Positions 1 to 34,678 of a DNA stretch of 34,678 nt are shown one piece after another. Each line of letters begins with the position of its first letter. Position 1 is the first letter of the stretch. The position numbers were made by a program, and so were the translations under genes. Source of the stretch: Bacteroidales bacterium (GTDB taxonomy: Bacteria; Bacteroidota; Bacteroidia; Bacteroidales; GCA-2748055); NCBI GenBank assembly GCA_023138875.1, contig JAGLOO010000056.1:1-34678 (forward strand). Direction: 5' to 3'. The notes under the pieces were generated by a model. It was not told the origin of the DNA. It made no database searches and saw only the letters and a program-made list of their open reading frames with translations.

Positions 1-1
1 C

Positions 2-1006
2 CCGACAGATAATGGCATCCTCAATGAAAGCCGCAAAAAGTGTGAGAAGCTTATCGATAAGCTCTATGAGCTGAATGGTAAGCAGGGTGTGAAGCCACGG
101 ACCTATCGCCGGAACCTGGATAAGGCTTATCTGTCATACTCGAAGAAAAAGAAGAAGAGCAAAGGGACTCACCGGAAGATGACACATAAACTACTGGAGG
201 CAGTCAACCGCAATATCAAGCACATCGACATTCTGCTGGATCTTTTTGAGATGAAAGGTGAACCGTTTCCTCTTCAACACTCCGAACAACGTTTGTTTTG
301 GGTCATCCGCACAGCGTACATGCAGCAGAAAATCATGTATGATAACAATACGCACAGCTGCCCGGATCGGATTGTGAGTATATATCAGCCCCATGTGCGG
401 CCAATTCCAAGAGGGAAAACTAAAGCACAGATTGAGTTCGGTCCAAAATTGGGAGCAGGTCTGGATCAGGGTTTTGCCCGTATCAATACCTTTAGTTGGG
501 ATGCGTATCATGAGGCTGGTGATCTGATACCACAAGTTGAAGACTATAAAGAATTACATGGACATTATCCTGAACTGGTTCTGGTGGATCAAATATATGC
601 TACAAGAGAGAACCGGCGTTGGCTAAAGGAAAGGGGCATTCGGATAACGGCACCACCACTGGGACGCCCGAAAGCGAAGACAAACCAGACCTATTATCAG
701 AAAAGGAAGGCCAGGAAAGAAGCCGCTGAAAGGAATCAAATTGAGGGCAAGTTCGGACAAGGTAAGAATGGGTACAACCTTAATGAGATCCGGGCCAGGC
801 TAAAAGAAACTTCAGAAAGCTGGATAGCATGTATCTTCTTTGTAATGAATTTGATACATTACGAGAAAACCTGTTTTTTTGGCTCAATTTTCAGGTGGCT
901 CAACGGTATAGGAGGAGCATTGGCTGCTATTTTCGAGTTACCAGTGGCTTTAATTGAGCTGAAATATCAAACCGATCGGAAATCGGGAAGATTACAATAT
1001 GGATAA
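2..1006 (+). CDS. IS5-type DDE transposase, 5' end outside window
   Basis: This is the C-terminal part of a cut-and-paste transposase. The frame is open from the first complete codon at base 2, so the gene begins upstream, and the GTG at 89 is only an internal codon. Family marks are the YATRENRRWLKERGI block, the APPLGRPK block and RNQIEGKFGQGKNGYNL, which carries the last catalytic acidic residue of the IS5/DDE_Tnp_1 fold. A hydrophobic tail follows. Only 11 bases separate the stop codon from an IS21-like terminus, and I see no IS5 right inverted repeat. The element's right end therefore seems to have been removed by, or to lie against, the IS21 element. The family call is confident; the subgroup (IS1182-like or another) is not. 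Confidence 0.85.
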   Translation, partial: PTDNGILNESRKKCEKLIDKLYELNGKQGVKPRTYRRNLDKAYLSYSKKKKKSKGTHRKMTHKLLEAVNRNIKHIDILLDLFEMKGEPFPLQHSEQRLFWVIRTAYMQQKIMYDNNTHSCPDRIVSIYQPHVRPIPRGKTKAQIEFGPKLGAGLDQGFARINTFSWDAYHEAGDLIPQVEDYKELHGHYPELVLVDQIYATRENRRWLKERGIRITAPPLGRPKAKTNQTYYQKRKARKEAAERNQIEGKFGQGKNGYNLNEIRARLKETSESWIACIFFVMNLIHYEKTCFFGSIFRWLNGIGGALAAIFELPVALIELKYQTDRKSGRLQYG

Positions 1007-1017
1007 ACTGACTTTAT

Positions 1018-1072
1018 TGTTTATTCCGGCGATGCTGACCCCCATTCCGGGCATCCTGACCCCCATCCGGGG
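1018..1072. mobile_element. IS21-family terminal region with tandem 20-21 bp sites
   Basis: The stretch begins with TG and holds two near-identical tandem units, 1026-1046 and 1047-1066, each with the core TGACCCCCAT, followed by a third partial CCGGGG. Multiple terminal repeats of this type are the transposase-binding ends of IS21 elements. It lies downstream of the IstB-like gene, where the right end of an IS21 element is expected. The other terminus and istA are not in the window. Confidence 0.7.
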
Positions 1073-1139
1073 TTAACCTCTTTTTGGCACTGCCAAAACG
1101 GCACTGTGTAGTCTGATAACGGATAGCAAAATAGTCAAA

Positions 1140-1634
1140 TTACTTAATTTTTCTTAGTGAGTCTCCCATTAATTCTACTCTGTGAGCACCATTTACCAGT
1201 CGATCTAAAATTGCATCAGCCACGCTTCCTTCTCCAATTACATCATGCCACAGGCTTACCGGTAATTGTGAGCTGAGTATTGTTGATTTTAAACCATGCC
1301 TATCCTCGATTATTTCAAGGAAAGCCATCCTGTTCTGATCGTCCATTTGCTGAAGGCCGAAGTCATCAAGAATAAGAAGATCCATTTTCTCAATACGGTT
1401 TATCTCTCTCATATATGATCCATCTGCCTTGGACATTCTAAGCCTGGTAAAAAGTTTTTGTGTATTGAAGTATAGCACTTTAAATCCCTGGTGACAAGCC
1501 TGGTTTCCCAGGGCTGACGAGATAAACGATTTGCCCACACCAGCTGCTCCACCGCCAATAACGATATCAGCACTTGATCGGGAGAATTCTCTTTGAAATC
1601 CTTCCTGGAGGGTGAATTTGACAATGTTACTCAT
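1140..1634 (-). CDS. Chimeric ATPase: phage terminase large-subunit N-terminus fused in frame to IS21 IstB
   Basis: From the P-loop onward (about residue 33) this is an IS21 helper ATPase of the IstB/DnaC type: Walker A GAAGVGKSF, then ALGNQACHQGFKVLYFN, Walker B LLILDDFG, and a C-terminal IADAILDR-like block (SVADAILDRLVNGAHR). The roughly 100-residue IstB N-terminal domain is missing. In its place are about 30 residues (MSNIVKFTLQEGFQREF, then ADIVIGGGAAG) that look like the start of a phage terminase large subunit, whose own P-loop is usually GGAAGGGKSF. The ATG overlaps the stop of the terminase small subunit in ATGAGTAA, a typical terS-terL coupling that supports this start. IS21 ends follow downstream. 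The cross-over seems to lie in the P-loop codons shared by both families. It probably cannot serve IS21 transposition or packaging; a residual ATPase activity is possible. An assembly chimera is not excluded. Confidence 0.75.
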   Translation of the reverse strand: MSNIVKFTLQEGFQREFSRSSADIVIGGGAAGVGKSFISSALGNQACHQGFKVLYFNTQKLFTRLRMSKADGSYMREINRIEKMDLLILDDFGLQQMDDQNRMAFLEIIEDRHGLKSTILSSQLPVSLWHDVIGEGSVADAILDRLVNGAHRVELMGDSLRKIK

Positions 1635-2127
1635 CGTCCCGGGGCTCGAGGAATAAGATCCCCAATGGGGCGCCATCTACATTAAGCTTTCTGGGCGCCT
1701 CATATCCGAGCATCTTAACGATGCGATCGGTAGTCCAGGACTTGCCATGGAGTTTGAGCTCTATCCCATACTTAGTTTCCTTCACGCTTTCGACAGCTCG
1801 AAGCTGGGCCTCAGTGAGCTTCGAGAAGTCTTTGAGTGTCACAGAGCCTCCTTTTATTTCAATGTAGTCGGAGATCTTCGCTTCCATGATGGCCTCGAGC
1901 TCGAAGAGGACTCTCTCCTTTTTGATATCGGAGGTTTCCTTAAGCTCATTTTTGATCTCGTTGAGTCTTACCGCAACCTTACCGTGTTTCAAAAGCTCTG
2001 ATGCCTTCACATTTATTGTGGCCTCCTTCATCCGACCACATGAATAAGATTGCCGATATGCCTCTGATGCATTACCAGTTTCCATATAGGCATGGCAGAA
2101 CTTTTCCTGTTTTGGTGTGAGTCCCAT
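1627..2127 (-). CDS. Phage terminase small subunit
   Basis: The small terminase subunit recognises phage DNA for packaging and hands it to the large ATPase/nuclease subunit. The N-terminus MGLTPKQEKFCHAYMETGN followed by ASEAYRQSY is the typical Terminase_2 helix-turn-helix start. The middle is helical and charged, and the C-terminus is a short acidic tail, PRDDE. The protein is 166 residues, normal for the family. I chose the ATG at 2127; a TTG seven codons upstream sits right against a terminator hairpin. Its stop overlaps the next ATG by 8 nt, so the original terS-terL junction survives, but the terL beyond it is now IstB. No portal or capsid genes are nearby, so this is a prophage relic. 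Confidence 0.85.
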   Translation of the reverse strand: MGLTPKQEKFCHAYMETGNASEAYRQSYSCGRMKEATINVKASELLKHGKVAVRLNEIKNELKETSDIKKERVLFELEAIMEAKISDYIEIKGGSVTLKDFSKLTEAQLRAVESVKETKYGIELKLHGKSWTTDRIVKMLGYEAPRKLNVDGAPLGILFLEPRDDE

Positions 2128-2146
2128 ATTGTAAAATATATGGCAC

Positions 2147-2177
2147 AAAAAAAACCCTGGTATTGACCAGGGATTTT
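2147..2177 (-). terminator. Rho-independent terminator
   Basis: A perfect 6-bp stem, CCCTGG with CCAGGG, and a 6-nt loop are followed on the minus strand by eight T residues. It lies downstream of the outer-membrane protein gene (2263-2913) and ends about 20 nt before the terminase small subunit start. That gene is thereby insulated and has almost no room for its own promoter. Confidence 0.75.
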
Positions 2178-2262
2178 AACAAAAAAAGCGAACCTATGAT
2201 GATGCTACAGTTATAATTGGATGTTTAGAACTCTTACCCTGACTCTTGTGTTTTGGGGCACA

Positions 2263-2913
2263 TCATTCTGATTTGCTTAATATATATTCCACTCCGATAC
2301 TTAGCCCCAAAAATAACCTATCTTCAGGTATGTTCAAATGATCTGGTCGTTGATTTTTATAATCTGGGATCAAACTCCAATCAACAAAAGATGAAAGATT
2401 AACTAAACAGTTTGGAAATAGTGATTTGGTAATTTTCATACCTATCAATAATGAAACTCCCAAATTTCGATTCTCTTCATTTCCATCCACGGTCTGCACA
2501 TCTCCATTTATAGAATGAATTAGAATTTTGTGATCGTAGATGCTGTGAAAACTGAAACCTGTGAGAATACTTGGATAAATTGTTTTTTTTGTATTTAAAC
2601 CAATACTTCCATGTATAGGGATGCTTATATACTTAATTTGATGCTCATATTTGTCGATTGAGTAGAAACTACTTCCATATAAATCGATACATTTGAAAGT
2701 ATAAGTAAGTCCAGTACTAAGTTTAAGTTTATCAATTTTCTTTGATACAACAAATGATAACCCATAACTAAAATTATTTGAGAGGATTTCGCCAGACAAA
2801 AAATTGTAATAGTTAGCATTTACTTCTGCTGAATAATAGCTTTTCGCTTGACCGTTTAAATTCAATAGCCCTAACGAGAATCCCAAAATCAACGCTAGAT
2901 TAATAGGTTTCAT
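2263..2913 (-). CDS. Predicted outer-membrane beta-barrel protein
   Basis: I do not recognise a named family. The 216-residue product has a signal peptide (MKPINLALILGFSLGLLNLNGQA, cleavage near residue 23). After it come alternating aromatic/polar strands separated by short turns, such as NNFSYGLSFVVSK, KLSTGLTYTF and LFLGLSIGVEYIL. The last strand is rich in hydrophobic and aromatic residues at the C-terminus, as in PorT-like outer-membrane barrels of Bacteroidota. It lies between two phage-derived fragments and upstream of a terminator on the same strand. It could be lysogenic cargo or ordinary chromosomal DNA caught between remnants. Composition is AT-rich, like the neighbouring GH16 gene. 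Confidence 0.6.
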   Translation of the reverse strand: MKPINLALILGFSLGLLNLNGQAKSYYSAEVNANYYNFLSGEILSNNFSYGLSFVVSKKIDKLKLSTGLTYTFKCIDLYGSSFYSIDKYEHQIKYISIPIHGSIGLNTKKTIYPSILTGFSFHSIYDHKILIHSINGDVQTVDGNEENRNLGVSLLIGMKITKSLFPNCLVNLSSFVDWSLIPDYKNQRPDHLNIPEDRLFLGLSIGVEYILSKSE

Positions 2914-3053
2914 ATTAATATGGAATAGTATGACAGTGTGATAATGCTGGCATTAAGTTATCGATTTCAGAATCATATTTATAATTCTTTGAGATTTTGA
3001 AGAGTTTGTGCAGGCATAACATGGAGAATCTGTTGATATCAATATAACAATTT

Positions 3054-4172
3054 TCAGTCTATCATTAGACTTACCGATGAACCAGATCCCGCAAAAAATC
3101 CTTCATTCAAAGTTATACTGTTAGTGGCAATTACAGCAAGTTGATCGCTCGCTTGAATTTGGTATGTACAATCAAATTCCACTGTTTCCCCGATGATGGT
3201 ATTATAAACTTCATCGTCCAAAGGATATTGATTGGAATTTGTTATTATTACACTGGACAAGGGAGATTTTTCGTAATATCTTACCCAATCTACAGACATT
3301 TGACTTGGAAAAGTAGTTGTAGCATCTGGAGAGTCAGCACCGCTTTGAATTGCAAAATTGAATATTATGCGCATTGGATCTTGTGGGAATAGGTCATTCA
3401 TCAGATAAGGGGTCCATGCTACTATGTCACATTCAACAGGGTCAGACATATTTTCATGATATCGATAATCTGTCCTCTTTAAATTACCATTAACATACCA
3501 TTCGAGTATATTTGGTTCCCATTTTAGTGAAAAAATAAAATAATCTTGAGAAAAGTCATCATCCAGATAGCTAGAGTTACACATTGAAGGATCGCCATCT
3601 GCATCATGGTCATAATGTATTGTCATATTATGGACACGTGAGTTCCTACCAGACATATATATTCCTGCAAAATACTCATTCCAGAATTCAAAAATATCTA
3701 TTTCATTGGTAACTGGATCACCTCCATGGAGCCAAAATGCTGGCCAAAATCCTTTACCTTTAGGTATTTGTACACGAGCTTCAAAAATGCCATGGGAGAA
3801 TTTCTTGATTGTCTCAAAGTTTGCAGAAGTAAAATAAAAGTTCCTTTCATTTCGACCTCTATTTTCGTCGTCACAATAAAGATCCTCATTTGGTGGTGTA
3901 CCATCTTCTGCACGAGCAAATATTGTCTCCTCTTTTGCAACTAAATGGATTGCATCATTACTAAATTCTAAATTGTCACCTTCAGTATAATACTGTTGCT
4001 CATCATTACAATATCGTATCCTATCTCTGTATTGCCAATCATTTAGATTCAAATCACTTCCTTGGAATTCATCTTCGAATACAAGGATGTAGGAATCATT
4101 ATTGCATAGATCGATCGATCCATTACGGTTGAAACGCTTCTTACTCCTACAAATGCCTCGATTACTGATCAC
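3054..4172 (-). CDS. GH16 beta-glucanase (laminarinase-like), 5'-truncated
   Basis: This is a family 16 glycoside hydrolase, a retaining endo-beta-glucanase probably acting on laminarin-type beta-1,3-glucans. Homology starts near residue 29 (ILVFEDEFQGSDLNLNDWQ) and runs to DWVRYYEK near residue 300. The catalytic signature is NEIDIFEFW, with E157 (nucleophile), D159 and E162 (acid/base). FWPAFWLHGG and MRIIFNFAIQ are typical GH16 strands. A small C-terminal module ends in ITLNEGFFAGSGSS, a stack motif common on secreted Bacteroidota proteins. The first 25 or so residues (MISNRGICRSKKRF and onward) are not a signal peptide and are antisense to the tail-fibre remnant at 4125-4316. The true 5' end, including the export signal, therefore seems lost, although the active site is intact. 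It is probably a pseudogene or a mislocalised enzyme. Confidence 0.8.
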   Translation of the reverse strand: MISNRGICRSKKRFNRNGSIDLCNNDSYILVFEDEFQGSDLNLNDWQYRDRIRYCNDEQQYYTEGDNLEFSNDAIHLVAKEETIFARAEDGTPPNEDLYCDDENRGRNERNFYFTSANFETIKKFSHGIFEARVQIPKGKGFWPAFWLHGGDPVTNEIDIFEFWNEYFAGIYMSGRNSRVHNMTIHYDHDADGDPSMCNSSYLDDDFSQDYFIFSLKWEPNILEWYVNGNLKRTDYRYHENMSDPVECDIVAWTPYLMNDLFPQDPMRIIFNFAIQSGADSPDATTTFPSQMSVDWVRYYEKSPLSSVIITNSNQYPLDDEVYNTIIGETVEFDCTYQIQASDQLAVIATNSITLNEGFFAGSGSSVSLMID

Positions 4173-4316
4173 CTTTCAAGGATCCAGGCTCTCGAAGCGT
4201 TGCCGATTCCTGCAACTGACCATGGAGCTCTTACCGGACTGGGAGACGATGATCATCCGTATTACTACAACCTGGCTAGACTCACATCTTGGTTCGGTAC
4301 CCCCCCCTGGAATTAG
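4125..4316 (+). pseudogene. Phage tail-fibre fragment
   Basis: Translation in the frame of base 4125 gives a short open stretch containing ETLLTPTNASITDHLSRI and then TDHGALTGLGDDDHPYYYN. The HGALxGLGDDDHPxY motif is a hallmark of phage tail-fibre and collar proteins. The frame is closed by a TAG at 4107-4109 upstream and by a TAG at 4314 just after a run of eight C residues. There is no start codon, so this is an internal piece. It overlaps the 5' end of the GH16 reading frame on the other strand, and only one of the two can be original there. Confidence 0.7.
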
Positions 4317-4399
4317 GGTTTTTTCGTTTTCGAACCTTTGCAATACCTCGAACATTCCGCTATCACCCTTATAACATCCTGATTACCAAGCTACATTTG

Positions 4400-4472
4400 A
4401 GCCTCTCACGGGACTCGAACCCGCGACCTGTTCATTACGAATGAACTGCTCTACCAGCTGAGCTAAAGAGGC
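4400..4472 (-). tRNA. tRNA-Thr(CGT)
   Basis: The cloverleaf can be read on the minus strand. The acceptor stem is GCCTCTT with GAGAGGC, the D arm GCTC/GAGC, the anticodon stem GTTCA/TGAAC with loop TTCGTAA (anticodon CGT), and the T arm GCGGG TTCGAGT CCCGT. No CCA is encoded. Its 3' end faces the phage and IS debris at 1-4316, the orientation expected if an element integrated into the tRNA 3' end. Confidence 0.95.
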
Positions 4473-4605
4473 AAATAAGTCGAGGGTGTAAAGTTAAGAG
4501 TTAAATATTGTATTCAATGCGAGAATTAAACAGTCTCAGACGTTCTCTTAAATATACGAGCTTGTTTTTCTGGCGGGCATTCCTTAATCAAGCAATCAAT
4601 GACTG

Positions 4606-4638
4606 TTGCTGATTATTAACCTTCAAAAGATACCTTTG
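4606..4638 (+). promoter_or_regulatory. Bacteroidota-type promoter for the flavoprotein gene
   Basis: A TTG at 4606-4608 and a TACCTTTG at 4631-4638 match the -33/-7 pattern of Bacteroidota sigma-ABfr. The expected transcription start is within a base or two of the ATG at 4645, so the message would be leaderless or nearly so. Confidence 0.55.
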
Positions 4639-4644
4639 CATTGA

Positions 4645-5883
4645 ATGAGCAATTTCGATGTGATAGTGGTTGGAGCAGGTCCGTCCGGTTTACTGGCAGC
4701 TGGTAGCGCAGCTGAGTTGGATGGCAAGGTCCTGGTTCTTGAAAAGATGAGGCAGGAGGGACGTAAACTTTTAATTACCGGAAAAGGACGATGCAATATC
4801 ACTAATGATGCAGCCATTGGTGACTTCATCACTCATATAAACCCCAACGGTCGCTTTCTGCGAAATGCCTTTTCACAATTCTTTTCACAAGACATCATTG
4901 AATTGCTTCATAAATACGGTGTGGATTCGATCTGTGAACGTGGGGGGCGCTACTTTCCTGCCAGCAACAAATCAGCAGATGTGTTACAGGCACTGCTGAA
5001 ATGGGTTAATGAAATGAAAGTGGAGATACGCTGTGGACATCGGGTTGAAAAACTGATCATTGAAAACAATGCCATCCAGGGCCTTCAGGCAAACGGTCAA
5101 GTATTCAAATCCAGGAATGTCATCCTCGCAACCGGAGGAAGATCCTATCCTGCCACAGGATCCAATGGGGAAGGTTATGAATTGGCCAAAGCGGTTGGAC
5201 ATTCAATAGAAAAGGTCAGGCCCGCACTTGTACCCCTGGAAACAGAGGGTGATGTGGCACAAAAACTACAGGGGCTTAACCTGAAAAATGTAAAGGCTAC
5301 GGTATGGATCAATGACAAGAAAAGGGGTGAGGACTTTGGTGAGATGATCTTCACCCACTTCGGCTTATCGGGTCCCATCATCTTAACCCTGAGCAGAATA
5401 GCTGTCGATGAATTGCATAAGAACAACAAAGTGGAAGTCACCATTGACCTGAAACCTGCCCTTAACGAGCAAAAACTCGATATGCGTTTGCTTCGCGATT
5501 TGGATGAATACGGAAAGAAAATGATCTCAAATATTTTCCGTAATTGGGTTCCTGCGTCGATGGTTCCTGTTTTTCTAGATATTCTTGGAATAGATCCAGA
5601 AAAAGAGGGCCATCAAATCTCATCAAAAGAACGGAAGAAAATACGGCATCTCCTTAAAAATATGCGGTTCAGGATCACCAATCATCGGTCTTTTAAAGAA
5701 GCTATAATAACGGCTGGCGGCGTTTCTACGAATGAACTATCTTCCAAAACAATGGAATCGAAACTTATATCAGGACTATATTTTGCTGGCGAGATGATCA
5801 ACCTGGATGCTGAAACAGGTGGTTATAACCTGCAGATCTCATATTCGACCGGGTGGCTGGCTGGTAAATCAGCCATGATATAA
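4645..5883 (+). CDS. NAD(P)/FAD-dependent oxidoreductase, BaiN/HI0933 (YhiN) family
   Basis: This is a cytoplasmic flavoprotein of 412 residues, normal for the COG2081 family, which includes HI0933, YhiN and the BaiN-type reductases. The FAD-binding Rossmann motif is VVGAGPSGLLAA at residues 8-19. The family block KLLITGKGRCNITN, near residues 42-55, and a C-terminal GGVSTNELSSKTMESK and YFAGEMINLDAETGGYN block near residues 364-403 complete the signature. The physiological substrate is unknown for most members. It stands alone between the tRNA and the AbiEi-type gene, under what looks like its own leaderless promoter. Confidence 0.9.
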   Translation: MSNFDVIVVGAGPSGLLAAGSAAELDGKVLVLEKMRQEGRKLLITGKGRCNITNDAAIGDFITHINPNGRFLRNAFSQFFSQDIIELLHKYGVDSICERGGRYFPASNKSADVLQALLKWVNEMKVEIRCGHRVEKLIIENNAIQGLQANGQVFKSRNVILATGGRSYPATGSNGEGYELAKAVGHSIEKVRPALVPLETEGDVAQKLQGLNLKNVKATVWINDKKRGEDFGEMIFTHFGLSGPIILTLSRIAVDELHKNNKVEVTIDLKPALNEQKLDMRLLRDLDEYGKKMISNIFRNWVPASMVPVFLDILGIDPEKEGHQISSKERKKIRHLLKNMRFRITNHRSFKEAIITAGGVSTNELSSKTMESKLISGLYFAGEMINLDAETGGYNLQISYSTGWLAGKSAMI

Positions 5884-5983
5884 TCACACAATTGGTAGTA
5901 AATACTGTAGAAATAATGATCTGGGTTATTACCATTTGTATGATTATTTGTGTATTTTACCACGAAACAATAAATAAAATAGT

Positions 5984-6742
5984 ATGATGAATAATAACCT
6001 GGATTTTCTTAAAGTCATTAGAATTATTGATGAAAACAGGTTAAGTTTCTTTACCAGTAATGAATTGGCTGAAATTATTGGTGTGGAAACAAAATCCATC
6101 CAGAATTACCTTGAAACTCTGGCAAATAACGAGCTGATCATCAGAGTTGAAAAGGGGAAGTATTGCAGAACCTACATGAAAGACCGCCTGGTTATTGGCA
6201 GCAAACTGATTCGCGGTGGAGTAGTATCTTACCAGACAGCGCTTATTCATCACGAGTTGATACAGGACAATTCAAACAAAGTCTTTATTGCATCCGATCA
6301 TCAGAAGAACAATAAATCGCTTTTCGGTTACCAATTTCGTTTTATTAAAATCAGCTCTCACAAATATTTTGGATTTTACGAGGAAGAAAACCGTAATGGG
6401 GAATTTCGGGTAACCGATCCCGAAAAAACCATTCTCGATTGTTTCGATTTGCCACAATATGCCACCTCATATGAAAAGCTTATATCAATATTTGGCGGAA
6501 TACACTTTGATGAGGAAAAACTGATTGAATACGGATTGAAAATGCAAAATCTATCGGTATTAAAAAGGCTTGCATACCTGAGTGAACAACTGCACGTTCC
6601 AGGGTATCATAAATTCAAGAAAACTGTTGAAAATTTAACAAATGATAAATACACACTCCTGAATCCGTCAGGACCAGATATTGGCCCCTTTCATACAAAG
6701 TGGAAAATCAGGGACAATATGAATCAATCCATGGCCCAATAA
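5984..6742 (+). CDS. AbiEi-family transcriptional regulator/antitoxin without AbiEii
   Basis: AbiEi proteins are the antitoxin-repressors of type IV toxin-antitoxin pairs whose toxin, AbiEii, is a nucleotidyltransferase. This 252-residue product has an N-terminal winged helix (residues 10-60, FFTSNELAEIIGVETKSIQN). The AbiEi core follows: a GVVSYQTALIHHELI block near residues 78-92, an interior beta region (FRFIKISSHKYFGF), and the diagnostic VTDPEKTILDCFDLP at about residues 146-160. A helical C-terminus ends in FHTKWKIRDN. No AbiEii-like gene follows. Instead a large PAS histidine kinase starts 15 nt downstream on the same strand, so the two are probably co-transcribed. It may be an orphaned antitoxin or a stand-alone DNA-binding regulator. 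Family call firm; function inferred. Confidence 0.75.
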   Translation: MMNNNLDFLKVIRIIDENRLSFFTSNELAEIIGVETKSIQNYLETLANNELIIRVEKGKYCRTYMKDRLVIGSKLIRGGVVSYQTALIHHELIQDNSNKVFIASDHQKNNKSLFGYQFRFIKISSHKYFGFYEEENRNGEFRVTDPEKTILDCFDLPQYATSYEKLISIFGGIHFDEEKLIEYGLKMQNLSVLKRLAYLSEQLHVPGYHKFKKTVENLTNDKYTLLNPSGPDIGPFHTKWKIRDNMNQSMAQ

Positions 6743-6757
6743 TTACTGTCATCGTTT

Positions 6758-9700
6758 ATGAGCAATTCAAAATCCTCATCAGAAAGTAATCATTACAAAA
6801 ATGAGATTCAACGTCTGGAAAGACTTTTTGAAAGTTCAAGTTTGCATTATCAAAGTCTTGACGCTGAAGGGATCCTGGTAAAAGTGAACGCGGCATGGTT
6901 AAACACGATGGGTTATAATGAAGATGAAATTATACACAGATGGTTTGGAGATTTTCTTTCCGAGGATTCAAGAAAAAGATTCAGCAGAAGCTATAAAGAT
7001 CTGCTGAAGAATCGAATTAAGAAAGAGATTGAATTAACGCTCACCTGCAAGGATGGTTCAAAGCTATTTGCTGAGTTCATCTGTAATGGAAATTTTGATA
7101 AGAGCGGTGCCCTGATCAATACTCACTGTATATTTAAAAATATTACAAAGTTACGGCTTACCGAACAGGCATTGAAGGAGAGTGAGAAGAAATACTCTCA
7201 ACTGGTCGAATTGTCAAATGTCGGAATCTTTGAATTTGATCTTGGCACAAGAAAATTTACATATCTGAATGAAGTCATTAAAAGAGAGTTAGGCATAAAG
7301 GATGAGGATGTTGGGCATTTTGATATTGAGGATTTTCTTTCCGATGAAGATAAAATCCTTTACCATGAAAGAATGAACAAACTCTTAAATGGCGAGAACA
7401 TTCCAAATGTGGTTGAATTCCAAATTACAAACAGTAAGGGCAGGAATATCTGGGGTCAAACAACAAACAGTTATATACTTGATGATCAAAAGAGGATCCG
7501 GATCATCGGAGTTGCGCAGGATATTACAGCCAGGAAACAACTGGAACTGGAACTTGAAAGTTATTACAGTACTTTACAACAAATCACAAACAATATTCCG
7601 GCTGTCATATTTCAATATAAAATTGAAAATAACGAGAGCTCCTTCGTATACGTGTCCAGGAATATTGAACAATACACCGGGTATACCGAACAGCAAATCA
7701 TAAAGGATCCGTCTCTCGTAACAAAACTTATTGATCAAAAAGACTTTAAAGGACTTTCTGCATTAATTGATACAGCGTTGGAGAAAGGAGAGCCTGCCCA
7801 CCTGACCTACAGAGTGACTAAGCTGGATGGGACCAGAAGTTGGACCAAGACCATCTTATCCCCTAAAGTCCTGAATAATGGAACTACGCTCTGGACAGGT
7901 ATCTGCAGCGATATTACCAGTGAAATGGAGTTAAAGGAAAAGCTACAATTCTCAGAGCTAAGGTACAAAGCGCTGGTGAATTCAGCTGCTTCTGGAATTT
8001 CCACAATGGCAAAAAACGGTATCATCCTGACAGTGAATCCCCGTTTATGTGAAATCAGCGGATACAGGGAAGAGGAGCTGGTTGGTAAGCATTTTCTAAA
8101 GATCCCGGCATTCTACACCAAAGATGCTGCAAAATATATTACACTTTATAAAAACGCACTGAAAGGTATTATTCCATCAGAACCGGTTCAATTTGAATGG
8201 AAACAAAAAAACGGGGAGAAACGTTGGGGAGAAGCTTTTCTCGGTGTCCTGTTACAGAACGATAAACCGGTTGGCTACCAGTCGGTGTTAACTGATATAA
8301 CGAACCGTGTCTTATTGGAGAAAAAGGAAAAGCAGAGAGAAAAAGAGATCAATTTCCTGTTTGAATCGGCAGTAAAGTTACTAAACATTGAAAACGAAAA
8401 AGATCTGTTTTCCTTTATTGCTACCCAGGCTCAAAAGCTGATTCCCGGATCAATTGTTGAGGTTAATTCAATTTCCGAAGAGGGAGATACTTTGAGAATT
8501 GAAGCGATCAGATTCCCGGATAGATCCAAGTATACGAAAGTTATGCGCCTGCTTGAGAATAGTTTAACGGGAAGGACATTTAGCGTCAATAAGTCAACCT
8601 TCAATTATACCATTACCGGAAAACTGGAAAGATATCATGACAGTATTTATGAACTGGCATTGAGGCAGGTCCCAAAAGTCGTCTGTGATCAAATAGAAAA
8701 GGTGATTGACCTGGGATCGATCCATGAAATATCCCTGGGCACCCGGGATCGCATCCTGGGAGGGTGTGCATTTTTTCTGAAGAAAGGTCAGGAGATCAAA
8801 AACGCAGGTATTATTGAAACACTATTCAGGGAGGCCTCCAGTGCGCTGGTTCGGTTACGTACAGCCAAGGGATTAGATAGGAGTGAAAAGCTGTATAGAT
8901 CATTGGCTGAAAGTTCAGGTGAATGGATCATACGGTTTAACAAAGAGTTCCAGCATATATATGTGAATTATGCTGTAATCAAAGCATTCAATAAGAATAC
9001 AGATGAATTTCTTGGAAAGACTTGCAGTAAGATGGGATTTTCTAAAGAGCATACAAAGTTGATTGAAAACCAGTTATCAAAGACCATAGTAGAAAATAAA
9101 CCATCTCAATGTGATATTGAACTCACTATCGGGGGAAAATCAGATTTCTATGAATGGCACTTTTACCCGGAATCGTCGGAAAAAGGTGTTGTAGAATCCG
9201 TGCTTGTAAATGCCAGGAATATTACACGTAGAAAAGAGATGGAAGGTAGATTGTTAGAGGCCGTTTCCAAGAAGAATAAGTTATACTCCATTATCAGTCA
9301 TGATCTGCGTTCACCTTTCAACAGCATTATCGGGTTTCTCAATTTATTGAAGGATCGTTATCCGAAACTTTCAGATGAAGAACGGCTAAAATATATCAAT
9401 ATCATTGAGGAATCATCTCAGAATTGTTTGTCTCTTTTTAATTCCATACTTCAATGGTCCAGTGAATACGAAACTGCTGAGTCAATAAAGCCGGTATTTT
9501 TCGATCTAAGTTTACTTGTTCAAAAGGTAATTGATCTTAACAATGCAGCAATTTTGGAAAATGAGTTAAAAATATTTAATGAGGTTACCAATGGCATCAT
9601 TGTGATTGCAGATTACAATATGATCTTTACAGTGATCCGAAACCTTTTTACCAATGCAATGAAATTTTCTAAAAATGGGGGAGCAATTATTTTATCAGCA

Positions 9701-9943
9701 CTGGATCAAAAGAACAATATTTTATGCAAGATCCAGGATTTTGGGATTGGGATGAGTGAAGAGAATGTGGAGAAGATCCTCAGGAAAAATGTGCGGATAA
9801 CAACAACCGGCACAAATGGCATAACCGGATTCGGATTGGGCTTAAAGCTCTCAAAGGAGTTTGTTGAAAACAACAATGGCAGGTTATGGATAGAGAGTAA
9901 GCCCGGGAAAGGCACCACCGTTTTTTTTACACTGGAGAAATAG
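6758..9943 (+). CDS. Soluble multi-PAS/GAF sensor histidine kinase
   Basis: This 1061-residue kinase has no signal peptide or membrane helix, so it is cytoplasmic. By eye it has four PAS/PAC units (about 20-140, 147-265, 270-395 and 400-525), a GAF-like region (about 535-715), a fifth PAS (about 720-830), a HisKA dimerisation helix with phospho-acceptor H848 in SHDLRSPFNSIIGF, and a HATPase_c domain. The ATPase domain has an N-box at about 962 (NLFTNAMKF), the G1 box DFGIGMS and the G2 box GFGLGLKLSKEF. PAS-terminal blocks such as GVAQDITARKQLE and NARNITRRKEME are clear. There is no receiver domain and no response regulator gene nearby, so its partner is encoded elsewhere. It is apparently co-transcribed with the AbiEi-type gene upstream. 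Confidence 0.92.
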   Translation: MSNSKSSSESNHYKNEIQRLERLFESSSLHYQSLDAEGILVKVNAAWLNTMGYNEDEIIHRWFGDFLSEDSRKRFSRSYKDLLKNRIKKEIELTLTCKDGSKLFAEFICNGNFDKSGALINTHCIFKNITKLRLTEQALKESEKKYSQLVELSNVGIFEFDLGTRKFTYLNEVIKRELGIKDEDVGHFDIEDFLSDEDKILYHERMNKLLNGENIPNVVEFQITNSKGRNIWGQTTNSYILDDQKRIRIIGVAQDITARKQLELELESYYSTLQQITNNIPAVIFQYKIENNESSFVYVSRNIEQYTGYTEQQIIKDPSLVTKLIDQKDFKGLSALIDTALEKGEPAHLTYRVTKLDGTRSWTKTILSPKVLNNGTTLWTGICSDITSEMELKEKLQFSELRYKALVNSAASGISTMAKNGIILTVNPRLCEISGYREEELVGKHFLKIPAFYTKDAAKYITLYKNALKGIIPSEPVQFEWKQKNGEKRWGEAFLGVLLQNDKPVGYQSVLTDITNRVLLEKKEKQREKEINFLFESAVKLLNIENEKDLFSFIATQAQKLIPGSIVEVNSISEEGDTLRIEAIRFPDRSKYTKVMRLLENSLTGRTFSVNKSTFNYTITGKLERYHDSIYELALRQVPKVVCDQIEKVIDLGSIHEISLGTRDRILGGCAFFLKKGQEIKNAGIIETLFREASSALVRLRTAKGLDRSEKLYRSLAESSGEWIIRFNKEFQHIYVNYAVIKAFNKNTDEFLGKTCSKMGFSKEHTKLIENQLSKTIVENKPSQCDIELTIGGKSDFYEWHFYPESSEKGVVESVLVNARNITRRKEMEGRLLEAVSKKNKLYSIISHDLRSPFNSIIGFLNLLKDRYPKLSDEERLKYINIIEESSQNCLSLFNSILQWSSEYETAESIKPVFFDLSLLVQKVIDLNNAAILENELKIFNEVTNGIIVIADYNMIFTVIRNLFTNAMKFSKNGGAIILSALDQKNNILCKIQDFGIGMSEENVEKILRKNVRITTTGTNGITGFGLGLKLSKEFVENNNGRLWIESKPGKGTTVFFTLEK

Positions 9944-10006
9944 TCTTAATTTAATTCTGAAAGGAAAAACTCTATTTCCTGATTCAAGAAGTATAGTTAA
10001 TTGATG

Positions 10007-11284
10007 CTAAAACGCCCTTGAAAAAGCTTTTGACATTATATCCTGTTCCATAGTAGAAATTCCATATTCTTTTGAGATTTCTCTCCATTGTTGAACAGAT
10101 TGCCGTACTTGGTTTACAATCTCATCTGACCTGGGTCCTGTCAACCTAAAATATTCTGCTACTTCTAGTGCAAGATCAATATCAAGTGAATTATCATCCT
10201 CTGAAATATTTATACTTAGCCCGGATCCGGTTTCAACTGGATTAATATCAAAAGCTGGAGAGAGAATCCAGCCATCGTCATTTAAAATAAAACCATGATT
10301 ACGAAGGTGATCATCAGTGTTAGAGACACATATATAAAAAACAATTCTTCTCCATAATTCTTCAAGATCTTTGTTTACTCGAGCGCCATGTTGAATTAGA
10401 AACTCTACCAGTTCCAAATAGCTTGCTCCATCGCTATAATCAGTGCCATCCTTATAACTTAGCATGGTTAGAGCTGAAGCAAAATGAATTCTTTTTCCAT
10501 TTGAAGTTCGATCAAATCGCTTGGTTAAAAAAGTATGGTGGTGACTGGAAAACTTCTGAACTCTCGATTCAGCAACATTTAATCCTGCATTTTTTGCCAA
10601 TCGATGTATAATCATTTCCCACGCTCCAATATTATTTAGATCCTTTGAACTAGGGAATTTTGCTATCCATGGTTTATTGTCAGGATCTAAAACACTGGAC
10701 TTGGGCCGAGCTCCACCCAGAGCCGACCCAGGGGCTATTAACAAGTTTAACCAAGTAAGGTATTCCGGATCTTCCGAGATATCTTCTTTTTCTAATTGTA
10801 AACTTGCATATTCCAAGTTTCTTAGTGTTGTCCAGGGAGGAGATGCAAGTCTGCTTTTATTATTATCCAGAAAATCACCTGTAGGATCTGTCCTGAATCT
10901 CAATGCGCCCATTCTATGTCCATCAAAAACCCCTAATAAGTAATCAGATTCATAAAGATTCTTAGGCTCCCTGCCTTCTTTCCTTGCAATAGCAGCTTCT
11001 CGTCTTCTCATCAGCATTCGTCCCCAACTGTCGGGTGAAGAATCTAAAAATAATTCGAAATCTGCCTTATCATCATGTAAATACTGAGGGCCTGAATATA
11101 AGCCCAGTTCCGGATCTAAGACTTGAGCTATTCCGGACTGCAACCAATCCTCACTATATTTAAAGTAAAAGACCTCTTTGCCCCTGGTGACATTAACATT
11201 TAGTACGCCCAATCTAAATGGCTCATCTAATTCTGACCAATGAGCATAAACAATTATTCGTTTTTGGTTAGTATTCTGTGTCAT
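10007..11284 (-). CDS. hipA: HipA-family serine/threonine kinase toxin
   Basis: HipA toxins are protein kinases; E. coli HipA phosphorylates glutamyl-tRNA synthetase and induces persistence. The target here is not known. The 425 residues match the usual length. An N-terminal couple_hipA-like part (GVLNVNVTRGKEVFYFKYS) precedes the kinase core: GGARPKS nucleotide loop near residue 192, WIAKFPS with the ATP-contacting lysine, TFLTKRFDR, catalytic SNTDDHLRNHGF near 318-330, and the metal-binding SPAFDINP near 343. All the key residues appear intact, so the kinase should be active. The gene follows hipB after 4 nt, antitoxin first as usual. It is convergent with the histidine kinase gene. Confidence 0.92.
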   Translation of the reverse strand: MTQNTNQKRIIVYAHWSELDEPFRLGVLNVNVTRGKEVFYFKYSEDWLQSGIAQVLDPELGLYSGPQYLHDDKADFELFLDSSPDSWGRMLMRRREAAIARKEGREPKNLYESDYLLGVFDGHRMGALRFRTDPTGDFLDNNKSRLASPPWTTLRNLEYASLQLEKEDISEDPEYLTWLNLLIAPGSALGGARPKSSVLDPDNKPWIAKFPSSKDLNNIGAWEMIIHRLAKNAGLNVAESRVQKFSSHHHTFLTKRFDRTSNGKRIHFASALTMLSYKDGTDYSDGASYLELVEFLIQHGARVNKDLEELWRRIVFYICVSNTDDHLRNHGFILNDDGWILSPAFDINPVETGSGLSINISEDDNSLDIDLALEVAEYFRLTGPRSDEIVNQVRQSVQQWREISKEYGISTMEQDIMSKAFSRAF

Positions 11285-11288
11285 AAGA

Positions 11289-11609
11289 CTATTTTGTTCT
11301 GGTTCTTTTAGGAGCTCTTTCTTTTACTGTAAGTTTTGAATCCTGAAGCTTTCTACCCAGCGCATCATCCTTGGCAACATTACCTAAATCTTTTTCCAAT
11401 CCAAGAACCAGAAGAACCTGAAGATATGCACCAATGCTTACAGTAGAAGCACCATTTTCAATTGCCCATAGTGTTTTACGAGAAATATTAGCTCTTTCAG
11501 AAATCTGGTTAGCACTTAGTTTTCGTCTTAATCTAGCATACTTTATATTCTCACCAAGCTCCTTAAGTATTCTTTTTTGCTTTGGTAGTAAAATCGTTCT
11601 CTTTTTCAT
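11289..11609 (-). CDS. hipB: HipB-type Xre helix-turn-helix antitoxin
   Basis: This is the DNA-binding antitoxin partner of the adjacent HipA. The HTH spans about residues 20-75: LGENIKYARLRRKLSANQIS, then ERANISRKTLWAIENG (recognition helix). A charged C-terminal tail (TVKERAPKRTRTK) may contact HipA. I placed the start at the ATG at 11609, seven codons inside the longest frame, because the upstream alternative at 11630 lies within the -7 box and would precede the expected transcription start. HipB normally represses its own operon, and a palindrome overlaps the promoter here. Confidence 0.88.
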   Translation of the reverse strand: MKKRTILLPKQKRILKELGENIKYARLRRKLSANQISERANISRKTLWAIENGASTVSIGAYLQVLLVLGLEKDLGNVAKDDALGRKLQDSKLTVKERAPKRTRTK

Positions 11610-11617
11610 AACGTGTA

Positions 11618-11635
11618 GTATAATATACAAATATA
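11618..11635 (-). promoter_or_regulatory. hipBA promoter -7 box overlapped by a palindromic candidate operator
   Basis: On the minus strand TATATTTG (11635-11628) fits the TAnnTTTG -7 consensus. A perfect 11-nt palindrome, GTATAATATAC at 11618-11628, overlaps its downstream end and the expected transcription start. A palindrome in this place is what HipB autorepression would need. The -33 element is not clear. Confidence 0.45.
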
Positions 11636-11700
11636 CGATAAAATGAGTAATTTAATACACATTATAATTATTTATTCATTAATATTAAGGATTGAATACT

Positions 11701-11782
11701 CATCTCCTGGTAAAGTTTACCGGGCTTTTCAATCTCTTTTAGTTTGTCAATAAAGGAATAGCAAAGTCATTTCCAGCTTACC
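11701..11782 (-). pseudogene. lysS 3'-end fragment, copy A
   Basis: Read on the minus strand from 11760, the bases encode YSFIDKLKEIEKPGKLYQEM. This matches the C-terminal extension of the intact lysyl-tRNA synthetase (YTTIEKLKEVEKPGKLANDL) and, more closely, copy B at 12722-12925. Upstream of it the match is lost apart from a possible KLG, and downstream the frame runs out after ten unrelated codons. There is no start codon or protein body. It lies in the leader region of the TPR lipoprotein gene, antisense to it. Confidence 0.75.
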
Positions 11783-11837
11783 TGAAATGTACAAGAGAAG
11801 AAAGATTTGGAAATCAAACACAGAATGCAGATTTGAC

Positions 11838-11868
11838 TTGACTTAAGTATTAATACATCATAACTTTG
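11838..11868 (+). promoter_or_regulatory. Promoter of the TPR lipoprotein gene
   Basis: TTG at 11838-11840 and TAACTTTG at 11861-11868, 20 nt apart, match the Bacteroidota -33/-7 pattern. The start codon lies 31 nt downstream of the -7 box. Confidence 0.6.
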
Positions 11869-11899
11869 ATTAGTTAACTGATTTTAATTTCTTAATGCT

Positions 11900-12694
11900 A
11901 TGAAAAAACAAAAAACCCTCAAACCAGTATTGCTACTGATCCTTGCACTTCTTGTTACTCAGTGTACTCAGGAAGTGAAGGAAAAGACGATCCCCATAAC
12001 AACCGATTCTGAAGCTGCCCTTGAGCTGTATCAAAAAGCAGTGGAAACTTTCGAAGATGTTTACATCGAGAAGGCAATAGACCTGTTTGATAAAGCCCTG
12101 TCGGAAGATCCTGATTTTTTTATGGCATCTTTTCGGCTGGCAGCATTCAACCTTTACTTTTATAAAAATGAAGAGAGGTTTAACAAGTATTCGGAAATTG
12201 CTCTAAAGTCTGATGCAGAATTAAGTAAGGGTGAAGAACTGTTCAAATCCATGCTTGAAAGAATGAAGAATGAGCCGGAGAGTGATTTTACTGATCTGGC
12301 GAAACAGCTGGTAGAACTATACCCGGAAGATGATGAGGCTTATTATGCACTGGCATTTGCAAATAGGATTATCAAAGATTACCAGGGTGTAGTTGAAGCC
12401 TATAAAAATGCACTTGAGGTAACAGATAATCAGGCTCCTATATATAATATGATGGGCTATGCCTATTTGGATCTGGAGCAATTTGACGAGGCTCGTATTG
12501 CTTTTGATAAGTACATTGAACTGGAACCAGACCTCCCTAATCCATATGATTCAAAAGGCGACTATCATATGAAGGTTGACGAGTATGGAAAAGCATACGA
12601 AAGTTTTTTGAAAGCTTACGAGATTGACAGCTTATGGAGTTATAAAAAGGCTATGAAGGCGAAAGGCCTGCAGGACAGTCTCCAGGTGGAGTAG
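11900..12694 (+). CDS. TPR-repeat lipoprotein
   Basis: The product has 264 residues. An N-terminal lysine-rich hydrophobic segment ends in LLVTQC, with Cys22 as the probable lipid attachment site. The lipobox is imperfect because Gln sits at -1, so a simple signal peptide remains possible. The rest is helical tetratricopeptide repeat. One repeat lies near residues 40-75 and at least three occur between about 145 and 250, including AYYALAFANRIIKDYQG, IYNMMGYAYLDLEQFDEA and YDSKGDYHMKVDEYGKAYES. TPR lipoproteins usually act as scaffolds at the periplasmic face of a membrane; the partner is unknown. The gene has its own promoter and terminator and is bracketed by two lysS tail fragments. Confidence 0.8.
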   Translation: MKKQKTLKPVLLLILALLVTQCTQEVKEKTIPITTDSEAALELYQKAVETFEDVYIEKAIDLFDKALSEDPDFFMASFRLAAFNLYFYKNEERFNKYSEIALKSDAELSKGEELFKSMLERMKNEPESDFTDLAKQLVELYPEDDEAYYALAFANRIIKDYQGVVEAYKNALEVTDNQAPIYNMMGYAYLDLEQFDEARIAFDKYIELEPDLPNPYDSKGDYHMKVDEYGKAYESFLKAYEIDSLWSYKKAMKAKGLQDSLQVE

Positions 12695-12714
12695 AAATGA
12701 CTTCGCTTGAAAAT

Positions 12715-12739
12715 CCCGGAGCTAATATTCCGGGTTTTT
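12715..12739 (+). terminator. Rho-independent terminator
   Basis: CCCGGA (12715-12720) pairs with TCCGGG (12729-12734) around an 8-nt loop and is followed by five T residues. It closes the TPR lipoprotein transcript. Its left part overlaps the end of lysS fragment copy B on the opposite strand. Confidence 0.75.
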
Positions 12740-12925
12740 CTTGCGGTACCCCATCATCTCCTGGTGTAGTTTACCGGGCTTTTCAATCTCCCTGAGTTTG
12801 TCAATGGTGGTATAACCCAGTTTTTGGAGGGGCTCTATCCATTCCTCCGGGATCCCAAGGTCTGAATATTCCTGCGTACTGCTGACTGCCGACTACCGAC
12901 TGGTCTCCGATTTCATCTTCGGGAA
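12722..12925 (-). pseudogene. lysS 3'-end fragment, copy B
   Basis: Read on the minus strand from 12925, one frame gives FPKMKSETSR, a TAG at 12893-12895, and then EYSDLGIPEEWIEPLQKLGY, YTTIDKLREIEKPGKLHQEM and MGYRKKNPEY before a stop. The same order occurs at the end of the resident lysS: FPQMKPET, EYLELGIPGEWVEVLKKLRY, KPGKL, NGYNKKN. About two thirds of the residues agree by eye. Everything before the class II motif 3 region is absent and there is an in-frame stop, so this is a relic. The bases from 12926 to 13174 hold no further gene that I can see. Confidence 0.8.
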
Positions 12926-13174
12926 ACATCTGAGTTGGGATGAGAGTCTTGATGGGGCTTGATCGGAACTGTGGTTGAGAGTTTAATGATCATTTTATCG
13001 GGCGAGATTCCTGCTTTGTTAGTGGAATAAAAAGATGTTACAAAATACATTGTACCTTCTTATTCTAATTACGAATAATATCTAGTTTTACGGGAAATAT
13101 TTACAGCCATCAGTAATACTTTGATCAGTTTTTATATCAGATAAAAAATCTTATGACCAACTGAATATATAACC

Positions 13175-14680
13175 ATGAGAGATCTAGAAGTTTTAATGAA
13201 TCCGAATAAGATGGTAAGACATCTTCAAAAACCGACGTATGAGTTTACAAAATACGACATCATTAAGTTTATTGACGATCATAATATCGAGATGCTCAAC
13301 TTCAGGTATGTGGGTGAAGATGGAAAATTAAAAACACTCAATTTTGTCATTACCAGTAAAGATTATCTGGAATCGATCTTATCGACAGGCGAGCGTGTTG
13401 ACGGGTCAAGTTTGTTTTCTTATATCGATGCAGAATCTAGTGATTTGTATATCATACCAAGATTTCGGACCGCATTTGTCAATCCTTTCACGGAGCAGCC
13501 CACCTTAGATATCCTTTGCTCGTTTTACACAAAAGACGGGAAACCTCTTGAAAGCGCCCCGGAGTATATCTTGAAAAAAGCATCCATCCTGTTTACAAAA
13601 GAAACCGGCTATACTTTCAAAGCAATGGGCGAGCTGGAGTATTATATAATCAGTGATAAAAACGATTTATACCCGGCTAAAGACCAAAGAGGTTATCATA
13701 CTGCGGCTCCTTTTACCAATTGGGAAAGCCTGAGATTAGAAGCCTTACAGATTATAGCTCAAAGTGGTGGGAAGGTAAAATACGGCCATTCAGAGGTTGG
13801 CAACTTTAATACTGAAACCCATATGTATGAACAGCATGAAATTGAGTTTAATCCTGTAGAGGCTGAAGAGGCTGTTGAGCAACTTATAATAGCCAAATGG
13901 ATATTAAGAATGCTCGGTCAGAAATATGGAGTGACTATCAGTTTTGCTCCCAAAATTACCGTTGGGAAAGCCGGTAGTGGATTACATATTCACATGCTGA
14001 TTGAAAAGGATGGTATAAACTATATGGCAGATGATGAAGGTTTAACTGACACAGCTAAAAAAATGATAGCAGGCATTTTAGATAAAGCGCAATCCTTAAC
14101 CGCTTTCGGCAACACAATACCTACCTCCTACTTACGATTGGTACCCCATCAGGAAGCACCGACTATGGTGTGTTGGGGCGACAGTAATCGATCGGTATTA
14201 GTACGTGTACCATTAGGATGGATAGCTAAAACCAATATGATTAAAGACGCTAATCCTCAGGAAAGAGGTGAGGTACCTTACATCCCCGGAAAACAAACCG
14301 TCGAATTCAGAGTGCCTGACGGCTCTGCTGATTTATACCACTTAATGGCCGGAATAATACTGGCTTCAAAAGAGGGATTACTTTCAAAGGATTCTTTAAA
14401 AATAGCCAGAGATTTATACATCAATGTCAATATCTTCAATCAGGAACACAAAGCCATCTTAGATCGGTTAAAAGCTTTACCAACATCATGTTATGAATCC
14501 GCAGAGTATTTAGAAAATGATGCTGAATTCTACCAAAGAGATGAAGTTTTTCCAAAAGGGACTCTTGATAGTTTTATAGAAAGACTTAAAGCATTTGATG
14601 ATCAAGAATTAAGTGAACGTCTATTCAATAAACCCGAAGGAGTAAAAAAACTGGTTGATCAACATTTTCATTGTATGTAA
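13175..14680 (+). CDS. glnA: Glutamine synthetase family protein (type I-like)
   Basis: This enzyme should join ammonia to glutamate with ATP to make glutamine. The 501 residues fit the Bacteroidota GS I-like family. The N-terminal beta-grasp (FTKYDIIKFIDDHNIEMLNF) leads to VDGSSLF. The catalytic domain has MGELEYY, EQHEIEFNPVEAEEA, the ATP/glutamate block GKAGSGLHIHM, RLVPHQEAPT, WGDSNRSVLVRVP and VEFRVPDGSADLYHLMAG. The RLVPHQEAPT segment differs from the RLVPGYEAP of E. coli GlnA, as in this Bacteroidota branch. The adenylylation-loop tyrosine of proteobacterial GS is not evident. The gene stands alone with about 250 nt of non-coding DNA upstream. A TACTTTG at 13121-13127 is one base short of a -7 consensus, so I do not call the promoter. 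Confidence 0.9.
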   Translation: MRDLEVLMNPNKMVRHLQKPTYEFTKYDIIKFIDDHNIEMLNFRYVGEDGKLKTLNFVITSKDYLESILSTGERVDGSSLFSYIDAESSDLYIIPRFRTAFVNPFTEQPTLDILCSFYTKDGKPLESAPEYILKKASILFTKETGYTFKAMGELEYYIISDKNDLYPAKDQRGYHTAAPFTNWESLRLEALQIIAQSGGKVKYGHSEVGNFNTETHMYEQHEIEFNPVEAEEAVEQLIIAKWILRMLGQKYGVTISFAPKITVGKAGSGLHIHMLIEKDGINYMADDEGLTDTAKKMIAGILDKAQSLTAFGNTIPTSYLRLVPHQEAPTMVCWGDSNRSVLVRVPLGWIAKTNMIKDANPQERGEVPYIPGKQTVEFRVPDGSADLYHLMAGIILASKEGLLSKDSLKIARDLYINVNIFNQEHKAILDRLKALPTSCYESAEYLENDAEFYQRDEVFPKGTLDSFIERLKAFDDQELSERLFNKPEGVKKLVDQHFHCM

Positions 14681-15013
14681 CTGTCATCTTCATTTTGTAG
14701 ACAACCAAGTAACAAAAAAGCCCCAACCGAGGAAGAACGAAGTGATGACGAGCTCATGAACAGCTGAAAGCTGTGAGTAATCGGGTGATTGAGATAACTT
14801 TAGGAAGGGAGAGGAGCTGGGACAAACTTGTGACATTCTTATAAGCGATTAGTTGGTATGAAACTTTTGAAAATTATTGATGTAAAGTTCATAGTTGAAA
14901 TCAAATTTGAGAACTCTATTCTTACTATTCTTTACTGTGTAACGTCAGCTAAAAGTGGACTAGTTTATTATTCTTGTTGGATACGGCACATAATATTCAG
15001 GGGAGTAGCAAGA
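14681..15013. other. Intergenic stretch without recognised gene
   Basis: Nothing convincing is seen here between the convergent glnA and glycosyltransferase genes. A 76-codon plus-strand frame from 14858 is low-complexity, has no family marks and runs into the antisense of the glycosyltransferase 3' end. I see no tRNA, CRISPR or clear terminator. Confidence 0.5.
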
Positions 15014-16624
15014 TTACTCACCGCCTACCGGCGGATCGTTATCTTTCGTGATTATGGAAAGTCTCAGTTTGCGTTTTTTCCATCTTGATTCAAATTCCAT
15101 CACCTTTTTTTCTCCTTCGCGAAGCGGATCCCTTGCATCAAAAAAATAATATATACCGTTTTTAAACTCACCATATTCCTTTTTCAGGATCTCATTTCTG
15201 GCAGTGCTGATGTAATAAACAAATTCAACACTGACCGGGGTTACAGGGTGCAGCATAAGTTCACTGTTCTGTGTAATCTCATTAATTTTTTCAGCAGCTT
15301 TTTTTTCTTCAAATTGAGGCGTTTTCACCAACCTGTCCGGTAAAACAACCAGATTGAAAAATATCCTCAAAAAAAGTAAAATGATAATTAGCAATTCAAG
15401 CCTTATATCCTTTTTCTTCAACATCAAAAAATAACCTGTGAGTACGATCACCAGGGTAAAGCAATAAGTGATTAATGCTCTTCCCGATCCAGCGATGCTG
15501 TGTGTTAAGAAATACCATGTTCCGATGACCAGTGCCAATCCGGATAAAATGAAAATCATTTTCCATAATGCCCTGTAAAAATTATCCTTCTGCTTTAGAT
15601 CAGAATAATAATTAACCAGTAAAATAAGAATGACAGGATATAACATAAACAGGTACCTTGGATAAGTACCAACAGATGTCCAGTAAACTGGAATATTCAC
15701 CACAAAAACCAGTGCCAAGTATCCAGGGTATTCCTTTTCCCTGAGATTGCTGTAGAATGATTTCCTGAAAAGAAATATAAATAATAACGACCAGGGAAGA
15801 AGGTTGTAGGCCTGATCAAAAGGAAAGTAAAATAAGTGCTTTATTGTTCTCCAAAATCCATATTCAATAAATGTCCTTTTTGTTGATTCTGTCACCAAGC
15901 TTCTGAAAAATTCAGGTTCCCTGCTGTTTTCCCATAAAAGATAATAATATCCACCAACCAGAAAAATAAATACTATCAGACCGGTCAGATGAGAAGGATG
16001 GAACAATTTTTTAAGGGATTTGAAATATGCCAGTGCAGTAACCAGGGTCAGGACCTGAAAAATCAGGGCAGGTAATCCCTTCATTAAGAAACCAGTGGAT
16101 GCGAGAAAATAGCTTATTAAATAAAGGGAAAAATACTTCTTCTTTGTTATGAAATAGTATATCAGGTAGAAATTCAGAAAAATTACCATGGAAAAGCTCA
16201 GGTCTATCAGACCTCTCATTGAATCGTAGAAAAGGATCCTCCCGCAGCTTATAAATATCAGTGAACTCAGGAAGGCCACCCGTGTACCCAGTTCCTTCCG
16301 TGTGGTATAATAAATGATCAGACCAAAGATCAGCAATGAAATTACAGAAGGTAAACGCAAGATAAATTCAGAATACTGGTTAAAAAGATTGAAAAATCCC
16401 AGTAAAATCCAGTTATACAAGGGAGGTTTGCTAAAGTAATATTCTCCATTAATAGTAGGGGTTATCAGGCTGCCGGAATGATGCATTTCAAATGCGACCA
16501 GCCCCCTGGTTGCTTCATCAGCAATTAATGGCGACAAGCCGAGGTTAATAAAAAGAGCCGGTATGAGCAGGAGCAGGATAAACCAGGCCAGGTATTGATG
16601 GTGTCCAGGGGCAGTTTTATACAT
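15014..16624 (-). CDS. ArnT/PMT-type (GT39/GT83) membrane glycosyltransferase
   Basis: This is a 536-residue polytopic membrane protein that should transfer a sugar from an isoprenoid-phosphate donor. The N-terminal loop after the first helix carries the catalytic-type acidic pair in IADEATRGLVAFEM, followed by GEYYFSKPPLYNWIL, as in ArnT and related PMT_2 proteins. About 10-12 hydrophobic helices follow (for example LLIFGLIIYYT, LALVFVVNIPVYW, ILLVNYYSDL), then a soluble C-terminal tail of about 90 residues. I prefer the ATG at 16624 (MYKTAPGHHQYLAW) over one 13 codons upstream, because it directly precedes the first helix. The last codons, encoding DPPVGGE, form a palindrome. The sugar and acceptor cannot be told from sequence; lipid A or glycoprotein modification are options. 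Confidence 0.8.
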   Translation of the reverse strand: MYKTAPGHHQYLAWFILLLLIPALFINLGLSPLIADEATRGLVAFEMHHSGSLITPTINGEYYFSKPPLYNWILLGFFNLFNQYSEFILRLPSVISLLIFGLIIYYTTRKELGTRVAFLSSLIFISCGRILFYDSMRGLIDLSFSMVIFLNFYLIYYFITKKKYFSLYLISYFLASTGFLMKGLPALIFQVLTLVTALAYFKSLKKLFHPSHLTGLIVFIFLVGGYYYLLWENSREPEFFRSLVTESTKRTFIEYGFWRTIKHLFYFPFDQAYNLLPWSLLFIFLFRKSFYSNLREKEYPGYLALVFVVNIPVYWTSVGTYPRYLFMLYPVILILLVNYYSDLKQKDNFYRALWKMIFILSGLALVIGTWYFLTHSIAGSGRALITYCFTLVIVLTGYFLMLKKKDIRLELLIIILLFLRIFFNLVVLPDRLVKTPQFEEKKAAEKINEITQNSELMLHPVTPVSVEFVYYISTARNEILKKEYGEFKNGIYYFFDARDPLREGEKKVMEFESRWKKRKLRLSIITKDNDPPVGGE

Positions 16625-16687
16625 GACTGAGGCAAAAATAAGGCTTAAAGATTGTCCTGCCACAGAAATAACGCAAAGATTAAGTAT

Positions 16688-16854
16688 TCATTTGGAAATA
16701 GGAGAGGCAAAAGCAGCTACATCCTTACCGGTGATTTGCCTGTCACAAAGAATTAGCAGCCTTTCCAGCACGCTTCTGAACTCACGGATATTCCCGGTTC
16801 ATTCAATTATTTGTAATTCTTCAATGGCGTCTCAGGTGATTTCTTTTACAGGCC
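16688..16854 (-). pseudogene. Sigma-54-dependent activator fragment (C-terminal AAA+ end)
   Basis: Minus-strand translation gives PVKEIT, stop, DAIEELQIIE, stop, TGNIREFRSVLERLLILCD, then RQITGKDVAAFASPISK and a stop. This is the C-terminal end of the AAA+ domain of NtrC-type activators, where intact proteins have (W)TGNIRELRNVVERL. One internal TGA (16799-16801) replaces the conserved Trp codon; the other is at 16832-16834. No start, Walker motifs or GAFTGA loop are present in the remaining 140 nt up to the next gene, and the DNA-binding Fis helix is absent. It is a decayed relic lying on the same strand just upstream of the glycosyltransferase. Confidence 0.8.
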
Positions 16855-16998
16855 TGCAAAGCAGTACAGTTCCCCCGGTCTATATGCCAGTATAACCTAT
16901 TCTCAATTCTGGCGTGTGTTGCATCAATACAGCTCTTGTATTATTTTTCCTAAACAGAGAGAAGAAATAGACACTCATTTAACTAAATACATTAACTA

Positions 16999-17243
16999 AT
17001 GGCTCAAAATGGATTCGGACACCTTGACACTTATACCCTCAAGAAAAGACGAAAGAATTATAATCTTTATTCTATTCTGAGAATGGTGTTAGTAATTGGA
17101 GGTCTTGCACTTTCACATACGACAAGGAATAGTATGATCTGGCACTTTTCGGATCAATTGCTTTTTACTTGATTCTTATGTATTCATTCCGCACCTGGGA
17201 AATTAAAATGAAGAAAGAACTAGAGAGACGAGGCGAGATTTAG
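16999..17243 (+). pseudogene. Small two-TM membrane protein with a frameshift
   Basis: An ATG at 16999 opens a frame giving MAQNGFGHLDTYTLKKRRKN, then a hydrophobic helix, YSILRMVLVIGGLALS. It is cut by a TGA at 17170-17172. Another frame, open from about 17130, gives YDLALFGSIAFYLILMYSF, then TWEIKMKKELERRGEI and a stop at 17241. Together these read as one protein of about 80 residues: a basic N-terminus, two membrane helices and a charged C-terminal helix, a layout common in small Bacteroidota proteins. Start-to-stop length is 245 nt, so one base is missing (or two are extra) near 17130-17145. It is either a real frameshift or a sequencing error. It is convergent with lysS. Confidence 0.65.
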
Positions 17244-17288
17244 GAAGTGACAACCTGGTGACAAAATATTATATTCCAGGAAGTCGTA

Positions 17289-19022
17289 TTAGTCTTTGAT
17301 CCATTCCCCGACAGCTTCCGGACTTAAGCCCGCCAATCCCAACTTGTTCTTTTTGTTATAGCCATTCAGGTCATTGGCCAGTTTACCCGGTTTTTCAACC
17401 TCCTTGAGCTTCTCAATGGTGGTGTATCTCAGCTTCTTTAATACTTCCACCCACTCCCCGGGTATCCCAAGCTCTAAATATTCTTCCTTTGGGCTTTCGA
17501 TTTTCACTTTAGGGGTTTCTGGTTTCATCTGGGGGAAGAAGAGTACTTCCTGGATGCTGGACTGGTTGGTCATCAGCATCACAAGCCGGTCCATGCCCAG
17601 GCCCATTCCCGAGGTGGGGGGCATGCCATACTCCAGTGCGCGTACGAAGTCCATATCGATGAACATGGCTTCGTGGTCCCCTTTTTCGGAGAGTTTCAGC
17701 TGGTCATGGAAGCGCTCCAACTGGTCGATGGGGTCGTTTAACTCCGTATAGGCATTGCAAAGCTCTTTGCCGTTGACAATCAGTTCGAACCTTTCGGTGA
17801 GTTCCGGGTTGTCGCGGTGCTTTTTGCACAAGGGGGACATCTCGATGGGGTAATCCGTAACAAAGGTGGGTTGGATCAAATTGGGCTCAGCCTTTTCCCC
17901 GAAAATGGTATCGATGATCTTTCCTTTGCCCATAGTTTCATCCAGTTCCACGTCCAGTTTTTTTGCCAGGCTCCTTAATCCCGATTCGTCCATTCCGGAT
18001 ATATCAAACCCGGTGCTTTCCTTGATGGCATCAGTCATCGTGATGCGCTTGAATGGCTTTTCAAAATCAATGGTTTGATCTCCAACCTGAACTATGGCTT
18101 TTTCATGCAGGTCACGACCCACTTTCCGGATCATCTCCTCGGTGAAATCCATCATCCAGCGATAATCCTTGTAGGCCACATAAATTTCCATGACAGTGAA
18201 CTCAGGATTATGCATACGGTCCATTCCTTCATTCCTGAAATCCTTGGAGAACTCGTAAACTCCATCATACCCGCCAACGATAAGCCTTTTCAGATACAGT
18301 TCGTTGGCAATGCGTAAGTAAAGAGGAATATTTAGCGTATTGTGGTATGTTTTAAAAGGACGTGCAGCGGCTCCGCCCGGTATGGGTTGCAGGATCGGGG
18401 TCTCCACCTCAAGGTACCCCCTGTCGTTGAATAACTCCCTCATCGAATTATAGATCTGAGTCCTTTTCCTGAACAGTTCCCTTGACTCGGGATTTACGAT
18501 CAGGTCCACGTAACGTTGCCTGTACCTGTATTCCAGGTCCGTTACCGCATCATACACCTTTCCTTCTTTCTCTTTGACAATGGGGAGGGGTTTAATGGAT
18601 TTGCTGAGCAGTACCAGTTCCTTTACATGGACAGAGATTTCCCCAACCTGGGTCCTGAAGGCAAATCCCCTGATCCCAATGATATCTCCGATATCGAGCA
18701 GTTTTTTAAATACAGTATTGTACAGGGTCTTGTCTTCTCCTGGGCAAAGATCGTCCCGCCGAAAATAAATCTGAATCCTCCCCGAGGAATCCTGAATTTC
18801 CGCAAAAGAGGCACTACCCATGATCCGGCGGCTCATGAGCCGTCCGGCAAGAGTAACATCCTGTAAGGCCTGTTCATCCTTCTCAATCACAGATATCACA
18901 TCCGAGGCTTTGTGGCTGATTACGAATGTCTCCGGAGGGTACGGATTAAAGCCAAGCTGTCTGATTTCTTCAAGGGAGTTCCTTCTGATTTGTTCCTGTT
19001 CGCTGAGTTCGGAATTGTGCAT
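17289..19022 (-). CDS. lysS: Lysyl-tRNA synthetase, class II
   Basis: The enzyme charges tRNA-Lys with lysine. The 577 residues comprise an OB-fold anticodon-binding domain (about 55-160, LAGRLMSRRIMGSASFAEIQ) and a class II catalytic domain. Motif 2 is FRNEGMDRMHNPEFT near 262-276, and motif 3 is GMGLGMDRLVMLM near 470-482. SSIQEVLFFPQMKPE ends the standard protein. After it comes a C-terminal extension of about 75 residues (EYLELGIPGEWVEVLKKLRY, KPGKL, NGYNKKNKLG), helical and seen in some Bacteroidota LysRS. Fragments of this extension occur elsewhere in the window. The gene is divergent from recJ with 94 nt between the start codons. Confidence 0.97.
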   Translation of the reverse strand: MHNSELSEQEQIRRNSLEEIRQLGFNPYPPETFVISHKASDVISVIEKDEQALQDVTLAGRLMSRRIMGSASFAEIQDSSGRIQIYFRRDDLCPGEDKTLYNTVFKKLLDIGDIIGIRGFAFRTQVGEISVHVKELVLLSKSIKPLPIVKEKEGKVYDAVTDLEYRYRQRYVDLIVNPESRELFRKRTQIYNSMRELFNDRGYLEVETPILQPIPGGAAARPFKTYHNTLNIPLYLRIANELYLKRLIVGGYDGVYEFSKDFRNEGMDRMHNPEFTVMEIYVAYKDYRWMMDFTEEMIRKVGRDLHEKAIVQVGDQTIDFEKPFKRITMTDAIKESTGFDISGMDESGLRSLAKKLDVELDETMGKGKIIDTIFGEKAEPNLIQPTFVTDYPIEMSPLCKKHRDNPELTERFELIVNGKELCNAYTELNDPIDQLERFHDQLKLSEKGDHEAMFIDMDFVRALEYGMPPTSGMGLGMDRLVMLMTNQSSIQEVLFFPQMKPETPKVKIESPKEEYLELGIPGEWVEVLKKLRYTTIEKLKEVEKPGKLANDLNGYNKKNKLGLAGLSPEAVGEWIKD

Positions 19023-19046
19023 TATGGATATAAATTATGATGGGCA

Positions 19047-19054
19047 CAAAGGTA
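19047..19054 (-). promoter_or_regulatory. lysS promoter -7 box
   Basis: TACCTTTG on the minus strand matches the Bacteroidota -7 consensus and lies about 25 nt before the lysS ATG. A TTG about 22 nt further upstream could be the -33 element. The region overlaps the leader and promoter of recJ on the other strand. Confidence 0.6.
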
Positions 19055-19068
19055 TAAAAAGATTATGT

Positions 19069-19076
19069 TAATTTTG
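19069..19076 (+). promoter_or_regulatory. recJ promoter -7 box
   Basis: TAATTTTG fits TAnnTTTG and lies 40 nt before the recJ ATG. Its probable -33 region falls over the lysS transcription start, so the two divergent promoters are interleaved. No good TTTG is seen at -33. Confidence 0.4.
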
Positions 19077-19116
19077 CAAGATAGAGAGGGGGGGAAGCCT
19101 GTTGTATTGCTGACAA

Positions 19117-20835
19117 ATGATGGATAAAAACTGGATCATAAAAGCACAGGGTGATGAAGATGTGATTGCTTCCCTTACCCGCGACCTTGGCATAGATAAG
19201 CCCCTTGCACGGCTTCTGATCCAGCGCGGGATCAACACCTACGAAGAAGCCAGAGCCTTTTTCCGTCCCGACCTGGCAAACCTTCATGATCCATTCCTGA
19301 TGAAAGATATGGATGTAGCTATACAGCGCATCGAGGAAGCGATAAAGGCAGGAGAGAAGGTAATGGTGTACGGCGACTACGATGTAGACGGGACCACAGC
19401 TGTTGCACTGGTTTATTCATTCTTCAAAGACAAATTCAAAGAGATCGATTACTACATACCCGACAGGTACGCTGAGGGATATGGGATTTCGTTGAAAGGG
19501 ATTGATTATGCTGCTCAGCAGGGGTTCAGCCTGATAATTGCCCTGGACTGTGGTATTAAGGCAGTGGACAAGATCGAATATGCCAGGAAATTGGGCACCG
19601 AGTTCATTATCTGTGACCATCACAATCCGGGTGAAGTGATCCCCGATGCTATAGCTGTACTGGACCCAAAACAGGAAGGCTGTAATTATCCCTATAAAGA
19701 ACTTTCCGGGTGTGGAGTTGGATTAAAGCTTGTACAGGCCTATAGCAAGAAAACAGGATTTCCCGATGAGAGGATCTATGACTACCTGGACCTGGTGGTT
19801 GTCAGTATTGCTTCGGACATTGTACCTATTACTGGTGAGAATCGGATCATGGCTTACTTCGGATTGAAGAAGCTGAATGAGAGCCCTTCGATGGGTCTCA
19901 AGGCCATCAGGGAAGTGGCGGGGATTGATAACAGGAAGATTGACATCGAAGATATCGTCTTTAAGATCGGACCGCGTATCAATGCTGCGGGAAGGATGGA
20001 GTCGGGAAGGAAATCGGTTGACCTGCTGGTTAGTGATAAGAGCGGGGAAGCCAGCATTATCAGTAAAATGATCAACAATTTCAACCTTGACCGCAGGAAT
20101 ATAGATACAGAGATTACCCGGCAGGCCATAGAAATGATCCGCGGCAATGCCCAGCTCCAGGAGCGGAATTCCACTGTACTTTATAATCCGGAATGGCACA
20201 AAGGGGTGATCGGGATCGTGGCTTCAAGGCTTCTTGATCATTATTATAAGCCAACGATAATCCTGACCAGGTCCAATGGTTTCGCCACAGGGTCGGCCAG
20301 GTCGGTCAATGGATTTGACCTCTACCATGCCATTGAATCATGCAATGATCTGCTGGAGAACTTTGGCGGACATAAGTATGCTGCCGGACTGACCATGAAG
20401 ATTAAAAACGTTGAGAAGTTTACCGAACGGTTTGAAAAGATCGTTAGCGAAACCATTGATCCGGAACAGTTGATCCCTGTGGAAGAAATCGATACCGAGC
20501 TGCAGTTGAAACAGATCAATGAGAAATTTTTCCGTGTATTGAAACAATTCCAACCTTTCGGACCAGAAAATATCAGCCCCATCTTCCTATCGGAAAATGT
20601 GGTAGATAACGGATATGGCCGAACCGTTGGAGTGAATGGTGAGCATCTGAAACTGACACTTATACAGGAAGAAAATCCCTTCAAGGTGTTCCCTGCCATT
20701 GCTTTTCACCGGGGAAAGGACTTCAGTAAGATCAATAAAGGCATCCCCTTTGATATCTGTTACCAGCTCACGGAGAATGAATTCCGGGGCAAGGTTAACC
20801 TGCAGATCCACATCAAGGATATCAAATTTGATTAA
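19117..20835 (+). CDS. recJ: Single-stranded-DNA-specific 5'-3' exonuclease RecJ
   Basis: RecJ degrades single-stranded DNA 5' to 3' in recombination, mismatch and base-excision repair. The 572 residues match the family. The DHH phosphoesterase domain shows MVYGDYDVDGTTAVAL (about 85-100), LIIALDCGIKA (about 143-153) and FIICDHHNPG (about 163-172). The DHHA1 part has WHKGVIGIVASRLLD and NGFATGSARSVNGFDLYHAI, and FGGHKYAAGLTMK follows. The C-terminal OB-like domain holds FQPFGPENISPIF. Metal-binding aspartates and histidines appear complete. Its stop codon overlaps that of the convergent HhH gene. Confidence 0.96.
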   Translation: MMDKNWIIKAQGDEDVIASLTRDLGIDKPLARLLIQRGINTYEEARAFFRPDLANLHDPFLMKDMDVAIQRIEEAIKAGEKVMVYGDYDVDGTTAVALVYSFFKDKFKEIDYYIPDRYAEGYGISLKGIDYAAQQGFSLIIALDCGIKAVDKIEYARKLGTEFIICDHHNPGEVIPDAIAVLDPKQEGCNYPYKELSGCGVGLKLVQAYSKKTGFPDERIYDYLDLVVVSIASDIVPITGENRIMAYFGLKKLNESPSMGLKAIREVAGIDNRKIDIEDIVFKIGPRINAAGRMESGRKSVDLLVSDKSGEASIISKMINNFNLDRRNIDTEITRQAIEMIRGNAQLQERNSTVLYNPEWHKGVIGIVASRLLDHYYKPTIILTRSNGFATGSARSVNGFDLYHAIESCNDLLENFGGHKYAAGLTMKIKNVEKFTERFEKIVSETIDPEQLIPVEEIDTELQLKQINEKFFRVLKQFQPFGPENISPIFLSENVVDNGYGRTVGVNGEHLKLTLIQEENPFKVFPAIAFHRGKDFSKINKGIPFDICYQLTENEFRGKVNLQIHIKDIKFD

Positions 20836-22853
20836 AGGCTGAAACGCATCTGCAGCCCTGTTTCCCATTTTTTATTTCCTGGAATCATATCATTGCCCGA
20901 TCCTGTATTTTCCCTGTCGTGATAGGTGATAACCGATGCTGTACCTGCAATGGTCAGTTTCCTTCCGGGTTTCAGTGACAATACAAATGAGACCTTCTGG
21001 CCTTTCCCATAATAAACAGGGAAATTGAAACTGTAATAGAGACCGGGTTCATACAGGTATATCCTGTTATCCCAGTCGGCTATATTGAAGACCACGAATT
21101 GCAGGGTGCATTTCAGTTTTTTCAGGGCACTTATTCCTGCTTGCTGAACAGCTGCATAGCCCGGGATCGGTTTGATGTTTCCTGACAGAAGTGACACAAC
21201 CACCCTGGATTGCCACTGAAGAATGAATCCGGGATTATAAATGATCCGGAGATCCAGCCTGGTCACCTCAGAGGTCCTTATGGAACGAATGCCGGGATTG
21301 TCGGTTCCCGGAGTAGTCTGCCAGAGTTTTTTCACGAGTCGGATCTTCCACTGGAGGCTTCCATACCCGGTATTCCGGAATGTACAACTGTACCTGTAGC
21401 CTGTTGATGGAACACTGGTAAGGTAACGTGAGGCAGGATAGCTGAATAGTTCCGCCGTAAAGTTAACAATGAATGATTTTCCCGGTTCTGCCAGTAATTG
21501 CAATGCAATTCCCTTTTCATTACCAATGGTACTTCCCGAGGCGTACGAGGATGGAAGGAATCCCCGGTAGGCAGGACCGTAATGATGAAGAAGCAGGAGT
21601 GCCTGGAAGAAATCATTGAAGCGGTATTTAAAGCCGGTCAGGATCGCTGTCGAATTCCAGCTCCCGGTAGCAAGTTCCCCAAATGATTCGAATTGCCTTT
21701 TGCTCCATTGCCATTGGAAACTGCAGGAGTGATGTATTGAGGGATCTATGTCCGCCTTCAGGCTATCGATCCCCTTCCGTGTCAGGCTGCAGACCTCGAA
21801 TCCGTACATTGAACCGAGGGCCAGGTTTTTTATCCTGGTTACTGCCTGGACCCCGGAAGTAAACCGGAAACCCAGGGAGCGTCCTTCCAATTCACCGGAT
21901 AACCTGTGCAGCCCGGTCTTTCGCTGGTGATCCATCCAGTCAATACCTTTTATATTCTCAGGAAGATCATTCAGGGAAAGGTCCAACTGTTGATAGGACG
22001 ACCATATCATCAGTTCAACCTGCTTCAGATCCATCCGGCAGGCAGCACCCCTGTGAAACCTGTACTCATTCAGGGATGCATATGGTTTCAGTTTTGATAT
22101 GGAGTTCCTGTTCAATTGAAAACCCTCAGGGGAATGCATAAAACCCACACCGTTAACAAGCCCAAGTCCATGATGAAGCTGAAAATTCCCTGCGACGATC
22201 TGCTTGATGATGCGGTACCCCCGGTAAATGATATATCCTGACATAAATTCTGGCTGGATCCCTTGAGAAAATCTTTCACCCGCATCTTTTTCATAGGCCA
22301 GGCCCAGTGAGAAATTCCTCCCGGCATGGGCTTTTATCCTGATACTAATCTTAAGTGGAGATGCATTGTATGCCGGTTTATTCATTACTCCACCGGTAGT
22401 GTTGTAACCAACGGATTCGGGAAAGACCCTGCCTGCATTGATCAGGACCATGCCATTTCCGGAATGCTCTGGCCTGATAGCCGCACCAGTTTCTACGGTG
22501 AGATAGCAGGCAATCTTCCTGATGCGGGAAACCCTGAATCCTGTTAGTGAAGCCAGTTCATAGATGGAGTAAAGATTGCCGTATTCATTTCTGTATTCTA
22601 TCAACACGTGTACCTGGAATGGTGTAAACAGGCCTGATTCACCCAGCTGTTCAGGTGTTGCCGTATTGAGGTTTACCGGATGATTGATCCGGTCCAGATG
22701 TTCTTCAAAGATCTCTTCTGGAATTTCTGCCGTTTCATTCCTGTACAGGAGCTCTTCTGCATTGTTCACAGGTTCCTCAGGGTGTTGAGGAAAAACGACC
22801 GGTGAGAACCGGATTATAAAGAGGAGGAACAGTATATGAAACCTACCAGACAT
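20832..22853 (-). CDS. Helix-hairpin-helix protein with outer-membrane beta-barrel-like C-terminus
   Basis: This 673-residue protein is of a type widespread in Bacteroidota and without a settled function. It has a signal peptide (FHILFLLFIIRFSPVVFPQ) and then a ComEA-like helix-hairpin-helix region at about residues 40-125 (NLNTATPEQLGESGLFTPFQ, then EYGNLYSIYELASLTGF). Some 500 residues of alternating aromatic/glycine-rich strands follow, ending in KKWETGLQMRFSL, a terminal beta-signal-like strand. HhH motifs bind DNA or mediate protein contacts, so a role in DNA uptake at the outer membrane is possible but unproved. Its start overlaps the stop of the upstream PorV-like gene by 11 nt, so they are translationally coupled. 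Confidence 0.8.
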   Translation of the reverse strand: MSGRFHILFLLFIIRFSPVVFPQHPEEPVNNAEELLYRNETAEIPEEIFEEHLDRINHPVNLNTATPEQLGESGLFTPFQVHVLIEYRNEYGNLYSIYELASLTGFRVSRIRKIACYLTVETGAAIRPEHSGNGMVLINAGRVFPESVGYNTTGGVMNKPAYNASPLKISIRIKAHAGRNFSLGLAYEKDAGERFSQGIQPEFMSGYIIYRGYRIIKQIVAGNFQLHHGLGLVNGVGFMHSPEGFQLNRNSISKLKPYASLNEYRFHRGAACRMDLKQVELMIWSSYQQLDLSLNDLPENIKGIDWMDHQRKTGLHRLSGELEGRSLGFRFTSGVQAVTRIKNLALGSMYGFEVCSLTRKGIDSLKADIDPSIHHSCSFQWQWSKRQFESFGELATGSWNSTAILTGFKYRFNDFFQALLLLHHYGPAYRGFLPSSYASGSTIGNEKGIALQLLAEPGKSFIVNFTAELFSYPASRYLTSVPSTGYRYSCTFRNTGYGSLQWKIRLVKKLWQTTPGTDNPGIRSIRTSEVTRLDLRIIYNPGFILQWQSRVVVSLLSGNIKPIPGYAAVQQAGISALKKLKCTLQFVVFNIADWDNRIYLYEPGLYYSFNFPVYYGKGQKVSFVLSLKPGRKLTIAGTASVITYHDRENTGSGNDMIPGNKKWETGLQMRFSL

Positions 22854-23676
22854 AAGTTAAGGACGATGAAGGTGTACTTCCGGAATCAATCATATATTCA
22901 AATGCAACGTGAATGGTCCAATGCATGTATAGAACGACAATCCCCCCGGAAACGGAGAATGGCCTGTTGTGCATTCCAAGGTTGATCCCAATCCGGTCTT
23001 TGAGTTCCAGCTCGATGCCCTGACACATTTGAATATGGCTTTCGGGCATGATATGCAGATCAGAATGGAATGTGGCGGTTTGAAAGAAGGTATATGAGCA
23101 TCCGGCTGAGATTATCATAAAGTTCATTTGTTGGCCATGCGTATCAGCGGACCAGTAGGCAGGATGCATTACATGTCCACCGATAACCAGTTTATCATTG
23201 ATCCTGGCCTGGATCCCCATGGCGCAGCTGAATCCCGGGTGGAAGATAATCTGTTCGGGGATGCTGGAATTCCAGACATGAATACCCAGACCTGCAGTGA
23301 TCCCCGGATGCAGTTTCATGCCGTAGGAGATCCATGTCGAAGTATGGTACAAGCCCCTGATCCCAAAAGCGGAAAGCGTTGCTCCAAATGCTCCCTCACC
23401 GGTGGGAACCTGTCCGGAAATGGAGGAGATTCCCAGTTTGTTAATTATAAACGGCCGCGTATGTTGCAGTGAAATAGACTTGCGATTGATCCACCCCAGA
23501 CCGGCCTGGTTATATCTGGCATCGGTAAATCCTGACCGGGTGACAAAGCTGCCCCCGATGGCTGCAACAGAGGCCTCCTGCCAGGGGATTTGTCCTAACG
23601 CCGGAAATAGAGATAAAAAAAAGACCGGGATTACAAGTCCCGGTCTTTTCAAATTCCACTTCTGTGGGAATATCAT
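22843..23676 (-). CDS. PorV/PorQ-like outer-membrane protein (predicted)
   Basis: The 277-residue product starts with a basic segment and a hydrophobic stretch, RPGLVIPVFFLSLFPALGQ, a good signal peptide cut near residue 29. The mature start, EASVAAIGGSFVTRSGFTDA followed by YNQAGLGWI, resembles the beginning of PorV/FadL-type barrels, where a small-residue helix is followed by an N-P/Q-A-G-L turn. Strands continue to the C-terminus. It overlaps the HhH gene by 11 nt and begins 7 nt after purE. The signal-peptide codons coincide with a strong terminator hairpin (23614-23647), so expression from purE read-through should be low or conditional. No later ATG would keep an export signal, which supports this start. 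Confidence 0.7.
   Translation of the reverse strand: MIFPQKWNLKRPGLVIPVFFLSLFPALGQIPWQEASVAAIGGSFVTRSGFTDARYNQAGLGWINRKSISLQHTRPFIINKLGISSISGQVPTGEGAFGATLSAFGIRGLYHTSTWISYGMKLHPGITAGLGIHVWNSSIPEQIIFHPGFSCAMGIQARINDKLVIGGHVMHPAYWSADTHGQQMNFMIISAGCSYTFFQTATFHSDLHIMPESHIQMCQGIELELKDRIGINLGMHNRPFSVSGGIVVLYMHWTIHVAFEYMIDSGSTPSSSLTYVW
23614..23647 (-). terminator. Strong Rho-independent terminator inside a signal-peptide coding sequence
   Basis: AAGACCGGGA pairs perfectly over 10 bp with TCCCGGTCTT around a 7-nt loop and is followed on the minus strand by eight T residues. It lies about 37 nt downstream of the purE stop and is fully inside codons 10-21 of the PorV-like gene, encoding KRPGLVIPVFFLS. 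Confidence 0.85.
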
Positions 23677-23683
23677 TGCATAC

Positions 23684-24196
23684 TCAATTGGTTTTGAACT
23701 TAAACTTCACTTTTTTCAGTTCCTCATTGGCCTTTACGATTTTAGAAGCCAGGTTTTCTTTGAATTGTTTCATTTTTTCCATGACTGAGGGATCTGCGGT
23801 GGCCAGGATCTGTGCGGCCAGAATACCTGCATTCATGGCTCCATCCAGTCCAACCGTGGCAACCGGTATACCAGGAGGCATCTGCAGAATGCTCAGGATT
23901 GAATCCCATCCGTCAATGGAGATGGATGCCTTGATGGGGACTCCGATTACCGGCAGTGGTGTAAGGGCAGCCACAACACCTGGAAGGTGTGCAGCTCCAC
24001 CGGCTCCTGCAATGATGACCCTGATGCCTTTGTCTGCAGCATTCTTTGCAAAATCCATGGCCTGTTGTGGTGTTCTGTGGGCCGACAGGGCATTGATCTC
24101 AAAGGGAATTTCAAATTCATCCAGCAATTTGGCTGCCTGCTCCATTGTGGGAAGGTCAGAAGTGCTTCCCATAATAATACTGACTTTAGGATTCAT
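23684..24196 (-). CDS. purE: N5-carboxyaminoimidazole ribonucleotide mutase PurE (class I)
   Basis: PurE moves the carboxylate of N5-CAIR to C4 to form CAIR in purine synthesis. The 170-residue protein shows the class I marks: IIMGSTSDLPTM (residues 7-18), NALSAHRTP with catalytic H40, IIAGAGGAAHLPGVVAALT, and LPVIGVP. DGWDSILSILQMPPGIPVAT corresponds to the conserved GLDSLLSIVQMP stretch, with Trp where Leu is usual. The C-terminal tail of about 20 residues is lysine-rich. No purK is adjacent. It is divergent from hpt, another purine gene, with 97 nt between. Confidence 0.95.
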   Translation of the reverse strand: MNPKVSIIMGSTSDLPTMEQAAKLLDEFEIPFEINALSAHRTPQQAMDFAKNAADKGIRVIIAGAGGAAHLPGVVAALTPLPVIGVPIKASISIDGWDSILSILQMPPGIPVATVGLDGAMNAGILAAQILATADPSVMEKMKQFKENLASKIVKANEELKKVKFKFKTN

Positions 24197-24293
24197 AATG
24201 GTTGATGGTCTTTTGGAGTTATTATCAGCTAACGAAATTACAATTATTTTTATTCTTGTTGATCATTGACTAATTTAAGGAAAAATATTTCTG

Positions 24294-24836
24294 ATGCAGA
24301 AAGAAATCGTACGGGTACATGACAAGCAGTTTGAGCTGTTCATTCCGGAAACTGTGATCCAGAAGGAGGTAACCCGGATCGCCATGGAGATGAACCAGGA
24401 TCTGACTGATAAAGATCCTATATTCCTGGGGATCCTGAACGGGGCATTCATGTTTGCCAGTGACCTTTATAAGCAGCTCACCTTTCCTTGCCAGATTACA
24501 TTTCTCAAGCTGGCCTCTTACAGTGGAACAAAGTCAACCGGAACTGTAAAACAATTGATCGGAATTAACCGTGATCTGAAAAACAGGGTTGTGGTTGTGC
24601 TGGAAGATATTGTGGATACCGGTGTTACCCTGGAGACAATCATCAGGCAGCTGTCGGGCTACCAACCCGCTGAGATCAGGGTGGCCACATTTCTCCATAA
24701 ACCGGAAGCTACGGTAAGGGAGGTGAAGCTGGATTATGTGGGGATAGAGATTCCCAATGACTTCATCCTGGGGTACGGATTGGATTATGACGGCTATGGT
24801 AGAAATTTTAAGGAAATCTACCAGCTGGTTAATTAA
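24294..24836 (+). CDS. hpt: Hypoxanthine phosphoribosyltransferase
   Basis: This enzyme salvages hypoxanthine (and often guanine) by joining it to PRPP. The 180 residues are typical. The PRPP-binding motif is VVVLEDIVDTGVTLE at about residues 99-113. An upstream flexible-loop segment, LASYSGTKSTG, and a C-terminal base-binding stretch, LDYVGIEIPNDFILGYGLDY, complete the family pattern. It is followed by adk after 51 nt, a nucleotide-metabolism pairing. Confidence 0.95.
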   Translation: MQKEIVRVHDKQFELFIPETVIQKEVTRIAMEMNQDLTDKDPIFLGILNGAFMFASDLYKQLTFPCQITFLKLASYSGTKSTGTVKQLIGINRDLKNRVVVVLEDIVDTGVTLETIIRQLSGYQPAEIRVATFLHKPEATVREVKLDYVGIEIPNDFILGYGLDYDGYGRNFKEIYQLVN

Positions 24837-24852
24837 TGCCACAAATCTTTAT

Positions 24853-24860
24853 TACTTTTG
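24853..24860 (+). promoter_or_regulatory. Candidate adk promoter -7 box
   Basis: TACTTTTG fits TAnnTTTG and lies 28 nt before the adk start, just after the hpt stop. A -33 TTG is not evident, so adk may have both its own start site and read-through from hpt. Confidence 0.4.
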
Positions 24861-24887
24861 GATACGTTAAAAATAATCTGATAAATC

Positions 24888-25463
24888 ATGCTACATATTG
24901 TATTATTCGGTCCTCCGGGATCGGGAAAAGGAACCCAGTCCGAAAAAATTATTGAGAAGTATGGCCTGGTTCATATTTCAACGGGAGATCTGCTAAGGGA
25001 AGAAGTGGCTGGCCAGACAGAACTGGGAAAGAAGGCCAAGGCAATCATGGATAAGGGAGAGCTTGTGTCAGATGATATCGTGATTAGAATGATCCGGAAC
25101 AAGCTTGAAGAGAACCAGAATGGTTCAGGTTATATTTTTGATGGTTTCCCAAGGACTGTTGATCAGGCAAGGGGATTGCGCAAGGCACTCACCGATTATG
25201 ATGATCGGGTCAGTGTGATGATTTCACTGGAGGTACCCCGGGAGGAGCTGGTGAAAAGACTCTTAAAACGGGGAGAGGAAACCGGTCGGACCGATGATAA
25301 CCTGGAGATCATCAATAACAGGATTGATGTGTATAACCGCCAGACCATTCCGGTGACCTATTATTATGATAAGATGCACAAACACGCTGCTGTGGAGGGA
25401 ACGGGATCTGTCAACAAGATCTTTGATCGCATTGTTGAGGTGATCGACAAGGTGAAGGATTAG
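24888..25463 (+). CDS. adk: Adenylate kinase, short type
   Basis: Adenylate kinase interconverts AMP, ADP and ATP. The 191 residues hold the P-loop [10 protein letters not shown] (8-17), the AMP-binding [11 protein letters not shown], the [11 protein letters not shown] block and the [15 protein letters not shown] segment. The long LID with zinc-binding cysteines is absent, as is normal for the short adenylate kinases of Bacteroidota. It leads the adk-obgE-PAP2-lplA run, whose later gaps are 28, 8 and 8 nt. Confidence 0.96.
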
Positions 25464-25491
25464 AGAAGAAGCGTTATTTTCATGTCCGGTC

Positions 25492-26481
25492 ATGTCCAAC
25501 GTGAATTTCGTCGACTATGTAAAAATTTTCTGCCGCTCCGGCAAAGGGGGTAGCGGATCGGCCCACTTGCTTCGTGATAAGAATACAAGGAAGGGTGGTC
25601 CCGACGGTGGGGATGGTGGAAGAGGCGGACATGTTATCCTGAAGGGAAATGATCAGCTCTGGACCCTTTTGCATCTGAAATACCAAAGACATGTATTTGC
25701 CTCCAACGGCGACAATGGGGGATCATCTCTGAAAACAGGAGCCAGTGGGGAAGATTCTTATATTGAGGTTCCCCTTGGTACAGTTGCACGGGATGCAGAA
25801 ACCAAAGAGATCTTGTTTGAGATTACCGCTCACGACGAGGAGAAAATTCTCATCACTGCTGGCCGGGGCGGATTGGGCAACGACCATTTCAAATCATCCA
25901 CCAATCAGACCCCCAGGTATGCCCAACCTGGTGAACCCGGACAGGAAGGGTGGTATGTTCTGGAGCTGAAACTGCTTGCAGATGTGGGGTTGGTAGGATT
26001 TCCCAATGCCGGCAAATCGACACTGCTGTCAGCCATGTCAGCGGCCAAACCCAAAATTGCCGACTATCCCTTTACCACCCTGGTTCCCAACCTGGGCATT
26101 GTGAAATACCGTGACGACCGCTCCTTTGTCATGGCAGACATACCGGGGATCATTGAAGGAGCCAGTGAAGGGAAAGGTCTTGGGCATCGCTTTTTGCGTC
26201 ACATTGAACGGAATTCTATGCTGATCTTCATGGTCCCGGCTGATAGCAACGACATCAAAGATGAGTACCAGATCCTGTTAAAAGAACTTGAAAAATACAA
26301 CCCGGAGCTGCTGGACAAACGCCGCCTGCTGGTGATCTCAAAATCGGACATGCTGGATGAGGAGCTGAAAAAGGAGATCATCCCCGAACTGCCTGATATA
26401 CAGCATCATTTCATCTCATCCATCGCTAACCAGGGGCTGGTCAGGTTGAATGACATCATCTGGACCATGCTGAATTCCTGA
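25492..26481 (+). CDS. obgE: Obg-family GTPase
   Basis: This is an essential GTPase linked to 50S ribosome assembly and stress signalling. The 329 residues include the glycine-rich Obg domain (1-157, with [14 protein letters not shown] and [15 protein letters not shown]) and a G domain. G1 is GFPNAGKST (about 169-177), G3 is [12 protein letters not shown] (about 217-228), and G4 is SKSD (about 283), in place of the usual NKxD. There is no C-terminal OCT domain, as in many Bacteroidota. The gene ends in TGA, which confirms standard stop use. Confidence 0.96.
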
Positions 26482-26489
26482 TTACTACC

Positions 26490-27083
26490 ATGGACTGGCT
26501 GCTGCAACTCGATTCCCGGCTTTTTTTGGTCATCAACGGATTTCATAATGAGACCTGGGACGGGATCATGTGGTGGATCAGCGGGAAAACCACATGGTGG
26601 CCTTTTTATCTCCTTGTTCTGGCATTCCTGGGTTGGAAGAAGGGTTGGCAGGTTTTACCCATGATCCTGTTTATGATCGTTATAATCACCATCACTGACC
26701 AGACATCGGTCCACCTTTTTAAAAATCAGTTCCAGCGTCTGAGACCCTGTCATGAACCGGCACTTGAAGGCTTGGTTCACCTGGTGAATAATAAGTGCGG
26801 CGGTCAGTTTGGTTTCATATCATCCCATGCTGCCAATGCCATGGGTGTGGCCATGCTGGTTACTGTCTGGATCAGAAAGTGCTGGTTTACATTTATCATG
26901 ATTGCCTGGGCCATTCTTATCGCTTACAGCCGCGTTTATCTGGGTGTACATTATCCCGGGGATGTACTGGTCGGTGGATTGTGGGGTGCCGGTTGCGGAT
27001 GGCTGGTGTACATATTATTCCTTAGGATCATTAACAAATTGCCTCAAAACTGGTGGATCACGAAAAGGGATCCTGGAACCTGA
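26490..27083 (+). CDS. PAP2-family membrane phosphatase
   Basis: This is a membrane lipid or isoprenoid phosphatase of 197 residues. The three PAP2 signature motifs are present: KNQFQRLRP (K-x6-RP), SSHAANAMG (PSGH equivalent, with Ser for Pro), and SRVYLGVHYPGD (SR-x5-H-x3-D). About five or six hydrophobic helices surround them. Likely substrates are undecaprenyl pyrophosphate or phosphatidyl phosphates; sequence does not decide. It lies 8 nt after obgE and 8 nt before lplA and is probably in the same transcript. Confidence 0.9.
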   Translation: MDWLLQLDSRLFLVINGFHNETWDGIMWWISGKTTWWPFYLLVLAFLGWKKGWQVLPMILFMIVIITITDQTSVHLFKNQFQRLRPCHEPALEGLVHLVNNKCGGQFGFISSHAANAMGVAMLVTVWIRKCWFTFIMIAWAILIAYSRVYLGVHYPGDVLVGGLWGAGCGWLVYILFLRIINKLPQNWWITKRDPGT

Positions 27084-27091
27084 TCACTGAT

Positions 27092-28072
27092 ATGCTCTGT
27101 ATTACAAGTCCAAATTCAGATCCTTATTTTAACCTGGCCTCGGAAGAGTATTTTCTGAAGGCTTTCGATGAAGATGTTTTCTTATTCTATAGAAATATAC
27201 CATCCATTGTTGTGGGGAAGCATCAGAACACACTGGCGGAGATCAACTTACCATTTGTACAGGAAAACGGCATCGTTGTGGCCAGGCGGATATCTGGGGG
27301 CGGAACCGTATTTCATGATCTTGGCAATCTGAATTTCGCTTTTATATCGGATAGTAAGGAGGGAGAACTGGTGGATTACAGGAAGTTTACCTTACCCATC
27401 GTAGAAGCCATGAAAAAGATGGGGCTGGATGTGAGGCTTGGAGACCGGAATGAACTGCTCCTTGAAAATTGGAAGATTTCCGGTACCGCAAGTCATGTCT
27501 TTAAGAAAAGGGTACTTCATCATGGAACTCTGCTTTATTCAGCTGATATGGATATCATGTCGGCATCCCTCAAGGTGCAGCCGGAGCGGTTTACGGACAG
27601 GGCAGTGAAATCGATCCGGTCGGAGGTTACCAACATCCGGGACCATCTTGCTGATAAAATGGATGTGGTTGATTTTCAAAATCAGATCCGTGATTATATC
27701 CTGGATACAATGGATGGAGCCAGGACCTATCAGTACAATGATCATGATCTGAAAGAGATCAATAAACTGCGCGAAACGAAATTTTCATCCTGGGAGTGGA
27801 ATTTCGGTTATTCCCCAAAGTATCAATTCAACAAGAACCTGCGGTTCAGGAAAGGGGAGATTGCCCTCCACATGAATGTGGTAAAGGGGATCATCCAGGA
27901 GGTCAATATCAAAGGAGATTTCCTTGGGACAAAAGATATCCATGCCCTGGAGGATGTGCTCGTGGGAACCATTCATGATCCTGAAACCATTCGCATGCGT
28001 TTATCCGGGATCCAGGTCGCAGATTATATTACCGGTATGGAAAACGAAGACTTGCTCTCGGGGATGTTTTAA
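27092..28072 (+). CDS. lplA: Lipoate--protein ligase A
   Basis: LplA activates free lipoate with ATP and attaches it to E2 and H proteins. The start at 27092 (MLCITSPNSDPYFNLASEEY) fits the family better than one 13 codons upstream that overlaps the PAP2 gene. Marks are LFYRNIPSIVVGKHQN, ARRISGGGTVFHDLGNLNF (lipoate-binding RRxSGGGxVxHD), GRNELLLENWKISG-like GDRNELLLENWKISGTASH, and a C-terminal lipoate-ligase domain (about 230-327). The 327-residue length is typical. The following 264 nt hold no gene or strong terminator that I can support. Confidence 0.94.
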   Translation: MLCITSPNSDPYFNLASEEYFLKAFDEDVFLFYRNIPSIVVGKHQNTLAEINLPFVQENGIVVARRISGGGTVFHDLGNLNFAFISDSKEGELVDYRKFTLPIVEAMKKMGLDVRLGDRNELLLENWKISGTASHVFKKRVLHHGTLLYSADMDIMSASLKVQPERFTDRAVKSIRSEVTNIRDHLADKMDVVDFQNQIRDYILDTMDGARTYQYNDHDLKEINKLRETKFSSWEWNFGYSPKYQFNKNLRFRKGEIALHMNVVKGIIQEVNIKGDFLGTKDIHALEDVLVGTIHDPETIRMRLSGIQVADYITGMENEDLLSGMF

Positions 28073-28336
28073 GAAGCGCACCCATAGCAGGCACCCTTCT
28101 AGTCTGTATGATATATCTAAAAGTTTTCATTTCAATATGAATTATTATGTTAAATATAATTGTTTTGATAGTGTTTATCGTCAGCAATGTCCGGATTCCG
28201 GCTAGTATAAAATTAAGAGATGGTTTACTCATATCAAAGTTGTTTTTTGTACTTCAAAATCCAACTTTCTTTTCAGTAGGGTTCGCTGCTTAATTATTTC
28301 TCTCCTGGCAAGGATTTCCTGGTAAAAACTGAACAA

Positions 28337-31300
28337 CTACCAAACACAAAAATCAAATTCCAGATTATCTCTTCGTGAAGTTGGGTTTTGCATATTGTTG
28401 GTTAAGTGTTTTACTTTATCAAAAGCATAATCTCGAATTTCTGAAACCAATATATTCCCATCTTTATTTGCATCAGCATTTCCGGATTTTAATCCTTCTA
28501 AAAAGGCATACGTAAATACACCATTGTTCCACTTGGGCGATTCATAGGCAAACTCTCCCCCTCCCGATGAAGAGATCACAATAGCACCAGTTCCTCTTCT
28601 TAAATCAACAAAAATCTCTTTCATTAAATCAAAAATATTGGTTAATCCATAATTAACACTACCCCCTCCACTTGGAAATCCCCGGAATTTGATTGCTTCA
28701 TTTTCAATTGAAGACCTTGCCAGGGTTTCCATTTCTTCCTTATCAATTTCACCAGAATGGCAGGCATCTATAATCAATATTTTTTTTCGGGCAGGTATGC
28801 CATTTAAAAGACCTTCAAGATCTGAATAAGCCAACCCATTTTCGGCAGGATTTCTAAAGTTCACATCCCATGTAGCCAGGTAATAATCAAGGTTTTGATC
28901 CAGCAAACCATGACCAGCAAGAAAAATTATTATCTCGTCATCCACCTTCGACTGCATGAGTCTTTCCTTCACTTTCAAAATATTCTCTTTGGTAGCATTC
29001 TGATTCGTCAATCTTTCAATAAAAATATTCCCGTATTGCTCCTTTCTTGTTTCAAATAAGTCAGCGATATCGTTGGCATCTTTTGCCGCATATCTTAGAT
29101 TATATTCACTTTCAGCATATTCAGATACTCCAACAGACACAACATACAGATCAGGCTTTGTAACAGTATTTTTGAAATTTGTATATAGTGTAGCTTTGTA
29201 AGATTCGGCTCCTTTCTGGTTAAGTGTTGAAACCTGGATTTTATTATTTCCATTATTCAACTCAATACTAATTTGATCGGAATAATTCCTTGAATTATTT
29301 TCTCTAACATTGATGCCTTCATAACCATAAATAGGTACATCATTCACCCAAACATTAATTCTATCCAGGTTATATCTACTATCTGTTGCACTAAGCGTGA
29401 GATTAATAATATTTGCTTCTGATTCTAGATCAATGGCCCCTTCATTTTCAATAGTAATTTCAGGAATATTAAAATCTGCACTGAGCATTTCCTCTGTAAA
29501 ATTCATCTTTTTTAATCGCTTGGTGTATGCTCTGTGATACAACTCCTGCATCTTAGGATCTGAGCCTTGAATATTTTTCAAAACAAGATCTGGTCTGTTA
29601 AAAAGTAAATCGAATTGCTCAAAGGAATACACCTTATTATTGGCAAGAAAAGCTATGGCTTCATATCCATTTTTGGAGGACATATAGTATTTATCAGGAG
29701 TATAAATAATATAATCGTCGGAATCAGGTCTGAATACAATGTATATTAAATTCTCCTTCGTGCTGGCATCTGAAATGGTAATGGCTTGAATTGATAAATT
29801 ATCTCCCCCCGCTAATATATTCATGTTTTTACCTTTATCCATGATCGTATAGTCTGAGATTGATTTGATGAATTTACCAGTACCCGCGTCGTAATAATTT
29901 GTCATGTGCTTATTTCCACCATATACAGAAGATGTGAAAATTGTTTTATCATCCTCACTGTAAAATGCCACTCCCACCGATTCATTTGGTTCATAAATCT
30001 GGTTAATGACCTTACCTGTAGCAAGATCGATCTGATCAATTCTCAAAGGAGAATCTCCAAAAGACATCCAGGGGATTAATGCCTTCATACAATCGTGACT
30101 GACTTGCACACCTAATGGTGTATCACCCATAGAGGCATTGGTAGTAACACTTTGAAAAACCCCTACTGGCTTTTTAATCTCACTATTCCAAAGATGAATT
30201 GATGAAATCACAGATGTCCTGGTAGAGGTAAGAGTGATTGAGCCGAACATATTACAAATATCACTTGCCGGAAAAAGCGTTGAGATTCCATCCACCTTCT
30301 CAAAAGTCCGAATTAAATCTCCTGTACCCGAATCCCAGAGTTTTATGGTAGAATAGTTTTTAAACATACTCTTATAATAATATTCACAGGTATAATATCC
30401 TTCACCACCGGGAATAAAATAGGCTGCCTTAATGTTGGGTAATTTTCGAACCAGGGATAAATCATCAGCATTAAGAATTCTGGTATCATTGTATTCCTCA
30501 CTGATTGATTTCGTGAAATTTACCGAAGCAATTACAAATTTATTCTCTTTATCAACATCAATCCAAACCATTGCAGAGGTATTTATTTCTTCCAGCAATG
30601 GTGGGGATACTATTTCTAACTTTCCAGCCTGAAGGTTAAATTTTCGAATTCTCTTATCACTGCAACCAGCTATAATATACTTGTCATTATTGGTGAATTT
30701 GCATAAGCCCAATGATACAATTCTTGATTGATAATCCTGTATTTTTTGGTTGTTCTCAAAATTCCATAAGAACATTTCTGCTTCAGGTCCAGGTGACAGT
30801 ATTTCCACGCCACCGGCACTGATAAAATAATTTTTATCAGATAACATTGTCATATCAAATACATCCGCATCAACATTGTATTCCTTAATAATCCGGCCAG
30901 TTTCAATATCCCATTGATGCAACTCCTTATTTGCACTTCCTCCGGATATAAATTGATTTCCGCCGGGAAGAACGATAACAGCGTTCACTGATTCACTGGT
31001 TGTTTTATATGCTTTTTGCTCTTTTCCACTGGCAATGTCAAAGCGTTTTATTTTTGCCGGCATATCATGACTGGCTGGTGCAAGAGCACTTCCTGCTATG
31101 ATCGATTGTTGATCTGGTAGATAGGCAATACAGCTTACATAAAATCCTTTTCCAAATTTGAATTTATTAATTTCCTCTCCTGTATTTAAATCATAAAACT
31201 TCAGAATTCCAACTGCATCATATTTTTTATAATGAAATCCTCCTGCCACTAACGTTTTTTTATCCGGCGATAACTCAATCATTCTTAAATGAATATTTGT

Positions 31301-31852
31301 TTCTATAGATCTAAGTAATTGTCCTGATTCAATATTGTAAAAATTTATTCTGTTATCGTAACCTCCACAAATAAGTTCTTTACCTTCTTCTGTTAAAATC
31401 ATATTGGTAATTCCATATCTGTTCGCTGAAACAGTCTTTACATTTTGACCCGTATATATATCATAGAGCGCCACTGTATAAGGTCGTTGAATAGTGGTTT
31501 CTATCATAAAATTTATATCTGAATAATAGGAATGAGAACCACTTACAAGTATATACCGGTCATCTGCACTAAAAAGTATATCACTGATATGATCTCTAAA
31601 ATCATAAGGTATTATGGTACGGATTAATTTTCCGCTGGTCACATCCCAAAGCTTTATTTCCTTTTTATTATCGCAGGATGCAAAAAGATTCCCGTTGTTA
31701 CTAAAACAAACATCCGTAATGTATTTTGAATGACCTACCTGCAGGACCAGCTCTGGTTTTTCCTGGGAAAAAACTGGTATTGAGAAGATAATATTGAAAC
31801 AAACTAAGAATAGGTACAATAAATGATGAGAGCCGATAGATAGATTGTTCAT
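28337..31852 (-). CDS. Secreted WD40-repeat protein with C-terminal caspase (peptidase C14) domain
   Basis: This large protein has 1171 residues. A signal peptide (LLYLFLVCFNIIFSIPVFSQ) ends near residue 30. WD40-like repeats fill about 40-700, with units such as VGHSKYITDVCFSNNGN, EIKLWDVTSGKLIRT and TIKLWDSGTGDLIRTFEK. A beta-sandwich-like linker (about 800-895, LSATDSRYNLDRINVWVND) follows. The caspase-like domain (about 900-1120) has KPDLYVVSVGVSEY, the catalytic His981 in FLAGHGLLD and Cys1031 in IDACHSGE. Both residues of the dyad are present, so it should be active, probably with Arg/Lys or Asp preference that sequence cannot settle. There is no T9SS sorting domain at the C-terminus. 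Function is unknown; export argues against a purely cytoplasmic death effector. Confidence 0.87.
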   Translation of the reverse strand: MNNLSIGSHHLLYLFLVCFNIIFSIPVFSQEKPELVLQVGHSKYITDVCFSNNGNLFASCDNKKEIKLWDVTSGKLIRTIIPYDFRDHISDILFSADDRYILVSGSHSYYSDINFMIETTIQRPYTVALYDIYTGQNVKTVSANRYGITNMILTEEGKELICGGYDNRINFYNIESGQLLRSIETNIHLRMIELSPDKKTLVAGGFHYKKYDAVGILKFYDLNTGEEINKFKFGKGFYVSCIAYLPDQQSIIAGSALAPASHDMPAKIKRFDIASGKEQKAYKTTSESVNAVIVLPGGNQFISGGSANKELHQWDIETGRIIKEYNVDADVFDMTMLSDKNYFISAGGVEILSPGPEAEMFLWNFENNQKIQDYQSRIVSLGLCKFTNNDKYIIAGCSDKRIRKFNLQAGKLEIVSPPLLEEINTSAMVWIDVDKENKFVIASVNFTKSISEEYNDTRILNADDLSLVRKLPNIKAAYFIPGGEGYYTCEYYYKSMFKNYSTIKLWDSGTGDLIRTFEKVDGISTLFPASDICNMFGSITLTSTRTSVISSIHLWNSEIKKPVGVFQSVTTNASMGDTPLGVQVSHDCMKALIPWMSFGDSPLRIDQIDLATGKVINQIYEPNESVGVAFYSEDDKTIFTSSVYGGNKHMTNYYDAGTGKFIKSISDYTIMDKGKNMNILAGGDNLSIQAITISDASTKENLIYIVFRPDSDDYIIYTPDKYYMSSKNGYEAIAFLANNKVYSFEQFDLLFNRPDLVLKNIQGSDPKMQELYHRAYTKRLKKMNFTEEMLSADFNIPEITIENEGAIDLESEANIINLTLSATDSRYNLDRINVWVNDVPIYGYEGINVRENNSRNYSDQISIELNNGNNKIQVSTLNQKGAESYKATLYTNFKNTVTKPDLYVVSVGVSEYAESEYNLRYAAKDANDIADLFETRKEQYGNIFIERLTNQNATKENILKVKERLMQSKVDDEIIIFLAGHGLLDQNLDYYLATWDVNFRNPAENGLAYSDLEGLLNGIPARKKILIIDACHSGEIDKEEMETLARSSIENEAIKFRGFPSGGGSVNYGLTNIFDLMKEIFVDLRRGTGAIVISSSGGGEFAYESPKWNNGVFTYAFLEGLKSGNADANKDGNILVSEIRDYAFDKVKHLTNNMQNPTSRRDNLEFDFCVW

Positions 31853-32114
31853 AGCATTGTTGGTTTAGGTTATCAATATAATATTGATTATCAGCATTGT
31901 AAAGCTAAGTTAAGACTTTTGTTTTTATTTAAAATTTTTTCATGTTGTTTTTTTGGGGAATTCTGGGAACACTAATCATATGAGTAATTGGAAGAACTGA
32001 AATCTAATTTGCCAGACAGAAAACTACTCATTTTCTTATTTCTCATTATTTTTTCTTTATTCAGTTGACGGCAGCTTTGTTATATGCGCAAGTTTTACAG
32101 GGAGTTTCCAAAAT

Positions 32115-32131
32115 GGAACGCAGTGCGTTCC
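32115..32131. repeat. Palindromic hairpin element
   Basis: A 7-bp perfect inverted repeat, GGAACGC with GCGTTCC, and a 3-nt loop. It has no T-run, so it is not a terminator. It may belong to a dispersed REP-like family. Confidence 0.45.
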
Positions 32132-32344
32132 GAATTAACCCGGACCCATTACCGGATGATGTTGAAGGTCGAAAAAGAGAATGCCAGAGAGTTGTCCTAT
32201 AATGTACTCGCATTATGTAAATATAGCTTTGGGAGTCAAAGCAATGTCGATTGATCAAATGTAAATGCCGGGAATATACCGTGCAATTTCAAAAGGGGAG
32301 GGGCAAAAAGCTTTGATGGTGAGTTGGAGGATACACTCTTTTTG

Positions 32345-32359
32345 CGTTGCGTAGCAACG
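32345..32359. repeat. Palindromic hairpin element
   Basis: CGTTGC and GCAACG pair over 6 bp (8 with flanking wobble) around GTA. It is short and GC-richer than its surroundings, with the same layout as the hairpin at 32115. Confidence 0.4.
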
Positions 32360-32700
32360 TAAAATGGGTGTTTCGATGAAGCATTTAATACAATAAGAGT
32401 TTATTATTGGAGGACACAAAATGCAACTTCCAATTCAGGGCAATTCTAAATCGTCCTTTGAGCTACTATTTTTTATGCGATGGGATTATGAAGTCATAAG
32501 AATACTTTTTGGTAAAGCACCTATATAACAACATGATATTCAAATTGTTCTGATTAGTCTAAGGAACACAGATATCTCACTGTTGTTGCCTAATGCACCG
32601 AACAGGAAAGAAGCCGTTCCTAGAATTGAACCTACCAGAGTACAAGCAATGCGAGACTAATTCCTGAAATTGAATCCATCTCTAATTGATTTATATGAAC

Positions 32701-34678
32701 CTATTCCTTAATAATCCGTGATACGCCATTCATTTGGTCAGTATCAATATGTATCAGGTAAACACCAGTTTCAAACCGGCTGACATCAAGATCTGTTTTG
32801 GTCAATTTCAGCATCCTTTTTACTACTACCGTCTGACCAATGATATTTACAACCTTTATAGTAGCATTGGTATTCTCAAATCCCATATCGATGGTTAAGA
32901 ATTCCTCTGCTGGCATAGGATATACCTTAAAATCCTGATGCCCACCATTTTTACCAAGTCCTGATATGGTCAGCATCAGACAATCCGAAGTGTCTGTACA
33001 TTCACCTTGCGTTACAATCACAGCATACTCTCCATTTTCAGTGGGTGTAAAAGTACTTTCAGTTTGACCAGCTATTATGGAATTATCCGCACAATTGATC
33101 CACTGATAAGTCCCTATTGTTTCAACTATTAACGAATTCTCCACAATGGATACAGAAATATCTCCAACCACACTATTGGTAACAGAAACTACACATTGAC
33201 TGCTATTTCCATTTCCATCATCGATGGTATAGGTAACGGTAGTTACTCCGGGATTAAATATCTCCCCGCTCGCATCACCTGTTCCGCTACCTGTCGTTGC
33301 ACCCGATAAATCAAAGGTAACTGCTGGTATAGTGCAATTATCCGTCACATTGGTTAAGCCGATTGAATTTACAAATCCATCGCACGTAATAACATCTTCA
33401 GGACAAGTTGCTGAGGGGGCGGTTACATCCTCAATTACAACGTTCTGAGCTACAGTAATGCTGTTTCCGCTCGCATCGGTAAAGGTCCAGTTTATGACAT
33501 GTGTTCCTTGAGTTGAATAGGTCAAATCATCTGTAGTTGTACCTGTTATGGGACCTGCACATGCATCATTAATTATTGGAGCAACAGCAGTAGCAGAACA
33601 TTCTCCTAGTACATCTGCCAGTTCAGGATCTTCAGGAGGTGATACATCATCAATAATAACATTCTGAGTTACCGTGATGCTGTTACCGTTTCCATCGTCA
33701 AAGGTCCAGGTTATTACATGGATACCCTGGATGGAATAGGTCAACGCATCCGTTGTGGTTCCTGTGATGGTTCCCGAACATGCATCGGTTGTTGTAGGAG
33801 CCACAGCTGTTGCAGTACATTCACCGGTCATATCGGTCAGCGTTGGGATCAATGGAGCTGTCACATCATCAATAACCACATTTTGAGTAGCAGTTGTACT
33901 GTTTCCATTTCCATCATCAAAGGTCCATGTAATCACGTGGATGCCCTGAGTAGAATAGGTTAATGCATCCGTCGTCGTACCTGTAATAGTTCCTGCACAT
34001 GCATCTGTGGTGGTTGGAGCCACTGCCGTTGCTGAACATTCCCCGGTCACATCTGTCAGTGTTGGTGTCACTGGTGGTGTCACATCATCAATCACCACAT
34101 TCTGAGCAGCAGAAGTGCTGTTTCCATTCCCATCGTCAAAGGTCCAGGTAATCACATGTGTACCTTGTGTTGAATAAGTCATTGCGTCGGTAGTGGTTCC
34201 TGTAATGATTCCCGCACATGCATCTGTTGTGGTTGGAGCCACTGCCGTTGCTGAACATTCCCCGGTCACATCTGTCAGTGTTGGTGTCACTGGTGGTGTC
34301 ACATCATCAATCACCACATTCTGAGCAGCAGAAGTGCTGTTTCCATTCCCATCGTCAAAGGTCCAGGTAATCACATGTGTACCTTGTGTTGAATAAGTCA
34401 TTGCGTCGGTAGTGGTTCCTGTAATGGTTCCCGCACATGCATCTGTTGTGGTTGGAGCCACTGCGGTTGCGGTACATTCCCCGGTCACATCTGCCAGTGT
34501 TGGAGTCACAGGAGGGGTCACATCATCAATCACTACATTCTGAGCAGCAGAAGTGCTGTTCCCGTTCCCATCGTCAAAGCTCCAGGTAATCACATGGGTG
34601 CCTTGTGTTGAATAAGTCAAAGCATCGGTTGTTGTGCCTGTAATGGTTCCTGAACATGCATCTGTGGTGGTTGGAGCC
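32701..34678 (-). CDS. HYR-repeat surface protein with T9SS type A sorting domain, N-terminus outside window
   Basis: The coding frame is open to the right edge, so the start is missing; the first codon of the open stretch is not a start. In the window there are five full tandem units of 73 residues and one partial, each with GEC, TTTDAC, GTHVITWTFDDGNGNS and VVIDDVTPP. They resemble HYR/Ig-like modules, with one conserved Cys pair per unit and an Asp/Asn-rich loop that could bind calcium. A more canonical HYR domain follows (TAPSATCPEDVITC to YTIDDGNGNSSQCVVSV), then an Ig-like unit ending near CTDTSDCLMLTISG. Last comes a T9SS sorting domain (VYPMPAEEFLTID to ETGVYLIHI), which directs export and surface anchoring. 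Adhesin or structural roles are likely. Confidence 0.88.
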   Translation of the reverse strand, partial: APTTTDACSGTITGTTTDALTYSTQGTHVITWSFDDGNGNSTSAAQNVVIDDVTPPVTPTLADVTGECTATAVAPTTTDACAGTITGTTTDAMTYSTQGTHVITWTFDDGNGNSTSAAQNVVIDDVTPPVTPTLTDVTGECSATAVAPTTTDACAGIITGTTTDAMTYSTQGTHVITWTFDDGNGNSTSAAQNVVIDDVTPPVTPTLTDVTGECSATAVAPTTTDACAGTITGTTTDALTYSTQGIHVITWTFDDGNGNSTTATQNVVIDDVTAPLIPTLTDMTGECTATAVAPTTTDACSGTITGTTTDALTYSIQGIHVITWTFDDGNGNSITVTQNVIIDDVSPPEDPELADVLGECSATAVAPIINDACAGPITGTTTDDLTYSTQGTHVINWTFTDASGNSITVAQNVVIEDVTAPSATCPEDVITCDGFVNSIGLTNVTDNCTIPAVTFDLSGATTGSGTGDASGEIFNPGVTTVTYTIDDGNGNSSQCVVSVTNSVVGDISVSIVENSLIVETIGTYQWINCADNSIIAGQTESTFTPTENGEYAVIVTQGECTDTSDCLMLTISGLGKNGGHQDFKVYPMPAEEFLTIDMGFENTNATIKVVNIIGQTVVVKRMLKLTKTDLDVSRFETGVYLIHIDTDQMNGVSRIIKE
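34010..34426. repeat. Near-identical adjacent 219-nt tandem repeat units
   Basis: Bases 34010-34207 and 34229-34426 are identical over 198 nt at a period of 219 nt, with single mismatches just outside. Units further toward the C-terminus (33560-33990) keep the protein pattern but differ at many bases. Confidence 0.85.

Follow-up and report, generated by a model that had tools for sequence, protein, structure and literature searches.

The described systems closest to the gene analyzed here are IstB, the AAA+ ATPase of IS21, and the phage terminase large subunit, TerL. According to the published account cited here (PMC11208146), the IstB decamer is built from dimers formed by the N-terminal domains, and self-assembly needs these domains as well as the AAA+ module. 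On the phage side, our main point of comparison is an IMG/VR contig (L013) in which the gene after terS, the terminase small subunit gene, encodes a TerL of 516 aa and overlaps terS by ATGAGTGA.

The stretch of DNA studied (the window) is the complete contig C52, 34,678 bases long, of a draft Bacteroidales genome with 87 contigs. A preliminary description, made from the letters of the window, had claimed that the first 30 or so residues of an ORF near the contig start, together with its overlap with terS, are of the TerL type, that everything from the P-loop on is of the IstB type, that the frame is open across the joint, and that recombination in the shared P-loop had given birth to a hybrid ATPase driven by phage translation signals. 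Here we compare both parts of the ORF with their relatives and weigh how the fusion might have arisen.

Composition and predicted fold of the fusion

The fusion ORF (positions 1140 to 1634, minus strand) encodes 164 aa from a terL-type start, the ATG at 1634; an upstream in-frame ATG at 1676 would extend it to 178 aa (1676 to 1140, minus strand). Alignments of the assembled sequence confirm a TerL/IstB chimera joined at corresponding P-loop codons. It consists of a TerL-derived N terminus (residues 1 to 32, through GGGAAG; 1539 to 1634, minus strand), assigned by identity and alignment to the L013 TerL, and an IstB-derived part from V33 to the stop (1140 to 1538, minus strand), an AAA+ core that lacks the N-terminal domain. 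Between them lies a joint zone of shared Walker A codons, G32 V33 G34 K35 S36 F37 (1524 to 1541, minus strand), which was delimited with the IstB and TerL alignments and across which the frame runs open from 1541 to 1524, as first described.

The TerL parentage of the N terminus, also as first described, is borne out by several comparisons. Residues 10 to 32 are identical to the L013 TerL at 17 of 23 positions (47 of 69 nt), and ADIVIGGGAAG is common to the fusion and all three distinct TerL proteins compared. When the whole L013 TerL was searched against the fusion's own genome, its sole match was the fusion piece (68% over L013 residues 8 to 38; E = 9.7 × 10−6), and the TerL body was not found elsewhere in that genome with this query. 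Searched with the 51-aa N-terminal piece, which takes in the P-loop, PHROG gave the TerL family phrog_979 (E = 3 × 10−4); Pfam and the phages collection gave no match for the same piece. The TerL N-terminal strand and Walker A are present in the fusion, and in the alignment the homology stops at the P-loop, the full ATPase and nuclease body being absent.

The gene in front is terS (1627 to 2148, minus strand; Pfam Terminase_2, E = 4 × 10−23), which is listed from a TTG and has its first ATG at 2127. Its product is 58% identical to the L013 TerS, and its stop overlaps the fusion ATG by 8 nt (ATGAGTAA), equivalent to the overlap in L013. This TerS recovered 181 records from the phages collection, all distant among the matches listed, the first-listed being 37% identical over 92%. 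Across 295 genomes of the order, only 4 gave a match, one being the fusion's own genome and the other three showing 26 to 31% identity.

The remainder belongs to IstB from the V of GAAG-VGKSF onward, and Pfam IstB_IS21 matches the fusion with an E value of 7 × 10−40 over profile positions 87 to 232 of 238. The best relative, from Segetibacter (L024), is 73% identical. GAAGVGKS and LLILDDFG, which we take to be the Walker A and Walker B motifs, are both present in the IstB alignment, and 38 of the 40 columns invariant in nine IstB relatives are kept, and the remaining two carry F for L and S for T. The N-terminal dimerization domain is missing, as seen both from the start of the profile match at position 87 and from the alignment gaps, and the gene directly upstream is terS, not istA.

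The best of five AlphaFold models of the fusion has a mean pLDDT of 71 and a pTM of 0.70, and the other four models reach 46 to 58. In the best model residues 1 to 18 fall below a pLDDT of 50, and the TerL-derived strand (residues 23 to 28) precedes the P-loop; among solved structures, the model comes closest in fold to the IstB AAA+ domain (PDB code 5bq5; TM score of 0.76). The predicted AAA+ core is coherent in the best of the five models. If translated, the product would be coupled to terS and would probably be an AAA+ core that serves neither transposition nor packaging.

Whether IstB proteins might naturally carry such an N terminus was assessed from the relatives that we aligned or read, and the idea was rejected, as none of them carries it. 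Of 15 translated istB loci, 9 are full length with the usual N-terminal domain, 2 are incomplete but keep the domain (L033 and L034), and 2 lack everything before the P-loop and have different sequence there (L029 and L035); L005 and L006 stand outside these tallies, L005 being full length on a separate reading. No second instance of the fusion turned up among the near relatives searched, which were 27 further family genomes, viral contigs, and 12 genome-contig loci matching the IstB part.

Position of the joint

The alignments place the switch from TerL to IstB between G32 and I38 (window 1541 to 1524). Of 9 aligned IstB copies, 8 have V at the position of V33, where the three TerL sequences carry A or S; the GGT codon of G32, or the point immediately past it, is therefore the simplest breakpoint. 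Either parent could have supplied the codons for G34, K35, and S36. A larger comparison of P-loop DNA took in the 36 IstB copies that fit the P-loop pattern (L027, L029, L033, L035, and others were left out, L047 was omitted as a repeat of L043, and L030 and L031 are identical in this region); by reading, 10 of these 36 have V at this position, and the rest have I, T, C, or S. Set in register against the three TerL copies, they give 108 pairs, whose identical runs have a median of 4 nt and a maximum of 9 nt. Shared runs of this kind would be long enough for microhomology, short of proving it, and the exact overlap at the joint cannot be shown, since no close parental copies were found.

Gene neighborhood

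Downstream of the fusion lies an IS21 right-end region (1018 to 1139) with two copies of a 21-nt repeat and a likely terminus TG at 1018. By eye, the element end in L026 has similar repeats and the same terminus, and an 11-nt end motif is shared with both L025 and L026; the ends that follow istB in L024, L027, and a remnant on contig C42 of the same genome look different. The IS21 end starts 11 nt past the stop of an IS5-like DDE transposase gene near the contig start (89 to 1006, plus strand; Pfam DDE_Tnp_1_2). Window positions 297 to 1017 match a second IS5-like copy (G000:C42:125183-125903) at 89%. Because this homology ends at 1017, beyond which the C42 copy continues with different sequence, IS21 appears to have inserted at or inside the IS5-like end.

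On the other side, a terminator-like hairpin followed by 8 T (2155 to 2172, minus strand; a consensus match only) lies just upstream of terS. Promoter-like sites occur at chance level (12 versus 11.7 expected) in a sigma-70 scan, other promoter types being outside its scope, and the best such site falls within the istB part. Farther upstream come a gene with a weak, below-cutoff match to an outer-membrane barrel, a GH16 gene, and then a tRNA-Thr (CGT) gene (4399 to 4472, minus strand; RNA scan). The tRNA is a possible prophage attachment site; no second copy of a 23-nt piece of it, sought as an attR, was found in the genome. A search of the genome for an L013-type portal protein, run without a positive control, gave no match. 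The idea that the joint holds a group II intron or another known RNA was rejected, since Rfam scanning of the window and of L029 and L035 recovered only the tRNA.

Two other ORFs of the window were recorded in passing. An open stretch (4131 to 4313, plus strand) that contains ...ATDHGALTGLGDDDHPYYYN... lies between the tRNA-Thr and GH16 genes and overlaps the listed GH16 start; it presumably resembles a phage tail protein, and a PHROG search with it gave no match. Near the far contig end is a large ORF that looks like a surface protein (32701 to 34620, minus strand), in which a unit of about 73 aa can be seen by eye to recur several times almost unchanged.

Truncated istB copies and the missing halves

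A class-wide istB scan covered 395 genomes, including the fusion's own, at E ≤ 10−15 with at most seven candidates per genome scored. By hand count, query residue 100 or a later one is the starting point of 20 of its 93 matches. The fusion's own genome supplies three of these, the fusion included; in at least three others a contig end removes the 5' side, and one more represents half of an apparently frame-shifted gene. Their start points are scattered from 100 to 186 with no evident pile-up at the P-loop. One copy (G488:C17) starts at the same V as the fusion and was considered as a P-loop hot-spot case; this case was weakened, the copy being decayed and devoid of a recognizable P-loop.

In the fusion's own genome, further istB remnants lie on contigs C42 and C59. 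No close IstB N terminus for the fusion was found elsewhere in it: the sole clear N-terminal piece, on C42, belongs to another IS21 type, matching the L004 IstB at 110 of 120 residues and that of L024 at 49 of 119. That istB of a different type itself breaks off shortly past the P-loop (L043:1483-1935), and an opposite-strand ORF next to it resembles, by eye, a tyrosine recombinase. Nor was a close IstA found in the genome, the matches being two pieces of 35 to 36% identity on C47. A reciprocal product, combining an IstB head with a TerL body, was sought in the same genome and rejected, as none was found.

Origin of the fusion

We consider it very likely that the fusion is a deletion scar in a decayed prophage and that its product is a pseudogene. 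IS21 would have sat downstream of terL in the prophage, at or inside the IS5-like end, with istB co-oriented with terL. One illegitimate recombination would then have joined corresponding P-loop codons of the two genes; the deletion would have taken the terL remainder, the IS21 left end, istA, and the istB segment for the N-terminal part, along with anything that separated terL from the element, leaving in frame terS, 32 terL codons, and the last ~132 istB codons. The recombination at the shared P-loop claimed in the preliminary description is thereby retained in part, in that the joint does lie at corresponding codons and the terS overlap is kept.

Both parentages, the strand and order of the pieces, the IS21 right end, the failure to find the removed pieces elsewhere in the assembly, and the frequency of istB matches devoid of the 5' part speak for a scar; terS, the terL head, and istB are all on the minus strand, in an order that fits a simple deletion. 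Counting against it, the P-loop codons of the two genes meet exactly in register, with the frame preserved. Guidance of the deletion by short P-loop identity would explain both, and we infer this guidance, as we do the single event and the pseudogene status. Further points against are the coherence of the predicted core and the lack of close parental copies among our searches. Signs of decay in the IstB part are few, with 38 of 40 columns kept, so that either the event is recent or the frame is maintained by something; the scar is probably recent and silent.

An assembly chimera, in which separate prophage terL and IS21 istB loci were misjoined at their shared P-loop, is an unlikely source of the joint. 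The joint does lie 1.5 to 1.6 kb from the end of a draft contig, beside an IS5-like neighbor that has a second copy in the genome, and exactly within the motif common to both genes. However, the longest in-register run shared by TerL and IstB among the 108 pairs, which are relatives and not the parents themselves, is 9 nt, and usual assembler word lengths far exceed this. The other halves were likewise not found elsewhere in the assembly, from which, as a draft, repeats may be missing.

Much less probable still is a functional hybrid ATPase, in which TerL β1 and the first half of the TerL P-loop would replace those of IstB in a terS-coupled protein with a selected role. The open frame, the presence of Walker A and Walker B, the 38 conserved columns, the coherent core predicted in the best model, and the retained terS overlap would all suit such a protein. 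Against these stand the lack of an N-terminal domain and of a close IstA partner, the failure to see the fusion among the relatives searched, the hairpin resembling a terminator in front of terS, and a number of promoter-like sites that does not exceed chance in the sigma-70 scan. A functional hybrid ATPase is thus not supported, and neither is the newly born working ATPase of the preliminary description: the product has neither the IstB N-terminal domain nor the TerL body, it lies in IS and prophage wreckage, the same fusion was not seen among the relatives searched, and 5'-truncated istB copies are common. A joint would in any case keep the frame with a chance of 1 in 3.

The chance is comparably slim that the istB P-loop codons are a preferred site of breakage or insertion, at which an element entered and later left, uniting terL and istB. 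This idea draws on two other MAG contigs, L029 and L035, in which istB begins exactly at VGKSF. Both carry the same 20-nt palindrome, ATATGTAAATCTTTACATAT (L029:243-262 and L035:2980-2999), with istB one base after it, and L035 also has an IS91-like transposase upstream of istB, as well as an integrase. Yet no such palindrome was seen by eye around the window joint, the 18-nt palindrome core occurs once per MAG genome and thus was not seen as a repeated element end, and the start points of the other istB remnants are scattered. The istB parts of L029 and L035 are identical at 104 of 126 nt and may descend from one event, so that their palindrome-istB junction may represent either one old insertion or a preferred site.

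The least probable reading of all is that recombination from P-loop to P-loop made a compact, terS-coupled IstB that has no N-terminal domain and takes its first strand from TerL; released from dimerization, this AAA+ protein could interfere dominantly with IS21 or with packaging by related phages.

Comparison with known systems

Read as a deletion scar, the locus illustrates neatly how the decay of mobile elements can generate in-frame chimeras where genes share a short conserved motif. It also warns that annotation may present such an ORF as a normal IstB or helicase loader. If the product did function, the locus would be a rare instance in which a domain swap at the P-loop has been caught.

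Three kinds of described genes bear comparison with it. IS21 remnants that have decayed to the 3' part of istB show the same kind of truncation, both elsewhere in the class and at two further places in this genome (C42 and C59); in the fusion, by contrast, the upstream partner is the recognizable beginning of a gene, read in the same frame. With phage TerL of the L013 type (phrog_979) the fusion has in common its opening 32 residues, among them GFQxxF...ADIVIGGGAAG, and the overlap of 8 nt with terS; unlike in TerL, homology in the fusion ends at Walker A, without the remaining ATPase and the nuclease. IstB, the IS21 AAA+ ATPase (PF01695; PDB codes 5bq5 and 8q3w), corresponds to the fusion from the V of the P-loop to the C terminus; in contrast to it, the fusion lacks profile positions 1 to 86, the N-terminal dimerization domain among them, and has no istA upstream, a phage terS standing in front instead.
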